Shown here: piece by piece, positions 1 to 64,000 of the stretch
Position numbering within the stretch: the stretch's first letter is position 1
Layout: each line of letters starts with the position of its first letter
NCBI RefSeq assembly: GCF_002943425.1
Contig: NZ_PTRA01000001.1
Span: 2,666,001-2,730,000, forward strand
Length of the DNA stretch: 64,000 bases
Origin: Siphonobacter curvatus
Lineage (GTDB): Bacteria > Bacteroidota > Bacteroidia > Cytophagales > Spirosomataceae
Direction of reading: 5' to 3'
Notes under the pieces: model-generated
What the model was told of the DNA's origin: nothing
Database searches by the model: none
What the model saw: only the letters and a program-made list of their open reading frames with translations
Program-made: the position numbers and the translations under genes

Positions 1-475
1 CATAAATCATAGTAGGGACGATGACAATACTACGGATTCCCCGCTGGGCTGCTTTAAGCACGGTATCGTTGATGACGACCCGCTGGGCTTTTTCCAGCCG
101 TGGTTCAAGCGGAACATCTTCGTGGTACACAACGTCGCTCCTTTGCCCCACTGACTTATCGCCCACTAGACTGGAGCCGGAGGTGTGAATGAACGTTTTT
201 CCGGTTCCTTCCAGAGCTTCGAGAAACGTGGCTACTACGTGTACATCATCGGCGTCGGCAGTATTAATCACGGCATCCGCTTGGCGAGCTTCTTCCCGTA
301 ATAATTTCAGATTGTGCAAATGTCCGATGACTGGGGTAATTCCTAATGCTTTGAGTTCTTCCGCGGCGGAAGCTTTCCGTACCAGGGCGGTGATTTCGTA
401 ACCTTTTTCGAGTAATACCCGGGCAATGGAACCGCCAATGTAACCCGTGGCTCCGGTAATGAATATTTTTTTCAT
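1..475 (-). CDS. NAD(P)-dependent epimerase/dehydratase-like protein, C-terminus outside window
   Basis: Reads from an ATG at 475 leftward off the window edge, so only about 158 N-terminal residues are present. The N-terminus MKKIFITGATGYIGGSIA carries the GxxGxxG dinucleotide-binding motif of extended short-chain dehydrogenases (epimerase or NmrA-like), and the segment FIHTSGSSLVGD matches the conserved beta-strand carrying the active-site Ser/Thr region. It follows the aldo/keto reductase with a 15-bp gap, which suggests one redox operon with the AraC regulator upstream. The substrate cannot be told. The family call is secure, the function is not. Confidence 0.85.
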   Translation of the reverse strand, partial: MKKIFITGATGYIGGSIARVLLEKGYEITALVRKASAAEELKALGITPVIGHLHNLKLLREEARQADAVINTADADDVHVVATFLEALEGTGKTFIHTSGSSLVGDKSVGQRSDVVYHEDVPLEPRLEKAQRVVINDTVLKAAQRGIRSIVIVPTMIY

Positions 476-490
476 GGCTAATGGACTAAG

Positions 491-1480
491 TTAAGCGTAT
501 ACTGTTTCGAGTTGTTGATTGATAAACGTCATTTCTTCCGCCCGAATGTCCACGTGCATGGCCTGGGCATTTTCAATGGCCTGCGTAGCATTACGAGCCC
601 CCGCCAGTACCACACTAATACCGGGTTGCAAGGTGGTCCAGCGTAATACTAATTGTGATACAGTGGCTCCTTTGGCTTCGGCCAGGGGAGTGATTGCGGC
701 TAGAAATGTTTTTATTTTTTCCGCCGGAAACTGGCCAAAATAGCCGTTGCGGTGATCGTCGGCTTTGAGTTGGGAATCTTTAAAATACTTGCCCGTAAGT
801 AAACCCCGTTCCAGCGGACTGTAAGCAATGATGGACAGGTTCTTCTTCTGGGTGTACGGTACGATATCTGCTTCAATACTGCGGTTGAGCATACTGTAGG
901 AAACCTGTTCGGAAGCCAGCGATAGCGTTCTTTCGGCTTCTTTCAGTTGATCCAGCGAGTAATTACATACACCCGCCGCCCGGATTTTACCCTGTTGAAG
1001 TAAGGTTGCCAGAGCTTCCATCGTCTCGTCAATGGGCGTGGTGGCGTCAGGCCAGTGTACTTGCAACAAATCAATGTAATCAGTCCCGAGGCGATGGAGA
1101 CTTTCTTCGAGTTCCTTGATGATAGCCGTTCGGGCCGTATATTTATAAACGGGTACGGTGTTACCCTGCTCTTCGGCGTCGAAAAAATACTCACCTCGCC
1201 CCTGATTACTCTGGTCCCATACTAACCCGAACTTCGTCAGGATCTGAATCTGATCACGGTTTTTGCCTTTGATGGCTTCCCCAATCATTTCTTCACTCCG
1301 GCCCAGTCCGTAGAAAGGAGCCGTATCGATACTGGTTACGCCTTCATCCAGCGACGCGTGAATGGCCGCAATTGAATCTTTTTTCGCATTGCCACCCCAC
1401 ATTGTACCGCCAATGGCAAAGGCTCCGTAAGTGAGGGCCGATACGAACACTCCGCTCGATCCTAATTCTGTATATTCCAT
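491..1480 (-). CDS. Aldo/keto reductase
   Basis: 329 residues from the ATG at 1480. The open frame extends 45 codons further upstream, but family homology begins at MEYTELGSSGVFVSALTYGA, typical of aldo/keto reductases of about 330 residues. Visible family landmarks are SIDTAPFYGLGRSEEMIGEA (catalytic Asp and Tyr), a Lys in ILTKFGLVWD, HWPDATTP, and the C-terminal NADPH-binding part around VVLAGARNATQ. It would be a cytoplasmic NADPH-dependent reductase of carbonyl compounds. It lies between an AraC-type regulator and an epimerase-like gene in the same direction, so it is likely controlled by that regulator. Confidence 0.93.
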   Translation of the reverse strand: MEYTELGSSGVFVSALTYGAFAIGGTMWGGNAKKDSIAAIHASLDEGVTSIDTAPFYGLGRSEEMIGEAIKGKNRDQIQILTKFGLVWDQSNQGRGEYFFDAEEQGNTVPVYKYTARTAIIKELEESLHRLGTDYIDLLQVHWPDATTPIDETMEALATLLQQGKIRAAGVCNYSLDQLKEAERTLSLASEQVSYSMLNRSIEADIVPYTQKKNLSIIAYSPLERGLLTGKYFKDSQLKADDHRNGYFGQFPAEKIKTFLAAITPLAEAKGATVSQLVLRWTTLQPGISVVLAGARNATQAIENAQAMHVDIRAEEMTFINQQLETVYA

Positions 1481-1663
1481 GACTTTACTAAAGTACCGCC
1501 CGTCTATGGCGGTTGTTTGTTGTTCAATTGATGAGGCAAAATTAGCCGTCGTCAACCGGAGAAACTGGACCGCATTTCGGAAGAACGGGTACTTTATACA
1601 GAATGGATCGTTCATAAAAAAAGCTGCCCTTCGGGAGACAGCTTAATCCAGGTAGCACGTAGG

Positions 1664-2620
1664 TTAATGGGCTTTTTCTCGGTGCTGTTTAGGCGTGCGA
1701 TTGGTATAGCGTTTAAAGAAACGCGAGAAATACGAAGGGTCTTCAAATTTCAGCAGAAAACAGATTTCGGCTACGCTTAGCTGCGTATTCAGCAGCAATT
1801 GGGAAGCTTCTTTGAGCGTTCGTTCACGAATGAGTTCACCCGGTGTCTTTCCTGCCACAGCTTTGATTGTATCATTCAGGTGATTTTGCGTAACATTCAG
1901 CTTTGCCGCATAGGTAGCCAACGATTGCGTCTGAATGGGTTGGAGCTGTTTGAGCGGCTCAAAATCCTGTTCAAACAGCCTAGTAAAGGCTTTCGTCAAT
2001 CGTAATCCGGCGGTACTTTGATCATTGAGGCATTGTTCAGGGTCGCATACCATCATTCGCTGGGCTTTTTGTAGAATGACGGTAAGAAAGGCCCGAATCA
2101 AATCAGCCTTATGGGGGTTTGGGGAGTGATACTCCTCCTCGATCTCCCGGAAGAAATTGCTAAAGTATTGCGTTTGAGCTTCGTCGAGGTACAGAGCCGA
2201 ACTACCTTCGATATTGAAAAAAGGATATGAAGCGAGTGTTTGCTGGTCCTTGAGATTTTCCTGAAAGAAATCGGAGGTAAAGGCACAGAAATAGCCGGCG
2301 TGTTCATCAACTGTAGTTTGCCAGGAAGTAATCATGCCGGGTGATACAAAGCAGAGCATACCGGGTTTAAGGTAGTACTCGTTTACGCCGAAGGTATGGA
2401 TTCCCTCACCGCCGGTAATGAGAATGACCATGTAAAAATCCAGTCGGTTGGAGGTAATGGTTTGCTGACAGCGAAACCGGAAATCATCCCGCCGATGGAT
2501 TTCAAAATGAGCTACACTAGCTCGAATCGCTTCTTCGGACCACGCCGAATCGCCCTGAAAATATCGTTTCCGGAAGCTTTCCGTCGTATACGTCGGAATC
2601 AAGGACGTTTTCGTTTTCAT
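1664..2620 (-). CDS. AraC-family transcriptional regulator
   Basis: 318 residues from ATG 2620 (a TTG two codons upstream is less likely). The N-terminal half is a cupin-like ligand domain (GGEGIHTFGVNEYYLKPG). The C-terminal 100 residues form the double helix-turn-helix of AraC proteins (LNVTQNHLNDTIKAVAGKTP, then VAEICFLLKFEDPSYFSRFF and the signature FKRYTNRTPKQHR). It is the first gene of a minus-strand run with the aldo/keto reductase and the epimerase-like gene, and probably regulates them. Confidence 0.93.
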   Translation of the reverse strand: MKTKTSLIPTYTTESFRKRYFQGDSAWSEEAIRASVAHFEIHRRDDFRFRCQQTITSNRLDFYMVILITGGEGIHTFGVNEYYLKPGMLCFVSPGMITSWQTTVDEHAGYFCAFTSDFFQENLKDQQTLASYPFFNIEGSSALYLDEAQTQYFSNFFREIEEEYHSPNPHKADLIRAFLTVILQKAQRMMVCDPEQCLNDQSTAGLRLTKAFTRLFEQDFEPLKQLQPIQTQSLATYAAKLNVTQNHLNDTIKAVAGKTPGELIRERTLKEASQLLLNTQLSVAEICFLLKFEDPSYFSRFFKRYTNRTPKQHREKAH

Positions 2621-2782
2621 GACCAATAACCGGATGGTGTAAGATTATCAGAACGATACGGGCAAGAAAAAGTTCAGGAGAGATAGTTCAACAAAGCTAG
2701 TCTAAGCTTATAGAAGTGAAGTAGCCCTTTAGAATTACTTCTACAATTTATTATAGTATTAGCCACAAAAAGACCTGTACAA

Positions 2783-3177
2783 CTATTTATAGGGGTCTTT
2801 GTCTTTAAAAGAACGTACTGGTACAAAACTCGAACTCTTTTTTCTTATTTTCCGACCTATTATTTTAACTTTTTCAGTTCTTTGTTTAGATATTTCCTCA
2901 CGGGCTTTCCTCCATACGGTTTTTTGTTTCGATTTTGTCAATAGCGTTGTAGTAAATGAGCTTGGCAACAATGGCAGGTTCTGATGTATGAAAAGCAGAT
3001 TTCTTCGTCAGTGTTATTAAAACCACCTTTTAGAACCTATTCCTTTACTTCGGACAGGCATTTTAGAATTAATTGTATTACAGCCTTTATTCGTTGTATC
3101 GAGCAATCAACCTCAATCTCCAATTCGTTGATTGCTATTTCCAGCCTTTGTAATATTTTACTATAGAATTTATCCAT
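2783..3177 (-). pseudogene. rteC: RteC-like regulator relic, several frame breaks
   Basis: Reading leftward from ATG 3177 gives MDKFYSKILQRLEIAINELE, then an in-frame TAG (3037-3039) where RteC proteins have a KEYVL-type tyrosine. The recognisable continuation VLKGGFNNTDEEI lies in the same frame. The next conserved piece (YYNAIDKIETK) and the NKKEFEFC segment fall in other frames. RteC proteins regulate excision of CTnDOT-type conjugative transposons. No conjugation genes are visible nearby, so this looks like a relic of a lost element. The alignment is from memory of the family, so the exact number of lesions is uncertain. Confidence 0.6.
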
Positions 3178-3207
3178 TCCGTTATCTTGATTGACCCTTG
3201 GTAAAGA

Positions 3208-3791
3208 TCAGATATTGGATAGTTTGCTTAAATACTCGCTTCCTAACGGAGATATTTCATAGCCAACGTTATGGCTTATGGTCAAGCCTAAGTTTTTCAG
3301 TTTTCGGATATTCAGCTTCAACCATTCTTTTCCAAATCCTGTCAATTTTGCTATACCTATGGCGTGTAAATTGGGATTGTTTTTTATGGTTAATAGAACT
3401 TTGTTTGTCCAATGTCCCTGCTTACTATAATTATCCAACCGCTCTAACTTTTTTTTAAATCTACAAACCCCTGTTCTGATAGTCGTGTTTGCTCCCTCAA
3501 CTTAATTCGTGGGTCTGCGGAATAATAGCTGACGGATATTTTGAAAATCGTTCCTGTGCTGCTGGGTGTAAATGATTTTAGTAATTGTTGTTTACCTGTA
3601 AAACCTGCCTGTATTGCGTCTTGTTCAGTTATATCATTTTCGCTTATGGTTTCAATTTTACCGATTTTAACCAAGCCAACAGACGTATGCAAAAGGCTTC
3701 CGCATTTTACAGAAGCCTTTTGCCACTTACGAAATGCAAATGTAATTTCTCCCGATTTAATACCTTGTAGGTGTATTCCCTTAAATAGCAT
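3208..3791 (-). pseudogene. ASCH-domain / winged-helix protein, split by a frameshift at an A8 run
   Basis: Two minus-strand frames join end to end. Bases 3791 to 3444 encode 115 residues of an ASCH-like domain (HLQGIKSGEITFAFRKWQKA; ASCH folds bind RNA or modified nucleotides). Bases 3438 to 3208 encode 76 residues that look like a winged helix (IAKLTGFGKEWLKLNIRKLK). They meet at a run of eight A on the coding strand (plus positions 3449-3456). With nine A the frame reads DLKKKLERLDNYSKQ without a stop, so the original gene was probably one protein of about 193 residues. It is either a decayed gene, a slippage-regulated gene or a sequencing slip. Confidence 0.65.
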
Positions 3792-3793
3792 GA

Positions 3794-4648
3794 TTATAAT
3801 TCTTTTACATACTTCTTCAAATCAAATGACTTTCTGCCAAGCAATTTCTCAAGTGTACTGTCCACATGGGAAAATTCGCCTACTTTAATCCCATTCGCCA
3901 TACTGACCAATAAATCCACGACCTCGACAGGCATTTGATAGCTAATTAGTTCTTCTCTGAATACTTCATCTGAAATATCCACATGGTTTATGGTTATACT
4001 TTTTTCTGTACTTATCAACCGTGCCAATTCATTAAATGAATATGCTGTGTTACCTGTTATTTCATAGATCTTATTTCCATGTGCATTTCCCGTTAATACG
4101 TTTACAATGGCTTCCGCTATGTCCGCCCGTGACACAAAACTTACTTTCCCACTCCCCGATGGATAACGGATTTCATTCGTTTGTAAGGCGTTCCCAATCA
4201 GTTCGGGTATGGCTTCCATATACATACTGTTTCTGAAAAACGTGTACGGGATATTTGACTTTCTTATCAGTTCTTCCGTATGGTATTGCGTTTGTGTTCC
4301 TTGAAAAACGGTGTTCGGTCGAGTTTGCACCATACTGGTATAAACAATGTGCTTTACGTTGTTTTCTACGATTGCATTTACAACATTCCTTTCCTGCTGT
4401 TTGGCTGTCTCTATATCCACTCCGATAGTAGATATTTGCAATACTGTTTCCACACCTTTAAAGACTTGTTTAAGTGTACTGTAATCGTTGTAATCTGCTT
4501 GTCTGACAGTTACGCCCTTTTCTTTAAATTCATTTATCGTTTCGGGATTTCTGACAATGGCAACAATATCGGTTGGTGCGACTTTCTGTAACAAAAATGG
4601 AATGGTTGCTTTGCCTAAATTTCCATTTGCTCCTGTAATGGCTATCAT
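3794..4648 (-). CDS. NmrA-like NAD(P)-binding oxidoreductase
   Basis: 284 residues from ATG 4648, preceded by AGGAAAG as ribosome binding site; the open frame upstream of it overlaps the neighbouring gene and lacks homology. MIAITGANGNLGKATIPFL contains the GxxGxxG Rossmann motif. IVYTSMVQTRP and FFRNSMYMEAIPE are typical of NmrA/quinone-oxidoreductase QorB-like proteins. It starts 10 bp after the stop of the glyoxalase-fold gene, so the two were one operon. Likely a cytoplasmic NAD(P)H-binding reductase or redox sensor; substrate unknown. Confidence 0.88.
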   Translation of the reverse strand: MIAITGANGNLGKATIPFLLQKVAPTDIVAIVRNPETINEFKEKGVTVRQADYNDYSTLKQVFKGVETVLQISTIGVDIETAKQQERNVVNAIVENNVKHIVYTSMVQTRPNTVFQGTQTQYHTEELIRKSNIPYTFFRNSMYMEAIPELIGNALQTNEIRYPSGSGKVSFVSRADIAEAIVNVLTGNAHGNKIYEITGNTAYSFNELARLISTEKSITINHVDISDEVFREELISYQMPVEVVDLLVSMANGIKVGEFSHVDSTLEKLLGRKSFDLKKYVKEL

Positions 4649-4658
4649 AACTTTCCTT

Positions 4659-5023
4659 TTAGGCTTCCAATGCAAACAAAGCGAGCCGATTACCCTCACT
4701 ATCCAAAATATGTGCAATAAAGCCCGATTTTATAGGTATTGTTTCCAATATAATTTTACCGTTGCTTGCTTTCACTCTTTCAAGGACAAGGCTTAATTTT
4801 TGCCCTGCATTAAAATATAGAATTGCGGACTGATTGGGTTCATTGCCTTGATTTTGCACCAACAAGCCAGAGACATTGCTACCATTAAATGGAAAAGTCA
4901 AGGATTTAAAACCCCCGATTTCCATTTGTGTCAATGAGATTTCCAATACATTCTCATAGATTTTTTTGCCCTGTCAAAATCGTTTACTGGCAGTTCAAAC
5001 CAAGTAATTACATTGTTCATCAT
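4659..5023 (-). pseudogene. VOC (glyoxalase/bleomycin-resistance) family protein, frameshifted
   Basis: Starting at ATG 5023 or 5020 the frame reads MNNVITWFELPVNDFDRAKK and then runs out of frame. The rest (LEISLTQMEIGGFKSLTFPF through DSEGNRLALFALEA) is in another frame and open to 4659. The break is at a run of seven A on the coding strand (plus 4961-4967). One more A restores RAKKIYENVLEISL, the usual VOC family start. The family contains metal-dependent lyases, dioxygenases and drug-binding proteins. It sits directly upstream of the NmrA-like gene and downstream of an AraC regulator, an arrangement common in Bacteroidota. Confidence 0.7.
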
Positions 5024-5092
5024 TTTTAATTTTTGTGATGGAACAAAATTATCTTGAATTGAAATTTCAAAATTGGATAAAACCGACAGGGA

Positions 5093-5875
5093 TTATATTT
5101 TCCATTCAGGAAAGTTCTCTACATGTTCATTGGTCTGCTGAATGAACTGTTTAGGATTCATTCCTGTAAACGCCTTGAACTCCCTAATGTAGTGTGATTG
5201 GTCAAAATAATCGTTTTGGTACGCTAAGTCCGTAAGGTTGTAGAAATCTTTTTGACGTAATGCTTGTAAGCCCGACTGAAAACGGACGATCCTTGAAAAT
5301 GCCTTTGGGGATATGCCGACATAGTGTCTTATCAATCTTTCCAAAGAACGTTCGGATAAATTCATTTCCGTTTGAATGTCTTTCAATGTCTTTCCATTTT
5401 GCAGAAGCCTAGTTGCAAAATCTGCTTTCTTAGCATGATGTTCTACCTGTCGTATCCGTTTAAGAAAAAAGTGTGAGATAATCTCAATTTTATCATGTGC
5501 CGAAGTTGCATTGACAAGTTGCTCAAGAATTGGGTCGGTGGTAAGGTTGTCTATTGAAATGTGTTGGTTAGTCAGTTCAAATGCATCTATATTGAAAATG
5601 GTTTTTAGTGCTGTTGGTTGCAGATATACGCCAATACTTCTAAAATTTCTTATTGCTTTTTGTTCACTATGATAGGTTGTTTGCCCGTACAAAAACATTT
5701 GCGGTAAGACCTGATGTTTGTTGTCGAGAAAGAGGTTTGCTTCTTCTTGAAATATAAGCCCAGATAACCCGTCTGGTATAATTTTAAAAATTTTATCGCC
5801 AACATCTTCCAATATCCAAAAGTATCGGATATAGTCCTGTAAAGGCTTGATTGGAAGAATCTTTTGATAATACAT
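5093..5875 (-). CDS. AraC-family transcriptional regulator
   Basis: 260 residues. The N-terminal part (LQDYIRYFWILED, then GQTTYHSEQ) resembles the DUF6597-type sensor domain found on short AraC regulators. The C-terminal half has the two helix-turn-helix units (LKDIQTEMNLSERSLERLIR and LTDLAYQNDYFDQSHYIREF) and the ending FTGMNPKQFIQQ. It is upstream and in the same direction as the VOC and NmrA-like genes with a 70-bp gap, so it is a plausible regulator of them. It is AT-rich compared with the first AraC gene, consistent with acquired DNA. Confidence 0.9.
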   Translation of the reverse strand: MYYQKILPIKPLQDYIRYFWILEDVGDKIFKIIPDGLSGLIFQEEANLFLDNKHQVLPQMFLYGQTTYHSEQKAIRNFRSIGVYLQPTALKTIFNIDAFELTNQHISIDNLTTDPILEQLVNATSAHDKIEIISHFFLKRIRQVEHHAKKADFATRLLQNGKTLKDIQTEMNLSERSLERLIRHYVGISPKAFSRIVRFQSGLQALRQKDFYNLTDLAYQNDYFDQSHYIREFKAFTGMNPKQFIQQTNEHVENFPEWKI

Positions 5876-6606
5876 TATTTGTCTTTAAGAATATCAAGAT
5901 AGGATTTTTTATAAACAAGTCAAATGTTATAACTCGTCACGTTGTACAATCTTTATAATACCTATCTACTCCATATCTCAACCTATTTGCTCAAATACCA
6001 AATTTGGAGGGTGTTATTATTACCTGTTAAGGCAAGTAGTTTTGAGGCACAGAATGAATTTCGATCACCTCAATATGTTCTGATGAACAGAAAGTAGTGT
6101 ATGATATTCGTTTGGGATGTGTAGTCGAAATTGCCTACGTTCTAATATCTGTGTGACCTTATTAATCTCTTTTTATTTATTCGGTAATGAGAGGAGGTGC
6201 TGTTTTGTTTCTCTATCACTACCTTAATTGCTTATTCATTCGTTCAAAGGTCGGAGTATACTATGTTTCGTTTCAACTGAAAAATACTATCCGCAAATTG
6301 GAGATTTTTTAACAAACCGAAGGTTTGACCTTGTAAAGCATAAAAACACTGATCTACCTTTGCCCTTGAAAATGGAACGAATAGAATACCGACTTTTCAA
6401 TAAAAATTGTTAAATAGCTGAGAAATAATGATGTCAGAGATAAATAAGTAAAAGCGGGTTCGATGTTCCCTAAATTTCTGTCATTATGTAAGATACAACA
6501 TCGAATCCCAAAGATGAATTCAGTTCCAAGGTATATCTATCAGAATACCAGTAAATTATAGGGAAATAAAAAAGGGACAAATCTGTTATTTTCAGACTTG
6601 TTCCAG
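5876..6606. other. 730-bp gene-poor stretch with two hairpins
   Basis: No convincing gene. The only open frame over 60 codons (6228-6413, plus) has no ribosome binding site or recognisable homology. An inverted repeat is present at 6456-6467 and 6497-6509 (GGGTTCGATGTT against AACATCGAATCCC, one bulge). A second hairpin at 6573-6604 is described separately. Confidence 0.5.
6573..6604 (-). terminator. Probable terminator of the tRNA-Arg-like 3' fragment
   Basis: On the minus strand the sequence just after the tRNA fragment folds as GGAACAAGTCTG, loop, CAGATTTGTCCC (10 of 12 pairs) followed by a run of six T. This is the expected position and strand for the terminator of a minus-strand tRNA gene. 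Confidence 0.5.
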
Positions 6607-6654
6607 TAAGTGATTCCAGCAGGACTCGAACCTGCAACCTACTGCTTAGAAGGC
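6607..6654 (-). repeat. Attachment-site repeat: 3' end of a tRNA-Arg(TCT)-like gene, left copy
   Basis: On the minus strand this reads as the 3' part of a tRNA: anticodon loop CTTCTAA (anticodon TCT), stem GCAGT, T-arm GCAGG-TTCGAGT-CCTGC, then an acceptor strand. The same 48 bases recur at 17934-17981 with one mismatch, again just before a plus-strand tyrosine recombinase. The 5' half of the tRNA is absent at both copies. This is the usual footprint of integration into a tRNA 3' end; the intact tRNA is expected outside the window to the right. Confidence 0.8.
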
Positions 6655-6814
6655 ATCAAAAATAAAATACCTATCTTACACCTCTTTCTTACCTAAGTAA
6701 AATACTTTACAGATACACAGCACTTTACTTTATATACTCATTCTTCCACATACCCTTTTTATCACTTATAATTGTAGGCAATGTAGGTGAGTTTGTAGGT
6801 GAGTATCCATATCC

Positions 6815-8216
6815 ATGATTTCAATGAATGCTATTTCTGTAAACCTGAGTTTTGACACCTTAAAAGATGACCGAGTATCCGTAAAAATACGCATTACTTT
6901 CAAAAGAGAACAACGAAAATACGCTTTGCCCAACGCTGAGCCCGTTATTGTCTCTAAGGCCGTTTATCCAAAAATCGTATTATTTCATACTACGGGTAAC
7001 TTACGAGTTTCTGAGGAAGTCAGACAACAATACTTTCTAATCCGACCCCACCTGGAAACTGCAAAAGCGATCATAAAAAAGCTATCTCCCTTTGACTTCA
7101 AGACCTTTAAAATCTTATTTAGCAATTCTGGAGCAGAATCAACCAGCCAGAAGCTATCTGATTCGCATGTACCCAGCAACGGCAATCCCTTAAACATTCA
7201 CACCCGGTCAAACTACTGAAAGAGAAAGAGTACGCCCTTGGCAGCATCAAAAACGGAAATCTCTGTATATCGGCCAGTCAATCACTGATCAGGTTTCAAA
7301 AGGGTGCAGATCAATTGCTCTTTACAGACATTACTCCCGAATTCTTAGAAAAATACGAGTCATGGATGCTGAAATACGGAAAGCCCCTAAAAAACAAAAC
7401 GGCAAACCCCTACCCGCCTCTATCAATACCGTCAACATTTACACCAGGCAAATCAGGAAAGCCTTTAACTCAGCCATTAAGGATAAAATCATTTCGGAGA
7501 ACGCCTACCCTTTCAAGTCAGCTTACGTGATTCCCAGTGAAGAAGGTAACGCCAAAGCACTAGAACTTACTGACATCGAGAAGATCTTCCATTATAAGGC
7601 GGAACCGGGTTCCATTCGTCAGCGTAGTAAAGATTTATGGATCCTTACGTACTTATCGAATGGAATTAACATGAAAGACCTCTGTATGCTTCGCTGGCAC
7701 CAGGTCGATTTAATTACCAAAAAAATTACGTTCAAACACCAAAAGACCTTACGTACTCGCAAGGAGCGTCAAAAAGATATCATCGTCAACCTACACGATG
7801 AGAGTATTGAAATATTTAAACGTTGGGGCACGCCTAATTCACCCAATGAGTACGTATTCCCCCTTCTGAGCGATGACATGGATGAAAGCCGGAAACGATC
7901 AGTTATTGACTCTTTAATCAGCCTCACGAACAATCACTTATCTATCATAGCGAAAAAAGTAGGCATTTCGATCAAACTAAGAACGTACGAGGCTCGACAT
8001 TCATTCGCGACAGTTTTGTTGCAGTCAGAATCGGTACCTCTTTACTTTATTTCAGATGCGCTAGGACATACTACCTTTTCAACCACTGAGCGGTATTTAG
8101 GTCGTTTCAGCAAGAAGCAAAACAAGAAATACGTAGCTAACTTATCACCTAATAATAAAGACAAAAACCCTGATCGCATACATTGCGATTTACACTCTTT
8201 AAAGGTACATCGGTAA
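6815..8216 (+). pseudogene. Tyrosine recombinase (integrase), frameshifted
   Basis: Homologous along its length to the intact integrase at 18156. The N-terminal arm-binding part is open from 6815 (or ATG 6824) to 7219. The core-binding part (FTDITPEFLEKYESWMLKYG) is in a second frame, and the catalytic domain (7362-8216) in a third. The break near 7380 is a GGAAAG that would need one more A; another lies near 7195. Catalytic motifs YEARHSFATV and LGHTTFSTTERYL remain. It lies 160 bp from the left tRNA repeat and is presumably the dead integrase of the 6.6-18 kb element. Confidence 0.85.
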
Positions 8217-8412
8217 AAATTCATCCTTGATACTGATTTAAGGAACCGATATCTTTGCTAGGCAAGCAGCACATGAATAGATAGAACCTATTTCAATGGA
8301 TACTCGTGGGTATCTTTCTGAAATAGTTTTTTATTAGCACTTTAAAGCCTTTATTGTGTTAATTCTACAGACAGAGTTCACATATTGATTGATTATGCAA
8401 CAGATTTCTTGA

Positions 8413-9012
8413 ATGGAATACGAGAATAAGCGATACGAAATACTAAAAGGTCTTCCACCTTATGGTCCTATGTATATACCTGTTATTCACACAGACCATC
8501 CTTACCAAAGTCCTTACAGTGAAGGATTTGTCATACGGTTCCATACTTCTCAGGGCGAAAGCTGGGTGGCTAATTTTATGGTAGGAGGAACTGATTTTAA
8601 TCAAGTAGTCGACTTTTCCGAAACTGATTTAACGCTAGTCATTGCCGGCGGCAATGGCTATATAATGAATCGCAATCAGGTTAAGCCCCTCTCTACTTTC
8701 GGTGGTGATCTACAAATGGCTTTATTTACTCCTCAAAACGAAGTTGTTGCTGCAAATTCCACTGATATCTGCATTCTTAACTCAAAGGGAGAGCAGTGGA
8801 CTAGTCATAGACTTTCCTGGGATGGAATCAAGGATCTATGCCTGGAAGGAAGATTGCTTCAGGGATATAGTTATGATCCAATGGATGACAAGAATGAATG
8901 GGTTGCCTTTACCTTAGACTTAGATAGTAGGCAAACCAAGGGGGGGAGTTATGCAAAATATTATTATTCAGATGGCACTCCTAAGAAGACTAGGTTGTCG
9001 TGGCCATTTTAA
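8413..9012 (+). CDS. Hypothetical protein, probable beta-rich cargo
   Basis: 199 residues, no signal peptide or membrane segment. Aromatic- and glycine-rich, with motifs such as WVANFMVGGTDFNQVVDFSE, LVIAGGNGYIMN and YDPMDDKNEWVAFTLDL that suggest repeated beta-strands. I do not recognise a named family with confidence; similar unnamed proteins occur beside polymorphic toxins in other bacteria, but no toxin gene is visible here. It is AT-rich, alone on its strand, and located behind the broken integrase like cargo. Confidence 0.7.
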   Translation: MEYENKRYEILKGLPPYGPMYIPVIHTDHPYQSPYSEGFVIRFHTSQGESWVANFMVGGTDFNQVVDFSETDLTLVIAGGNGYIMNRNQVKPLSTFGGDLQMALFTPQNEVVAANSTDICILNSKGEQWTSHRLSWDGIKDLCLEGRLLQGYSYDPMDDKNEWVAFTLDLDSRQTKGGSYAKYYYSDGTPKKTRLSWPF

Positions 9013-9080
9013 GCTTAACATAAACTATACTTATAGAACAACAATACACTGTCACCGCGTTGTATGATCTTCCTATTGTA

Positions 9081-9569
9081 ATGAAGAAAACTTATATTCT
9101 ACTAATCTCTAGTATTCTCACCTTGTTACTTATCACTAGTTTAGGAGTAACATATCTACCTTCAATTTTTGGCTTCGTTCTATTTAGAACAAAGCAATAT
9201 GCTGTTTTTAATGATCAGCATCTGCCCCTAGATGCTTGTTTATTTGATAAGAAACAAACCCTTGATAATGAGTCAACTCATGAGTTAATCCTTTATTTTC
9301 CATCCGAGAATACCTATAATTATCTAACTATTGTTCCAGAGCATAAATTGATAGGGTTAGCTAACCGTACTAATAAAAACCTTTATGTGCTTCCTGGTGA
9401 AAAGCTGGCTTACATGTGTCCTGAAGGTTCATTGTTTACACCCTTAAATACTTTGTTCTTAAATCAACTGTTCAAGCATCATTTTTCGAAGGGCAGTATT
9501 GAGTTTGATACTTTTGATGATTTGAAGAAAATGGGTAAGCGTATTTTAATTAAAAATACAGTTTTATAA
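9081..9569 (+). CDS. Hypothetical membrane-anchored or secreted protein
   Basis: 162 residues from ATG 9081; the frame opens 21 bases earlier, but the start at MKKTYILLISSILTLLLITS gives a clean N-terminal signal or anchor segment. The remainder (HLPLDACLFDKKQTLDN, ELILYFPSENTYNYLTIVPE) has no family I recognise. It follows the 199-residue gene on the same strand after 68 bp, possibly co-transcribed. AT-rich cargo. Confidence 0.65.
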   Translation: MKKTYILLISSILTLLLITSLGVTYLPSIFGFVLFRTKQYAVFNDQHLPLDACLFDKKQTLDNESTHELILYFPSENTYNYLTIVPEHKLIGLANRTNKNLYVLPGEKLAYMCPEGSLFTPLNTLFLNQLFKHHFSKGSIEFDTFDDLKKMGKRILIKNTVL

Positions 9570-9720
9570 ATACCCCTTTTCATTACAGTTTGGACTTCAT
9601 AACATTTTACAAACGACCACTCAAGTAACGAAAAGGCCTCTGGGTAATATCTGGAATCCTTTCTACATAGTGAGTTATAGGGAACGCTATACTAAACAAC
9701 AACTTTGTATATGGACAAAT

Positions 9721-10134
9721 CTATTTAATCTTAGTTCCTACAAATAGGACGGTATTTTTTTTACCTAATTCTATACTACATGGACTTGCATTGTAATTAC
9801 AGCTTACAAGTGTGTAGTTTCTCCGAGGATAATCAAAGATTGCTTTAATTGAAAAATGGTAGTCAGTAGGAAAAGTTCGACTTACCTTAAATTTCCCTTG
9901 TCTATCTGTTACAGCTTCAGTAAGTAAAGTATCTTTGAAGGAGGTAAGTACACTTCCGCTCCTACCCATAACAAATACTCTTACGCTATCAATGGGAGAG
10001 CCGTCAACATCTAAGACTACGCTTCCTTCTACTTCAGTTTGAATCCACTCACGTGCCGGGTGTACAGGCTTCTTTTTACAAGCATATATACCAGTTACTA
10101 ATAACACACACATGAAAAGTTTGCATAAGTTCAT
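9721..10134 (-). CDS. Small lipoprotein with carboxypeptidase-regulatory-like fold
   Basis: 137 residues. The N-terminus MNLCKLFMCVLLVTGIYACK ends in a lipobox-like GIYAC, so it is probably a lipoprotein anchored in the outer or inner membrane. The following EVEGSVVLDVDGSPIDSVRV and TDRQGKFKVSRTFP have the pattern of the Ig-like carboxypeptidase regulatory domain common in Bacteroidota surface proteins. Function unknown. It diverges from a small membrane-protein gene across an 18-bp perfect palindrome. Confidence 0.75.
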   Translation of the reverse strand: MNLCKLFMCVLLVTGIYACKKKPVHPAREWIQTEVEGSVVLDVDGSPIDSVRVFVMGRSGSVLTSFKDTLLTEAVTDRQGKFKVSRTFPTDYHFSIKAIFDYPRRNYTLVSCNYNASPCSIELGKKNTVLFVGTKIK

Positions 10135-10166
10135 AGCTTCAAGGTTTATCGAGTGAGTACAACTTT

Positions 10167-10184
10167 TTTAGAAACGTTTCTAAA
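10167..10184. promoter_or_regulatory. 18-bp perfect palindrome between divergent genes
   Basis: TTTAGAAACGTTTCTAAA reads the same on both strands. It lies between the start of the minus-strand lipoprotein (10134) and the plus-strand small membrane protein (10196). Its place and perfect symmetry suggest an operator for a dimeric repressor. No partner regulator is identified. Confidence 0.5.
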
Positions 10185-10195
10185 TATCATATCCG

Positions 10196-10363
10196 ATGAT
10201 TTACGCACTCAATATATTCATAGGAATTATAGCTTTTACATTAAGCTTCATTCTTTTAAGAAAACTATTTCCCAACAATAAGGGTGCCCTAATATTTTGG
10301 TGGTCTTCATTAGCTTTAAGCCTTTCCTTTGGAATCTTTTGTTATTATTATTTCGAATTGTAA
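10196..10363 (+). CDS. Small two-helix membrane protein
   Basis: 55 residues, MIYALNIFIGIIAFTLSFIL then a short basic loop LRKLFPNNKG and a second hydrophobic stretch ALIFWWSSLALSLSFGIF. Two transmembrane segments are predicted by eye. No family is recognised. The gene starts 12 bp after the palindrome at 10167-10184. It could be a small toxin-like or phage-derived membrane protein, but nothing in the sequence decides. Confidence 0.45.
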   Translation: MIYALNIFIGIIAFTLSFILLRKLFPNNKGALIFWWSSLALSLSFGIFCYYYFEL

Positions 10364-10425
10364 TAGTATATAAGCTAGTTAAAGTACCATCTCTAATAGG
10401 CATGATACGGAATCACATATCTTAA

Positions 10426-11109
10426 TTATCCTCGGCCTAAATACGTCTGCCGGTCTTTCAGTCGAATCGTATCCTGAAAGCCATTTACCCGGAATGTCAC
10501 ATCGAGCGGTTTAGCGTTCAGTACGGGATTATGACCTACCACGACGTACTTACCCCCATTCTTTACGACCCGTACGAGCGGATGCCGGTTTTTCTTCGCG
10601 GCTAGGGCTTCGTTTGAGGTCCAAGACTTCCCACCATCGAGGGAAATTTCTGGTACCAGAAATTCGGGTTTACCCTGACGAATATCATTCACTAAACTAG
10701 CCCGGTAGAATCCCGAAATCAGAGCTTCTTCGACATTGAGATGCTGGTTTCGATCGGCAACGTCCCAGTTGATCAAACCTTTTGCACCCCTCAGCAGTAA
10801 AAAGAGCGGTACTGCGTGAGCAATATGCTCCGGAATGTACATCTGACCCGAAACGTCTTTTTCTTTCCGCACCCGCTCGCGGCGATCAGAAAGAGTAAAA
10901 TCAGTAGTTTGCTCATGGGTTGGATTTTGGCCAATGAAGATTTGCACGGCCTGATTGAGAAGACCTGCAGCAAGTGCCACATACGCCGCCAGTTGCGGGT
11001 TATTGGTCACCAGCGAATGACCCGCCACAATGGCAACCGCCGCGTTTAGAAACAGTAAGAGCTGGCCCAGCCGGGGCGGCAGGGGTTGGTTATATCGGGA
11101 AAGATTCAT
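10426..11109 (-). CDS. Phage-derived membrane protein with C-terminal beta domain
   Basis: 227 residues from ATG 11109 (an upstream in-frame start overlaps the tail gene). Two hydrophobic segments near the N-terminus (LLLFLNAAVAIVAGHSL, AAYVALAAGLLNQAVQIFIG) resemble a holin. A charged linker and a third weak hydrophobic segment follow. The last 80 residues (ISLDGGKSWTSNEALAAK to the end) resemble the C-terminal domain of the tail hydrolase-like protein at 53497 (FTLDGGKTWVKD). It follows the tail spike-like gene with a 22-bp overlap. A short lipoprotein frame is nested inside it. Confidence 0.6.
   Translation of the reverse strand: MNLSRYNQPLPPRLGQLLLFLNAAVAIVAGHSLVTNNPQLAAYVALAAGLLNQAVQIFIGQNPTHEQTTDFTLSDRRERVRKEKDVSGQMYIPEHIAHAVPLFLLLRGAKGLINWDVADRNQHLNVEEALISGFYRASLVNDIRQGKPEFLVPEISLDGGKSWTSNEALAAKKNRHPLVRVVKNGGKYVVVGHNPVLNAKPLDVTFRVNGFQDTIRLKDRQTYLGRG
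10791..10916 (-). CDS. Possible nested small lipoprotein (Rz1-like candidate)
   Basis: 41 residues in a different frame inside the preceding gene. MSKLLILLFLIAASGCGKKK is an almost ideal lipoprotein signal: a Lys, a hydrophobic core, then a lipobox ending in Cys. Outer-membrane spanins (Rz1) of phages are short lipoproteins often nested in a second frame of a lysis gene. The C-terminal part is not proline-rich and the host gene is not a typical Rz, so this is only a candidate. Confidence 0.3.
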   Translation of the reverse strand: MSKLLILLFLIAASGCGKKKTFRVRCTFRSILLTQYRSFYC

Positions 11110-11131
11110 GGGGTTGGATAGAACGTAAGTA

Positions 11132-13000
11132 TTAATATTCTGCGGCTTTCCATATAAAGCGTCCGGCCCAATCTCCACTGTAACTCTTAGCATGGAACTT
11201 AAAGCCGATTGCTCTGCCTTGACTGTCTAGCTGCACATTTACCCGAGACACTTCAATATCTGCACCATTATAGGTGTGGTCATAAGGCTGAAAACTTATA
11301 CTCACGTGCGGACTTTTAAGAGACGAAGAAAAGTTTACCGAATAAGACGTTTCTACATTTGCGGTATACGATTGAACCACTTGCCCAACTAGTGCTTTTT
11401 TATCATACACCTGCAAGGTACCATCCACTAAAACGGAAGAAAAGGCTGGTGTTGGCAATACCGCAATCTTAGCAGATGTTGCATAATAGGTCGACACATA
11501 GGTAGTCTTATTCGCAGACAAATAGAATCGGGCTGTCGTTTTACCTTGACGGTTAGCAGGAATGATTACCCGAAGTAATTTCCAGCCAGTTAGCGTATCT
11601 GCCTGCGACGGTTTGACCCCGAACCCAACCGTTCCCTGGGGGCTAATCGCTTCGCCCGCCTGAAAATCATCCCCTTTGTACCATAACGTCAGGTTAATGC
11701 TTTGCAATGTTCGGGAAGCATGGGTATAGACTGCGGGTAAAGTCAGCTCAAAACCCTGGAATGATCCCGTACTAGTAAGTTTGGCCGCTCGGCCCAGGCC
11801 GGATATTTCCGTAGTGTCTAGTTGGAGAATGGGCGTATTGCCCAAGCCTTTCAAGTCTATTGGTAACCCCTGAGCATTAAGTTGAGACCAGTCACCGGCC
11901 AGTAGGTTTCGTCCAATGGGCAGGAAATCGCCCGCCGTTCGTACAATATTTTCTGTAGCCCCTAACACAAATCCCCGGGCATTAATCAGCGGGGGTTGAT
12001 CACTGTCATAATTAAGCCCCAGGATTCCTAATTGCCCTTGAATAATACTATTAGCTTCGGCATAACCATTGATCATTAGGTTAAACTGAGGATTGGAGTT
12101 TGTTTGTTTGAATCCCCCGTTACCATTACCGTAGGTCAAATCTGCATTTAAGAATAAATTCGAATGGGCTTCATAAGCAGTTGATCCACTTAGTTCTACC
12201 TTTACCCGCCCACCATCGAAAGTATTAAAATTCACATATCCTTTATTGGTGGATATACGAATGAGGGTCTTATTACTTCCTACGTTCACAAAACGGTTCC
12301 AGGCACAACCGTAGTCATCCCTATATCCATCGATGTCAAGCGTATCAGCTGTGTAATAGATAGTGCTCAGACGCGTTCCAGACACTACCAAATGCCGGGC
12401 GTTCACTGTAATATGCTGATAGGTTTTGTTCGAGATTCGTACAACGCCAGTAGCATTAATGAAAGCTTTTTTACCATCGAACTTTTGAGGAAGTGTAACG
12501 GAGCCATTCACGCGGTAAGTACCATCTTTCATTTCAATGAAGTCTGGAGAGTCTTGAACTGAAGAAAATGCCTGGACCGAATTAGTCTCATTATCAGCTT
12601 TAGCTCCCCAAAAGCCAAGATTCCGGAAAGTATCAGATCGTTTTAAACGTTTACCATTTATAGTCACCACCACCGTACCCATGTTATCAGCCGATAACTG
12701 ATCGGCAGCATCATAATACCAGTACCCTTCTTTGCCTTTTTCGGCCAAATAGTATTGAATTCCTTCGACGGGCGTAGTAAACCGCCGTAGTTCGGCAAGG
12801 GAGCGAAACACCCGCGTACCCGTAATTTCGGTAGTACCGGAAGCCCCTTTGGCGTAGCGTACGCCCTGCTGGTAAGCTTCGCGGAACCGCCCAGCTTTAG
12901 TAGCCAGTTTGGTGGTATCAGAAGTAATTTCAACGACCTGAGCCAGCGTCGTAGTTAGGCTCAGAGCAGATATGAGGGAAAAGAGAAGTAGCTTTTTCAT
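11132..13000 (-). CDS. Phage tail spike-like protein with signal peptide and beta-helix region
   Basis: 622 residues. The N-terminus MKKLLLFSLISALSLTTTLA has the look of a signal peptide. A middle part of short hydrophobic repeats with many Asn and Gly (NVGSNKTLIRISTNKGYVNF, FKQTNSNPQFNLMINGYAEA) suggests a right-handed beta-helix. The C-terminal 90 residues look like a receptor-binding end domain. It overlaps the 131-residue phage gene by ATGA and lies among lysis genes, so a phage tail spike or fibre is likely. A signal peptide is unusual for a tail protein. Confidence 0.65.
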   Translation of the reverse strand: MKKLLLFSLISALSLTTTLAQVVEITSDTTKLATKAGRFREAYQQGVRYAKGASGTTEITGTRVFRSLAELRRFTTPVEGIQYYLAEKGKEGYWYYDAADQLSADNMGTVVVTINGKRLKRSDTFRNLGFWGAKADNETNSVQAFSSVQDSPDFIEMKDGTYRVNGSVTLPQKFDGKKAFINATGVVRISNKTYQHITVNARHLVVSGTRLSTIYYTADTLDIDGYRDDYGCAWNRFVNVGSNKTLIRISTNKGYVNFNTFDGGRVKVELSGSTAYEAHSNLFLNADLTYGNGNGGFKQTNSNPQFNLMINGYAEANSIIQGQLGILGLNYDSDQPPLINARGFVLGATENIVRTAGDFLPIGRNLLAGDWSQLNAQGLPIDLKGLGNTPILQLDTTEISGLGRAAKLTSTGSFQGFELTLPAVYTHASRTLQSINLTLWYKGDDFQAGEAISPQGTVGFGVKPSQADTLTGWKLLRVIIPANRQGKTTARFYLSANKTTYVSTYYATSAKIAVLPTPAFSSVLVDGTLQVYDKKALVGQVVQSYTANVETSYSVNFSSSLKSPHVSISFQPYDHTYNGADIEVSRVNVQLDSQGRAIGFKFHAKSYSGDWAGRFIWKAAEY

Positions 13001-13392
13001 CCGTTGTAAATATCAATAATTAGGTTTCCAGTGAACGTTTCGTCTTGCGGAATGCTGATTACCAAATGATCCATGTCTTCAGCCGCTCCTAAGATATTAT
13101 AATCCGAGAAGCCCTTTTCGTTTTTGGCTGAAACCATGATTCGTTCCGTACCTAAGCCGTGGTAGACTAAATCACCGTCCTTTAATCCGGTAACAGGAAT
13201 CGTTTTACCAACGGCCGTTACCGCTTCCTGAGCCACGTACTTCTGATCGTTTTTCTGTTCCATCATGCCCTGATTCAGGACACCGACCAGACCGATCAGA
13301 ACGAGTAATTCATTATCCCCGCGTGCCATGGCTCGCCCCGTCAGCGTATTGAGCGTTCGGGTCACGAATTCGTGGGTTTTTGCATCTGCCAT
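12997..13392 (-). CDS. Conserved phage-type protein of unknown function
   Basis: 131 residues, MADAKTHEFVTRTLNTLTGR at the start, a hydrophobic stretch LLVLIGLVGVLNQG, and a beta-rich C-terminus (ISIPQDETFTGNLIIDIYNG). It lies between the 41-residue membrane protein (stop and start overlap as TAATG) and the tail spike-like gene (ATGA overlap), so all three are tightly coupled. Probably structural or tail-associated. Confidence 0.6.
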   Translation of the reverse strand: MADAKTHEFVTRTLNTLTGRAMARGDNELLVLIGLVGVLNQGMMEQKNDQKYVAQEAVTAVGKTIPVTGLKDGDLVYHGLGTERIMVSAKNEKGFSDYNILGAAEDMDHLVISIPQDETFTGNLIIDIYNG

Positions 13393-13517
13393 TAGTTCCA
13401 GTTTTTAGTGCTGATTTTTTTATAATTGATGTAGAGCGAGCTTCCCGCCGCTCCAATCGTAAAGAGGACGGCGATTATTCCAGCCCACGCCGCCCAGGTT
13501 GTTTGTCGTTTATTCAT
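13392..13517 (-). CDS. Small single-pass membrane protein, phage lysis/tail cluster
   Basis: 41 residues: MNKRQTTWAAWAGIIAVLFT followed by a short basic tail (YINYKKISTKN). One transmembrane segment. Its stop overlaps the start of the 131-residue gene. The gene directly upstream is the endolysin pseudogene, so a holin-like role is possible but not shown. Confidence 0.5.
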   Translation of the reverse strand: MNKRQTTWAAWAGIIAVLFTIGAAGSSLYINYKKISTKNWN

Positions 13518-13546
13518 GTGAGTTGGAGCTTTTTACGCGGTTTTTT

Positions 13547-14030
13547 TCAGGACAGGAAATAGAGAAACCCTGCTACGAATAGCAGGGCAATCCCTACCAT
13601 CAAACCCCAGTCTTTTTTTTTGCGTAATGAGCTGCGTTCCCATTTCCGCTTGCAGGATCGGGAGCATGGCATCGTACAGGGCTTTACGTCCGTCGTAGCC
13701 ATTCATGCCGCCGTTGACCCGCTTTTGAATGGTCAGCAGATCGCCTTAATCGGCCAGAGCGTTCAGATCCACCCCGTAGCGTTTCCAGAGCACCGCCCAG
13801 TACCAACCCGCCACTTTCTAGGCAAAACGCGGCTCCGCTACGAGTTCCGGTTTTTCCACGAAGGGTTCCCCGAAATCTTTGGCAGCCAGGGTGTAGTTAT
13901 TGCGGCCCGTCAATTGGATGGCCCCGCGACCCTTGAAGCGTTCGCCGTCGCCGGGCTGGGTATTGCCCAGATCGGCCCGGTTATCGTAGTTTTTGAAATA
14001 CGCCGAATTTCCCCGCTCGGTGAACGCGGC
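13547..14030 (-). pseudogene. GH19 chitinase-like phage endolysin, N-terminally deleted, two nonsense codons, frameshift
   Basis: Minus-strand translation gives GNSAYFKNYDNRADLGNTQP and FKGRGAIQLTGRNNY, the substrate-binding core of GH19 chitinase/lysozyme endolysins. Two in-frame stops follow: TAG at 13818-13820 where Trp is expected (RFA-W-KVAGWYW) and TAA at 13746-13748 where Gln or Lys is expected. The end slips at an A9 run (13613-13621) into a frame encoding a C-terminal membrane anchor (GLMVGIALLFVAGFLYFLS). The catalytic N-terminus is missing, with sequence of the opposite strand's tail gene joined there. The gene is dead. Confidence 0.75.
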
Positions 14031-14041
14031 CAGTTGCCCGG

Positions 14042-15323
14042 TTTCCCAGCCGCCCGGTTGCCTTCCAGTCGGGAGCCTACGAGCGGTACCAGACCCTGTC
14101 GGGCTCAGAAATCCCGCCCCGAAACGACGGCGGCCTGATGATCACGGAAGGATGCCGGTTCGAGATCAGTCCCTTCGTGGATGCCCTTTTGGACTGGAGT
14201 GCACCCGTAGCCGGGCAGACGGGTATCACTGTCTGCCCAAATCTCACTTTACCCTATTTTCTTAAAACCGAAATTGATCCAGAACTGGGTTCTAGCGTAA
14301 CCGGAGCCGCCGAAATAGCGATCAAAGCCAAGCTGCACGAAGACCAGTTTCCCGGCTGGAAAGACCTCTTTTTCACGAACTGGATCGGAGCCGGTAAACG
14401 CTTTCTCACCTGGCAGGCCGACCATAAGCTGATCGAGCGAAATCAGCCCGAATTCCTGTATTTCCTGCTCAATATGCAGCCCAAGCCCTCGGAGCTTCGG
14501 GTACGCTGCCATATTCAGTACATGAATGGTACCACGGAAATCCGGACGATTCAAACCGCACGGGATCTTCTACAAAACTGCGTCTACTGCATTCCTACGG
14601 GCTTCGAGGCGTTGGGACTTCCCTCGATTGAAACGGCTACCGGCAAGGAAATCAATGCCTATACGGTCTGGCTCAACAACGAACGCGACGATCGCATTTC
14701 TGAGTACCGCACCTACCTAGTCAATCAGGACTATACCCGAAATGTGCGTTTCCTGATCTTTCAAAATACGCTGGGTGGATTCGACACACTGCGTTGCTGG
14801 GGGCAGGCATCGACCTCGCTCACGGTAACGGCGAATCTGGCTCAGAAAACCCTAGAAGCCGGTTACTTGCCCAGCTTCCAAAAAACGTAAAGCCGAAAAA
14901 GCAGCCCGCGAAGCAGAAGCCCAGGCCCAAGCTATGGCTCAGGCCGCACAGGAAGACGCCGATGCAGCTCTGGCCGAAGCCCAGTCAGCAGCAGCCACAG
15001 CCGGAAGTTATGGCGAAGATGCCTCTTACGACGCGATGGAAACCAGCCAGGCCACGCTGGAAAATGTTGAATCCAATACTGCCGATACGGTTGAGCTGTT
15101 AATGCAGATGAACGATACCTTGACTGAAATGGCTTCGAGACAGGCATCACAATCGGATATCATGAGTCAGCAACTTGGCTCACTGAGCGGTATCATCAAC
15201 AAGATCAGCGAAAGCAACAGTGCTCTTTGGAGTATCAATTCTAAACCGAGTGTATCTAGCCGCGAGATCGCTGAAGCCATCGGCCGGAGCGGGGCTACGG
15301 CTGGTCAGAGTACATTTGGTTAG
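14042..15323 (+). pseudogene. Phage tail/baseplate-type protein, 5'-truncated and frameshifted
   Basis: An open frame without a good start runs through 14042-14890 (VAFQSGAYERYQTLSGSE, ATG at 14138, then FEISPFVDALLDWSAPVAGQ). A second frame continues to 15323 with an Ala-rich coiled coil (KAAREAEAQAQAMAQAAQED, ATG 14934). One A fewer in the A6 run at 14880-14885 would join them as one protein of about 425 residues. The family is not recognised; the context of tail and lysis genes suggests a tail-tip or baseplate protein. Its 5' end abuts the deleted endolysin, so a deletion fused the two. Confidence 0.55.
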
Positions 15324-15330
15324 TTTATGA

Positions 15331-15368
15331 AGAGCGGTTATCTAATAACCGATAACCGCTCTATTTTT
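15331..15368 (+). terminator. Rho-independent terminator
   Basis: A perfect 12-bp stem, AGAGCGGTTATC and GATAACCGCTCT with an 8-nt loop, is followed by ATTTTT. It ends the tail pseudogene's transcript. Confidence 0.85.
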
Positions 15369-15398
15369 GTAAACATCATTCATTATTAGCCTACCTAA

Positions 15399-16556
15399 AT
15401 GAAGAATTTTCTGTTATTATTCTGCTTTGTCAGCCTCATTTTCAGTTCCTGTAGAAAAAAGAAAGACGACCCCAAACCGCCTGTTAACGAAACCATTATA
15501 GCAACAGCACTTTATGGGAGAATATATTCCATGAATGCTCAAACAAAGAATGTTAATTGGTCAACAGAAGAATATTTTATGAATGCAGAACCAGCTATTC
15601 ATAATAATATCGTGTATGTAGGAAAACTAAACGAATTAGGCCCAAGCTATATAATTGGGTATGATTTAACTACAGGAAAAGAAGTATATAAACTTGATTT
15701 GGATCGCTCTTTGGTTATTAGATCATATACCTCAAATTTAATAGTGACTGATAAATATATATTTGCTCTTACCGAATCGAAAGTGCTGGCAATTGATCGA
15801 ATTCAGAAAAAAATACTATGGACGTGGGCTACAGAAAGCTATGGTGCTAATCGAGTAAGGCTTACTTATAACAATGAAACACTATACGCAGATACGGGTG
15901 AATTTTTATGTGCAATTGACTGTAATACAGGAAAACCAATATGGGAATCAGATCATTACAAGGGAAATCAATTAGTAAATCCGTCTGCAACCCTTTATAA
16001 AAATTTTATTTATCTAAGTGCGGGTTCAAGCGATAACCAAGATGAACCGCTTTACGCTTTTGATAGAGAGACAGGAGTCCTTAAATGGAAAAACGATGAA
16101 GCTAAAAATGCTTATTCTGCTGTTATCCACGAAAATTCACTTTTTGTTGGTACACGCCAGGGAAATTTTTATGCATTAGACCCAGTCACAGGTTCAACTC
16201 AATGGAGCATTAATTTGAATAGCTCTGAGTTTTTTTATGCTCCATGTGTCTCTGGAAACTACGCTTTTATAGCTAATGGCGTAAAGTTATATGCCATTGA
16301 TATAAAAGCTCGTAAAGTTAGTTGGACTTATTATCTTGACTCCCCCCCTCTATTTGTGTCAGACCCAGTAGCTGCGAATGATAAAGTGTACATAAAAAGT
16401 AGTAAACTCTACGCTTTCGATATTTATACTGGTCTTCCAGAAATCATATCCAGTCCAGACCCTAAATACCCATTTGGGGGGGTTCCAATAACGATCATTG
16501 ACTCAAACAAAAAAATTCACTGTTCGTTGAACAGTGAAATGAAATCTCAATATTAA
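15399..16556 (+). CDS. PQQ-like beta-propeller lipoprotein
   Basis: 385 residues. The signal MKNFLLLFCFVSLIFSSCRK has a lipobox ending in Cys, then a basic and Pro-rich linker. The rest is built of repeated beta-propeller blades of the PQQ/quinoprotein type (AIDCNTGKPIWESDHY, YAFDRETGVLKWKNDE, YALDPVTGSTQWSINL, YAIDIKARKVSWTYYL), about seven. Such lipoproteins act in the periplasm or on the surface as scaffolds. It is AT-rich (low GC) compared with the phage remnants, and looks like cargo. Its last codons overlap a hairpin that terminates the opposite integrase gene. Confidence 0.85.
   Translation: MKNFLLLFCFVSLIFSSCRKKKDDPKPPVNETIIATALYGRIYSMNAQTKNVNWSTEEYFMNAEPAIHNNIVYVGKLNELGPSYIIGYDLTTGKEVYKLDLDRSLVIRSYTSNLIVTDKYIFALTESKVLAIDRIQKKILWTWATESYGANRVRLTYNNETLYADTGEFLCAIDCNTGKPIWESDHYKGNQLVNPSATLYKNFIYLSAGSSDNQDEPLYAFDRETGVLKWKNDEAKNAYSAVIHENSLFVGTRQGNFYALDPVTGSTQWSINLNSSEFFYAPCVSGNYAFIANGVKLYAIDIKARKVSWTYYLDSPPLFVSDPVAANDKVYIKSSKLYAFDIYTGLPEIISSPDPKYPFGGVPITIIDSNKKIHCSLNSEMKSQY
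16516..16538 (-). terminator. Hairpin terminator for the minus-strand integrase pseudogene
   Basis: TTCACTGTTC-GTT-GAACAGTGAA is a perfect 10-bp stem, followed on the minus strand by a run of seven T. It lies inside the 3' end of the opposing lipoprotein gene, 30 bp downstream of the integrase stop. Confidence 0.6.
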
Positions 16557-16568
16557 AGCGTACTCGAT

Positions 16569-17789
16569 TTATTCTTTAACGGGAGCGACAATCTGTGATA
16601 GTTTGTCAGCTCCCGTTTTCAATTCTTTATTGAAGTACCCTTCGGTAATACTCACAGAGCTGTGACCTAAGCCCGCCGAGATAGAATAAATATCATTGCC
16701 CGTCAGCTCACGAGTCACTTCAGCGAAGCTATGTCGGGCGACGTGTGTACTGATGGGTTTGTCTATAACGGCTTCCCTGGCTAATTCTTTCAATAAACCA
16801 TTGATTTCAGCGGTCCAGCTCTGTACCAGCTTATGATGCTCCAGCTTTCTCGGATTTTGTGATAGAAAGGGGAATACATAATCCTGAGGCCGGACGTGCT
16901 TCGAACGATATTGCTCCAGTATATTCCGGATCGGCTCCGTAATAAGGATATCCAATTCCTTACCGGTCTTATTCATCGTGTAGACAAATCGACTCAGATC
17001 AGGCTTAACCATCATCCACCGGAGCTGTAAGGCATCCCGAATACGCATACCTCTCGAATAGAACATCAATACAAAGATGTTGCGAGCATGATTGAGCATC
17101 TGAGCGTCCGAAAGGTCTAGTGTAGCTAACCGTTCAACTTCAGCAAGGGTAAGTTTGGCCTTTGGCGTAACCTTTGACCGGGTGAATTTGATCTTGATCC
17201 AAGGGTCTTTTGCAGGCTCGAACAGGTCTGCATGAACGGCTTCAAAATAAATCACCTCTAGGTTTTCAAGGTTTTTGGAGGCAGTCGACTGTCCATTCCC
17301 TAGCTTGTTGATCATGTACCGCTGATAATCGGAAATGAACTCGCAGGTGATTTCGTTGAAAAGAAGATCTCGATTATTGAGGTACTTCCGGAGCTTATTC
17401 ACTACGGGATTACTTTGTCTCGGGAAGAAGCGTTTGTGATACGCTTGATGTACTTATCTGCAAAATCAAAGAAGCTGTTCCCTACTACCTCCTTACGAGC
17501 TTTCCGCTGAAGATCGCGAGCCGATAGGCCGGTGTTTTGGACATTCGCCTTACTTACTTCGGACATGAGTTTGCTGACCTTTTCCCGAATAGCGGCATTA
17601 ATAGCTGTCGCGATGGGATGCCCCCTTAAGTACCTCATGCCTTTCGGTATTCCAGAATTTTTCGTGTACGCTATATTCCGTGGCTATACGACAGTGTTTT
17701 TTATTCAGGGTAATTGGAATCTGAATCCGCTGGGTACCGTCTTTGAGTTTTTTGGAGTTGAGTTCTGGTGTAATAGATATATCGCTCAT
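16569..17789 (-). pseudogene. Tyrosine recombinase (integrase), two frameshifts
   Basis: The gene reads from ATG 17789 (MSDISITPELNSKKLKDGTQ, arm-binding domain) in three frames: 17789-17625, then 17638-17402, then 17402-16569. The breaks fall in a G5 run (plus 17621-17625, one G too many) and a C3 run (plus 17406-17408, one C too few). The catalytic domain keeps RGMRIRDALQLRW, THVARHSFAEV and LGHSSVSITEGYF, i.e. the R...HxxR...H...Y set. It lies next to the right tRNA repeat, pointing away from it. Different subfamily from the two other integrases. Confidence 0.85.
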
Positions 17790-17872
17790 GAAGGTTGCAG
17801 GTTTGGGTGTAACAATTGGGTGTAACTTTTTCCAAACTGTGGCAAACGCTGACGAACACAAATAAAAGCAAA

Positions 17873-17903
17873 AACGCCCTAGAAACATGATTTCTAGGGC
17901 GTT
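17873..17903 (-). terminator. Strong hairpin terminator after the right tRNA-like fragment
   Basis: AACGCCCTAGAAA and TTTCTAGGGCGTT form a 13-bp perfect stem with a 5-nt loop. On the minus strand it is followed by TTTTTGCTTTTATTTG. It is 30 bp downstream of the tRNA fragment read on the minus strand, the position of a tRNA terminator. Confidence 0.75.
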
Positions 17904-17933
17904 ATAGATTGCCAGCAGTCGCCAGCGTGTTGA

Positions 17934-17981
17934 TAAGTGATCCCAGCAGGACTCGAACCTGCAACCTACTGCTTAGAAGGC
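17934..17981 (-). repeat. Attachment-site repeat: 3' end of a tRNA-Arg(TCT)-like gene, right copy
   Basis: Identical to 6607-6654 except one base. Beyond 17981 the sequence no longer matches a tRNA 5' half (the anticodon stem cannot close), so this is also a 3' fragment. It marks the left end of the main prophage, whose integrase starts 175 bp away, and the right end of the 11.3-kb decayed element. Confidence 0.8.
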
Positions 17982-18155
17982 GCAGGGTTTTAGCATAATG
18001 CCGTCAAACGATATTAAACTTTAGATCATACTTAACTGATATTCAGTTGATTGAAAGTTTTTAGTTACCCACTATTAAACGCTATTCAAATATATTACAC
18101 TAAATTGTGGGCGAGTTTGTGGGCTAACTGCCCGATTTTCTAACTCGCCCACATC

Positions 18156-19514
18156 ATGAATACCAACAAGGCCTCTTATAAAATCTCCTACGACAAAACA
18201 GACGATCCAAAGCTGGTTTCAGTAAAGCTCCGGGTATCCTACCAGAGGGATCGTCGCCGCTATGCCTTACCGCTAAAAACCCCGCTCATTATTTCTGACT
18301 CTGACTTTGAGAAGCTAGTCAAGTACCACGAATCTGAAAACCGTAGAACGTCAGAAGAGATAAAGAATACCTACCAACTCATCAAGCCTTTCTTGGATAA
18401 AGCCCAGCGGATTATTGATGAGATTGAGGAATTCTCTTTCACTGAGTTTAAGCACTTATTCTATTCGGAGAAAAAAGAAGAGGCGCCGGCGGCAGGGGTG
18501 ATTGACGCTCTGGTTCGGTCGGCTGCCCTTCTCGATAAGAACGACCAGGTAGGAAATGCAGACCTTAGAAGGAATACAGCTACGTCAATTGATCGCTTCA
18601 TGGCCAGCCTGACCAAGGAGCAATTGAAGATGCTATATAAAAAGGATGTGAAAGAGGGAGCTTTGCCCCTCTTAGAGTTCAAGCATATCACGCCCCTATT
18701 CCTTGAAATGTACGAGGCCTGGATGCTCCGATTCGGTAAGGCCCCTAAAAAGAAAGGGGAGAAACCGCAACCAGCCTCGATATCCACCGTTGGCATTTAC
18801 GTACGCCAGCTCCGGACGATGTTCAACGAAGCCGTACAGGCTAAATTAATCTCTATCGATCTTTATCCGTTCGGTAAGAAAGGCTATACAGTGCCGGCGG
18901 CCGTGAACGTTAAAAAAGCTTTGAGCAAAGAGGACGTTCTAAAAATTGTCAACTACCGGTGTGAGGACAACGAAGACTTCCAGCAGCGAAGCCGGGATCT
19001 ATGGGTACTCTCCTATTTAAGTAATGGAATGAACCTGGCTGATATTTGCACCTTACGTTGCCGGGATGTCGATGTAGATCGAGCTACGATTCAATTTATA
19101 CGTAGGAAAACAGCCCGAAATAAAAAGGGCAATCAGCAGAAGATTGTGGCCAATCTCTTTTCGGAAAGCTTAGAAATCATAAATCGTTGGGGCAATCCGA
19201 AAGGAGCCCCGGATAGCTACGTATTTCCGTTTCTGGATGGAGGTATGACTGAACGCCGGAGGAAGGATGTAATCAAGCAGGTGATCAAAGTAACCAACAA
19301 GCACGTCGGAATCATTGCTAAGTCCCTGGGGATTGCTGACAAGGTTAGAACCTACGAGGCCCGCCACTCCTTCGCTACCATCCTACTCAAGTCTGGTGCC
19401 AACCTAGTCTTTATCAAGGACAGTCTGGGACACTCAAACCTCAAGACCACCCAATCCTATTTCGGAAGCTTTGAGAATGATGAGGCCAAGGAGTTTTTGA
19501 AATCGTTGTTATAA
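18156..19514 (+). CDS. Tyrosine recombinase (prophage integrase)
   Basis: 452 residues and intact. N-terminal arm-binding domain (VSVKLRVSYQRDRRRYALPL), SAM-like core-binding domain (FKHITPLFLEMYEAWMLRFG, then ASISTVGIYVRQLRTMFNEA), and C-terminal catalytic domain with YEARHSFATILL and LGHSNLKTTQSYF (Tyr nucleophile). At the first catalytic position the sequence is SNGMNLADI, i.e. Asn where classical integrases have Arg; the broken homologue at 6815 has the same change, so it is a subfamily trait. Located beside the tRNA-Arg repeat, it should integrate and excise the prophage. Confidence 0.95.
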   Translation: MNTNKASYKISYDKTDDPKLVSVKLRVSYQRDRRRYALPLKTPLIISDSDFEKLVKYHESENRRTSEEIKNTYQLIKPFLDKAQRIIDEIEEFSFTEFKHLFYSEKKEEAPAAGVIDALVRSAALLDKNDQVGNADLRRNTATSIDRFMASLTKEQLKMLYKKDVKEGALPLLEFKHITPLFLEMYEAWMLRFGKAPKKKGEKPQPASISTVGIYVRQLRTMFNEAVQAKLISIDLYPFGKKGYTVPAAVNVKKALSKEDVLKIVNYRCEDNEDFQQRSRDLWVLSYLSNGMNLADICTLRCRDVDVDRATIQFIRRKTARNKKGNQQKIVANLFSESLEIINRWGNPKGAPDSYVFPFLDGGMTERRRKDVIKQVIKVTNKHVGIIAKSLGIADKVRTYEARHSFATILLKSGANLVFIKDSLGHSNLKTTQSYFGSFENDEAKEFLKSLL

Positions 19515-19667
19515 AAGAAAAGCCACTCCCTTTGAACGGAAAAGGCCTTTTTAACCGTTATTTCATTTTTAACGGAATAATGATATCAACAAAAATACAA
19601 TATATAAGGGCCTAGAAAGGTTATTTCTGTTAAATTCGTATAAAAATAGTAATGAGCATTATACTAA

Positions 19668-19907
19668 ATGCTAAGTAAAAATATCCACATATCGTTTCGA
19701 GAACCTGTACCAAGTTCATCACTTGATACATTCAAAGAGATATTGTCATTAAGCAATTTAGAAATAAAAGGAGACATTAGCTCCCATAAAATTGAAGGAA
19801 TTATATATTCTTACGGAATGTTTAATTTGTTTAAAGCACCATTAGTTAAAGCTTTAGAATTAAGCCATTTAAAAAAGTATGTTAAGGAGATTATGATACT
19901 TCAATAG
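19668..19907 (+). CDS. Small hypothetical protein
   Basis: 79 residues, MLSKNIHISFREPVPSSSLD, no membrane segment or known motif. AT-rich like the cassette that follows. Its 3' end overlaps the convergent DGQHR gene by 17 bp. No clear ribosome binding site; it may be a remnant or a small accessory protein of the cassette. Confidence 0.4.
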   Translation: MLSKNIHISFREPVPSSSLDTFKEILSLSNLEIKGDISSHKIEGIIYSYGMFNLFKAPLVKALELSHLKKYVKEIMILQ

Positions 19908-21672
19908 CCTCCTCCTTATTGTTTTCGCCCCAAGCTTGTTTAACTATTTCGTCGGCTAAAGCATTCCAGTGACTCGAGGTATAATCTTTAAAGTTAACAT
20001 CTAAAACTTTAAATTTATCTTTATAATAATCGAAATCCTGAGGGCCATCAGTAAGGTTTAAACTAATCTTAAATGCCCTTAAAAAGCCTACAATAGCAGT
20101 TGAAGATAATATACCCCCTTTTTTATTTTTAATAAACCATTGATCTTTATATATAGCCCTAACAGCACAAAAATAAATTTGAATTTTATCAGTGCAATAC
20201 CTGACATAATCTTGAAGCTTACCTCCGTCTTTAGGGGGGATATTTCCTTCTTTTATATAATAAGTATATAATTGAACGTCATCTGGCTCTAATTCAATTA
20301 TATTTTGTAGCCCATACTGCAATATACTAGGTATTTTTATTCCTCCTTTCTCTAAAGATGAAATCGAAAATAACCCTAAGAAAGGGTTAACTTTATTAAG
20401 AGAGAGTATAACGTTATTAGCTATACCAATAGATGAAGAAGGGTCATTCAACGATTTTATAAAGTGCAATAAAGCTGGACTAACTTTCTTCTGGGTGCTA
20501 TTTATTTGCAAAAATATCTCACTTTCTAGTTTCCTCTTCTGGTCGTCATTAAAAAGTTTTTTATCAAAAAATAAGCCAGTAACAAAGAGATGCCTCTTAT
20601 TCCTTAGTTTGAAAATTTCAGCCTCTAGTGTATCAGTACCTTCATAATGAGAAAAAATTCTATGCTGTCCATCAATAATACCAATAGAATTTAATTTATA
20701 TGGGATAGTCATCACTACATTAGAAAATTTCTGTGTCTTAAACACATCAAAATTAACATCTTGATTTGTTTTAATATCTTTAATAGAAAATGTAGTGTCG
20801 AACGGCAAACTTACTATTATATTATCAATAAAAGTTCTTTTTTTATTAGCTAAAAAGCTCCTTATTTCGTCTATTCTTTTCTTTTCAATCAATCTTTGAT
20901 ATAAGCCTATTGTATTATCCCAACTGTCTTTTCTCAAAACATAAGAACACTCCAGTAAGTCACTTGCTTTCATAATAAAAGTAAGAACTTGTACACCTTC
21001 AGGAAAACCTGAGGCAGATTCAGGCAATACGACTGTTGTTTCAATTTTTTTCAGATCTTCTGAAGCTTCCGGGCTCTTCAAATCTGATAATTCTAAACCT
21101 AAAAACTTAAAAAGTTCAAATCTTGATGTAAGTTTAATGCTACTAGATATACTCGAAAAATAATTCAAGATAGGTTTATCAATAAAAATCAAATCACTAA
21201 ATGCCTTCCTAGTCTGATCATCAATTAAATCATCACATATATAAATGTAATAGAATTTATATCTTCCAAGTCCGTATTCATCATATACAGATAGCTCTGT
21301 TTCATAATCGGTTCTTAACCACTTTAGAAACTCAGGCAGCTCCTCTCTAATTTTCTGAAAGTAGATATATTTTTTTCTAATATGTTCTTTATCATCCGGC
21401 GAAATAGTTTCTTCAACCATTAAAACAATATTTTCATATACGAAAATATTATCTAATTCGCCCATTTGTTCAGCAAATATTTTATGGATACCATCGGTTT
21501 TCAAAAATTGAAAGCCCATGTTATTCATAAATATATTTAGAACATTGTTGTGTAAAACTTTTTTTCTCCTTTTAAGGGCAGCTTCTTTTTTGGCGGCTCT
21601 TATTTGCTCTGGAGTTTTAACAACTTTTTTCTTTTTTTTCTTCTTTTTAGGTGCAGGTGAAATCTTTGTCAT
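19891..21672 (-). CDS. DGQHR-domain protein (DndB-like)
   Basis: 593 residues. Begins with a very basic segment (a run of eight Lys), then a conserved body. The signature IIDGQHRIFSHYEGTDTLEA is near residue 333, followed by LESEIFLQINSTQKKVSP, typical of DGQHR/DndB proteins. This ParB/sulfiredoxin-like family includes DndB, a regulator in DNA phosphorothioation islands, and members found next to restriction genes. Here no other dnd gene is seen. It is last of a minus-strand run, 12 bp after the methyltransferase, so the two are surely co-transcribed and probably work together in modification or restriction control. Confidence 0.88.
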   Translation of the reverse strand: MTKISPAPKKKKKKKKVVKTPEQIRAAKKEAALKRRKKVLHNNVLNIFMNNMGFQFLKTDGIHKIFAEQMGELDNIFVYENIVLMVEETISPDDKEHIRKKYIYFQKIREELPEFLKWLRTDYETELSVYDEYGLGRYKFYYIYICDDLIDDQTRKAFSDLIFIDKPILNYFSSISSSIKLTSRFELFKFLGLELSDLKSPEASEDLKKIETTVVLPESASGFPEGVQVLTFIMKASDLLECSYVLRKDSWDNTIGLYQRLIEKKRIDEIRSFLANKKRTFIDNIIVSLPFDTTFSIKDIKTNQDVNFDVFKTQKFSNVVMTIPYKLNSIGIIDGQHRIFSHYEGTDTLEAEIFKLRNKRHLFVTGLFFDKKLFNDDQKRKLESEIFLQINSTQKKVSPALLHFIKSLNDPSSSIGIANNVILSLNKVNPFLGLFSISSLEKGGIKIPSILQYGLQNIIELEPDDVQLYTYYIKEGNIPPKDGGKLQDYVRYCTDKIQIYFCAVRAIYKDQWFIKNKKGGILSSTAIVGFLRAFKISLNLTDGPQDFDYYKDKFKVLDVNFKDYTSSHWNALADEIVKQAWGENNKEEAIEVS

Positions 21673-21684
21673 TAAATTAAATTT

Positions 21685-22596
21685 TTAATTCCATGATTGA
21701 GGTTTTTGAGCAACTTTATCATTAGGAGAAGGCACATGTACTGGCCTATCTATCGATCTAGTTTTAAGATTTCCATCTTTAAATCTTTGTATACGTTCAG
21801 TTGCAATTCTACAATAATCTTCTTCTTTTTCAACTCCTACTGAATTTCTTCCATTCTTCAAAGAACCAATTATAGTTGAGCCTACCCCTGCATAGGGGTC
21901 TAAAACCCAACTACCTTTCTCCGTTAAAGCCAAAACACATCTTTCAACAAGTTCAACTGGAAACTGGCAAGGATGATTGGTTTTTTCTATATGATTTGCT
22001 TTCACATTAGGAATATCCCATAATTCGTTTTCCCAATCCTGTACAACTACTTTCCAAATATCTGAAGGATTTTTTCCTAGAGGATTTCCCGAAGGTTGTC
22101 CCTTTTTATCTCCTTTGTAATTTAATTTGCCAGGATATTTGGAAGGAACCCGTACATCATCCAAGTTAAAAATAAAATTATCGGTCTTCGAAAACCATAA
22201 AATGGTTTCATAGCGACCAGAGAAACGTCTCTTAGCCTGAAGCCCATGGCCAAAATACCATATTATCCTATTACGGAGCTGAAGTCCGTACTTTTTAAAA
22301 ATTTGATAGTAGTATATATCTAACGGGAAGACTTCACCTTTTTCAATATAATTTCCTACCTGCCAGCATATACTGCCTTGATCTGAAACTACTCTTACTA
22401 ACTCCTTGATAATTTCCTCTTGTGTAGATAAATAGTTCTCAATAGACTGTTTAACTTCATACTCCTTACCGACATTATATGGAGGAGAAGTTACAATCAG
22501 ATCAAACTTACCATCTTCATATGTCTTTAATGTACTTAATGCATCACCACAGACAATCTTCGCTTCCAAGGATGGGTCAACCAAATCAAATAACAT
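21685..22596 (-). CDS. Site-specific DNA methyltransferase, beta class (probably N4-cytosine)
   Basis: 303 residues. Motif IV VTSPPYNVG (residues about 34-42) precedes motif I DPYAGVGSTIIGS (about 232), the permuted order of the beta class. SPPY rather than DPPY favours N4-cytosine methylation, though N6-adenine is possible. The middle part (FSGRYETILWFSKT to the KNPSDIW region) carries the usual conserved RRF/ETILWFSK segment and the target recognition region. It lies 94 bp after an HNH nuclease and 12 bp before the DGQHR gene, so it is the modification half of a restriction-modification-like cassette. Confidence 0.93.
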   Translation of the reverse strand: MLFDLVDPSLEAKIVCGDALSTLKTYEDGKFDLIVTSPPYNVGKEYEVKQSIENYLSTQEEIIKELVRVVSDQGSICWQVGNYIEKGEVFPLDIYYYQIFKKYGLQLRNRIIWYFGHGLQAKRRFSGRYETILWFSKTDNFIFNLDDVRVPSKYPGKLNYKGDKKGQPSGNPLGKNPSDIWKVVVQDWENELWDIPNVKANHIEKTNHPCQFPVELVERCVLALTEKGSWVLDPYAGVGSTIIGSLKNGRNSVGVEKEEDYCRIATERIQRFKDGNLKTRSIDRPVHVPSPNDKVAQKPQSWN

Positions 22597-22690
22597 AATT
22601 TAACCTTTCAAATTTTACTTATATACAAAGTAAACTATATTAACAGAAAAAGTATTCACAATTTGTAAAAAATAGTAACCTCCTACTAGG

Positions 22691-23503
22691 CTAACATTTA
22701 CTAAGTATTTTTACCCTATCCATAAATATGTTATCGCGATGATATTTTAAGTATTCTTTGGGGATCTCGTTACCACATAAACTAATTTTCTTACCATTGA
22801 TAGCCAGTAATATTTCATGTAAAGAGGGACTCAACTCAGCCGTAAATTTTATTGTAGTAATCTCTAGGTCACTATTTATAGTAAAATACCCTCTATCAAA
22901 CAGCTTATCGTATAAAATTGAAAGGCATAAGCCATTTAACGGATCTAATCTAGTGGATTTATTATGAGACCAAGGTATAATATGGCTAGCTACTAATAAA
23001 TCTTTCTCCGTTATGTTAGTTATGCAGCAAGCATTATTGAACCTTTTTAGTACTTTTTCCCTGAAAACGTTTTGTTTAATTCGAATATTAATTTCCTGTC
23101 TATAATTTTCTATATAATAATCACTAGAATAGTTGTCTTCAAGTATGTCTGGCTCTAAATAAATTTTAGACATGAAATAGTCTTTAATATCTATATCGGT
23201 ACTACAATTATTTATCTTAAGAATATGATTTTTTATGGTAGCAACCCATCTTTTAATATTACCTTTATCTTTAGAAAGATTCTTCTCAATAAAAAATTCT
23301 TTGACTTCTCCAAATGGAATTATATAATACCCTTCATTTGAATCTTCTCCAGCATAAATAATTAAATTAAAACCTTCTCCATAAGTATCAATATATTTAC
23401 TCATTTTTTTACTAAAAAACGAAACCCAATAATTATTACTCTTTTTTGAAGTTCTCACATAATTCGAAGTCCTTAGTTCTTCTAAGTTCATAACACTAGA
23501 CAA
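22691..23503 (-). CDS. HNH endonuclease (restriction-type)
   Basis: 270 residues. The C-terminal half has CCITNITEKDLLVASHIIPW (His of the HNH site near residue 174) and LDPLNGLCLSILYDKLFD (the Asn and the final alpha-helix). At the place where many family members have a His before the FD.G motif, this one has Tyr (ILYDKLFD). The N-terminal 130 residues may recognise DNA. With the adjacent methyltransferase it forms a probable type II restriction-modification pair. It starts 3 bp after the HEPN-motif gene's stop. Confidence 0.85.
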   Translation of the reverse strand: MSSVMNLEELRTSNYVRTSKKSNNYWVSFFSKKMSKYIDTYGEGFNLIIYAGEDSNEGYYIIPFGEVKEFFIEKNLSKDKGNIKRWVATIKNHILKINNCSTDIDIKDYFMSKIYLEPDILEDNYSSDYYIENYRQEINIRIKQNVFREKVLKRFNNACCITNITEKDLLVASHIIPWSHNKSTRLDPLNGLCLSILYDKLFDRGYFTINSDLEITTIKFTAELSPSLHEILLAINGKKISLCGNEIPKEYLKYHRDNIFMDRVKILSKC

Positions 23504-23506
23504 TTA

Positions 23507-24142
23507 TTACAAATCAGATATATTTTTCGGAAAACTATTGCTGAGAATTCTTACAAATTCAAGTAGTTTCTCATAAATGTATTTAGGATATTCTATGCTT
23601 TTTATATGAACAAGTATGTATGTTTCTTCTGTATAAAACAATAATCCCAAATTATCATAAGTATCTTTATTATCTAAAATATACATTGGCACATCATATA
23701 ACTTAGAATTAGTGTGACAGATAGCATTCCGAATCAGTCTGTTTGAATTCATTATGTTTTCTAATTCTACTATATCTTTATGCTTAATGAATTTATAATT
23801 TTTTAGAAAACCCAAATAATTACTAATCTTTAAATTACCATTTCTCTTGAGTTCCCTTTTCGAATATAATTCCAAGCTTTCACATAATTGTAGCAATGAT
23901 GACTCAAATAATGAGTATAGTGCAATAATTAAAGATTTATAATGGAATTGTTGAAGGTCAACTATGTCATAATACTCAAACTGCCAACCTCCATCATAAT
24001 TTTTTTTCTCTAATTCACTTTTTTTCAGCTCTATATCATTCTCAACTATTCCTATTAATGTTTCAACGGCATAAAACTCTCTTTCTATCAATGTCAATTG
24101 ATAAGTCAATATATTGTTGTTTGTAAAATCAGAATAAAACAT
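23507..24142 (-). CDS. HEPN-motif protein, candidate RNase
   Basis: 211 mostly helical residues, AT-rich gene. Near residues 133-138 is RNAICH in the context NSNRLIRNAICHTNSK, the R-(N/H)-x3-H signature of HEPN domains, preceded by helices (SLIIALYSLFESSLLQLCES) similar to MAE_28990/Cthe_2314-like HEPN proteins. HEPN proteins often act as toxin RNases in abortive infection. It stands first in the tight run HEPN, HNH, methyltransferase, DGQHR, so it may be the effector or a fourth part of the system. Family assigned by motif only. Confidence 0.6.
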   Translation of the reverse strand: MFYSDFTNNNILTYQLTLIEREFYAVETLIGIVENDIELKKSELEKKNYDGGWQFEYYDIVDLQQFHYKSLIIALYSLFESSLLQLCESLELYSKRELKRNGNLKISNYLGFLKNYKFIKHKDIVELENIMNSNRLIRNAICHTNSKLYDVPMYILDNKDTYDNLGLLFYTEETYILVHIKSIEYPKYIYEKLLEFVRILSNSFPKNISDL

Positions 24143-24161
24143 TATTATCTAAATTTTAAAA

Positions 24162-25049
24162 TCATTTTTTTTCAAAAGAAATATATAAACTTACAAACTT
24201 TCCACTTTTCCTCTGAAACTCCTTTTGATCAAGTACCATCTTTATTCCATTTTTTTCCCAAGATTGCGGCACTTTAATAATATTACCCTCTCTCAAAATA
24301 TTATTATTACCAAGTTTTTTAAGTAAATCGCTTGACAAATAATCTATCCTGTAATTGTCCATAGCGAATATTTCGTAGATTCTATTAAGTTTCTTATCAA
24401 TGAATTCGTAACATGAAACTGGAGGTCTGAATTGAGTTATAAAATAAGCAGAGTTAATAAAACAATGAGTAGGGGAAAATTCTTCCCAAAAAGCTAAAGC
24501 GTTATCATTTCCAACTATAGCCATAATATTTGTTTTAACCTCATCCTTAGACATTCCAAAATTTACTCTACCAAAGTCAAATGTCTTGATAGCCTTGGTA
24601 AGGTTAATATTTGTAGACTTTGTTATGCTTTGGCCAGACTTTACAAATCTTACAGTTCTATCAATTTTACGCATCCCTAGTGTTGATGAGGGTTCGAACA
24701 TAAGGGCGGAAGTGACTTTCCATTTTTGAAGAGTAGCTTCCCACTTCTTTGAATAGCTAAAAATGATGGGGGTCAAGCCATTTGTATTCCAAGTGACCTG
24801 GGCACTATCCCCTTCGGTTACGAGAACATGGATGGGTAAGGTGTATGATCTTACATTGACTGAGGTGTCTAGCTTCGTATAATAGGTCTCAAAGGGAAAC
24901 TGGTATTCTGGCTCAACGATAGATACATTATCTATATAGCTTATGCCCTCGCTATCTATAATGTTAGGAGTGGTATTTATTTCGTTATCCTCCTTTTTGC
25001 ATGAGGCTATAGATAAACCAATAAGCAAAATTGGTAAAAGGTGTTTCAT
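24162..25049 (-). CDS. Lipoprotein of unknown function
   Basis: 295 residues from ATG 25049; the upstream in-frame ATG lacks a signal. MKHLLPILLIGLSIASCKKE is a lipoprotein signal with lipobox IASC and a Lys-rich start of the mature part. The rest is beta-rich with no recognised domain. The same-strand spacing to the HEPN gene is 20 bp, so it could be the first gene of the cassette transcript, although lipoproteins are not usual partners of restriction systems. Alternatively a lysogenic conversion gene. Confidence 0.75.
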   Translation of the reverse strand: MKHLLPILLIGLSIASCKKEDNEINTTPNIIDSEGISYIDNVSIVEPEYQFPFETYYTKLDTSVNVRSYTLPIHVLVTEGDSAQVTWNTNGLTPIIFSYSKKWEATLQKWKVTSALMFEPSSTLGMRKIDRTVRFVKSGQSITKSTNINLTKAIKTFDFGRVNFGMSKDEVKTNIMAIVGNDNALAFWEEFSPTHCFINSAYFITQFRPPVSCYEFIDKKLNRIYEIFAMDNYRIDYLSSDLLKKLGNNNILREGNIIKVPQSWEKNGIKMVLDQKEFQRKSGKFVSLYISFEKK

Positions 25050-25282
25050 AAGTAAAATAAGGTTACTTGAGAATACCGCTGACAATATAATTAATTCAAT
25101 GTTATATTGACTTATTTAATTAATGTTGGTACATACTATATATTAATTCTTATACGTATATACTGATATTGGCCAAATTTTATAGATTTTAACTACTTTT
25201 TTTACACATTATCTCTTGATATGAAACGGTAATATGTGTACGTTTACATGAATCATTTACTTAACTATACACCTTTTAAGCT

Positions 25283-25477
25283 ATGTGTACCGTCACTGAG
25301 TCGCCTGCACTGTCCAAACTAAAAGAAATTCAACCTACCTCTGAATTGGCAGACGAGCTAGATACCATCCTCTCTTATGCCGTTGGTAGTAAACAGTTCA
25401 AAAAGCTAAAAGGACCTGAACGCACAAATATTACTTTGAAAGCACAGGCCATTTCTCGATATCTAAGAAGTATATAG
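25283..25477 (+). CDS. Small hypothetical protein
   Basis: 64 residues, MCTVTESPALSKLKEIQPTS, hydrophilic, helical, no known family. It sits between the cargo block and the repressor, on the opposite strand to both, with a terminator hairpin just after it. Could be a small regulatory or moron protein. Confidence 0.5.
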   Translation: MCTVTESPALSKLKEIQPTSELADELDTILSYAVGSKQFKKLKGPERTNITLKAQAISRYLRSI

Positions 25478-25499
25478 TTCTGCTCTTCAAATGCTTTAT

Positions 25500-25517
25500 C
25501 CCACCCCGCCAGGTGGG
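25500..25517. terminator. Hairpin between convergent genes
   Basis: CCCACC-CCGCCA-GGTGGG, a 6-bp GC-rich stem between the end of the 64-residue gene (25477) and the end of the repressor gene (25523). There is only a short T stretch, so terminator strength is uncertain. Confidence 0.5.
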
Positions 25518-25522
25518 TTGCT

Positions 25523-25858
25523 CTATTTAGATAGCTTTTCTAATAATGACTGGAGAAACTGCTTGTCTTTTTCACAGCTTTCCAAGCTTCTAGTCAAAAC
25601 TTCAATAGTTTGATCTCTTTCATCGGAAGTAGATATAGCATGATATGAGATTGGGTTTTCTTCAGTATATCCATATAGCCAATCCAAGCTTACACCGAAT
25701 TGTTCTTTTATTAGTCTAGCAGTCTTTATAGATAATGCTTGAGTACCATTCTCAATATTAGATATATTGACACGATTCAACCCAATACGGTTGGCAAATT
25801 CTTCTTGTGTTAAGTTACCTCTTACCTGTATAAGTCTTTGTGATTCAATAGGCTTCAT
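25523..25858 (-). CDS. CI-like phage repressor, XRE-family helix-turn-helix
   Basis: 111 residues. The N-terminal 60 residues are an XRE helix-turn-helix (LTQEEFANRIGLNRVNISNI then GTQALSIKTARLIKEQFGVS, DWLYGYTEEN). The remainder is a short coiled coil (TRSLESCEKDKQFLQSLLEK), probably for dimerisation; there is no LexA-type peptidase domain. It is transcribed away from the early operon, and the intergenic region carries inverted TGTAATACT repeats over an early promoter. This is the expected arrangement of a lysogeny repressor. Confidence 0.85.
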   Translation of the reverse strand: MKPIESQRLIQVRGNLTQEEFANRIGLNRVNISNIENGTQALSIKTARLIKEQFGVSLDWLYGYTEENPISYHAISTSDERDQTIEVLTRSLESCEKDKQFLQSLLEKLSK

Positions 25859-25890
25859 AACAATGTGAGAAAAATAATTATAAAAAATAT

Positions 25891-25930
25891 TGTAATACTA
25901 TTGTTACATGTAATTAAAGTATTACATTTG
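25891..25930 (+). promoter_or_regulatory. Early promoter with overlapping repressor operators
   Basis: TTG at 25901-25903, 19 bases, then TACATTTG at 25923-25930 fit the Bacteroidetes -33/-7 promoter. The same stretch contains an inverted pair TGTAATACT (25891-25899) and AGTATTACA (25918-25926) with further TGTTACA/TGTAAT elements between and downstream (around 26015-26035). These are likely binding sites for the adjacent repressor. Confidence 0.6.
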
Positions 25931-26117
25931 TACAAGCCAACTAATTATAGGCCCAAACAAAGGTACAATTATGTATCCATTGTCGGCCTGAAAGGTTATC
26001 ACCGTCTTTACATTTTGTTACAAAAATATTACAAACCCTAACCAGCGGCCTAGCCACTTACAGCCATGCGATAGCTACTTAATTGGCCATTAGTCGGGAG
26101 AGACGAAAAGCCTTCTA

Positions 26118-26188
26118 GGATACCAGAGATAAGATGCAACCTAAAGTAGCCTTTTTGCAAACGAGTAATAAGGCTACTCTCGACAAAG
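26118..26188 (+). other. Leader region with tRNA-acceptor-like segment and hairpin
   Basis: GGATAC at 26118-26123 could pair with GTATCC at 26362-26367. Between them a 9-bp hairpin AGTAGCCTT / AAGGCTACT (about 26145-26177) and the tRNA-like 26189-26307 are found. No coding frame is apparent in 25931-26705. Confidence 0.3.
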
Positions 26189-26307
26189 GGCGATCTGGCG
26201 GAATTGGTAACGCACACGACTTAACAGCCGTGGTCTCCTATGACAGATAATTCACTGGGCTTTTAGCAAGGCTAACAGCCATCCGGGTTCGAGTCCCGGG
26301 ATCGCCG
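26189..26307 (+). tRNA. tRNA-like gene, Leu(TAA)-type with oversized variable region
   Basis: The ends pair perfectly as a 7-bp acceptor (GGCGATC / GATCGCC) and the T-arm CCGGG-TTCGAGT-CCCGG is ideal. The D-arm GGCGGAATTGGTAACGC is Leu-like, and the anticodon loop contains CTTAACA (anticodon TAA). Two things are abnormal: the anticodon stem CACGA/GCCGTG pairs only four bases cleanly, and about 50 nt, including a TTAGC-AAG-GCTAA hairpin, stand where a 13-20 nt variable arm is usual. It may be a phage tRNA with an insertion, a degenerate gene, or a structured regulatory RNA. Confidence 0.5.
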
Positions 26308-26343
26308 CGATTTTCAGTGAAGTGTATTGAAACTATGTAAGAC

Positions 26344-26368
26344 CGGAGTTCGAATCTCCGCGTATCCA
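26344..26368 (+). other. Isolated tRNA T-arm and acceptor 3' strand
   Basis: CGGAG-TTCGAAT-CTCCG followed by CGTATCCA is a perfect tRNA 3' end, but no matching 5' half lies within 100 bases upstream. The nearest complement is GGATAC at 26118, on the far side of the tRNA-like gene at 26189. A remnant or a nested/split tRNA. Confidence 0.4.
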
Positions 26369-26591
26369 CAAGGGGTAGCGTAAGTGTAACAGTAAGCTTA
26401 TCCTACGGCCCCGCCAGCAACATATTGGGTACGACAGGCTATTGATTGCGTAGGATGTATTTACATGGAGAGAATCAAAGCCCTAAACGGCAAAACGATT
26501 CAATTTCAGCCCCGTGTTTCTGCTGCAATAGCAGCATAACGTAAGAGGCGACTGGGGTGGGTGAAGTATAGTAGTTCGCCCCTTTAATTAT

Positions 26592-26678
26592 GACCCCTTC
26601 GGCTAGTAAGCAAGCCGTCTTTGGATTAAGGAGACTTACGATCAAAAGCAAACAGAGGTGCAATTCCTCTAAGGGTCG
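26592..26678 (+). tRNA. tRNA-like element, type II, atypical
   Basis: Acceptor GACCCCT / AAGGGTC (six of seven pairs), D-arm GGCT-AGTAAGCA-AGCC, anticodon stem GTCTTT / GGAGAC, a 19-nt variable region and T-arm AGAGG-TGCAATT-CCTCT. The T-loop lacks the usual TTC and the anticodon loop GGATTAA lacks the normal T33, so the decoding specificity cannot be assigned and it may be non-functional. Confidence 0.35.
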
Positions 26679-26705
26679 CTATTGACTAAACCCAAACCTT
26701 TTACC

Positions 26706-26915
26706 ATGAAACAGTTCTTTACCCTAGCAGCTGTTTTCGTATTGGCAGCTCTGTTTTTCTGGGATTACCAAGCTAAAACCGCTCTTCAGGAAGAGGTGAT
26801 AACCTTGAGGGACGAATCTGAGAAGTATCAGCGGCTCGCTTTCGTTTATGCCGACTCTCTCAACGGGATGAAAATTGAACTACGTTACTGCAAAGGCACC
26901 GGATATGAAGAATAA
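26706..26915 (+). CDS. Small phage membrane protein with coiled coil
   Basis: 69 residues from ATG 26706. MKQFFTLAAVFVLAALFFWD is one N-terminal membrane segment, then a helical coiled coil (LQEEVITLRDESEKYQRL). First protein gene of the early operon; the next gene overlaps its last codons. Function unknown; superinfection-exclusion or anchoring proteins look like this, but there is no direct evidence. Confidence 0.6.
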   Translation: MKQFFTLAAVFVLAALFFWDYQAKTALQEEVITLRDESEKYQRLAFVYADSLNGMKIELRYCKGTGYEE

Positions 26916-27117
26916 CCTTATGACTGCTATGACTCCTACGGATTTACTGTCTCCCGCTAAGAAACGTCAGAAGGAGAAATACGAGCGGGTTTGGTCCTAC
27001 TACCAAAAACTGATCGAGCAGGGAGCGGCCAAGAACACCGCCCTGGAAAGAACGGCTGATCATTTTCAGATCAGTCGAAACGGGACGCTGCTGATTGTAA
27101 ACACCATGAAGGGTTAA
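26905..27117 (+). CDS. Small phage protein, possibly DNA-binding
   Basis: 70 residues from ATG 26905, overlapping the preceding stop. Basic middle part (LSPAKKRQKEKYERVWSYYQ) and a C-terminal helix-turn-helix-like segment (LERTADHFQISRNGTLLIVN). No named family recognised. Early operon position suits a regulatory role. Confidence 0.6.
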   Translation: MKNNLMTAMTPTDLLSPAKKRQKEKYERVWSYYQKLIEQGAAKNTALERTADHFQISRNGTLLIVNTMKG

Positions 27118-27120
27118 GCC

Positions 27121-27426
27121 ATGGACAATCCGTTTGATGCCTTTAATAAAAGGCTGGACAATCTTGAAAGGATGATCGGTCTGCTTTTGCACAATCAATC
27201 AACGCCTGTAGTTCAAAACACTTCAAAGCGGTATCTGAACAGTAAAGAAGCGGCTGAATTTCTAAACCTGAGTGTGGGAACGGTTCGAAACAATTCGCAT
27301 ATCATCCCACACCACAAGCGAAACGGTAAGCTCTATTTTATCCAGGACGAGCTGGTACAATACCTGGAATCCAGCGATGATCGATCTGAACCCTCTATCC
27401 TTAAATACAAACGCAGGAAAAAATGA
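27121..27426 (+). CDS. Helix-turn-helix domain protein (excisionase-like)
   Basis: 101 residues. After a short coiled coil (LDNLERMIGLLLHNQ) comes RYLNSKEAAEFLNLSVGTVR with the recognition helix, then a wing (IIPHHKRNGKLYFIQDELVQ), the MerR/HTH_17 type used by phage excisionases and regulators. It ends with a basic tail. Located 3 bp after the previous gene and overlapping the next by ATGA. Confidence 0.75.
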   Translation: MDNPFDAFNKRLDNLERMIGLLLHNQSTPVVQNTSKRYLNSKEAAEFLNLSVGTVRNNSHIIPHHKRNGKLYFIQDELVQYLESSDDRSEPSILKYKRRKK

Positions 27427-27572
27427 TCGATAAATTCTTTTTTACCTGTTTACTGGCCGCCGGCGCCATGGTTATTAGCGGCACCTGGTGGGCTGTTGTC
27501 CCAGCAATCCCAGTACTCCTTATTTTCCCGAGGTATATGAAAACGCCTCCCCGCTTAAGAAAACCTTTTTAA
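27423..27572 (+). CDS. Small membrane protein
   Basis: 49 residues, MIDKFFFTCLLAAGAMVISG then WWAVVPAIPVLLIFPRYM and a basic tail. Two hydrophobic stretches. Its start overlaps the preceding stop (ATGA), which supports it as a real gene of the operon. Function unknown. Confidence 0.6.
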   Translation: MIDKFFFTCLLAAGAMVISGTWWAVVPAIPVLLIFPRYMKTPPRLRKPF

Positions 27573-27584
27573 CAACCATATACC

Positions 27585-28223
27585 ATGCAAGTACAAGTAA
27601 TCTTAACCGGTGATCTCCCTGAGATCGCCCAGGCATTCTCTGCGCTTTCCAATTCAGGAATCCCGTTACGTCCGTCCGTAGTTGCGGAGCCCGTACCTAG
27701 CGATGAGTCGGAGAAACCCAAAGGTGTCGATTTCGAAAAGCTCGCCACAAAAACTAAATCTGAGCGTTCGACCAAATCCTCCAAGGCAGTTCCTGCCCCG
27801 GCCCCCGTAGAGGATCGGTCAGAAGACACTGACGAGATGCCTTTTCCCGCCGCAGAAGATTTTCCAGTTAAGGAGAAATCTGCCGTAACGCTCGAGCATT
27901 TGATGGAACGCGTTGAAAAAGTCGGCGGTAAATCTCCTGCACATGCCAAGCTCATTAGCGAAGCGTTGAACCGCTACAAGACGGCTGGCGGCACCAAAGT
28001 TTCTTCGCTGGAAGACCTGGAAAAGGCTGATTACCGGGCTTTCTCTAACGATGTAGAAATGGCCAACATCGCTCAAACGATTCGAGGGGCTATCGCTGTC
28101 AACCCTGCTCTCAATGATGCTGCCGGGGTTATGCTTAACAAGCATTTCTCGGGATATACCCTTCGGACGATCCCATCAGATCAATGGCAAAAACTTAAAA
28201 CTCTTTTCGAAGAACTGGTATGA
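27585..28223 (+). CDS. Conserved phage early protein, unknown function
   Basis: 212 residues. An N-terminal domain MQVQVILTGDLPEIAQAFSA, a low-complexity Ser/Pro/Glu-rich linker (about residues 35-90), and a helical C-terminal domain (HLMERVEKVGGKSPAHAKLI). Overlaps the DUF2800 gene by ATGA. In phages of this type the neighbours are recombination and replication proteins, so a role there is likely. Confidence 0.65.
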   Translation: MQVQVILTGDLPEIAQAFSALSNSGIPLRPSVVAEPVPSDESEKPKGVDFEKLATKTKSERSTKSSKAVPAPAPVEDRSEDTDEMPFPAAEDFPVKEKSAVTLEHLMERVEKVGGKSPAHAKLISEALNRYKTAGGTKVSSLEDLEKADYRAFSNDVEMANIAQTIRGAIAVNPALNDAAGVMLNKHFSGYTLRTIPSDQWQKLKTLFEELV

Positions 28224-29371
28224 GTCACGCCCTCCTATCTCCCTCAGGTGCCTCCCGCTGGACGGTTTGTACGCCCAGTGCCCGGATGGAGACTGCTTTC
28301 CCTGACCGCTCGGGGGAAGCAGCCAAGGAGGGAACGGTTGCTCATGAGCTTGGGGAGCTTTTAATACGTCAGTACCTGGGTGAGTATGTGGATTCAGAGA
28401 TCACAAAGCTTAAGACCAGCCCGTATTACAATCCAGAGATGCAGCGGCACGCGGAAGATTACCGGGATTTTGTCTTAGAACTGTACCATGAATCAATGGC
28501 CATTGACCCGTTTACAATTCTGCGGTTAGAAACTCGCCTGGACCTAACTGATTACATCCCAGAGGGTTTTGGTACGTCTGATACTAACGTCGTGGGTCAC
28601 AGTCTGCTAAACGTAATCGATTTGAAATACGGCAAGGGTGTATTCGTCGACGCTGTCAACAACAAGCAGATGATGATTTACGCGCTGGGTGCCCTGAAAG
28701 TTCATGAGCTTTTCTACGACATCGAAACGGTACGCATGACCATTTTTCAGCCCCGCCTGGACAACTTCAGCACGTTTGAAATGTCAGCCTCTGATCTTAA
28801 GCACTGGGGCGAAACGGAGCTTCGCAAGCAGGCCAAGCTGGCCTTTGCGGGTGAAGGAGAGCCGACTGCGGGTAAACATTGTCACTTCTGCAAAGCAAAA
28901 GGCACCTGCCGGGCGTTGGCTGATTACAACCTGGAACTCGCTAGGTACGATTTCAAAGCGGGACGTCTGCTGTCCGATTCGGAAGTAGCTAAGATCCTGC
29001 ATAAGGCAGAACTGCTTACTACCTGGGCTTCGGCCGTACGGGATTATGCACTCTCTGCGGCTTTGGAGGGTACCAAGTTCGAGGGCTGGAAAGTTGTACG
29101 CGGACGGTCAACCCGGAAGGTTTCTGACGAGGAAGCTTTGGCAAAGAAAGTGCTTGAAATGGGCTATGCCGACAAAGACGTATATACTAAATCGTTAGTA
29201 GGAATAAAGGCTCTTGAAACCCTACTCGGCAAAGAAGATATGGCCAAAGTGGAAAGCTATATCGTAAAGCCTCCCGGAGCTCCTACCCTGGTTGTTGAAG
29301 GAGACAAACGCCCTGAGTTCACCACCGCATCTGCTGCTGCCAATGATTTCACCAAGGTTGAATTCGAATGA
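28220..29371 (+). CDS. DUF2800 family protein, PD-(D/E)XK nuclease-like
   Basis: 383 residues. LLSPSGASRWTVCTPSARME and EGTVAHELGELLIRQYL are the typical start of DUF2800; NVIDLKYGKGVFVDAVNNKQ holds the nuclease-fold D-x-K; KHCHFCKAKGTCRA is the cysteine cluster seen in Cas4/RecB-like phage nucleases. It probably acts as an exonuclease in phage recombination. It stands directly before the DUF2815 gene, the usual pairing. Confidence 0.88.
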   Translation: MSHALLSPSGASRWTVCTPSARMETAFPDRSGEAAKEGTVAHELGELLIRQYLGEYVDSEITKLKTSPYYNPEMQRHAEDYRDFVLELYHESMAIDPFTILRLETRLDLTDYIPEGFGTSDTNVVGHSLLNVIDLKYGKGVFVDAVNNKQMMIYALGALKVHELFYDIETVRMTIFQPRLDNFSTFEMSASDLKHWGETELRKQAKLAFAGEGEPTAGKHCHFCKAKGTCRALADYNLELARYDFKAGRLLSDSEVAKILHKAELLTTWASAVRDYALSAALEGTKFEGWKVVRGRSTRKVSDEEALAKKVLEMGYADKDVYTKSLVGIKALETLLGKEDMAKVESYIVKPPGAPTLVVEGDKRPEFTTASAAANDFTKVEFE

Positions 29372-29517
29372 ATCTTAAGTGGTACGAAATCACCGTTAGG
29401 GCTGGCCTTTTCTCCGGTACCCGTACCGTTCAAGCTGCCAGCTACAATCAGGCCCTTAAAAAAGTGCTCGCCTGGGCCCGAGCCGAAAACCTACAAAAAC
29501 CAATCAACTGTAAATAA
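29368..29517 (+). CDS. Small phage protein
   Basis: 49 residues (MNLKWYEITVRAGLFSGTRT), starting in an ATGA overlap with the DUF2800 stop and ending 2 bp before the DUF2815 start. The tight spacing supports translation. It resembles short phage proteins of a beta-hairpin plus helix (YNQALKKVLAWARAENL). Function unknown. Confidence 0.6.
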   Translation: MNLKWYEITVRAGLFSGTRTVQAASYNQALKKVLAWARAENLQKPINCK

Positions 29518-29519
29518 CC

Positions 29520-30107
29520 ATGGCAACTAAAGTTGTAACCGGACTCGCCCGTTTGTCCTATGCCCACGTTTGGGAGCCTCAGGCTTCTGTAGAAGACGGC
29601 GGCAAGCCCAAGTATTCTACTAACGTTATCATCTCTAAAGACGATACGGTAACGATCGCTAAAATCAAGGCGGCTATTGACGCTGAGATTGAGGCGGGTA
29701 TGCAATCCAAGTTTCAGGGCAAGATCAACAAAGCCCAGTTCCATAACCCGCTTCGTGACGGGGATATTGAACGCCCAGATGATCCTACGTATGAAAATGC
29801 GTACTTCCTCAACGCCAGCTCCACAACCAAGCCATACATCGTAGATCGTAACGTAGAGCCTATTCTGGACAGAACTGAGGTCTATTCAGGCTGTAATGCA
29901 AAGGTTTCAGTGAACTTCTACCCCTTTGCGGTCAATGGTAAGAAGGGAATCGGCTGCGGACTGAACGGTTTGCAAAAAATCAGTGATGGCGAGCCCTTGG
30001 GCGGTACCAGTCGTGCAGAAGACGATTTTCAGGTTGAAGATAGTGATGGCTTTGTCACGCCTAAATCCTCAAATCCCGTCTCAAAAAAACCCAGTATCTG
30101 GGACTAA
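29520..30107 (+). CDS. DUF2815 family protein, likely ssDNA-binding
   Basis: 195 residues. LARLSYAHVWEPQASVEDGG, PKYSTNVIISKDD, FHNPLRDGDIERPDD, ENAYFLNASS and VNFYPFAVNGKKGIGCGLNG are the hallmarks of DUF2815, an OB-fold-like single-strand DNA-binding family of phages. It ends with an acidic tail (EDDFQVEDSDGF), as SSB-like proteins do. A terminator follows the gene. Confidence 0.9.
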   Translation: MATKVVTGLARLSYAHVWEPQASVEDGGKPKYSTNVIISKDDTVTIAKIKAAIDAEIEAGMQSKFQGKINKAQFHNPLRDGDIERPDDPTYENAYFLNASSTTKPYIVDRNVEPILDRTEVYSGCNAKVSVNFYPFAVNGKKGIGCGLNGLQKISDGEPLGGTSRAEDDFQVEDSDGFVTPKSSNPVSKKPSIWD

Positions 30108-30118
30108 CCTAAACCGCT

Positions 30119-30148
30119 AAGAGGCGGCTTATTGGGTCGCCTCTTTTC
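30119..30148 (+). terminator. Rho-independent terminator
   Basis: AAGAGGCG, an 11-nt loop, CGCCTCTT and TTC follow the DUF2815 stop. Perfect 8-bp stem. Confidence 0.65.
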
Positions 30149-30156
30149 ATCTTACC

Positions 30157-30573
30157 ATGCCAAAGAAAACTACTAAAACTCAGGAAGAACCACAGTCGGT
30201 TGAACCCTCTGAAGAAGCAACGCAGCCTAGTGATGTTGCTCCCGCCCTTTCTCATCCTAACGCTTTTTCGATTTCCCTAAGGGCTTTATCTACCGAAGGC
30301 GAAATTCTGTTAAACCGATTAGGGTATCTAGAGAAAAAGTGTGATGCCTTGGAAGCTACTAATTACACGCTTCAGCAGATTCAAGATGAGCGTGAAAAGG
30401 TAGACGAGGCCCGCGGCGAAGTTGTAGAAATCATCTGCCCTTCTGGAAAACTCGAATACACAGCAGACAGCATTCCACTTCAAACCATGATGGAAACGCT
30501 CGCTGAGGTACTGGCCGTCCTGCCTGCTAACGAAGTAAATACCAAGCTCAACAACATTCTCGTCCTGTTATGA
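30157..30573 (+). CDS. Phage coiled-coil protein, unknown function
   Basis: 138 residues: an acidic low-complexity start, then a coiled coil (LNRLGYLEKKCDALEATNYT) and a hydrophobic helix at the end (MMETLAEVLAVLPANEVNTK). It overlaps the polymerase gene by ATGA, so the two are translated together. Confidence 0.6.
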   Translation: MPKKTTKTQEEPQSVEPSEEATQPSDVAPALSHPNAFSISLRALSTEGEILLNRLGYLEKKCDALEATNYTLQQIQDEREKVDEARGEVVEIICPSGKLEYTADSIPLQTMMETLAEVLAVLPANEVNTKLNNILVLL

Positions 30574-32528
30574 TCCTTTCGATAGACATAGAAACGTACA
30601 GCAGCGTGGATCTGCGGTCAACAGGGGTGTATCCTTACATCGATTCGCCAGACTTCCAGATTCTCATGCTGGCTTACAGCATTGATGGCGGACCAGTAGA
30701 TGTGTTGGATTTGATGGGCGAACACAGAGAGTACTTCCCCAAAAGTCTGTACGATTTGCTTTTAGATCCTGCCGTTGTTAAAACTGCATGGAACGCTGCC
30801 TTTGAACGTCTGTGTCTATCGAGGTATTTTGGGGTTACTTTTCCAGTTGAGCAGTGGGATTGCTCAATGATCCGGGGGGCTCGGGCGGGTTACCCTTTGC
30901 AATTGGGATTAGCTGCAAAAGCCATGGGTTTAGAACAGGAAAAGGATACAGCGGGTAAGAACCTCATTAAGCACTTTTCAATGCCCTGTAAGCCCACTAA
31001 AACCAACGGTGGCCGTACCCGTAACCTGCCCGAGCACGACCCGGAAAAGTGGTCTCAGTACATTGAGTACAACCGGCAAGACGTTGTTGTCGAAATGGCC
31101 ATTCGGGAGCGGATCGTAAACATTCCCGTTACTGAGTTTGAACAGCGACTGTATTGCCTGGATCAGAAGATCAACGACATGGGGATTCTGGTCGACGTTG
31201 AACTAGCGCTTAATGCTATTGAAATGCAGGAAACCTATGTTTCCCGGATTACGCAGGAAGCCTCAGAGTTAACGGGTCTGGACAACCCGAACAGCGTTAA
31301 ACAGTTGCTGGCGTGGCTTGATGAAAACGGCCAATCTTCCGAGAAACTTCGCAAGTCTGATGTTTCGGAAATGCTTGACTCTAAGACCTTAACTGAAAAG
31401 GTACGCAGAGCTTTGGAGATTCGTCAGGAGGCTTCGAAGAGTTCAGTTAAGAAGTATCAAGCCATGCTTAATTATCTGGGCGAGGATCAACGGGTTCGTG
31501 GACTTTTTCAATTCTACGGGGCTAACCGCACGGGCCGCTGGGCGGGTCGGGGTATTCAGTTGCAAAACCTCCCTCAAAACCATTTAGCCGCTATTGAAGT
31601 AGCCCGGCGAGCCGTAAAAAGCGGCAACGCAGGCCTGTTGTCTTTGCTCTACCGTAGTATACCCGACACGCTTAGCCAGCTCATCCGTACAGCATTCATT
31701 CCTAAAGAAGGACATGTACTGATTATCTCGGATTTCTCAGCGATCGAGGCCCGCGTTCTGGCTTGGCTGGCGGGCGAGCAATGGCGGCTTGATGTGTTTA
31801 AAACGCATGGAAAGATCTATGAAGCCTCGGCCTCTCAGATGTTTAAAATCCCCATCGAAGAGATTACGAAAGGGAGCCCGCTTCGCCAGAAAGGCAAAGT
31901 CTCTGAATTAGCACTGGGCTACCAAGGCGGACCCAATGCCCTAATCACCATGGGGGCCTTAAAGCAAGGACTCACGGAGGATGAGTTGCCGAGTATCGTC
32001 AGCAAATGGCGTAAGGCAAGTCCTGCTATCGTACGGCTTTGGGCAAACCTGGAAGCCGCGGCTATCGAAGCAATTGAGCGTCCCGGTTACTGGGTGAAGT
32101 GCGGGAAGTTTCTTCGGCTCATTCTCAAGCAGAAAACGCTCTTTATCGAGCTGCCGTCGGGTCGCATGCTGTCTTACCTCAACGCAACCTTAAAGCCCAG
32201 TAAGTACGGAAACGGCAAAATGAGTATTGCCTATCAGGGGCTTAGCCAGGAAAAAAAGGTATGGGGGCATCAGGACACCTACGGCGGCAAACTGACGGAG
32301 AACGTCGTACAGGCCATTGCCCGCGACTGCCTAGCAGAGGCCCTGGTTCGGCTCGACGATGCGGGCTACACCATCGTAACCCACGTACACGATGAGGTTG
32401 TGCTGGAAGAACCCGAAGACAGCGTCGACGTCGAAAAGATCGATAAAATCATGAGTACCCCAATGCCCTGGGCGGCCGACCTGCCGCTAAAGGCCGAGGG
32501 TTTCATCGCCAAATTCTATCAGAAATAA
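30570..32528 (+). CDS. DNA polymerase, family A with 3'-5' exonuclease
   Basis: 652 residues. The N-terminus MILSIDIETYSSVDL has the Asp and Glu of the DnaQ-like exonuclease motif I. The polymerase domain shows motif A LIISDFSAIEARVLAWLAGE (about residue 382), motif B RQKGKVSELALGYQGG (about 437) and motif C THVHDEVVLEEP (about 604). It is the phage replicative polymerase; the VirE-type primase-helicase, nuclease and SNF2 helicase follow in the same operon. Confidence 0.96.
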   Translation: MILSIDIETYSSVDLRSTGVYPYIDSPDFQILMLAYSIDGGPVDVLDLMGEHREYFPKSLYDLLLDPAVVKTAWNAAFERLCLSRYFGVTFPVEQWDCSMIRGARAGYPLQLGLAAKAMGLEQEKDTAGKNLIKHFSMPCKPTKTNGGRTRNLPEHDPEKWSQYIEYNRQDVVVEMAIRERIVNIPVTEFEQRLYCLDQKINDMGILVDVELALNAIEMQETYVSRITQEASELTGLDNPNSVKQLLAWLDENGQSSEKLRKSDVSEMLDSKTLTEKVRRALEIRQEASKSSVKKYQAMLNYLGEDQRVRGLFQFYGANRTGRWAGRGIQLQNLPQNHLAAIEVARRAVKSGNAGLLSLLYRSIPDTLSQLIRTAFIPKEGHVLIISDFSAIEARVLAWLAGEQWRLDVFKTHGKIYEASASQMFKIPIEEITKGSPLRQKGKVSELALGYQGGPNALITMGALKQGLTEDELPSIVSKWRKASPAIVRLWANLEAAAIEAIERPGYWVKCGKFLRLILKQKTLFIELPSGRMLSYLNATLKPSKYGNGKMSIAYQGLSQEKKVWGHQDTYGGKLTENVVQAIARDCLAEALVRLDDAGYTIVTHVHDEVVLEEPEDSVDVEKIDKIMSTPMPWAADLPLKAEGFIAKFYQK

Positions 32529-32541
32529 TCCTCTTACCATC

Positions 32542-32946
32542 ATGGTTAAAAAAGCTTTTTATAAAGAAGAATTTTACCTGCGTCCGCACCTAACGATTAG
32601 CGTGTTTGACCGAATCAAAAGCCAAGAACTTGACCGGGATTTTGAGATGTATGGAAGTGGCGAATTCCTGTTCATGGCTGCCTTAGATTCTCCTGCATCC
32701 CGGGAAATCCTGTCTGATGTGATCATCGACCTTGAGGCTTATCAGGAATACTACAAGGGTGCTTACTCGGAAGCTTCTCCCGGCGCAATCAGTCTTTGTG
32801 GGCTTCAGGACGAGCACAGACAAGTTCATGGTAACGCCAAAGAGCTGATGTGGGATGAAGAACGACAAACGTTCATGTCCGCCGAATCATTTTTCGCCGA
32901 CGATGAAGAGGATTACGAGAGTGAAAACGACGAAGACGAACGCTAA
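32542..32946 (+). CDS. Hypothetical phage protein
   Basis: 134 residues, acidic at the end (a run of Asp and Glu in the last 20). No recognised domain. Ribosome binding site region CTCTTACC upstream is weak, as is common in Bacteroidota. Within the replication operon. Confidence 0.6.
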   Translation: MVKKAFYKEEFYLRPHLTISVFDRIKSQELDRDFEMYGSGEFLFMAALDSPASREILSDVIIDLEAYQEYYKGAYSEASPGAISLCGLQDEHRQVHGNAKELMWDEERQTFMSAESFFADDEEDYESENDEDER

Positions 32947-32959
32947 CCCTCCTCTAATC

Positions 32960-33238
32960 ATGTGCAACTACGAATTGGCCTGGATAGGCAAATGCAAAGA
33001 CCTTGCCGACGAGTCCGGATACTGCCCTGAACACGCTGAAGTAAAGTGTAAATGTTGCGGCGAGAAAGCTACTCGAGATTGCTCAGAAACTTTTATGGGC
33101 TTCGTATGCGGAGAGCCTCTCTGCAATACCTGCGAACATGAGTTAACTGAGAAGGGTGTCAACTACTGCGGAGGCCGACACGTCAAACAGGGTGAGCAGA
33201 AATACAAGCCTTGGTTCATGCAAGAATCTTCTAAATAA
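32960..33238 (+). CDS. Small zinc-binding phage protein
   Basis: 92 residues from ATG 32960 (the frame is open upstream over the previous gene). Many Cys and His: MCNYELAWIGKCKDLADESG, YCPEHAEVKCKCCGEKATRD, and CGEPLCNTCEHEL, two to three zinc clusters. Likely a zinc ribbon protein binding nucleic acid or protein. Function unknown. Confidence 0.7.
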   Translation: MCNYELAWIGKCKDLADESGYCPEHAEVKCKCCGEKATRDCSETFMGFVCGEPLCNTCEHELTEKGVNYCGGRHVKQGEQKYKPWFMQESSK

Positions 33239-33257
33239 CCCTAAAAACCTTACTCCT

Positions 33258-33863
33258 ATGTACTTAATCCTTGGTTTTATAATTGTCTTAGCTTTGGGTG
33301 TTTGGCTGGCCTACGAAGTTACCACCGCCCCTACCGTCAACGAAAACGAAGAAGTCATCGCGGGCCCAGGGCTTTCTGCGGTGGACTTTCCCGAATCAAA
33401 TGTGGTTTTCGCTAAAGACCAGCCCGAATACCGACCCCTCCCTGGGTTCAAATCCCCAGATTCTCCGCATGGTGAACTGATTACTTGTTGGAAGTTAACG
33501 CCAGGACAGCGTTTGAAAATCGTTTTCACGGGTAAGATTTGGCACCTGAGTTTAACTTTCAACGACCCTTTACAACCGCTTTACCTGACCGTCAATAAGC
33601 ATGATGTGCTCGTACCCATCGAGCGGAAACCGCAAAAAGGTTACTTCAAAAAGCTTTGGGATAGCATTCGTTACCGCTTCTACATGCTTCGCTATTCTGG
33701 CGCAGTGGCTTGGTATATCCGTATGCGGGAAACGAAAGCTGATTGGTTTCCTCTGCTAAAAATCTTTACGGCTATTGCCCTTATCGCACTGGCTATTTAC
33801 CTGGGAGCTAGTCACCCAGCCGATCAAATGAAAGGTTTCACCAAGCCCTACGCAAGCCGATGA
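33258..33863 (+). CDS. Phage membrane protein with two anchors
   Basis: 201 residues from ATG 33258. An N-terminal membrane helix MYLILGFIIVLALGVWLAYE, a soluble middle part of about 130 residues, and a second helix near the C-terminus (LKIFTAIALIALAIYLGASH). No recognised family. Overlaps the next gene by ATGA. Confidence 0.6.
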   Translation: MYLILGFIIVLALGVWLAYEVTTAPTVNENEEVIAGPGLSAVDFPESNVVFAKDQPEYRPLPGFKSPDSPHGELITCWKLTPGQRLKIVFTGKIWHLSLTFNDPLQPLYLTVNKHDVLVPIERKPQKGYFKKLWDSIRYRFYMLRYSGAVAWYIRMRETKADWFPLLKIFTAIALIALAIYLGASHPADQMKGFTKPYASR

Positions 33864-34306
33864 ACAACATACCTACCATGCAGGAAGTCGCTCAGCGGGT
33901 ACACGCTGACCACTACAAGGGTACCATCAACGGAATCATCCTGGCTGGCGTGATTCCGGAATACGGCGGGGAACCTTCCATCTACATGAACACAAAGGTT
34001 GATACCGAGTGGCTAAAATGGGTCGGCGTGCTGGCCAATGCGGCTCGGGAAGTAAACGGTGAGTGGGAGCCTAATTGGAATGATGAGAAAGAGGAAAAAT
34101 GGTTCTTTGAAATTGATGCCGATTGTCATAACCACATTGGATACGACTATTCGCGGGAAATGGTCAGAGGCAACGTGGTTTTCATGGGCTTGTCAGCAAT
34201 GATCCGTTGCCGCGAAATTCTGAACGAGTGGAGTAAGCAACAAGGCCTTGAGGAAGACGGTATTTTGCTCAGAGCCCTGGGCGTGGTAAAAGGGTGTAAG
34301 CAGTGA
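33860..34306 (+). CDS. Conserved phage protein, unknown function
   Basis: 148 residues with Trp-rich segments (TEWLKWVGVLANAAREVNGE, NWNDEKEEKWFFEIDADCHN). No catalytic motif recognised. Its stop overlaps the GTG/ATG region at the methyltransferase start. Confidence 0.6.
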   Translation: MNNIPTMQEVAQRVHADHYKGTINGIILAGVIPEYGGEPSIYMNTKVDTEWLKWVGVLANAAREVNGEWEPNWNDEKEEKWFFEIDADCHNHIGYDYSREMVRGNVVFMGLSAMIRCREILNEWSKQQGLEEDGILLRALGVVKGCKQ

Positions 34307-35601
34307 CCCACGCTAGTTTATTCTCAGGCATCGGAGGGTTCGATTTAGCCGCTGAGTGGATGGGTTGGGAGAACCTCTTTCACTGTGAAATAAACCCCTT
34401 TTGTACGCAGATTCTTAAATACTACTGGCCGAATGCAGTCCACTATTCCGACATCAAACAAACCGACTTCACGCCCTGGCGAGGCAGAGTTGACGTACTC
34501 TCGGGAGGCTTCCCTTGCCAGCCTTTCAGTTCCGCAGGAAAGCGAAAAGGCACAGCTGATGACCGCTACCTCTGGCCAGAAATGCTACGAGCAATACGAG
34601 AAATCGAGCCTACATGGATCGTCGGTGAGAACGTTCGCGGACTTGTTACTTGGAACGACGGCATGGTCTTCGAGCAGGTGTGTGCTGACCTGGAAGCTGA
34701 AGGCTATGAAGTACAAGCGTTCGTTATTCCTGCTGCAGGCGTCAACGCTCCCCATCGCAGAGAAAGAGTATGGTTTATTGCCTACGCCGACCGTAGCCGA
34801 CACGATTGGCGGGGACAACGCCAAAACGGTGAGTCTGGAAAACGGACGATATGTGAGAACATCAATGACGACAGGTTTGAAGTTCGGAGCCAAGCTACAA
34901 CATGTAGTACAGTTACTTCCGACGCCGACCGTAGTGGACACCGGAGCGACTACGAGTTTGGACAAAATCGACCAGCGTCGCTTGAGAGCGAAGGCTTCGG
35001 GCAAGAATGGAAACGGGTTCGGACAGTCACTGGGGGAAATGGCTCAGAGGAAACTACTTCCGACCCCTTTAGCCTCGGATTCAGGAGAGAAAGTGACGGG
35101 GAGGGAGAGCCAAAACTCCCTAGTCAAAATGAACAGAAACGGGCTTTTGCCAACACCGACTCAGACAAACGCCCATCAGGGGGTGAACTCGACCAACAAT
35201 CAAGGCAAGCCCCTTCTACCAATGGTTGCCGCCATGTTGGGCACTCCAACGGCCAACATGCGAGTACGAAGCAATCAGTTTCAAGCGGGCCGGGCCCCGA
35301 ACCCGGTAGAATTCGCAACCTCTCTGATACCAACCCCTACAACGAGAGATTGGAAAAGCCCAGATGTCAACCCCAACAGCAAAAGACACATGGTGAATTC
35401 GGAGTTAAACACAAAAATGGCTCAAGAGCTTGGTCAGAATTCCCAACTCAATCACCGCTTCGTAGCCGAGATGATGGGTTTCCCACCCGACTGGACGGAA
35501 TTACCGTTTCTAAGCTCCGAACCGAATCCATAAAGGGCTTTGGCAATGCGGTTGTTCCGCAAGTAGTCTATCGAATCTTTCTGACGATTCTGTTCAGTTG
35601 A
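34303..35601 (+). CDS. dcm: DNA (cytosine-5) methyltransferase, with a dual-coding C-terminal half
   Basis: 432 residues; the start is a GTG (34303), coupled to the preceding stop. Motif I ASLFSGIGGFDLAAEWMG, motif IV PCQPFSSAGKRKG with the catalytic Cys, motif VI ENVRGLVTW, motif VIII RRERVWFIA and, at the end, motif X GFGNAVVPQVV. Between VIII and X (about residues 165-400) the sequence is low-complexity (repeats of ADADRS/ANTDSD type) where the target recognition domain should be, and a second open frame runs through this part. It may protect phage DNA from host enzymes; no partner endonuclease is adjacent. Confidence 0.92.
   Translation: MTHASLFSGIGGFDLAAEWMGWENLFHCEINPFCTQILKYYWPNAVHYSDIKQTDFTPWRGRVDVLSGGFPCQPFSSAGKRKGTADDRYLWPEMLRAIREIEPTWIVGENVRGLVTWNDGMVFEQVCADLEAEGYEVQAFVIPAAGVNAPHRRERVWFIAYADRSRHDWRGQRQNGESGKRTICENINDDRFEVRSQATTCSTVTSDADRSGHRSDYEFGQNRPASLESEGFGQEWKRVRTVTGGNGSEETTSDPFSLGFRRESDGEGEPKLPSQNEQKRAFANTDSDKRPSGGELDQQSRQAPSTNGCRHVGHSNGQHASTKQSVSSGPGPEPGRIRNLSDTNPYNERLEKPRCQPQQQKTHGEFGVKHKNGSRAWSEFPTQSPLRSRDDGFPTRLDGITVSKLRTESIKGFGNAVVPQVVYRIFLTILFS
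34433..35533 (+). CDS. Overprinted ORF in the +1 frame of the methyltransferase (LLPTP-repeat protein)
   Basis: 366 codons wholly inside the methyltransferase gene, in the +1 frame. It contains a recurring LLPTP element (EYGLLPTPTVADT, VVQLLPTPTVVDT, KLLPTPLASDS, NGLLPTPTQTN, SLIPTPTTRDW) and the ending FVAEMMGFPPDWTELPFLS, which looks like real protein rather than chance. The repeats lie opposite the ADxD repeats of the methyltransferase frame. Similar pairs of frames occur in other phage cytosine methylases as far as I recall. Whether it is translated alone or by frameshift cannot be seen. Confidence 0.55.
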   Translation: MQSTIPTSNKPTSRPGEAELTYSREASLASLSVPQESEKAQLMTATSGQKCYEQYEKSSLHGSSVRTFADLLLGTTAWSSSRCVLTWKLKAMKYKRSLFLLQASTLPIAEKEYGLLPTPTVADTIGGDNAKTVSLENGRYVRTSMTTGLKFGAKLQHVVQLLPTPTVVDTGATTSLDKIDQRRLRAKASGKNGNGFGQSLGEMAQRKLLPTPLASDSGEKVTGRESQNSLVKMNRNGLLPTPTQTNAHQGVNSTNNQGKPLLPMVAAMLGTPTANMRVRSNQFQAGRAPNPVEFATSLIPTPTTRDWKSPDVNPNSKRHMVNSELNTKMAQELGQNSQLNHRFVAEMMGFPPDWTELPFLSSEPNP

Positions 35602-35633
35602 ATTCAGTACCCCTCAAGTAGCTCAAGAAAATT

Positions 35634-38051
35634 ATGTCGAAGATAGATATTGCCATCGGCAAGCATCGTAACGATGAAGTCTGGAAGAACAAGTCCGTGG
35701 AGTGGTCAGAGTTCGTCGAACGCTGCTCGAAGACGCACCGTACGGCTGAGAAGCTGGCTGTTTACCTGGCGGCCCCCAAGACGCGTCAGGATGAAATTAA
35801 GGACGTCGGGGCCTTCGTAGGTGGCTATCTGGCCAATGGCCGACGGAAGAAAGACACCGTCACGCACCGGCAGCTGATTACGCTCGATGCGGACTTTGCC
35901 TCCGCGGATTTGTGGTCTGATTTCTGCCTGGCGTATCGCTGTGCAGCGGTAGTCTACTCGACTCACAAGCACACGCCCGCCAAGCCTCGCCTGCGACTTA
36001 TTATCCCCCTAGACCGGCCCGTATCCCCGGATGAGTTCGAAGCTATCTCCCGCCGGGTTGCCGGGTCTCTGGGCATTGATCAGTTCGACCATACCACCTA
36101 CCAAGTCAACCGATTGATGTACTGGCCCTCTACCTCAGTGGACGGGGAGTTCGTCTTCCACGAGCAGCAGGGCGAGTTTTTAGAGGCTGATAGCATCCTG
36201 GCTCAATACCACAACTGGCAGGATACCTCGGAGTGGCCCGTAAGCGACTCAGAAACGGCCGCTATCAAAACGGGCATTAAGCGTCAGGGCGACCCGACGG
36301 AAAAAGAAGGTGTCATTGGGGCTTTTTGCCGCATCTACGGGATTCATGAAGCCATTGAAACCTTCCTGTCGGATGTATACGAGTCCTGCGACGTGGATAA
36401 CCGCTACACCTATATGGGTGGGACGACCGCCGCTGGCGTTATCGTCTACGAGGATAAGTGGGCGTATTCCCACCATGGTACGGACCCGACCAGCGGGAAA
36501 CTCTGTAATGCCTTTGACTTGGTCCGGATTCACAAATTCGGCTATCAGGATGAGAGTAAAAAGGCCGATACGCCGGTTAACAAGCTCCCATCTTACCTGA
36601 ACATGATGGATTTTGCAGGTAAGGATGAGAAGGTGAAGAAATTGATTTTCACTGAACGTTTAGCCTCTGCTCGTGAGGACTTTGAGAGAGGGGATGTTGA
36701 TGGTGACGAGATTGATCTAGAATGGACGGGTAAGCTAGATACCGATCGTAAGGGCACGATTCTTCCAAACCCCGATAACCTCGAAGTAATTCTTAGATAT
36801 GATCCCCTTCTAAAGGGCAAGATCCGCTATAATGAATTCTCCAAGGCTAAAGAAGTTCACGGTAAATTACCCTGGGCTCGTCCGGAAGACTCTAACGAGT
36901 GGTGTGATTTCGATGATTCAGGTATCCGCCGGTATTTAGGAGGTAAGCCTTATGAGATTAAAAACAAGGGCATGATTGAAGATGGCCTTAGCCAGATTGC
37001 CTATGAGAATCGGTTCCACTCGGTACGCGATTACCTGAATAGCTTAGTCTGGGACGGCGTTGAAAGACTTGACCGGGTGTTCGTGGATTACCTCGGAGCT
37101 GAGGATACGGAGCTTAACCGAATGTTAACCCGTAAAACGCTAGTAGCCGCCGTCGCCCGGATTATGAACCCCGGCTGCAAATTTGATTACGTCCTAACGC
37201 TTATCAGTGATGAGGGGGCTAGTAAGAGTACCCTGCTGTATAATTTAGGTAAAAGGCAGTGGTTTTCCAGTAGCTTGACCTTTAGTATGATCTCCGGAGG
37301 TAACGGTAAACAGGCCTTTGAACAGCTTCAGAATAAGTGGATTTTAGAGATCGCTGAAATGACGGGATTGAAGAAGGCAGAGGTTGAAGCCGTTAAGGCG
37401 TATATAACCAGCCGAGAGGATCATTACCGGGCTTCCTATAGTCCTAATATGACCAGTAGAGAGCGGCAGTGTATCTTCATTGGGACGACAAACAACGTTG
37501 ATTTCCTGGTAAGTCAGACAGGTAACCGGCGGTTCTGGCCGCTGCCTGTACGGGTGCAGGCTCCTACAAAAGCCGTTCAGGAAGAAATGCCCGATGAAGA
37601 AATTGATCCGCTTTGGGCCGAAGCAGTCGTGCGATATCGTCAGGGTGAGAAGCTTTATTTAACACCTGAATGGGAAGCAGTCATTAAAGATATCCAGCAG
37701 CAACATACCGAAGTGGATCCGCGGGAGGTCAAGATTCAAAGTTATCTGGATATGCTACTACCTGATAACTGGGAGGCGATGAGCATTCCGGAGCGGCGAG
37801 CATATATCCACTACGGCGGTGATCCGCTGGTAAAAGCGGAAGTGCAACGTATACGTGTAAGTATAGCGGAGATATGGACCGAAGCCTTTGATGGTCAGTC
37901 AAAAGATATGACGACTAATAACGTGAAATTCATTCAGAATTACATGCGTCGGAAGGCCACGGATTGGGAGCCTAAGCTTATGAAAATCAAGGGGAATGTG
38001 GTAAGGGGATACGCGAGAAAAGCGGGGTTCTTAGAGCTCTTAGAGAGGTAA
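35634..38051 (+). CDS. VirE/VapE-type primase-helicase
   Basis: 805 residues. The N-terminal part (LITLDADFASADLWSDFCLA, STHKHTPAKPRLRLIIPLDR) resembles the primase-polymerase-type domain found on Bacteroides VirE proteins. The C-terminal part is the VirE ATPase (superfamily 3-like): Walker A SDEGASKSTLLYNLG, Walker B WILEIAEMTGL, and FIGTTNNVDFLVSQTGNRRF. It likely primes and unwinds at the phage origin. Repeats of GTTACC/GGTAACA follow directly after the gene. Confidence 0.9.
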   Translation: MSKIDIAIGKHRNDEVWKNKSVEWSEFVERCSKTHRTAEKLAVYLAAPKTRQDEIKDVGAFVGGYLANGRRKKDTVTHRQLITLDADFASADLWSDFCLAYRCAAVVYSTHKHTPAKPRLRLIIPLDRPVSPDEFEAISRRVAGSLGIDQFDHTTYQVNRLMYWPSTSVDGEFVFHEQQGEFLEADSILAQYHNWQDTSEWPVSDSETAAIKTGIKRQGDPTEKEGVIGAFCRIYGIHEAIETFLSDVYESCDVDNRYTYMGGTTAAGVIVYEDKWAYSHHGTDPTSGKLCNAFDLVRIHKFGYQDESKKADTPVNKLPSYLNMMDFAGKDEKVKKLIFTERLASAREDFERGDVDGDEIDLEWTGKLDTDRKGTILPNPDNLEVILRYDPLLKGKIRYNEFSKAKEVHGKLPWARPEDSNEWCDFDDSGIRRYLGGKPYEIKNKGMIEDGLSQIAYENRFHSVRDYLNSLVWDGVERLDRVFVDYLGAEDTELNRMLTRKTLVAAVARIMNPGCKFDYVLTLISDEGASKSTLLYNLGKRQWFSSSLTFSMISGGNGKQAFEQLQNKWILEIAEMTGLKKAEVEAVKAYITSREDHYRASYSPNMTSRERQCIFIGTTNNVDFLVSQTGNRRFWPLPVRVQAPTKAVQEEMPDEEIDPLWAEAVVRYRQGEKLYLTPEWEAVIKDIQQQHTEVDPREVKIQSYLDMLLPDNWEAMSIPERRAYIHYGGDPLVKAEVQRIRVSIAEIWTEAFDGQSKDMTTNNVKFIQNYMRRKATDWEPKLMKIKGNVVRGYARKAGFLELLER

Positions 38052-38311
38052 CATTTTAGGTTACATCAAAATGTTACCAAGTAACAAAAGTAACATCCCA
38101 AAATTTCAAATGTTACCAAAAATGTTACCTCTAACCAATTGATATTCTTAAACTTAGCTCCTAGGTAACAAAAGTAACATTTCAATAATAGGTTTTTAAA
38201 TAAAATGGAATTAGGCTGTAAAGGCTATTAAAAAGAGCTATTAGCAATCTTCTTACAGCCTAATTCAACTTTTTTAAATCCATAGGAAAAAAAATGTTAC
38301 CCTGTTACCTA
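38048..38311. repeat. Array of GGTAACA/TGTTACC elements, candidate replication origin
   Basis: Eleven copies of the core GTAAC or GTTAC, mostly as GGTAACA, AGTAACA or TGTTACC, occur at about 38048, 38058, 38072, 38080, 38088, 38110, 38124, 38163, 38171, 38294 and 38303, on both strands in a 264-bp non-coding stretch. They flank a 14-bp inverted repeat (38212-38265 region). The place right after the primase-helicase gene suggests iterons. Confidence 0.5.
38211..38268. repeat. Inverted repeat inside the GTTACC array
   Basis: GAATTAGGCTGTAA and TTACAGCCTAATTC are perfect 14-bp complements separated by about 30 bases. Both ends are AT-rich (AAATAAAATG and AACTTTTTTAAA). It could be a cruciform in an origin or a terminator. 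Confidence 0.55.
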
Positions 38312-38321
38312 CCCCACTACT

Positions 38322-38591
38322 ATGGATGAAAAGCAACTCGAAAAGAAGTTTCGGGAGCAGGTGAAGAAAAGAGGCGGTCTGGCTTTAAAGTTCGTATCAC
38401 CGGGTTTTCGTGGAGTGCCTGATCGGTTAGTACTCACTCTTGGAAATATCCATTTTGTTGAATTGAAAGCCCCCGGTAAAAAGCCCTCACCCATTCAGCT
38501 AGCAGCACACCAGATTTTCGCCCGCTTCGGCTTTCCGGTTTGGATTGTCGACTCCCCAGAATCACTCAACGCATTTTTAGATCAGATATGA
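38322..38591 (+). CDS. VRR-NUC domain nuclease
   Basis: 89 residues, the usual length of a stand-alone VRR-NUC. GLALKFVSPGFRGVPDRLVL with the catalytic Asp, HFVELKAPGKKPSPIQ with the E-x-K pair, and Gln. A Holliday-junction or replication-associated nuclease in phages. It overlaps the SNF2 helicase by ATGA, the standard pairing. Confidence 0.92.
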   Translation: MDEKQLEKKFREQVKKRGGLALKFVSPGFRGVPDRLVLTLGNIHFVELKAPGKKPSPIQLAAHQIFARFGFPVWIVDSPESLNAFLDQI

Positions 38592-40006
38592 AATACGTAC
38601 CGCATCAATACCAGGAACACGCCACGCAACACATTATCGAAAACGAGGCCGTACAGCTTTGCGGCGGTGCTGGCTTGTTCCTTGAAATGGGACTTGGCAA
38701 GACTGTTGCTACGCTTACGGCCATTGATGAGCTGATGCACAAGCGTCGTGAAGTGAAAAAGGTTTTAGTCATCGCTCCGCTTCGGGTGGCCGCTCATACC
38801 TGGCCCAAAGAGATTGAGCAATGGGACCATCTCAAGCACCTGACCGTTTCGGTTTGCCTGGGCTCAGAAAAGAAGCGTAAGGACGCTTTGCGGGCCGAGG
38901 CGGACATCTACACCATCAACCGCGAGAACGTACCCTGGCTCGTGGCTTACCTGCAAAACAACGGCAAATGGCCTTTTGACATGCTGGTCATTGATGAGCT
39001 CTCGAGCTTTAAAGATCAATCGTCGCATCGCTTTAAATCGCTTCGCATTATCCGGCCCCTGATTAAGCGGGTCGTAGGCCTTACGGGTACGCCTTCGCCG
39101 AATTCGCTCATCGATCTCTGGTCACAGCTTTACCTATTAGATCGAGGCGAGCGATTAGGCAAAACAGTAGGCCGTTACCGTCAGCAGTTTTTCAACGAGG
39201 GTAAAAAAAACGGCCACGTTGTTTACGAGTACAACCTCAAAAAGGGTGACGCCCTCTTAGGGCCTCAGATTTATAAAAAGCTGATTTACGAAAAGATTGG
39301 CGATATCTGCGTAAGCATGAAGAAAGAGGACTGGCTGACGCTTCCTCCCCTGATTGATAACCACGTATGCGTGAGCTTGCCCGAAGAGGTAAGAACCCAG
39401 TACAAAAAGTTCGAACGGGATTCAGTGCTTAGCCTGACCGATGCGGACGACATCTCAAGCGTATCAGCAGCCAGCCTTACCCAGAAGCTTACCCAGTTCT
39501 CAAACGGAGCGGTGTACGATGAGGATAAGCAGTTTCATGAAGTGCATAGACTCAAAATTGATGCACTGGCCGATGTCCTGGAAGCGGCTAATGGCAATCC
39601 GGTTTTATGCTTCTACAGCTTCAAATCCGACGTGGCCCGGATTCAGAAGTACTTGAAAGGGTATAAGCCTCACCTGCTTCAGGGTACCGAGGATCTGGAT
39701 CGTTGGAACGAGGGTAAAATACCTTTTCTTCTCGCCCACCCCGCCTCAGCCGGTCATGGTTTGAATATGCAACACGGCGGCAATCACATTGTCTGGTTTG
39801 GTCTGCCCTGGTCTTTGGAGCTCTACCAGCAGGCCGTAGCCCGGCTTCACCGGCAAGGGCAAAAGAAATCGGTGATCAATACCTGGATTACCTGTCAGGG
39901 CACGGTAGAGGACGACATCATTCAGGCCTTGAGCCGGAAAGCCGAAGATCAGAATAATCTCATGGTAGCCCTGAAAGCACGTATTCAACGAATCCTTAGC
40001 GCTTAG
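38588..40006 (+). CDS. SNF2-family DEAD-like helicase
   Basis: 472 residues from ATG 38588 (ATGA overlap with the nuclease). Motif I FLEMGLGKTVATLTA, Ia VLVIAPLRVAAHTW, II MLVIDELSSFK (DELS), III GLTGTPSPNSLIDLW, V/VI HGLNMQHGGNHIVWFG and QQAVARLHRQGQKK. Acts as a DNA translocase in phage replication or recombination, in partnership with VRR-NUC. Confidence 0.95.
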   Translation: MKYVPHQYQEHATQHIIENEAVQLCGGAGLFLEMGLGKTVATLTAIDELMHKRREVKKVLVIAPLRVAAHTWPKEIEQWDHLKHLTVSVCLGSEKKRKDALRAEADIYTINRENVPWLVAYLQNNGKWPFDMLVIDELSSFKDQSSHRFKSLRIIRPLIKRVVGLTGTPSPNSLIDLWSQLYLLDRGERLGKTVGRYRQQFFNEGKKNGHVVYEYNLKKGDALLGPQIYKKLIYEKIGDICVSMKKEDWLTLPPLIDNHVCVSLPEEVRTQYKKFERDSVLSLTDADDISSVSAASLTQKLTQFSNGAVYDEDKQFHEVHRLKIDALADVLEAANGNPVLCFYSFKSDVARIQKYLKGYKPHLLQGTEDLDRWNEGKIPFLLAHPASAGHGLNMQHGGNHIVWFGLPWSLELYQQAVARLHRQGQKKSVINTWITCQGTVEDDIIQALSRKAEDQNNLMVALKARIQRILSA

Positions 40007-40021
40007 TCCAAACATCACCTT

Positions 40022-40198
40022 ATGATTCCTGCTACCCCACCCGCCGTCGGTACAATCTGGCAGCATGACTTATCCCGCAACCGCTTTATCGTTACTGCCT
40101 GCATGGGAGGTCTGGTCTTCTACCGCATGGAGAAGTATACCAATGTCTATCACCGTGACTTACTCAGCTTTTACACCAAGTTTAGCCAAATACAATAA
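40022..40198 (+). CDS. Small hypothetical phage protein
   Basis: 58 residues, MIPATPPAVGTIWQHDLSRN, no membrane segment, beta-rich. Follows the helicase with a 15-bp gap. Codon use matches the flanking phage genes. Confidence 0.5.
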   Translation: MIPATPPAVGTIWQHDLSRNRFIVTACMGGLVFYRMEKYTNVYHRDLLSFYTKFSQIQ

Positions 40199-40288
40199 CC
40201 AAACGGCCTCTTAGCGATACTTAGTTTTCAAGAGCTATGAGGCCAACTAAGAAGTTAGGGAAAGTTAGTTTTAGACCAATCAACTGAT

Positions 40289-40531
40289 ATGAAAAACGAA
40301 ACACCCTCGCACTATGTCTCTAACGGCATGGAGTCCGAAGAAGCGATGTCCCGAATCTACGGCCCCGAGGAAGTAGCCATCTTTTACAAGCTATCCCGCT
40401 TTAAATACCTCTGGCGTGCGGGCAAAAAGGATGAAGCTATAAAAGACGTCGGTAAGGCCCTTCACTGTGAAGCCAAAGCGGCCGAGTTTTACCGAATGGC
40501 TGAGCCGGACGTAATGCATGAACCGGCATGA
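40289..40531 (+). CDS. DUF3310-like phage protein
   Basis: 80 residues. SRFKYLWRAGKKDEAIKDVG is the core of DUF3310 (SaV-like) nucleotide-kinase-associated phage proteins. Preceded by a GGCCTC/GAGGCC hairpin (40205-40244) and followed by a strong terminator, so it forms the end of the replication operon or a separate unit. Confidence 0.75.
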   Translation: MKNETPSHYVSNGMESEEAMSRIYGPEEVAIFYKLSRFKYLWRAGKKDEAIKDVGKALHCEAKAAEFYRMAEPDVMHEPA

Positions 40532-40533
40532 GT

Positions 40534-40562
40534 AAAAAGCCCTCTTAACCAGAGGGCTTTTT
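40534..40562 (+). terminator. Rho-independent terminator
   Basis: AAAAAGCCCTCT-TAACC-AGAGGGCTTTTT: 12-bp stem, with T-tract on both strands; ends the replication operon. Confidence 0.9.
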
Positions 40563-40606
40563 CTTGTTTTATAAATATATTTAACCACCATTTTATAAAT
40601 AACTCT

Positions 40607-41161
40607 ATGGTAAATCTATACTACGCAGAAGAAGAGCTAGAGCAAGCAAAAAAGGAATTAGCTCAGATGAGTAGATCAGATCAATTCGACGATGCCGAAA
40701 AGCATTGGCGGCGGTTTTTGAACCATTTAGATAAAGTTTGGACGAAAGCCCAACATGGGTGTGAAGGATTACAGGGCAAGTATCAACAACTTAATAATTT
40801 TGTCAGAGATAAACGTAAAAAAGATAAACTGCTGCAATATCTATGGCAAGCTCGAAACGCCGATCAACATTCTGTGCAAACGCTGGCTGCCTTAGACATA
40901 ATTCCTGGTAGTAGACCAGACTTAAACAACCCCTTGCAGCTCCATAAATTAGACGACAAAGGTAGTGTGGTTGAAACCACGACTCACTATCTACATCCTG
41001 CTGAATTCAGATTACGTAACATCACGAATAAAGGGGTCATATATTTTCCGCCGGATTACCATAATGGAAGACCTGTTCCAAACGGGCATAACCCCTATGT
41101 CGTAGGACAATTGGCACTCAAGTTCTATGAGGAACAACTCAACAAGATAAAGGCTATATAG
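40607..41161 (+). CDS. Hypothetical helical protein with HEPN-like motif
   Basis: 184 residues. Helical N-terminus (EEELEQAKKELAQMSRS) and the motif YLWQARNADQHSVQTLAALD, where RNADQH fits the HEPN R-N-x3-H pattern. It stands alone between a terminator and a 20-bp inverted repeat, i.e. in its own cassette, typical of a moron or phage-borne defence gene. Role as an RNase is only inferred. Confidence 0.55.
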   Translation: MVNLYYAEEELEQAKKELAQMSRSDQFDDAEKHWRRFLNHLDKVWTKAQHGCEGLQGKYQQLNNFVRDKRKKDKLLQYLWQARNADQHSVQTLAALDIIPGSRPDLNNPLQLHKLDDKGSVVETTTHYLHPAEFRLRNITNKGVIYFPPDYHNGRPVPNGHNPYVVGQLALKFYEEQLNKIKAI

Positions 41162-41189
41162 TATTTCAGAGTCAATCTCTGCCCTACTG

Positions 41190-41245
41190 AGAGGCTTTTA
41201 AGTTATTAGTGGCTAGATTGTCAGTCTAATAACTTAAAAGCCTCT
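41190..41245. repeat. 20-bp perfect inverted repeat
   Basis: AGAGGCTTTTAAGTTATTAG and CTAATAACTTAAAAGCCTCT with a 16-nt loop. No T-tract follows on the plus strand beyond TTAAAC. It closes the HEPN-like cassette; the long stem could be a terminator, or the trace of a mobile element. Confidence 0.7.
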
Positions 41246-41259
41246 TAAACTCACCAACT

Positions 41260-41553
41260 ATGGTCCTTATGGATATTAATTTACACGATTGGCTTAAATA
41301 CTTAGGCCTCACCTTTTTAATAGGGATAATATTTCTGCTGCTTATTCTTCTGATAATATTTACAATAACAAAATTCTTACAAGCTAGAAGAGCCATACTA
41401 GACTTTAATTCATCATTATGGTTAGGTATTGCTTTTAGGAACTGGGTAAGAAAGCATCTTCAGGAAAATCCAGAGCTCCAAAAGCGCTTTCCTAAAGAGA
41501 GATATTTAGATTATTATAATGGCAAGGACGACGACAAACCTAATAATCAGTAA
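41260..41553 (+). CDS. Small phage membrane protein
   Basis: 97 residues. A long hydrophobic segment YLGLTFLIGIIFLLLILLII followed by FTITKFLQARRAIL, then a charged cytoplasmic tail (RNWVRKHLQENPELQKRF). Unknown function. The start may be ATG 41260 or ATG 41269. Confidence 0.6.
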   Translation: MVLMDINLHDWLKYLGLTFLIGIIFLLLILLIIFTITKFLQARRAILDFNSSLWLGIAFRNWVRKHLQENPELQKRFPKERYLDYYNGKDDDKPNNQ

Positions 41554-41589
41554 AATCTTTAAACCGTTTTACATTTCTTGAACGAACCC

Positions 41590-41667
41590 TTATAAAACGA
41601 TACGAATCGTTTATAACCGACCAAACCTCATTTAATTACGAGCCGCAGGACCATCTTGCGGCTTTTT
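41590..41667 (+). terminator. Terminator hairpins in the 317-bp gap before umuD
   Basis: AGCCGCA-GGACCATCT-TGCGGCT-TTTT (41641-41667) is a good terminator. Just upstream AAACGAT-ACGA-ATCGTTT (about 41594-41613) forms another stem. The rest of 41554-41870 is non-coding; a direct repeat CTTGTCAA-CTTGTCAA near 41722 may be an operator for umuD. Confidence 0.75.
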
Positions 41668-41870
41668 ACATTTGTAAATACCTGATATTGAGGCATTTGT
41701 TCTACAGGATCGCATATATCTTGTCAACTTGTCAAGAACTGAAAATCAGCCACTTATAAACTTTTTGAATAAATAATACACCCATTTCTTGCTTATTTCA
41801 TTCCTGTAGCATTAGATTTTAGGATAAATGACTAAAATTTTACAAATGTGAATATGAAATTTATACAGTT

Positions 41871-42338
41871 ATGAATTGGGCAAGCGTTGAGTTTTTTCAC
41901 CTGAATACGCAGACCAAGGAGTTCTACCCCTTGAGTCCGTTACCCATCGCCGCAGGGTTTCCCAGTCCGGCAGATGATCACCGAGAAGGTATTCTTTCAC
42001 TTAGCGAATTGCTTATTGAGCATACCGCCTCTACCGTTTTTGCCTGGGCCAGCGGTCGCAGCATGGAAGGAGCCGGCATATATGATGGCGATTTGCTGAT
42101 CATCGACCGAGCCAAAACCCCGAAAGACGGTGACATCGTGATCGCGTTCGTAAATGGAGAGTGGACAGTAAAGTTTTACAAGAAGCAGGGCAAAGCGGTA
42201 GCCCTTGTATCTGCGTCTCAGTATTACGAACCTATTCTGCCTCAACCCGACGACGAGTGGCAGCTCTTTGGCGTCGTGACTTTCACGGTACGAGACCACG
42301 GTAACCGGTTAGCCTATAAGCGGAAAGGGGGCTTGTGA
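41871..42338 (+). CDS. umuD: UmuD-like S24 peptidase
   Basis: 155 residues. [20 protein letters not shown] contains the catalytic Ser in the usual S24 motif, and [15 protein letters not shown] the catalytic Lys. There is no DNA-binding domain, so it is UmuD rather than LexA. It cleaves itself when RecA is activated and then joins UmuC. Overlaps umuC by ATGA. Phage-borne copies are common. Confidence 0.93.
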
Positions 42339-43606
42339 TGTTTGGTATTATCGACTGTAATAACTTCTACGCAAGCTGTCAACGTGCCTTTGATCCTAGC
42401 TTAGAAGGAAAGCCTATCGTCGTACTCAGCAATAACGACGGGTGCGTCATCGCCCGAAGCAACGAGGCAAAGGCGCTCGGAATAGAAATGGGCACGCCTG
42501 CCTTTCAAATTGCTACTTATACCAAGTCGGTAGGTGTACAGGCCTTTTCAAGCAACTATACCTTGTATGGCGATATGTCGGATCGCGTCGTAGCGGCCAT
42601 CGCCAGCATGGTTGATCGGTATGAAGTGTACAGCATTGATGAATGCTTCGTAGACCTCTCAGGTTATGAACACTACACCAAAGACATTTATGAATACGCC
42701 TGGATGATTAAGGAACGCATTCGGAGATGGACCGGCATCCCTGTGTCAATCGGTATCGCTACAACAAAGACATTGGCGAAAGTGGCCAATAGAAGGGCTA
42801 AGAAGAATCCAGCCTACGGTGGGCTGTACATGATTCAGTCTAAAACTGAAATCGAACGTGCCTTAGATGGTTTTGATATTGGGGATTTGTGGGGAATAGG
42901 CAGGCAGTATGTACGCAAATTAAAAGAATTTGGTTGCAAGGATGCCCTGCATTTCGCCCAGCAATCAGAAGCCTGGGTTGCTAAAAACATGACTGTTCAG
43001 GGCTTACGACTGCTCAAAGAGCTGAACGGCCAGCCCTGCTACGACCTTGAATTAATCCCTGACAGGAAAAAAGCCATTTGCACAGCCAGGTCTTTCGGAG
43101 AACTTACCCAATCGAAGGACGTAGTACGGGAAGCGTTAGCGAATTATGCTGCCAATTGTGCCAAGAAGCTCAGGAAAGAAGGAAGTATAGCTAACCTGAT
43201 GACCATCTTTCTGCATACTAACCAATACCGGGAGCAGGACCGGCAGTACTACGGCCACAAGACCATTCACCTACCTAAGGCTACAAGCTTCACGCCGGAT
43301 TTGATTCATTCGGCTCACCAGGTATTAGATATGCTCTGGCAGGACGGCTTAAACTTCAAGAAAGTGGGTTGCATCGTCAGTGGTTTGCAACCCGAAGAGC
43401 ATCGTCAAGCTCAACTTTTCACGGATATTGACTGGGAAAAAGAGCAGAAAGCAATGCGGGCTCTGGATACGGTAAACGGCTGGTATGGGAAAGACACAGT
43501 AAAAGTAGCGGCACAAGGTTTTGGACGAAAGTGGAAAATGCTGCAGGAACGCCTATCCCCCTGCTACACCACGAGATGGTCAGACCTGATAACAGCCAAG
43601 TGCTAG
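42335..43606 (+). CDS. umuC: UmuC-like Y-family DNA polymerase
   Basis: 423 residues. [20 protein letters not shown] (catalytic Asp, motif of the palm), [31 protein letters not shown] (SIDE, catalytic Asp-Glu), a helix-hairpin-helix around [19 protein letters not shown], and the UmuC C-terminal domain. Acts in translesion synthesis with UmuD. Intact, with the length usual for UmuC. Confidence 0.96.
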
Positions 43607-43827
43607 ATGAAATGTACGAGATCTTCGAGCTTTTGAAACCCTTCTCTCATTTACAGGGACTTCGGTTCGTTGCCGGAGAACTAGTATTTCAATGGCGTTG
43701 CGAAAATATTCTCTTTTGGATTTCTTACGAGTCAGAAACCTACAAAATCTACATTGATGGAGAGTTTCAACATGCCACTACGGATACGTATGAAGTAGCA
43801 CGTTACTTTAGCCTCTTAGGACTTTGA
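43579..43827 (+). CDS. Small hypothetical protein after umuC
   Basis: 82 residues if it starts at ATG 43579 inside the end of umuC; ATG 43612 gives 71. Contains [20 protein letters not shown] and [12 protein letters not shown], alternating beta pattern. Unknown function. Convergent with the next gene. Confidence 0.5.
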
Positions 43828-43835
43828 CATTAAAT

Positions 43836-44366
43836 TTATCCATTGCTTTCTTGTCCTTTAACAAAGGGCTTCTCAATTTTTAAGAATCCAACTAATAAAT
43901 TTCTAAAAACGGCTTTTACACTTTTAGGACGTTTTTCAGCAACTTGACCGTTTGAATATATAACCAAATCACAGTGAGGATACATACAATTTTCCGGCTT
44001 GTGATTTACAACAGCTGTAAAAATACGTCGTTCATTATTAACCTCGGCCTCCCTAATACTTAATACATCTGAAACCTTAATGGACACTATACCATAAGCC
44101 AAGTGATGCTCTTCTGAATCTTTATTATATAATACATCTTCAGGGCATTCACTAAATTTGGAACGGTTATAAGAATCATTATCCATCGCAAAAATCTTCA
44201 CCCGAGAGTCTTGATTAGTTTCCCAATCTTCTTTAGACCCTTCGACTTTAAATCGACGATATAACAATTCATCCTCATCAAATTCGCTAATTACAGGTCG
44301 GCCATTTCTATGAAGTCGTGCAGGTATACTAGAAATTGTACATACTTCACATGCATTTTCACTCAT
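43836..44366 (-). CDS. Hypothetical protein of the minus-strand insert
   Basis: 176 residues, cysteine-containing start MSENACEVCTISSIPARLHR and a phage-like beta region. AT-rich compared with the phage body. Overlaps the upstream gene by 8 bp. No family recognised. Confidence 0.6.
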   Translation of the reverse strand: MSENACEVCTISSIPARLHRNGRPVISEFDEDELLYRRFKVEGSKEDWETNQDSRVKIFAMDNDSYNRSKFSECPEDVLYNKDSEEHHLAYGIVSIKVSDVLSIREAEVNNERRIFTAVVNHKPENCMYPHCDLVIYSNGQVAEKRPKSVKAVFRNLLVGFLKIEKPFVKGQESNG

Positions 44367-44889
44367 GTACAGATAGGAAGTGTTCGTTCAATTTTTCAAA
44401 ATAATCTTCATTTAATGCGTCCCAAGCCTGAGTTTCCGGTCCACTACCTTTTAACAATACGATATCTCCATCTTGAAAGAATTCAATTAAGTGATATTTA
44501 TTGTTATGATTAAACTCAAATGCTACACTGTTATCCTCCGTAGCATTAATATGCTCTATTTCTATTCCTTTTTCCAAAAGTACTGATATGGTTTCTTCTG
44601 GGAGTGAATCAATTCCACCATCAAGAGTAAATCTTTTGGTTTTTCTCAGTTTTAACAATTGCTGGTTTTTTACTTGATTAATTCTTTCAATTTCTTCTAT
44701 CAAAAAAACCCGTTCTAAAGCTTTAGGACGACTTGAACTATTCTTGCTTGTACTAACAGGAGTCTGCTTAGAGAACGGATGAAAGCTCCCTAGGTTGTTT
44801 GAAGAACTAGCAGGCATCGATGCCGAAGCTATAAGACCAATAGCAATGATAACCTTAGAAGCTGATGATTGCGTTTGTTGATTATGCAT
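44359..44889 (-). CDS. Hypothetical protein of the minus-strand insert
   Basis: 176 residues from ATG 44889, preceded by a good AGGAGAA. The N-terminus (KVIIAIGLIASASMPASSSN) has a moderately hydrophobic stretch, possibly a signal or anchor. The rest is charged: EEIERINQVKNQQLLKLRKT and EDNSVAFEFNHNNKYHLIEF. Middle gene of three. Confidence 0.6.
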   Translation of the reverse strand: MHNQQTQSSASKVIIAIGLIASASMPASSSNNLGSFHPFSKQTPVSTSKNSSSRPKALERVFLIEEIERINQVKNQQLLKLRKTKRFTLDGGIDSLPEETISVLLEKGIEIEHINATEDNSVAFEFNHNNKYHLIEFFQDGDIVLLKGSGPETQAWDALNEDYFEKLNEHFLSVHE

Positions 44890-44905
44890 GGTTCTCCTTT
44901 TGGTA

Positions 44906-45241
44906 TTATCGTTGTGCTTGAAGTTGACTAATCTTATCATTTAACCAATCGCGTACACCAATAGCAATATGCAAATCAAGCAAAATACCTACTTGAACTT
45001 CTCTAATTGAGCCTGTTTTCCCTTCACTACTGACTACTTCACCCAACGTATAAGCATTACCATCTACCAATTCAAGTCTATGTGCCATCTTAGTAGGTAT
45101 GACAACTCGATCTACAAAAAAATTTAGATCTACCTGAGCCGCTGACGTAACGCCTCCAAAAACACCAGTACTTGTTATTGTTTTGTAATCCGTGCTTTTT
45201 TGGTAATGGATGTCAATTTGATCGGGAAGGTTACTTTCCAT
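44906..45241 (-). CDS. Hypothetical protein of the minus-strand insert
   Basis: 111 residues from ATG 45241. ITSTGVFGGVTSAAQVDLNF and FFVDRVVIPTKMAHRLE suggest a small beta-barrel-like protein; a distant likeness to DUF3467-type proteins is possible but unproven. First gene of the three, with its promoter presumably in 45242-45330. Confidence 0.55.
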   Translation of the reverse strand: MESNLPDQIDIHYQKSTDYKTITSTGVFGGVTSAAQVDLNFFVDRVVIPTKMAHRLELVDGNAYTLGEVVSSEGKTGSIREVQVGILLDLHIAIGVRDWLNDKISQLQAQR

Positions 45242-45306
45242 TAGTGAAAAAGTTAAAACGTTCAAGCATAAAACTCAGATTATCAACACATTGCATCCTT
45301 GACTTA

Positions 45307-45327
45307 TACCCTAATGCTATTAGGGTA
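45307..45327. promoter_or_regulatory. 9-bp inverted repeat upstream of the insert
   Basis: TACCCTAAT-GCT-ATTAGGGTA lies 66 bp upstream of the first minus-strand gene. Symmetric and short-looped, a candidate operator or terminator. The remaining 45328-45569 shows nothing else. Confidence 0.45.
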
Positions 45328-45569
45328 ATAAAAACGGACTGCAAAAGTAATGCAATTAAATAACTATTCCTTTTAAATAAGCATACAAGTTACTTTCTTA
45401 TCAATATTTCATAATCAGCCATTCTCTATACCTCTGCTAATGCCTGATTGAGCTGTAGCATTTGGGATAAAAAGAATGTGGAAAAGGCTGGTTTCTGACT
45501 GAACTTCTTTACTGGTACCTCACCATAGATACGATAGCTTCTTAAGCACTTTAGCCGTATATTCATGCC

Positions 45570-45833
45570 ATGAAACCAACTGAAAAGCAAATCGAAAAGG
45601 CCATCGAGGAGATTCGGAAGAAACTCGCTCAGCCCGGCATTACCAAAGCGGCCAATTTCCCTCAGAAGGAAGGCTATACCGAGGCTGTCGACATCTTAGT
45701 CGAGGACCGCCAAACCTATGAGGGCATTGATAAGCTTGAAACCGTACAAGGGCGAGCGATCGCCGTATTGGCGGTGGACTTCCTCAACGGAGAGTGTGAT
45801 CAAAAGATACTCTGTGGCGTAGCTTTAAAATAA
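45570..45833 (+). CDS. Small hypothetical phage protein
   Basis: 87 residues, MKPTEKQIEKAIEEIRKKLA, hydrophilic with phage-like codon use. Precedes another 87-residue gene by 7 bp. No family recognised. Confidence 0.55.
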   Translation: MKPTEKQIEKAIEEIRKKLAQPGITKAANFPQKEGYTEAVDILVEDRQTYEGIDKLETVQGRAIAVLAVDFLNGECDQKILCGVALK

Positions 45834-45840
45834 ACGTGAT

Positions 45841-46104
45841 ATGGAAAAAAGATTCGAAGTATTCTGGGCATACCCTAATTATAAGGCTGGTGGGCGTATA
45901 GAGTTTGATGACTATGCTTTATTAGAAGAATGGATAGATACTCAAAATATAGCACATCCAGGATTTAAGGCATATGTGTGGGTTAATGAAGGAAAAGACA
46001 AGCATTCAAAGCTTTATAAATCAGGCAAAGAGTTAAAATTGCAAAACCATAGTAATGGGGAAACAAAAGAAAAATGGCTCCGGTTACATATAACAGATAT
46101 CTAG
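45841..46104 (+). CDS. Small hypothetical protein
   Basis: 87 residues, MEKRFEVFWAYPNYKAGGRI, AT-rich. Convergent with the head morphogenesis gene. No family recognised. Confidence 0.5.
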   Translation: MEKRFEVFWAYPNYKAGGRIEFDDYALLEEWIDTQNIAHPGFKAYVWVNEGKDKHSKLYKSGKELKLQNHSNGETKEKWLRLHITDI

Positions 46105-46138
46105 ATATAGCTGAAACTATCACAGAGATCACGTTCAC

Positions 46139-47218
46139 TTAAACCATCCGGAGTCCATTCCGAATATCTCCACCTTTGAAGTTATCCCGTACAAAGTAGG
46201 GCTGTGACTTACTCGTCAGCAGCCTTTTTCTATTTTCTTCAATCCAGTTTGTAAAGCCTTTCGGCATCTGGGTTACTGCGTTTTCCGAGCGAAAATCAGA
46301 TGTGTCTTCACCGTCAAGGATCATCTGGGTAAGTCTTTGCATTTCGGCAGGTGTCGCTAAAACCGACACGGCGTAGCATCGGCAATTGGGGTGCCAACCT
46401 ACAAACTTGAAGTTTTTCGGATACATGCCCTTGAGCGGCTCGCAGATGTCACAGACATATGGTCGATTAGACCGGCGTACTTCCACGCCTACCACGAAAT
46501 CAAGCTGATTCCAGCGTTCGTAATCAGAGGCCCGGTAAGCCATATTAATTTCCGTCCGGGTCATGCGTTGCGCGTTCTTATAAGAACTGCGATACACGCC
46601 CTGTCCGGGATGGTAGGCTCGAGCTGCTTTCGAGAGTACCAGCTGGCCACGTTTGTTGCGGACTCGGCGGAAAAGCTTATCAGGCTCATTGAGGTATTCA
46701 CGGACATCGCGGCTCAGCTCATTGGCCGAACGGCCCTCCCCGATGCCGATGTCGAGAGCCAGCTCCATTTCTTCCTTGAACTGTTGGGTATAGTTCCAGA
46801 CGCGACTGGACAGATTCATTCCGGACACCTTTCGTTTTTGGAAAGTGGCAAGGGCTGAGAGGTTCTGAGCCTCGTAGCGGGCTAACAACTTGGCGGGAAT
46901 CTTCGTCGTATCGAGTACCGAGGCCACCAACGCATCGTTTTTCAAATTGGCCAACTCCCATTCTGCCTGAGTGCCTTCCAGCGTCACAGCTTCGATTCGT
47001 TCAGCCATATCGGCTAAGAGCTTCTTTACCTGTTCTCGTATTACCGGATAGTCATCAAAGGAAAAAAGCTTCTCAGGGTCAACTTTCAGTGATTTGCCTA
47101 AACGGATTACCTCCCTACCCACTGCCTCGTAAATGGCCGTGATCCGACTGGCGTACTGCTCGGTACGCATGAAGTGCTTCAGCTCCCAGTCGGATACTTT
47201 GAACGCTTGTTTGGCCAT
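46139..47218 (-). CDS. Phage head morphogenesis protein (Mu gpF/SPP1 gp7 type)
   Basis: 359 residues. The C-terminal domain RTEINMAYRASDYERWNQLD, then VCDICEPLKGMYP and GWHPNCRCYAVS, is the F-like minor head protein signature with its Cys/His residues. It directly follows the portal gene (start adjacent to portal stop), the usual order terminase, portal, minor head. It is the last gene of the leftward late operon. Confidence 0.92.
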   Translation of the reverse strand: MAKQAFKVSDWELKHFMRTEQYASRITAIYEAVGREVIRLGKSLKVDPEKLFSFDDYPVIREQVKKLLADMAERIEAVTLEGTQAEWELANLKNDALVASVLDTTKIPAKLLARYEAQNLSALATFQKRKVSGMNLSSRVWNYTQQFKEEMELALDIGIGEGRSANELSRDVREYLNEPDKLFRRVRNKRGQLVLSKAARAYHPGQGVYRSSYKNAQRMTRTEINMAYRASDYERWNQLDFVVGVEVRRSNRPYVCDICEPLKGMYPKNFKFVGWHPNCRCYAVSVLATPAEMQRLTQMILDGEDTSDFRSENAVTQMPKGFTNWIEENRKRLLTSKSQPYFVRDNFKGGDIRNGLRMV

Positions 47219-48615
47219 TAGAACGCAGTTTCAGTGACATCAAAACTCCGCTCCTGCTGGCTTTCAGTCTGCATTTGCTTCATCTCCTCATCCACGTTAT
47301 CGACCAATCCGGAAAGAGCCGTAGCGGTCTTCTTTGAGATGAGCGGTTTTCCGCCGTTGGCCGTAACTAAACGGCTCACCAGACCTGCCTCATCGTCAAT
47401 GATGAAGGGTTGAATCTGGGTTTCAATATCAATGGCCGCAACATCACCTTTTAGGCTCGTAGCCATCATGCCCACGAAGGCTTTCACGATATTGGTACGA
47501 CGCTCCAGGTACGCATCAAAGACCCGTTGCTTCTTTTTGACCTTCAAGTGGGCATCGAGAAAGAGCATTTTAAGCGCTACGCCGGAAATTTCCCCTAAAC
47601 CTTTCACCGCTTCAAAGGAAATATCTGGCGTTTGGGTCAATGAGAATAAAAAACGGAGCAGCGTTTCGATTTCAAGCTTGATAGCCTCCGGGGCATGGTT
47701 CCAGGAAAGGTATTCAGCTGTGGCCCCATTTTTGGCTTGAAGCAGCTTACCTGTTTCGCCCTTTTTAGCCATGTTTGTCAGCTCTCCAGTAACTAAAATC
47801 GTCGGGGATCCGTGGTAATCGTCAGTATCGGCAAAGTTGGAAAGCAAGTATTCGAGGCGTTTAATGATCGATTCAACGTTTGACCATTCTACCTCTTTCT
47901 GACGGCCGTAGACGACGGGAATCTTACCAATTACATTATTCTCCCGGCTGACCTCTTCCCACTCACCTGTGGCACCCTCTTTCCAGATAATCTTTTCGGC
48001 TTCCGTATAAGTCTCGAAGTAGTTAATCTTTTTGCCTTCACCATCAAGGAGGATATATGCCCGGCTAAAAGCGATCATATCGCCTGTTTCGTCGAAAAGC
48101 GGATACAGCTCGTTCCCGTCCCAGGGATTAAAGGCCATAACCCGAAGCTTGAATGGGGTTTTAAAGCCGTAGTCCTCGTGCTCAGCGTCTTTCTTAACCG
48201 GGAACCAGCACTCCGCTACTTCCGTAGATTTGAACATCTCTAAAGCTATTTCCGCGTTGAAGCTGGATATTTTATTATCCTTGAAAATGCGGTTGATTGC
48301 TCCCAGCACCTTCTTTTGTCCTTCCCCCTGGGGATCGCAGACTACTTTAGGAGGAAGACCGAATAGAAAGCTTACCGCCCGCTCGGTGATAAGCTCTTGG
48401 AATGAAAAGCCTAATCGGTTCACCTTTTCAAAGCTACCATCCGCTAAAGGCTTGTCGGGTCGTTTGGCCGTATCAAAGACTTCGTGATCTTTTACGTTGT
48501 ATTGCTTCTTAAACTCTTCTACCGTAGGAAGTGTGCGTTTACCTTTCAGCAGCTCGACTGCTTTTTTAATATCCTGGCCTTTGACGATTGCGGCTTTTAA
48601 GTCAGTTAGGTTCAT
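47218..48615 (-). CDS. Phage portal protein (SPP1 gp6-like)
   Basis: 465 residues. PLADGSFEKVNRLGFSFQEL, AVSFLFGLPPKVV, AFNPWDGNELYPLFDETGDM and NFADTDDYHGSPTILVTGEL are typical of SPP1-type portals. It forms the dodecameric ring at the head vertex. Sits between the terminase large subunit (8 bp gap) and minor head protein. Confidence 0.93.
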   Translation of the reverse strand: MNLTDLKAAIVKGQDIKKAVELLKGKRTLPTVEEFKKQYNVKDHEVFDTAKRPDKPLADGSFEKVNRLGFSFQELITERAVSFLFGLPPKVVCDPQGEGQKKVLGAINRIFKDNKISSFNAEIALEMFKSTEVAECWFPVKKDAEHEDYGFKTPFKLRVMAFNPWDGNELYPLFDETGDMIAFSRAYILLDGEGKKINYFETYTEAEKIIWKEGATGEWEEVSRENNVIGKIPVVYGRQKEVEWSNVESIIKRLEYLLSNFADTDDYHGSPTILVTGELTNMAKKGETGKLLQAKNGATAEYLSWNHAPEAIKLEIETLLRFLFSLTQTPDISFEAVKGLGEISGVALKMLFLDAHLKVKKKQRVFDAYLERRTNIVKAFVGMMATSLKGDVAAIDIETQIQPFIIDDEAGLVSRLVTANGGKPLISKKTATALSGLVDNVDEEMKQMQTESQQERSFDVTETAF

Positions 48616-48623
48616 AGCTGTGA

Positions 48624-50177
48624 TTAGAAAAACAGTCCAGTTAAATTCTGAGGTGCTGATACGGTAGCTGGGTAGAAGGTGTTAGCCAGGGCGTCAAACT
48701 CGTCCGGTGAGCGGCTTAGACGTTTGACAATCTCGTCCTTCGGCTCAATGATGATCGAGCCATTTGATTGAAACTTCCATTTAATCTCGGTAGCTTCCTC
48801 AAGCAAAGAAGGGCTCGGAGGCAGCATGGCGTTTTGATTATTACGAGGGTTAAGCCAATCGCGTACGGCCCAGAACAGATAAGCCCGCATGTTGGCAAAT
48901 TTGTACTGACCTGTGACATCGGTTAGGGGTTCTTCGCTTTCGTCCTTAGCTGCTTCGCTGTACTTACAAGAAGCGATTTGTTCGACTAGGCCCAACTCTT
49001 CCAGACGGGAGTACACGCCGGCCCCCTCGCCAATTGTATCGATTAGGGCAATGGCCCGTTTATCTTTATCCAGATGATGCTTTACGGCTCCGGCAATTTC
49101 CATGTGGTTGGCCCGGCCGCCGGAGTTCTTCTTCCGGATCTTGCTGACAATGTTGTCGTGACGGTGAACGAAGCAGGAGCTATCGCGGCCCATGCCGGCC
49201 ACGTCAACGCCAATACGCTGCAGGCCTGGGTACTGATTGACGCGGTAGGTTTTGTGGTATTTCTCCCAGCGTTGGTTAGCCAGTTCAATCCACTGCTCGG
49301 GTATCAGCGAGTCCTCGCCTACTTTGGGAAATTTGCCAAGAATCTTGATGCGGCATAAATCCTCGGGGCGGTATAGCTTGCCGTCAAACTCGAAATCGTC
49401 TTCTTCCTCGGTGAACTCGTCAGGTCGTATTTCTTTGGCCCAGAGTTCCAGCTTATCCTTCACCCACTCGTAATCAACCTGACCCGGGATGATTTGCTTT
49501 TTGGCCAGTACGTTAGGAGCGGAAAGGGAGGAAAGCCGAAACCGGGACCAGCGTTCGCCCTTCTGGCTTTTAGCGGCGTATCCGATCGTTGTGTTAGGGT
49601 TGAATACAATCAGAATCCGGGAATTGCCTTGTAGGTTACCTTCTATAGCTGCAAACGTATCGTCTGAAATACCAGAAGCTTCCGTAATAGCGAACATGGT
49701 ATTTACGGCGTGAAAGCCAGACCATGCCTCGTGATTGTGTTCATCCGCTTTAAAACCCGTGAGAAACCATTCTTCGTTATCGGTTCGAATGTCATAGGCG
49801 TTGAGCCGGCCTGGGAAAAGTACCCCGTTTCGCTTGGCTCGGTTAAAAAGCCGCGAAATCTCCGGCATCATGATGTTTTTCACCTGACGATCGGTCGGAG
49901 CTGTAAGAGCTACTTTCGTGTTTTCGATAAGTTCTTTTCCCCGCCATTTCGGCGTCAGATACATAAAGCAAATCGCGGCTACGGCCGTTACGAAGTCTTT
50001 ACCTCGGGCAGTACCCGAGGCCACAGAGGTACGCGGATTATATTGTACGCTCGAAAGTATAGCTTCCTGCTCTTTGTCCAGATTAACGCTCAAAGCTTCT
50101 CGGGCAAATTTGCACCAGTCCTCTGTCCAAGCACGGACCTGATTCTCACCCTGCTTTTCGAATTCCTGTTCACTCAT
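48624..50177 (-). CDS. terL: Terminase large subunit
   Basis: 517 residues. Walker A-like RTSVASGTARGKDFVTAVAA near the N-terminus, ATPase motif MFAITEASGIS, and the C-terminal nuclease domain starting LQRIGVDVAGMGRDSSCFVH with its first Asp. It packages DNA through the portal. Overlaps the small subunit by ATGA. Confidence 0.93.
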   Translation of the reverse strand: MSEQEFEKQGENQVRAWTEDWCKFAREALSVNLDKEQEAILSSVQYNPRTSVASGTARGKDFVTAVAAICFMYLTPKWRGKELIENTKVALTAPTDRQVKNIMMPEISRLFNRAKRNGVLFPGRLNAYDIRTDNEEWFLTGFKADEHNHEAWSGFHAVNTMFAITEASGISDDTFAAIEGNLQGNSRILIVFNPNTTIGYAAKSQKGERWSRFRLSSLSAPNVLAKKQIIPGQVDYEWVKDKLELWAKEIRPDEFTEEEDDFEFDGKLYRPEDLCRIKILGKFPKVGEDSLIPEQWIELANQRWEKYHKTYRVNQYPGLQRIGVDVAGMGRDSSCFVHRHDNIVSKIRKKNSGGRANHMEIAGAVKHHLDKDKRAIALIDTIGEGAGVYSRLEELGLVEQIASCKYSEAAKDESEEPLTDVTGQYKFANMRAYLFWAVRDWLNPRNNQNAMLPPSPSLLEEATEIKWKFQSNGSIIIEPKDEIVKRLSRSPDEFDALANTFYPATVSAPQNLTGLFF

Positions 50178-50719
50178 TTTACCTGGTTCACTTGCTGTAA
50201 AAAATCACCAAACCCCTTATTCAGACTTTCCCCTTTCGTGGTATGGTCCTGCTTGACGGGGGCGTCGTAGCCCATCACTTTACGGATACCCTCTAATGCT
50301 CTGAGCTTGTCCCAGAGCTTAATCTTTTTAGTCTCACCGATAGGAATACCCATCTCCTTCATTTCCTCAGTCTCAGAGCTTGCCAAAGCGGCGGCTTCAT
50401 CTTCGGTTAGTTCAGTTACTTCTTTAAGTGAACCGTTCGGATTGAAATAGCACCGGAGGTCTGCGAAGGCGATTCGGGCATACTCAAGCAGTACCCGCTC
50501 CTTGTTGATCAGGTACTTATTTTCAAGCTGCTGGTTAAGTTGAGATTTCTTTTCCTCGATATAGGATCGAATCTGAGGCAGCTTTAATAATTGAGCAGCT
50601 TTTACGTCTGCTGTCCGGGGCGAATAGCCAGCACGGATAGCCGCCTGAGTACCGTTCAAATCAATCAGGTACTCATCGCAAAACCGCTTCTGCTTTTCTG
50701 ATAATTTAAGCTCTGTCAT
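50174..50719 (-). CDS. terS: Terminase small subunit
   Basis: 181 residues. LSEKQKRFCDEYLIDLNGTQ and AAIRAGYSPRTADVKAAQLL form the helix-turn-helix of Terminase_2-type small subunits. A coiled-coil oligomerisation region follows. It recognises the packaging site. Ends in ATGA overlap with the large subunit. Confidence 0.93.
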   Translation of the reverse strand: MTELKLSEKQKRFCDEYLIDLNGTQAAIRAGYSPRTADVKAAQLLKLPQIRSYIEEKKSQLNQQLENKYLINKERVLLEYARIAFADLRCYFNPNGSLKEVTELTEDEAAALASSETEEMKEMGIPIGETKKIKLWDKLRALEGIRKVMGYDAPVKQDHTTKGESLNKGFGDFLQQVNQVK

Positions 50720-51008
50720 CGGGGTTATGAATTAAAACCAGGTCCGTTAATACCTGCACAGAACCGAAGTAGCTACTTAGACGATCATATAAAGCCTCAC
50801 CGCTTTTGGTGCGATATAGCCTTCCAAAAGCCTGCTGTTCTCCCGTGTCATCGATGTACATCATGATAAGAGCCTTGGCCCCGAATCGGCGGAAAAACAG
50901 CTTACAGATTTCTTCATCGGTTAGCTCACCTACCGGAAGCTTTTCAATCTGACTTATAGTCCTTATCCCGACTTCGGTATCAGTAGGATGTTTACGCTTT
51001 TTTGCCAT
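50706..51008 (-). CDS. Hypothetical phage protein before terminase
   Basis: 100 residues, MAKKRKHPTDTEVGIRTISQ. Overlaps the small terminase start by 14 bp and the previous gene by 17 bp. Helical and basic at the start. Possibly an accessory packaging protein; family not recognised. Confidence 0.55.
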   Translation of the reverse strand: MAKKRKHPTDTEVGIRTISQIEKLPVGELTDEEICKLFFRRFGAKALIMMYIDDTGEQQAFGRLYRTKSGEALYDRLSSYFGSVQVLTDLVLIHNPDDRA

Positions 51009-51237
51009 GGCGTCTTTCCTCCATCAGGTTATTCATGAAATCGGTAATCTCTTGAAGGCATTTACAATCAAATAGCGTATGGGCCTCGGGGAATAAGGTG
51101 TACTTCCGCCAAGCGCCATAGTATTTGATCTCTGCCAACTTATGGCCGTATCGCAGACTCTGCACTTCGAATATTTTAGTCTTCCCTGTGTCCCGAATCT
51201 GGACAAACTTGAGGTAGGTTTTGAAAGGTGATGACAT
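50992..51237 (-). CDS. Hypothetical phage protein
   Basis: 81 residues, MSSPFKTYLKFVQIRDTGKT, with KIFEVQSLRYGHKLAEIKYY. Unknown family. It starts just downstream of the second repeat array. Confidence 0.55.
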   Translation of the reverse strand: MSSPFKTYLKFVQIRDTGKTKIFEVQSLRYGHKLAEIKYYGAWRKYTLFPEAHTLFDCKCLQEITDFMNNLMEERRHGKKA

Positions 51238-51249
51238 ATCCTTAAAAGG

Positions 51250-51522
51250 TTAGTGGAAACACTGGACACGGTGGAAACACAATTCACTATGACTTATACG
51301 CATTAGGCGTTTAGGCTGTAAATACCTTATATCTTACGCCCTAAAGGCCTATTATTTCTAAGATAGATTTTTTGTGTTTCCTGCGTTTCCATAGAGGGTC
51401 AAATCACTGACAAACAGCTTTTTACCCGGAAACACAAAGCCTATTTTCTTGCGTTTCCTGCGTTTCCAGTGTTTCCGCACCGGTTAAAAGCTTGTGTTTC
51501 CAGCGTTTCCATCCGTTTCTGG
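51250..51522. repeat. Array of GTGTTTCC/GCGTTTCC elements
   Basis: In about 270 bp, ten copies: GGAAACAC at about 51253, 51270 and 51427, and G(T/C)GTTTCC at about 51374, 51383, 51451, 51460, 51468, 51493 and 51502, plus a degenerate copy at 51512. Adjacent copies are spaced about 9-10 bp, close to one helical turn. The array lies just upstream of the packaging genes and may bind a phage protein (TerS, regulator or initiator). Its consensus GG(A)AACA differs by one base from the GG(T)AACA array at 38048. Confidence 0.55.
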
Positions 51523-51612
51523 TTTTTGGCGGGTACAAACCCAAGCTAAAGTCACCGTACAACTGAGCATTCCCAAGAAAGAGGCTACTGCCAAATAGTA
51601 TTCGTGCTCCAT
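51484..51612 (-). CDS. Small membrane protein
   Basis: 42 residues: MEHEYYLAVASFLGMLSCTV TLAWVC is one hydrophobic segment; the last residues (NAGNTSF) are coded by the repeat array itself. A small holin-like or accessory lysis protein is possible. Starts 8 bp downstream of the spanin candidate's stop. Confidence 0.45.
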   Translation of the reverse strand: MEHEYYLAVASFLGMLSCTVTLAWVCTRQKPETDGNAGNTSF

Positions 51613-51619
51613 AGACTTT

Positions 51620-52015
51620 TCATTTTGCAATAGTTAAGATGATTACTCCCGCTCCTATCAGTACGCCGCCAGCACCTTTCAACTTGCCGACTAGCTTAAG
51701 CCCACGTATCTGGCGTCTTAGGTCTGCTTCTGCCTTTTCCCATTTTCGACGGTCGATCTCGTAAAGTTCCAACTCCAAGCCTCTGGCCTTCTCGCTCAAC
51801 AGCAAAGCTTTCTCAGCCTCTCGACTCTTAGCCGCCTGAGCATAGTAGAGAGGCTTCAACTTCTCGTATTTAATTACCGAATCTTCTAAGGCTAGAACGT
51901 ACCAGGTCTCAAAGTCTCCGTTGGGCGTCTTTTGAGCGACGGACACCGTCACGCAACTTCTGACGATCAGCATCAGAAGCCCCAACAGCCTTAATGTCTT
52001 TAGCTTTCTTTTCAT
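51620..52015 (-). CDS. Spanin candidate with N-terminal lipobox-like signal and C-terminal anchor
   Basis: 131 residues from ATG 52015. MKRKLKTLRLLGLLMLIVRS followed by Cys resembles a lipoprotein signal (Arg at -2 is unusual). The middle is a long coiled coil (EIDRRKWEKAEADLRRQIRG) and the end GAGGVLIGAGVIILTIAK is a membrane helix. Lipoprotein plus C-terminal anchor is the plan of unimolecular spanins. The gene begins in another frame inside the 252-residue gene, an overlap of 107 bp as in Rz/Rz1 pairs. Confidence 0.5.
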   Translation of the reverse strand: MKRKLKTLRLLGLLMLIVRSCVTVSVAQKTPNGDFETWYVLALEDSVIKYEKLKPLYYAQAAKSREAEKALLLSEKARGLELELYEIDRRKWEKAEADLRRQIRGLKLVGKLKGAGGVLIGAGVIILTIAK

Positions 52016-52667
52016 AACTGGTTTCAAGGGTATCTACTACGACTATTAGGCAGTCCAGGCGTCGCCTAGAGTCTGACAGGTCGCTATAGGTGTTATGCAG
52101 GTCAATACGTTTTACGGTTTCTTTATCAAGGATGACGCGGGGTGCTGGCCAGAAAATGAGAAGTAGCAAACAGAACATGATCCCAACGATCACTATAGAG
52201 GTTCTGGCCCGGTTTTCCGTCCATTGGCGGGCAATCTCTCGCTGAATACCTAACAGGAATTTATGCAGGAGCAGGTAGGCTTTAGGGAACTTGTCTTCAA
52301 ACCAGTCGTTCACTTTTTCGACGATGCGGGCTAATCCTGGGATAAACTTAGTGGCGTACCAGCTCGTATCCGGCTTCCCGGTTTTGCGTTCAGTAGAGCG
52401 GCGTATTTTGGTGATTTTGATCGCTCCTATCACAAAAAACACGATACGAGAAGCCCATACTGTGTCGAAATAGGCCGACTTACCATAGTTTTCCGGCAGA
52501 AAAGGGACGATGGTGTTTATCCATCCGGTAGCAAGGAAAGCAACCGAAAAGAGTAGCTGGTAAAGCCATTCCAGAAATTCGTCGGGTTGATTCTTAATGT
52601 TTTCCCTAACAAACCAGCCGCCTAAAGCGAGGCAGGCAATGCCGTATGCGATCTCAAGTATGTTCAT
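51909..52667 (-). CDS. Phage multi-pass membrane protein with C-terminal coiled coil
   Basis: 252 residues. Four hydrophobic segments (MNILEIAYGIACLALGGWF; QLLFSVAFLATGWI; WASRIVFFVIGAI; ARTSIVIVGIMFCLLLLIFW) and a hydrophilic C-terminal part with a coiled coil (DTLETSYEKKAKDIKAVGAS). Position between the holin candidate and the spanin candidate suggests a lysis role such as an inner-membrane spanin partner. Confidence 0.55.
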   Translation of the reverse strand: MNILEIAYGIACLALGGWFVRENIKNQPDEFLEWLYQLLFSVAFLATGWINTIVPFLPENYGKSAYFDTVWASRIVFFVIGAIKITKIRRSTERKTGKPDTSWYATKFIPGLARIVEKVNDWFEDKFPKAYLLLHKFLLGIQREIARQWTENRARTSIVIVGIMFCLLLLIFWPAPRVILDKETVKRIDLHNTYSDLSDSRRRLDCLIVVVDTLETSYEKKAKDIKAVGASDADRQKLRDGVRRSKDAQRRL

Positions 52668-52999
52668 GTCAAGTCGGTAAGGTTGTCTGGTAGGTGATCA
52701 GGCTGTTTGATTGCATATTTTCTCAGTTTAACTGCGATGGGTGTTCCGCCTAAGGCTGAGCCGCCCGCTATGAGCCAAGTCCAGAATCTATCAAGCTGCT
52801 CAAATTTGAAGGCTACAGCCACTGTCAGGAACAGGGATATGCTTACGCTGATGATGATATCCACCCATATGTAAGCCTGGTCTTCCTTGATGCGCTGCCT
52901 GTATTTGAGACAGGTCATCACTGTTGTTCCTATCAATGCCGCCGGGACAAAAACCACCGATACGTCTAATACTTTTGTCCAGTTAATTATCTGCTCCAT
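52664..52999 (-). CDS. Holin candidate
   Basis: 111 residues with three hydrophobic segments (VSVVFVPAALIGTTVMT, WVDIIISVSISLFLTVAVAF, FWTWLIAGGSALGGTPIAV) and a charged C-terminal tail, the size and topology of class I holins. It follows the M15 endolysin by 30 bp on the same strand and overlaps the next by ATGA. Confidence 0.6.
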   Translation of the reverse strand: MEQIINWTKVLDVSVVFVPAALIGTTVMTCLKYRQRIKEDQAYIWVDIIISVSISLFLTVAVAFKFEQLDRFWTWLIAGGSALGGTPIAVKLRKYAIKQPDHLPDNLTDLT

Positions 53000-53029
53000 C
53001 GTAGCGGCGTGTGTGGGATATGCAAAAGG

Positions 53030-53497
53030 TTATTTGAACGGCGCGTAGACCGTCTTACCAGCTACTTTCGTAGCCTTGAGTATTTCACGTCTGTTGCCCT
53101 CTTTTGCGAGAGATACATGCACCCAGTCAGGATCTTCGTCTGTGCCAAACTCCCAGATGAGTTGATCAAAAGCCAGGTATTTTCGGATATAGTCGAAAAG
53201 GTCCCGATTCCGTGTGCCGTTTACGCCCGAGCCAAGGTCCAAGTCCATCGCTTCACCTTTTACATGTTGTGAGCTGCGAGCGCCGCCAATAGCGGAATTC
53301 AGCTTAGAAGACCGGTAAAAGGATGTAACTGGGATGGGTATATTGAAGTGTTCTCGAAGCGGCGTATGCACCCGGTCGGCTACATACGCCATACGTTTCA
53401 GCGTCTCAGTGCCAGGTGTATTATCAATACCTAGTCGAGCCGCCGTAGCACTGGATGTAGCCTCTTTGTAGCTTACGAAGGTGCTGATCTTTTCCAT
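53030..53497 (-). CDS. Peptidase M15-type endolysin
   Basis: 155 residues. FYRSSKLNSAIGGARSSQHV, then GEAMDLDLG, has the His and Asp zinc ligands (SxHxxGxAxD), and DWVHVSLA supplies the second His. It is a D-alanyl-D-alanine-type carboxypeptidase domain, typical of Bacteroidota phage endolysins cleaving peptidoglycan peptides. No signal peptide, so it needs a holin. Confidence 0.92.
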   Translation of the reverse strand: MEKISTFVSYKEATSSATAARLGIDNTPGTETLKRMAYVADRVHTPLREHFNIPIPVTSFYRSSKLNSAIGGARSSQHVKGEAMDLDLGSGVNGTRNRDLFDYIRKYLAFDQLIWEFGTDEDPDWVHVSLAKEGNRREILKATKVAGKTVYAPFK

Positions 53498-55764
53498 CAG
53501 ATTTCAGCAGTAAATGAGTGAACGGTAAGCGGCTCGAGCGTCCGGCTGAACGTCTTTCCGTTGTGCCGAATAAGCACCTGTTGCGATTTACCCGCGTTAT
53601 GGAAGGGCTGACCAGCAGTAGCCACCACCCAGAGTTTGCCATTCAAAGAGGCTCCCCGGATATAACCGCGAGGTTCCAAGTGTGCATCTGGGTTTGTTCC
53701 GGTACGTGGTGTGTCCTTCACCCAGGTCTTGCCGCCGTCGAGTGTGAATTCAAGCTGGATGTTGTATTGGGTAGCCGGGTTATTCAGGAACTCGTTATAG
53801 GAATACAGGCGAGCTTTGCCCAGCTCTAAGGCGTAGTTGGAAGCTAACCAGGGGCGACCATCTGTCCATAAGTAAGCGCCACCTCCAAAGCGGAATGTAC
53901 CCATAACGCCCGCCCAAACGGGAAGGCTTTCTTGAATCCATTCGCCAATTTCAAGCCAGTTGAACGAAGACCACCAAATCTTCTGACCGTTTTCAATGTA
54001 GTATCGGCGCTCACCCCCATTATCACCGCCTTCATAAGTCGACATATACCACTCAAAAACAGAAGCTCTTAAGCTAGCGGGCAGCGTACGGAAGAAATTA
54101 TCGGTCCAGTCAATTTTAGCACCAATGGATTTGATAATGGATTTTAGCCCGTACTCTTTTTCCGAAGAGTATGGTTTGCCTTCACCGATCACCGAGCCAT
54201 AATGCTGAGGGTTATCCCATTCCTGCCGCGGCGTACGGAAATAGGGGACGGTACCTTGGAAAATATCAACGCCGGCATCCCGAAACATCTCGAAGCGAGG
54301 CGTTGGGCCGATATGTTTTTCTGGGTGTGCAGGACTGCCGCCACCTTCAACCGCTGAGTTATTATGCGAACCAGAGTATACGAGTATGCGAAGGTTGTCG
54401 TACTTGTCCGTGGCGTATTTAATAGCTTTGGCCGTACTGACTACCCCGCCGTAGGTGAAGAAATCCCCTGATTCCCAGTCTACGTCAAGAATATGATTAG
54501 CTGGCCGTTTATCCCACCCAATGGCTTGAACAAGGTCCATCAAGTAGCCAGCTACCCGTTCGTTTACTTCCTGCTGACTGTTGGGCCAGGGGTTAGGATC
54601 TTCCTCGCCGTTCGCTAGACGCGGCTTGCGGGGCCAAACGTCATCCAAGGCATTTTGGTACATCATCCGGTAAGCACCTACGTGTTCCGGAATGTTGTAT
54701 TCTTTAATCAGCTCCCCTACTCGTGCCCAGGTGATACCTTTGGGGTTCCATTCTTTGTGATAAATACCACCATAGTCTGCATCAAGGTTCAAATGCACAT
54801 GGCTGATCATGCCTTTACGGGCAAAATCAGCTTGAATGGCAAAGGGTACATTGGATTGCAGAATGTTGATCGCCCCATCTGCCAAACGGTAAACGGGGAT
54901 TTGCTCTAATCCTTTGGAAGGGTCGTACTTGATAGCTCGTATTTCACCCTCTTGAGTTTCGGGTTGCGGTTCTACGGGCTTATTAGGCCCGTTAGGCTTT
55001 CCCGGCTGGCTGTGCTCGCCAGTTTCATCGGGCTCTTCTACGATTGGAGCTTTGTAGGTGAATTCCGCGAAGTTTTCGGTTTCCTTTGGATTGGCGTAGT
55101 CGTTTATATAGAGCCGTAACGTCTCGCCATCCTTCAAAACCTCTCGTTTATCGTACAAGGATACTTCGATATCACCTTCAGCATCCACTTTCAAACGGCC
55201 GTCGTTCCAACCATGAATGAATTCGCCGCCTTTGTAAGCGTCACCCCTGCTTACTGACCAATTAAAGCGTTCTGCAGAGCTGTAGTTGGATAGACCCGCC
55301 AATACAGAATATCCCTCCATTTCAGCGTTATGAATCTCAATTTTCTTACCCTGCTCTTCGGCTTCGTACGTAAAATCAATGTATGCCTCTGACCCTTGTA
55401 CGCCAGGCAGGGCCAGGTACAGTCGATAACTTACCCCGTTACGCAGCTTATTCCTGAAAGGGCTAAGGTTGATTTCCACGAAGGAATTTAGAACCATTAA
55501 ATTCCCCCTATCCCCGTCGATGAAGTTAGGATTGGCTACGTAGGCATCTCCTTCATAAATCGACCAATCCAATTTTGAGCCTTCAGCTACGTTGCCAACC
55601 TGCGCTTTGAGGCCGGTTGCGTTACCCTCGAAGAGCTTAATCTTGATTTGCTTACCCGGCGTCTCTCCTTTTACTGCCTGTTGGTACTTATCGGCAGAAA
55701 TCTCCTGAACGCTGGTCGGCGTTCCGTTTATCTGCTCAATTGCGAAGTACTTTTTGTCAGCCAT
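53497..55764 (-). CDS. Phage tail-associated protein with Ig-like repeats and glycoside-hydrolase-like domain
   Basis: 755 residues. Two related N-terminal units of about 95 residues (LDWSIYEGDAYVANPNFIDG / FNWSVSRGDAYKGGEFIHG, each ending FTYEA/FTYKA), a Pro-rich linker (GEHSQPGKPNGPNKPVEPQP), a large barrel-like domain (SHVHLNLDADYGGIYHKEWN, LDVDWESGDFFTYGG, FEWYMSTYEGG) with acidic residues at strand ends as in glycoside hydrolases, and a C-terminal beta domain (FTLDGGKTWVKD). Likely a depolymerase or adhesin acting on host surface polysaccharide. First gene of the leftward late operon. Confidence 0.7.
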   Translation of the reverse strand: MADKKYFAIEQINGTPTSVQEISADKYQQAVKGETPGKQIKIKLFEGNATGLKAQVGNVAEGSKLDWSIYEGDAYVANPNFIDGDRGNLMVLNSFVEINLSPFRNKLRNGVSYRLYLALPGVQGSEAYIDFTYEAEEQGKKIEIHNAEMEGYSVLAGLSNYSSAERFNWSVSRGDAYKGGEFIHGWNDGRLKVDAEGDIEVSLYDKREVLKDGETLRLYINDYANPKETENFAEFTYKAPIVEEPDETGEHSQPGKPNGPNKPVEPQPETQEGEIRAIKYDPSKGLEQIPVYRLADGAINILQSNVPFAIQADFARKGMISHVHLNLDADYGGIYHKEWNPKGITWARVGELIKEYNIPEHVGAYRMMYQNALDDVWPRKPRLANGEEDPNPWPNSQQEVNERVAGYLMDLVQAIGWDKRPANHILDVDWESGDFFTYGGVVSTAKAIKYATDKYDNLRILVYSGSHNNSAVEGGGSPAHPEKHIGPTPRFEMFRDAGVDIFQGTVPYFRTPRQEWDNPQHYGSVIGEGKPYSSEKEYGLKSIIKSIGAKIDWTDNFFRTLPASLRASVFEWYMSTYEGGDNGGERRYYIENGQKIWWSSFNWLEIGEWIQESLPVWAGVMGTFRFGGGAYLWTDGRPWLASNYALELGKARLYSYNEFLNNPATQYNIQLEFTLDGGKTWVKDTPRTGTNPDAHLEPRGYIRGASLNGKLWVVATAGQPFHNAGKSQQVLIRHNGKTFSRTLEPLTVHSFTAEI

Positions 55765-56040
55765 TTGGGAATATTTTTACAAGTTTTAATTCTTGTATTA
55801 AACCGATTTATATCCAATAAACAACCACTTAATAATCTTATTTTCAAGCCTTATTAACCAAAATAAAGACCCATAATTATATACATAATTAGATCTATAA
55901 TTGTATATAACTATATGATTATCAGTTATTTAATACAAACAAAAGTATCAAAAATTATTTGCAAAGTATTTTTTATTTATATTTTTGTGACCAGCTATTA
56001 AATATCGTATACACAAGAATATGTAACGTATTCAAAACGT
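55765..56040. promoter_or_regulatory. Divergent late promoter region with AT-rich palindrome
   Basis: An imperfect 34-bp palindrome centred on AGATCT (TTATATACATAATT / ATAATTGTATATAA, 55877-55910) lies between the two late operons. For the rightward operon, TTTG (55958-55961), 18 bases, then TATTTTTG (55980-55987) match the Bacteroidetes promoter, 54 bp before the scaffold gene. Confidence 0.6.
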
Positions 56041-56682
56041 ATGAAAAAAGAGATTTTAGAAGCGTTAAAAAACAAGTATAAAAACTTGGGTTTTACGGAC
56101 AAGGCTTTTGACGGGGTGGCCGACTTCTTAGCAAAAACCGTTACAAAAGCAGAAGAGATTGACAATGCCATTGGTGGGGTCGAAGATCTTCTCAAAGCGT
56201 TCCAGGGCGATGCAGATAAGCGCGTTAACGAAGCTGTCGAAAAAGCCAAAAAGGAAACAGGCAAAGGGGCCGAGCCTGAAAAGAAAGAGGAACCAGAAAA
56301 GAAAACCGACGTACCTGATGATACGCCTGCCTGGGCCAAAAAGCTGATTGAGGAAAACCAAAAAATGGCCGAAAAAATCAGTGCAATTGAAACGGGCAAG
56401 ACAACAGATACTCGGAAAGGTAAACTCGCTGAAGTGCTTTCGGGCTTTTCGGATGCGTACAAGAAGACGGTTGAGAAGAATTATGCCAGAATGGCTTTTG
56501 CCACTGACGATGACTTCAATGCTTACTTGGAAGACGTGAAAACCGACGGAGCGGAGCACCAGCAAACAGAAGCTAACACTGGACTTGGCAGCGTTACAAA
56601 ACCCGCTCAGTCAGGATCTAGCTCTGTTAAGGTGGCATCGAAGGACGATGCTGTCGTTAAGGGCGTAATGAACGCGATTTAA
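56041..56682 (+). CDS. Putative capsid scaffolding protein
   Basis: 213 residues, highly charged and helical (KAKKETGKGAEPEKKEEPEK, AKKLIEENQKMAEKISAIET), with the composition and place (immediately before capsid genes) of phage scaffold proteins. No protease motif is seen. First gene of the rightward late operon. Confidence 0.7.
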   Translation: MKKEILEALKNKYKNLGFTDKAFDGVADFLAKTVTKAEEIDNAIGGVEDLLKAFQGDADKRVNEAVEKAKKETGKGAEPEKKEEPEKKTDVPDDTPAWAKKLIEENQKMAEKISAIETGKTTDTRKGKLAEVLSGFSDAYKKTVEKNYARMAFATDDDFNAYLEDVKTDGAEHQQTEANTGLGSVTKPAQSGSSSVKVASKDDAVVKGVMNAI

Positions 56683-56684
56683 AT

Positions 56685-57083
56685 ATGGCAACAACGAATC
56701 TTAACAACGATTCTGTGTCAATCGTCTCAGGTAAGGACTCCGTAGTTGTCCCCCTGGTACTTGATACCATTCCGGGCGGTCGATCTTTGAATGTTACAGG
56801 GTTTACGCCTGCGGTTATTCAGGCCGGACACGTAATCATCATGGAAACCGCTACCAAAGATTACAAGCCCATGCCTTTGAACGGCGGAGCTACGGCTTAT
56901 GCCGCTTTACCTACCGGGCATGAGTACGTTGGTGTTCTGATTTCCAGCATTCCAACCAAAAAAGCAATGGCGGGTATCGTGACACGCGGTCGCGTGAACC
57001 CGGCAGCGGCCCCTTTTTCAATGTCATCAATCTTGGCAGCCGTCAAAACCGCTCTGCCGCTTATCGATTTCCGGGAGGACTAA
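56685..57083 (+). CDS. Probable head decoration protein
   Basis: 132 residues, beta-rich and Gly-rich (PGGRSLNVTGFTPAVIQAGH, LPTGHEYVGVLISSIPTKKA). Located between scaffold and major capsid, where decoration proteins are found. Gap of 2 bp on the left, 4 bp on the right. Confidence 0.65.
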   Translation: MATTNLNNDSVSIVSGKDSVVVPLVLDTIPGGRSLNVTGFTPAVIQAGHVIIMETATKDYKPMPLNGGATAYAALPTGHEYVGVLISSIPTKKAMAGIVTRGRVNPAAAPFSMSSILAAVKTALPLIDFRED

Positions 57084-57087
57084 TTAG

Positions 57088-58167
57088 ATGGAACAGTCAC
57101 TTTTCATTGATTGGGTAAGAAAATACTTCCCGGCAATTGTAATCAGTATCACCGAGCGGGTAAACGGTACGGGTAATCCTTTAACGTATTTGCACAAAAC
57201 GCTTTTACGTAGAGACTTCTCTGTCTCCGGTAAGTGGGAAGCTCTTTCCGCATCGAACACCCGGGTTATGGCCGACATCGTAGCCATGGATTCGGTATTG
57301 CCCCTGAAAAGCCGGGATTCGATCGGTAAAGCGGCTGGCGACATTCCTAAAATGGGTATGGAGCTTAAGCTTACGGAGCAACAACTCACGGATCTGGATA
57401 CGCTGGTGGCTTTAAAAGCTTCTGAGCAACAAATCCTTACCAAGTTGTTTGCTGATACGTCCAAAGCAATCACAGGCGTTCACGAGCGTAACGAAGCTAT
57501 TTTCCTGCAGGGTCTTTCTACGGGCGTTGGTCTGGTAGAGGACGATAAGAACGTAGGGGTAGGTATTCGCCTGGATTACGGTTATTTGACGGCTAACAAG
57601 TTTGGCGTTAGTACGCTGTGGTCAACGCCTGCAACGGCTAAACCGCTTGATGATCTCCAAAAGATGATCGACAAGTCGAAGAAAGACGGCCGGGCCATCA
57701 CCAAATTCTACACGGACAGCTTCGCGTTCCGGAATATGGCGGCTACCACTCAAGTGAAAGAGCAGTATGCTTTTATTAAAGGATTTGTCGGCACGAGTAT
57801 GCCGATTCCTGATTTAGAGCAGGTGAATGAAGTTTTGCAGCGGAAGTTTGGAGCCACGATTGAACTGGTAGACCGTTCAGTAATCTTCGAGAAAAACGGC
57901 GTTCAGACCTCGTACAAGCCTTGGGAAGAAGGTGCTTTTGTGGCTATCACCAGTCCTCAAGTCGGAACGCTTACCTACGCTACCCTGGCTGAGAAAAACC
58001 ATCCCGTATCAGGTGTTACGTATGAAGAATCAGAAGAATACATTCTGGTATCTAAATACCGTACGAACAAGCCCCTGGCTGAGTTTACCAGCTCTCAGGC
58101 CCGCGTTGTTCCGGTGATCGTAGCGGAAGGTATTTATCTGTTGAACACTAAAACCGTTCAGGCATAA
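57088..58167 (+). CDS. Major capsid protein
   Basis: 359 residues. ALSASNTRVMADIVAMDSVL near the start, the long helix region DLDTLVALKASEQQILTKLF, and the C-terminal ILVSKYRTNKPLAEFTSSQA and VPVIVAEGIYLLN are typical of HK97-fold major capsid proteins of the phage capsid E type in Bacteroidota. Abundant in virions. Its stop overlaps the next start. Confidence 0.88.
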   Translation: MEQSLFIDWVRKYFPAIVISITERVNGTGNPLTYLHKTLLRRDFSVSGKWEALSASNTRVMADIVAMDSVLPLKSRDSIGKAAGDIPKMGMELKLTEQQLTDLDTLVALKASEQQILTKLFADTSKAITGVHERNEAIFLQGLSTGVGLVEDDKNVGVGIRLDYGYLTANKFGVSTLWSTPATAKPLDDLQKMIDKSKKDGRAITKFYTDSFAFRNMAATTQVKEQYAFIKGFVGTSMPIPDLEQVNEVLQRKFGATIELVDRSVIFEKNGVQTSYKPWEEGAFVAITSPQVGTLTYATLAEKNHPVSGVTYEESEEYILVSKYRTNKPLAEFTSSQARVVPVIVAEGIYLLNTKTVQA

Positions 58168-58574
58168 TGGCAAAGTCAACATACGTAGTACTTCAGGAAT
58201 TCCGCGATAAGGACAACTTCGATAAGAAGTACGAAGTAGGCGAAGAAGTAAGCTTTGATGGTCAGCGTCTGGAGACTTTAACCGGTCTTGGCTTGATCCA
58301 GCAAAAAGGCGGCGAAAAAGCCTCAGACCCTAGTAAAACCGATGAGGACAAGCAGACCGTTTTCACTGAAGTCCCAGTACCTCCGTACAAAATCGGAGAT
58401 ATTTGGAATAAGGGCCAGGAAGTTTTCAAGGCAGTAAAGGGCAAGGCTAAGAACGGAAAATTTGCCGACGCTGACTGGGAATTAGTACAGGCAGAACCTA
58501 CCCCTCCTGCCGATAATACCGGCGAGGGTGGAGAGGTAAATGGTACAGGCGGTTCGAATCCTTTACTGGACTAA
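58167..58574 (+). CDS. Phage structural protein after capsid
   Basis: 135 residues. An N-terminal beta domain (VVLQEFRDKDNFDKKYEVGE), a Lys/Asp-rich linker, and a chitin-binding-like or FhuA-like segment (PYKIGDIWNKGQEVFKAVKG). Possibly a head fibre or joining protein. Confidence 0.6.
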   Translation: MAKSTYVVLQEFRDKDNFDKKYEVGEEVSFDGQRLETLTGLGLIQQKGGEKASDPSKTDEDKQTVFTEVPVPPYKIGDIWNKGQEVFKAVKGKAKNGKFADADWELVQAEPTPPADNTGEGGEVNGTGGSNPLLD

Positions 58575-58587
58575 CGGAGTACCCTAT

Positions 58588-58914
58588 ATGGCAACAATAC
58601 GGGAAGTTTTGGTTGATAGGTTTTCTGAGTTGGATGTAGAGCTCTCGGCCGTTAAGGTGGAGACTCTACTCACCGACTCGGACTTAAACGGCGATGCTAC
58701 GTATAGCAAAGGTCGTAAGAAGGATATTGACCTAATCATCGCCCATTACATACCCGTTTTGTTGAATCGAGCTGATGTAACTGAGGGCGGCTTTTCAGTC
58801 AAATACGACCGTAACAGCCTGCTTACGTATTACAACTACCTATGTGCTCAGTTGGAAATCGAAAATGTTTTCACTGCAGCTCCGGTTGTACAGGATCGCT
58901 CGAAGCTATGGTGA
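58588..58914 (+). CDS. Head-tail adaptor-type protein
   Basis: 108 residues from ATG 58588 (upstream frame overlaps the previous gene). IREVLVDRFSELDVELSAVK and YYNYLCAQLEIEN are similar to the DUF6706 type in Bacteroidota phages, which takes the place of the head-tail connector. Overlaps the next by a few bases (ATGGTGA). Confidence 0.7.
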   Translation: MATIREVLVDRFSELDVELSAVKVETLLTDSDLNGDATYSKGRKKDIDLIIAHYIPVLLNRADVTEGGFSVKYDRNSLLTYYNYLCAQLEIENVFTAAPVVQDRSKLW

Positions 58915-59228
58915 AGCAGTATGCATACGAGCTTTGGGTATTTCAAGTCAGTGAAAGCTACCAGAATGGTAACGGAGACTGGCTAGAAGGTACGTCTGAG
59001 TGGGTAAACGTTTCAAAATGCCGGGACGAATCTAACTCTAAGGGCCAGAGCATTAATCTGGTTGATGGGTCGTCTTATCGGTTTGAATCGCTCATCCAGT
59101 TGCCTAAAAAAGCACCCAAGGTGGAAGCCGGGACCAGGGTTGAAGTCCGAGACGGTTCAGAGGTTCGTTTATCAGCGACTGTTAAACGTTTCTCAAAAGA
59201 CCAGTTACACTCCCGGATATGGGTATAA
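58908..59228 (+). CDS. Head-closure-type protein
   Basis: 106 residues from ATG 58908. Beta-rich with WVNVSKCRDESNSKGQSINL and TRVEVRDGSEVRLSATVKRF. Small size and location between adaptor and gp10-like protein fit a head closure protein. Confidence 0.6.
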   Translation: MVKQYAYELWVFQVSESYQNGNGDWLEGTSEWVNVSKCRDESNSKGQSINLVDGSSYRFESLIQLPKKAPKVEAGTRVEVRDGSEVRLSATVKRFSKDQLHSRIWV

Positions 59229-59680
59229 AGCCGAAGTTCACCAAGGCAGAAATCCGGTCAACGTTTGTGCAACGGAGAGACCGCATTGAGCAGGCTATTC
59301 TAGCGACGCTGATGTATCTGGGTGAAATGTGCGTAAACCATGCGCGCTCGGTTAATACCTATCAGGATCAGACCGGTAACCTTCGAAACAGTATTGGCTA
59401 CATCATTGTCAAAAACGGCAGGACGATAGCTTCTTCCTTTGTCAAGTCGGTTACGGGAACGGTTGAAAGTGATGAGGACGGCGTAAAGATTGGCAGGGGT
59501 CTAGCCAGAGAATTAGCTAAGCAGCACAATACCGGATATGCACTCATTGTAGTGGCTGGTATGAATTACGCGGCTGCAGTGGAATCGAAAGGCTTTGACG
59601 TATTAAGCTCTGCTGAGCACCTGGCTGAAAAAGAGTTTCCCCGAATGATCCGGGATCTGAAATTGCAAATCGCAGCATGA
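59219..59680 (+). CDS. HK97 gp10-like tail component
   Basis: 153 residues. TYQDQTGNLRNSIGYIIVKN and the end VESKGFDVLSSAEHLAEKEF are typical of the gp10/neck family. Overlaps its neighbours by 10 and 4 bp. Confidence 0.75.
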   Translation: MGIKPKFTKAEIRSTFVQRRDRIEQAILATLMYLGEMCVNHARSVNTYQDQTGNLRNSIGYIIVKNGRTIASSFVKSVTGTVESDEDGVKIGRGLARELAKQHNTGYALIVVAGMNYAAAVESKGFDVLSSAEHLAEKEFPRMIRDLKLQIAA

Positions 59681-60087
59681 GAACCACCTTTGATCAGGAA
59701 GATATATTGTACTCTATACTGGCTACATCTGCTGTCAAAGCCGCTGTGTCTGGTGGGCTATACAAACAAATCCGGCCTGATGATTCCAAGCTGGAAGATG
59801 TGGTAATTAACTCTCTCCCTATTGACCAAGGCTCCGTACAACGCAGTACAGCAAACGTAAACGTGTACGTGCCCGATATCCAGATTAAGATCAACGGAAA
59901 GAACCAGTATCAGCCTAATACCACCCGCCTAAAAGCGCTTACTGCCCTCGTAGTTCCTGCTTTACAAGAGCGGTACTCATCCGAAAAATGGAATTTCTGG
60001 ATTAGCAATCAAACGACGTTCCGAGAGCCGGAAATCAATCAGCATTACTTGAATCTTAGAATCGAGTTCAAGTTTCATAATTCGTAA
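59677..60087 (+). CDS. Tail terminator/completion-type protein
   Basis: 136 residues, FDQEDILYSILATSAVKAAV and the order in the operon (after gp10-like, before tail tube) suggest a tail terminator. Similar to proteins of this position in siphoviruses. Function inferred from place. Confidence 0.65.
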   Translation: MRTTFDQEDILYSILATSAVKAAVSGGLYKQIRPDDSKLEDVVINSLPIDQGSVQRSTANVNVYVPDIQIKINGKNQYQPNTTRLKALTALVVPALQERYSSEKWNFWISNQTTFREPEINQHYLNLRIEFKFHNS

Positions 60088-60108
60088 TCACCTTATTTTC
60101 AAATTGAT

Positions 60109-60612
60109 ATGGCAAGCGTTGTTACGTTAGGTTTAGCCTCAATTGAAGTAGGCGCCGTAGCTGGTGACGGAGGTCCCGGCACAACCCTTACTTCCCTGGG
60201 ATACACGTTCGAAGATTCTTGTACGATGACGCAGGATGATCCGGAAATCAATGAGTTTTTCGCCGAAGAGGTTGAAGACCCCATCGTGCGGAAAATGAAA
60301 AAAGGCCGGACTACGTTCGCCTGGCAACTCATGGATCCCGACGCGGAAACGCTTCAAAAAATCTTTGGAGGTACCGTTTCATCCGGTACTCCGAAAACAT
60401 GGAGTGCTCCGGATGTCACCCCTTCTATCGAACAGACGGTTAAAATCACACCTCACGAAGGTTTAGTGATCACCATTCCTCGCGGCTCACTGGTAGCCAA
60501 AGTAAATGCCCAGTTTAGCCGTAAAGGTATGTTCCTGGTTGACATTTCCGTTGTGCCGCTAAAGCCCAAAAAGGCCGGTGTCGGTACGATGCAGGCAACC
60601 AATCCGGCTTAA
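60109..60612 (+). CDS. Major tail tube protein
   Basis: 167 residues. LASIEVGAVAGDGGPGTTLT, then the beta-rich body (TMTQDDPEINEFFAEEVEDP, RKMKKGRTTFAWQLMDPDAE), and its place upstream of the chaperone and tape measure are characteristic of siphovirus tail tube proteins. Confidence 0.8.
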   Translation: MASVVTLGLASIEVGAVAGDGGPGTTLTSLGYTFEDSCTMTQDDPEINEFFAEEVEDPIVRKMKKGRTTFAWQLMDPDAETLQKIFGGTVSSGTPKTWSAPDVTPSIEQTVKITPHEGLVITIPRGSLVAKVNAQFSRKGMFLVDISVVPLKPKKAGVGTMQATNPA

Positions 60613-60670
60613 TTCTCCCCGACTTTAAAAGCCCTGGATCACTCTGGGGCTTTTATGTAATTACCCACCT

Positions 60671-61183
60671 ATGGAGGTCAATCCTGAAGTGTTTGATGCC
60701 TTACAGGCTGAAAAACAAGAGCTCGACATACTCATCGAAAACGGCGTCAAATTCAAGACGCCCATTCGGAGCTGGCTACGCTTCCTGAGTAAAAAGAAAG
60801 AGCGAACCTTCATTATCCAGCAACCCTATTTAGGCACTCTGGACTATATCACTGCCGAGTACATCCGAATGGATTTCTCGGACGAGCGAATCAAGGAGGA
60901 CCCGCTCGGCGAATCGAAACGACTGGCCCTGGTGAATGCCAAACGCTGTGCTCGCATCATCGCCCTGTGCATTCTCAACGGTAAGCTAAAAATAGCTCTG
61001 TTCTCGGGTGTGTTGACGCAGTATCTGCTTTGGCGGGTAACCCCTTCCAAGCTATTCCAGATTGCTCTATTGATCAACACGATGAGCAACATCGCGGATT
61101 TTACAAACTCTATCAGATTGATGTCCACAAACCCAAGGGCGACAGCTCCGGATCTGATAGAGAAGAAGGAGCCAAAGGCCTAA
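60671..61183 (+). CDS. Tail assembly chaperone, zero-frame product
   Basis: 170 residues, helical, MEVNPEVFDALQAEKQELDI. The gene is between tail tube and tape measure and overlaps a second frame (-1), as lambda G/GT. A heptamer AAACCCA in the phase A-AAC-CCA is at 61129-61135. Without a shift, translation ends at 61183. Confidence 0.8.
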   Translation: MEVNPEVFDALQAEKQELDILIENGVKFKTPIRSWLRFLSKKKERTFIIQQPYLGTLDYITAEYIRMDFSDERIKEDPLGESKRLALVNAKRCARIIALCILNGKLKIALFSGVLTQYLLWRVTPSKLFQIALLINTMSNIADFTNSIRLMSTNPRATAPDLIEKKEPKA

Positions 61184-61404
61184 AAAGCCCTTTTGGTACG
61201 CGCGGGGCCATTTGTGCGCATTATGGCTGGTCATGGGAATACCTGCACTGGGGACTTCGCTGGCCAATCATGCAACGAGTTCTCATCGATGCCCCTGGCT
61301 ACGAGATGCCTAAGCCGGAAGAGAAAGAGGTCAAGGAAAAGAAAAAGCTGACCAAGCAGAATGCCAAGGACATCATGAATTACATCAATAGTCTTGACTC
61401 ATGA
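60671..61404 (+). CDS. Tail assembly chaperone, predicted -1 frameshift fusion (GT-like)
   Basis: The frame -1 to the chaperone is open to 61404 and encodes a sensible C-terminal domain (KGDSSGSDREEGAKGLKSPF, then ICAHYGWSWEYLHWGLRWPI). A -1 slip on AAACCCA at 61129-61135 would give LMSTNP-KGDSSG and a protein of about 244 residues. The tape measure start overlaps this stop (ATGA), which supports translation through it. Slippage efficiency cannot be judged from sequence. Confidence 0.65.
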
Positions 61405-64000
61405 ACAATTCGGGACCACTCGATTTTGAAGCCGATATCGACGATAGTTTTTTCAATCGAAAGATTGACGAGATGCAACGTCGTATCCTGGGTTTCGGAA
61501 CGTACGTTACCAACGAAACGGGCAAAATCGACAAGGGTTTCAAGGGCATTAGTCAATCTGCAGTACACTTTACTACTCAGCTGAGCGATGTTCCCGGCCA
61601 GATGAGTAAAGCCAGAAGCGAGGTAAGAGCCTTTGATGGAGCTTTGGGTTCAATTCGCGGCTTACCTCCTATCCTGAACCGTCAAATCAGCGATGCTCAA
61701 CGGGGCTTTGAAGGCTATTCCCGTACGGTACGCTCCGAAAACGACAGGATTGGCCAGAGCTTCAAGATGATGAGCCAGTTGGCTGCTGGCTATTTGACGT
61801 TTGCATCCCTTCAGCAGCTTCCCGGTGAAATCATTAAGGTAAGAGGTCAATACCAGCAATTGGAGATTGCCTTTACCACCATGTTGGGGAGTAAGGCAAA
61901 AGCCGATGCGCTGATTGCTGATGTTGCCCAGTTTGCCGCTAAAACCCCGTATGGTTTATCTGATACGGCTCAGGGAGCTAAGCAGCTACTTGCATATGGA
62001 GAGCAGGCCGAGAAGATTATTCCGACGCTTACCAAGCTTGGGGACATTGCCTCGGGTATTGGCGCCCCATTAAACGATATTGTGTATTTGTACGGTACCA
62101 CGATGACTCAGGGCCGTCTGTATACGCAGGATTTAAACCAGTTCACGGGTCGCGGTATTCCGATGATTCGGGAACTGGCCAAGCAGTTCGGGGTAGCCGA
62201 AAGTAAAGTCAAAGACCTGGTCGAACAGGGGAAAGTAGGTTTTCCAGAGGTGCAAAAGGTCATCGATAATCTGACCAAAAGCGGTTCGATGTTCGGCGGA
62301 CTCATGGAAGCTCAGTCTAAATCCTTGACAGGCCTTACCGCTCAGTTGGCTGATGCCTGGGATGCCATGCTCAATGAAATTGGTAAGAGCAACGAAGGAC
62401 TGCTCAATTCAGGAATTGGTGCAGCTTCTGCCCTAGTTGAGAATTACGAGAAGGTCATTGATGTCCTCAAAGTGATGGTGGCCACTTATGGTTCTTACCG
62501 TACAGCTGTAATAGCCGTTTCTGTTGTTGAAGGGATTAGGGCCTCAATGACGACTGTTGAAACCATCAAAAAGTTCAACGGAGCTAGCATGGTGGCCGTT
62601 CAAGTTACCAAGCAGCTAACTCTTGCTCAGACAGCCCAAGCTATCGCTTCTCAAGCCGCTACTAAAGCACAAACAGCTTTTAACGCCACTCTCCTAGCCA
62701 ATCCGTACATAGTTGCCGCAACTCTGTTAACCGGTTTGGTTACTGCGGTGGTATTTTTCAGAAACGAAGCTACCGAAGCCGAAAAGGTACAGGAACGTTT
62801 AAGTGAGGCCATGAACCGGGCTACGGAACAAGCATCCTCTGAAATTGCCAAGATTGAGATCCTTAAAACCCAGATTACTAATGAGAACCTAAGTCGGGAA
62901 GAGCGTAACAATAAACTTCAGGAACTTATCCGCTTATCACCAGATCACCTCAAGGCATTAACGCTTGAAAACGTCGCTACCGCTGACGGCACAAAAGCCA
63001 TTGATTCTTACGTCAATGCATTGAAGCGTAAGCTTGAGCTTCAGGAGATTGAAAAGGAGTTGACTGAATCTATTGATCGGCAAAGACAGGCCAAAGAAGG
63101 AAAATTTGATTTACCACTCTCTAAAGCTCTGGCACTAGGGTCTACTCAAACGGGTAGTATTACAGGTGTTCCTTCTACAAATAGAAACTTTGCCCAAGAA
63201 ACTGACCGCGAGCTTAGAAAGTATAATGACGAGGTTTATGCCAATGAGGAAAAACTACAGGCAAAGCTCAAGGAGCGGGTTAAAACGATTTCCGAGGTTG
63301 GCAAGGCTACCACATCTACCGAAGGCGGCAATCAGAAAGCCGTAGCTAAAACAGTTGAATGGTACGACGCTCAGATTAAATCTCTGAAAGAGCAGCAGGC
63401 CCAGAGTGCTACCTCCCGGGCCGAGTTTGATAAGTTCCAGAAGCAAATTGATGCCCTCGAGAAATCCCGTAACCGGTTGACGGGTCAGAAGACTAAAGCC
63501 GATAAAGATGCGGAAAAGGTTGGTCCGATGGGTAGTCTTTCCTACTGGGAAAACGTAGCTAAGAAAGCCCAGGAGGTTATCGATAAAACCCCTGAAACCA
63601 ATAAAGGGGTACTAGCCCGGCAAAACGCCATTAAACTGGATGCTGAACGCAAAGCGGCCGCGATCCGGAAAACCCTTGAGGTGAAAACCTTTGAGGATGA
63701 ACTCGCTGAGAAGAAAAAGCAGTACGAACTCTATACGAAATGGGTTGAATTCGTCGACAAGCAATCCGCCGACGAGCGGTTCAGCGATTTGCTCAAAAAT
63801 GGTAACACGTACGCTGATTACCTCAAAAATGAGATCGGTAAGCTCAAAGCCCTAGAGGACGAAGGTACTATTTCCGTAGAAGGCTCAAAGAACCTAGTCT
63901 CGTTGAATATCCAGTATCAGGAAGCCACGGGTGCTAAAACGGCCATTGATCTGTTCCGGGAAAGCCTTACCCGTGCCAAAGATGAAGCGAAGAACCTCAC
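61401..64000 (+). CDS. Tape measure protein, C-terminus outside window
   Basis: At least 866 residues, open at the window end. The tape-measure N-terminal domain is clear: QLEIAFTTMLGSKAKADALI, AKTPYGLSDTAQGAKQLLAY and FTGRGIPMIRELAKQFGV. A hydrophobic part (ANPYIVAATLLTGLVTAVVF) and long coiled coils follow (KVQERLSEAMNRATEQASSE, KSLKEQQAQSATSRAEFDKF). Determines tail length; its presence marks the phage as long-tailed. Confidence 0.93.
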   Translation, partial: MNNSGPLDFEADIDDSFFNRKIDEMQRRILGFGTYVTNETGKIDKGFKGISQSAVHFTTQLSDVPGQMSKARSEVRAFDGALGSIRGLPPILNRQISDAQRGFEGYSRTVRSENDRIGQSFKMMSQLAAGYLTFASLQQLPGEIIKVRGQYQQLEIAFTTMLGSKAKADALIADVAQFAAKTPYGLSDTAQGAKQLLAYGEQAEKIIPTLTKLGDIASGIGAPLNDIVYLYGTTMTQGRLYTQDLNQFTGRGIPMIRELAKQFGVAESKVKDLVEQGKVGFPEVQKVIDNLTKSGSMFGGLMEAQSKSLTGLTAQLADAWDAMLNEIGKSNEGLLNSGIGAASALVENYEKVIDVLKVMVATYGSYRTAVIAVSVVEGIRASMTTVETIKKFNGASMVAVQVTKQLTLAQTAQAIASQAATKAQTAFNATLLANPYIVAATLLTGLVTAVVFFRNEATEAEKVQERLSEAMNRATEQASSEIAKIEILKTQITNENLSREERNNKLQELIRLSPDHLKALTLENVATADGTKAIDSYVNALKRKLELQEIEKELTESIDRQRQAKEGKFDLPLSKALALGSTQTGSITGVPSTNRNFAQETDRELRKYNDEVYANEEKLQAKLKERVKTISEVGKATTSTEGGNQKAVAKTVEWYDAQIKSLKEQQAQSATSRAEFDKFQKQIDALEKSRNRLTGQKTKADKDAEKVGPMGSLSYWENVAKKAQEVIDKTPETNKGVLARQNAIKLDAERKAAAIRKTLEVKTFEDELAEKKKQYELYTKWVEFVDKQSADERFSDLLKNGNTYADYLKNEIGKLKALEDEGTISVEGSKNLVSLNIQYQEATGAKTAIDLFRESLTRAKDEAKNL

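Follow-up and report, generated by a model that had tools for sequence, protein, structure and literature searches.

In the two-chain DNA (cytosine-5) methyltransferase M.EcoHK31I, the open reading frame of the small chain lies inside the gene of the large chain, in another frame. The part of PMC3404938 covered here describes the large chain of this enzyme (YGGCCR) as carrying motifs I-VIII and X together with the predicted target recognition domain, and the small chain as carrying motif IX alone. For M.AquI, the same part of that source assigns motifs I-VIII to the large chain, and the distal recognition (variable) part with motifs IX-X to the small chain (PMC3404938). Some actinophage methylases contain a hidden out-of-frame HNH endonuclease, the ShiLan element (PMC11855218).

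Here we describe a locus of Siphonobacter curvatus whose overlapping genes probably specify the two chains of a DNA (cytosine-5) methyltransferase. Judged by sequence comparison, relatives of these genes in many bacterial viruses share the arrangement. Annotations of tailed phages rarely include long same-strand overlaps with deep conservation; the one considered here can be followed across some two hundred loci, and its frame-specific selection is clean.

The locus and its two reading frames

The window is the whole analysed stretch of 64,000 nucleotides (contig NZ_PTRA01000001.1). Rechecking of the ORF positions confirmed the coordinates and frames given by the initial annotation for the methyltransferase, here chain A, and for the second open reading frame, here chain B (Table 1). 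The GTG start codon of chain A shares bases with the stop codon of the ORF before it (33860-34306). The +1 frame is free of stops from 34394 and has 379 codons in total. A 57-kb IMG/VR viral contig (L001), whose locus equals that of the window, encodes an identical +1 protein (100% identity), which is consistent with a prophage.

Table 1. Features of the overlapping genes in the window.
Feature	Position	Strand	Remarks
Chain A, C5-cytosine methyltransferase	34303..35601	+	frame 0, GTG start, 432 aa
Catalytic motif stretch of chain A	34315..34767	+	
Motif I of chain A	34315-34344	+	alignment to M.HhaI
Motif IV (GGFPCQ) of chain A	34504-34521	+	alignment to M.HhaI
Motif VI (ENV) of chain A	34624-34635	+	alignment to M.HhaI
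Motif VIII (APHRRER) of chain A	34747-34767	+	alignment to M.HhaI
Motif X of chain A (ESIKGFGNAVVPQVVYRIF)	35524..35580	+	frame 0 again
Chain B, second protein	34433..35533	+	+1 frame, ATG, 366 aa; start position uncertain; basis: phrog_1008 (E 2e-33), frame-specific selection, layout in relatives
Conserved N-terminal domain of chain B (MTATSGQKCYEQ ... CVLTWKLKAMKYKRSLFLLQAS)	34559..34744	+	overprinted on motifs IV-VIII
PTP repeat region of chain B, six units	34775..35350	+	frame 0 there is a low-complexity ADxD linker
Motif-IX-like end of chain B (QLNHRFVAEMMGFPPDWTELPF)	35444..35509	+	both frames constrained; profile match to one-frame methylases

Chain A matches the Pfam family DNA_methylase (E 1.5e-45), and its residues 5-162 match M.HhaI. 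Of the motifs of a C5-cytosine methyltransferase, the catalytic motifs I, IV (PCQ), VI (ENV) and VIII are present, as is motif X. The AlphaFold2 model is confident for residues 1-170, apart from dips near 71-80, 111-120 and 141-150, and again for about 411-431. Nearly all of residues 173-403 have pLDDT below 50 and no secondary structure. No target recognition domain is visible in chain A, and the motif-IX-like segment sits in the +1 frame. Thus the early remark that the methyltransferase frame has no recognisable target recognition domain, and still ends in motif X, is borne out, residues 173-403 being predicted to be disordered. The frame-0 stretch FPTQSPLRSRDDGFPTRLDG (35440-35499) is conserved and overlaps the motif-IX-like end of chain B.

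In the +1 frame there are five L(L/I)PTP units (at 34775, 34913, 35054, 35144 and 35324), in agreement with the at least five LLPTP-type units first reported, and one LGTPT unit at 35237. The PTP repeats and the frame-0 'ADxD' repeats are the same DNA read one base apart: LLPTPTVVD in the +1 frame lies over VTSDADRSG in frame 0. The end of chain B, LNPxFVxEMMGFPPDWT, in our reading resembles motif IX of C5 enzymes.

The profile phrog_1008, labelled 'DNA methyltransferase', is matched by all 92 aligned chain B members, none of which has a Pfam match at 0.01. Searches of Pfam, NCBIfam and PDB sequences with the +1 protein gave no family match. The structure predicted for chain B is of low confidence (mean pLDDT 59.9, pTM 0.30), and a Foldseek search with this weak model gave no match at E <= 0.001. 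With the window's own genome counted in both cases, the phrog_1008 profile finds the family in 7 of 59 relatives and in 3 of 395 genomes of the phylum; in one of these three the match covers 24 positions in a frame of 32 codons. In a profile comparison, the +1 proteins match ten frame-0 phage methylases over the PTP-IX part (probability 97.3%, E 1.8e-11).

One possibility is that both proteins are made and that chain B, rather than a subunit of the methyltransferase, is an independent phage protein such as a regulator or an anti-restriction factor. The lack of a match to any solved or curated family agrees with this reading, which we nevertheless regard as unlikely: the PTP and motif-IX part of chain B matches the C-termini of one-frame phage methylases, and frame 0 is without that part. 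The same profile match points to motif IX being on a second polypeptide. Together with the missing recognition domain in frame 0, it broadly supports the original suggestion that the alternative frame encodes the true C-terminal part of the enzyme.

Layouts among relatives

In total, 258 loci from sequence scans, annotated records and whole-genome matches were classified. The scan of viral contigs with the +1 protein gave 170 loci, of which 80 were kept; the scan of genome contigs, for which the sole peptide pattern was FVxxMMGFP, gave 135, of which 80 were kept. Viral scans with the Paenibacillus phage version and the Streptomyces phage version gave 60 and 16 loci, respectively. In what we call the standard layout, frame 0 holds the catalytic domain, the +1 frame holds the conserved domain and the motif-IX-like end, and motif X follows in frame 0 again. 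This layout was observed in 209 of the 258 loci, and in 201 of 250 after eight repeat places (L081, L083, L089-L094) were dropped. At least four further duplicates link the whole-genome and genome-contig loci (L082/L103, L085/L116, L086/L153, L087/L111; L031 is also the same as L087). The viral loci include many near-identical ones; filtering by k-mers leaves 147 standard loci. By sequence and layout, motif IX thus falls on a second polypeptide, as in two-chain C5 enzymes, at 201 of 250 loci.

The standard layout accounts for all 80 loci of the viral scan with the +1 protein and for 78 of 80 from the genome contigs, for 33 of 60 found with the Paenibacillus phage query, and for none of the 16 found with the Streptomyces phage query. 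In the Paenibacillus-query set the conserved domain is in the +1 frame at 54 of 60 loci. In the Streptomyces-query set the profiles mostly fail and the layouts differ; since the motif profiles were built from Bacteroidota-type loci, misses in distant loci partly reflect insensitivity.

Other relatives show the same parts in other combinations, with repeats, motif IX or motif X in the other frame, as the idea of a mosaic gene in the initial annotation implied. In eight phage loci, L098 (Gordonia phage Gudmit), L226, L247, L250, L252, L253, L254 and L256, the PTP repeats and the motif-IX-like and motif-X-like segments are all in frame 0; L100 and L246 have the motif-IX-like and motif-X-like segments in frame 0. 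In Streptomyces phage Samy (L096), L243 and L244, frame 0 ends after motif VIII, and the +1 frame contains the PTP repeats, motif IX and motif X. Motif X is likewise in the +1 frame in L195, L224, L228 and L230.

Across these layouts, as read from sequence, each locus holds about one complete set of methyltransferase parts distributed over two frames. It is mainly on this ground that we take the two products to be parts of a single enzyme. Nowhere did the conserved +1 domain lack an accompanying catalytic domain (0 of 233 loci), which argues against a separate protein. In L229, an integrase-like frame is followed, around 3001-3670, by PTP repeats and motifs IX and X, and no catalytic domain was found; so the PTP-IX-X part can occur alone. 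This may be a remnant or a mobile recognition module.

A single enzyme encoded in two frames could also be made by programmed +1 frameshifting that fuses the catalytic and +1 frames into one long methyltransferase. The order in Samy, with motifs I-VIII in frame 0 and PTP, IX and X in the +1 frame, would be complete with one shift. However, the window and the 201 standard loci would need two shifts, as motif X is back in frame 0, and we consider frameshifting quite improbable.

In a plasmid of Bacteroides finegoldii (L259, NZ_OY725938.1), the neighbourhood of the dual-frame gene includes a Hachiman HamA gene and a gene for a DEAD/DEAH helicase.

Frame-specific selection

To estimate the chance of a long second frame, the methyltransferase protein was kept fixed and synonymous codons were shuffled (5000 permutations and 5000 resamplings). 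Runs of at least 379 codons in the +1 frame were obtained in 2 of the permutations and 1 of the resamplings, and at least five P(T/S)P motifs in none of the permutations and 5 of the resamplings. The average +1 run in the shuffles was 127-161 codons, so long +1 runs come more easily here than in an average gene. This result is modest by itself, and it is the comparative evidence that decides against chance. In the 201 loci, between the start of the +1 domain and the end of motif IX (51,253 codons), there are 14 stops in frame 0, one in the +1 frame and 3,480 in the +2 frame; the loci were collected through their resemblance to this protein or its family and thus do not sample methyltransferases at random. 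Homologues without the second frame, or with free stops in it, had been named as the observation that would make it a chance frame, and a single stop in 51,253 codons does not bear that out. Between motifs VIII and X of the 201 standard loci, PTP-type units number 14 in frame 0, 490 in the +1 frame and 6 in the +2 frame.

Substitutions between relatives were compared in 41 pairs, with codons of local nucleotide identity below 70% excluded; five in-range pairs without the FPTQSP marker were dropped. The 15 pairs that use no locus twice still include copies (L009/L010, L014/L015, L040/L041). Outside the overlap, frame 0 is constrained. In the catalytic domain and at the motif IX/X end, both frames are constrained, in line with the early proposal of two constrained frames. 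In the middle, over the PTP region, the +1 frame alone is constrained, and the DNA changes as a gene read in that frame. Here the frame-0 'ADxD' sequence is a stop-free passenger of the PTPT codons. At the motif-IX-like end, third-position diversity is 0.06-0.26 of that expected; downstream of the +1 stop, synonymous diversity returns to normal. It is also near normal (about 0.9) at codons 67-84 within the overlap, so the +1 constraint is uneven. For L009/L014, L018/L061 and other near pairs, the best matches have 96-100% identity over only about 70-74% of the gene, which suggests recombination inside the dual-coding gene.

These patterns leave next to no room for the +1 frame being open by chance or being the shadow of a conserved methyltransferase of biased composition: it is conserved in the middle while frame 0 drifts, and its excess of similarity is confined to the overlap. 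We therefore reject both the chance frame and the compositional shadow, given the frame-specific selection and the 1 versus 3,480 stops. Chain A, in turn, stays open across its drifting middle, contrary to what a separate chain B would lead one to expect. Frameshifting is disfavoured because the +1 frame is constrained inside the catalytic domain, upstream of motif VIII, and a shift after motif VIII would not need that.

Start of the second protein

At 222 of 233 loci an ATG lies no more than 120 nt upstream or 60 nt downstream of where the conserved +1 domain begins, although frame 0 may partly force it. The window has a further in-frame ATG at 34559, with an equivalent in 118 of the 201 standard loci, so the exact start of chain B is ambiguous. 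In the Paenibacillus-query set, 16 of 32 non-redundant internal starts are preceded by a Shine-Dalgarno match of at least five bases; in 2000 synonymous shuffles the mean for these starts was 4.3 and the maximum 12. No such excess was observed outside this set (2 of 177, mostly Bacteroidota-type, no more than background). Bacteroidota make little use of Shine-Dalgarno sites. As judged indirectly, from the internal ATGs and the Shine-Dalgarno sites of the Paenibacillus-query set, separate initiation of chain B at an internal ATG is strongly suggested, which again speaks against programmed frameshifting. Thus, of the initial suggestion of a frameshifting or overprinted two-protein gene, the second, overprinted protein is upheld and frameshifting is not favoured.

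Loci with interrupted frames

Of 209 loci, 14 have a frame 0 that is broken somewhere from the catalytic start to motif X; the +1 frame is broken in one of the 209. Chain B is open in 13 of the 14 loci with interrupted chain A, including L221; the single broken chain B is that of L217. Thus chain B may be kept where chain A is broken, and it could have a role of its own, as a separate protein would.

In six loci (L126, L140, L142, L149, L150, L221) frame 0 is stopped at codons 2-16 and the +1 frame is open. Frameshifting from frame 0 would not predict this, but these loci weigh little, as all six have a frame-0 ATG at codons 17-19. In the Bacteroides-type prophage loci L140, L142, L149, L150 and L176, frame 0 contains TGA codons and the +1 frame is open. 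Two of the TGA sites are tryptophan in relatives; L176, whose contig begins inside the gene, has one such site, and L140/L142 and L149/L150 are near copies. These codons may reflect decay or recoding of TGA. In L126 the stop at codon 9 comes from an extra TAA-bearing stretch in motif I; L221 (codons 2 and 386) and L073 (codon 217) have single frame-0 stops at these sites. In these three loci the +1 frame is intact.

Six more of the loci with interrupted chain A (L006, L017, L045, L046, L072, L077) contain an insertion of 6 or 9 bases with an in-frame stop at codons 76-81. It splits the P from the C of GGFPCQ exactly and occurs in three sequence versions. Loci with the insertion have a frame-0 third-position excess both upstream and downstream of it (L006 versus L017, 11/7/41 differences upstream). 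The stop may be read through or hopped over, or the insertion may be a recent break.

Proposed two-chain enzyme and its origin

In the two-chain enzyme that we favour, chain A would supply the SAM-binding catalytic core (motifs I-VIII) and the terminal motif X, and its middle would be a disordered tether from which stops are kept out. Chain B would start at an ATG inside the catalytic domain and consist of the overprinted domain, the PTP repeats and the motif-IX-like end; most likely it is the target recognition half with motif IX. The chains would assemble as in two-chain C5 enzymes, and no site-specific methylation is expected of chain A by itself. We infer that chains A and B bind each other, that specificity comes from chain B, and that the enzyme protects phage DNA from restriction.

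To our knowledge, C5 catalytic domains are ancient and universal. The N-terminal domain of chain B is encoded by the bases of motifs IV-VIII and, in the 233 loci that have it, always accompanies a catalytic domain; it most simply arose by overprinting. We lean towards the view that the recognition chain is a long-lived overprint that originated in the +1 frame over the enzyme's own catalytic domain, with units shifting between frames by indels. In this somewhat favoured reading, the N-terminal domain is found only there, in phages or prophages of Bacteroidota, Firmicutes and, by weaker matches, Actinobacteria. If it is true, phages can re-tile specificity between one-chain and two-chain enzymes, and the frame-0 stretch over the repeats is kept simply stop-free.

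The overlap would explain why some phage cytosine methyltransferases seem to have no recognition domain, and why 'LLPTP' proteins carry a methyltransferase label. It also provides a two-chain enzyme open to testing, and a natural case in which to ask how two protein sequences evolve on one stretch of DNA.

Comparison with known systems

Parts of the system have been recorded as labels or annotation only. The GenBank record of Paenibacillus phage Diva names the nested gene 'g49 internal gene', the same nested position as that of chain B. The record of Samy includes a 'DNA methyltransferase domain protein'; it is related to phrog_1008, the protein family of chain B. The covered part of the paper on 48 Paenibacillus larvae phages (PMC6070908) does not mention the overlap. 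A literature search that covered few subscription journals gave no description of it among the matches listed.

As in the ShiLan element, a second protein is encoded in another frame of a phage methylase gene (PMC11855218). However, ShiLan is a homing insertion read in the third frame, whereas here the second frame overprints the catalytic domain itself with methylase-type sequence. The division in M.AquI, as described in the covered part of PMC3404938, is that of Samy, L243 and L244; the window differs in having motif X in frame 0 and a second gene that overlaps the catalytic domain itself. In layout, and by the description in the same part, the locus is like M.EcoHK31I, with motif IX on the second chain and motifs I-VIII and X on the first (PMC3404938). 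In that description the recognition domain of M.EcoHK31I is on the large subunit, which counts against the division proposed here; in our locus, unlike M.EcoHK31I, frame 0 has no recognition domain and the PTP repeats are in the +1 frame. Also unlike M.EcoHK31I, the system described here is phage-borne and widespread. If the genes of M.EcoHK31I are indeed nested in this way, the kind of arrangement is known, and the locus described here represents a widespread phage variant in which the parts are divided differently.
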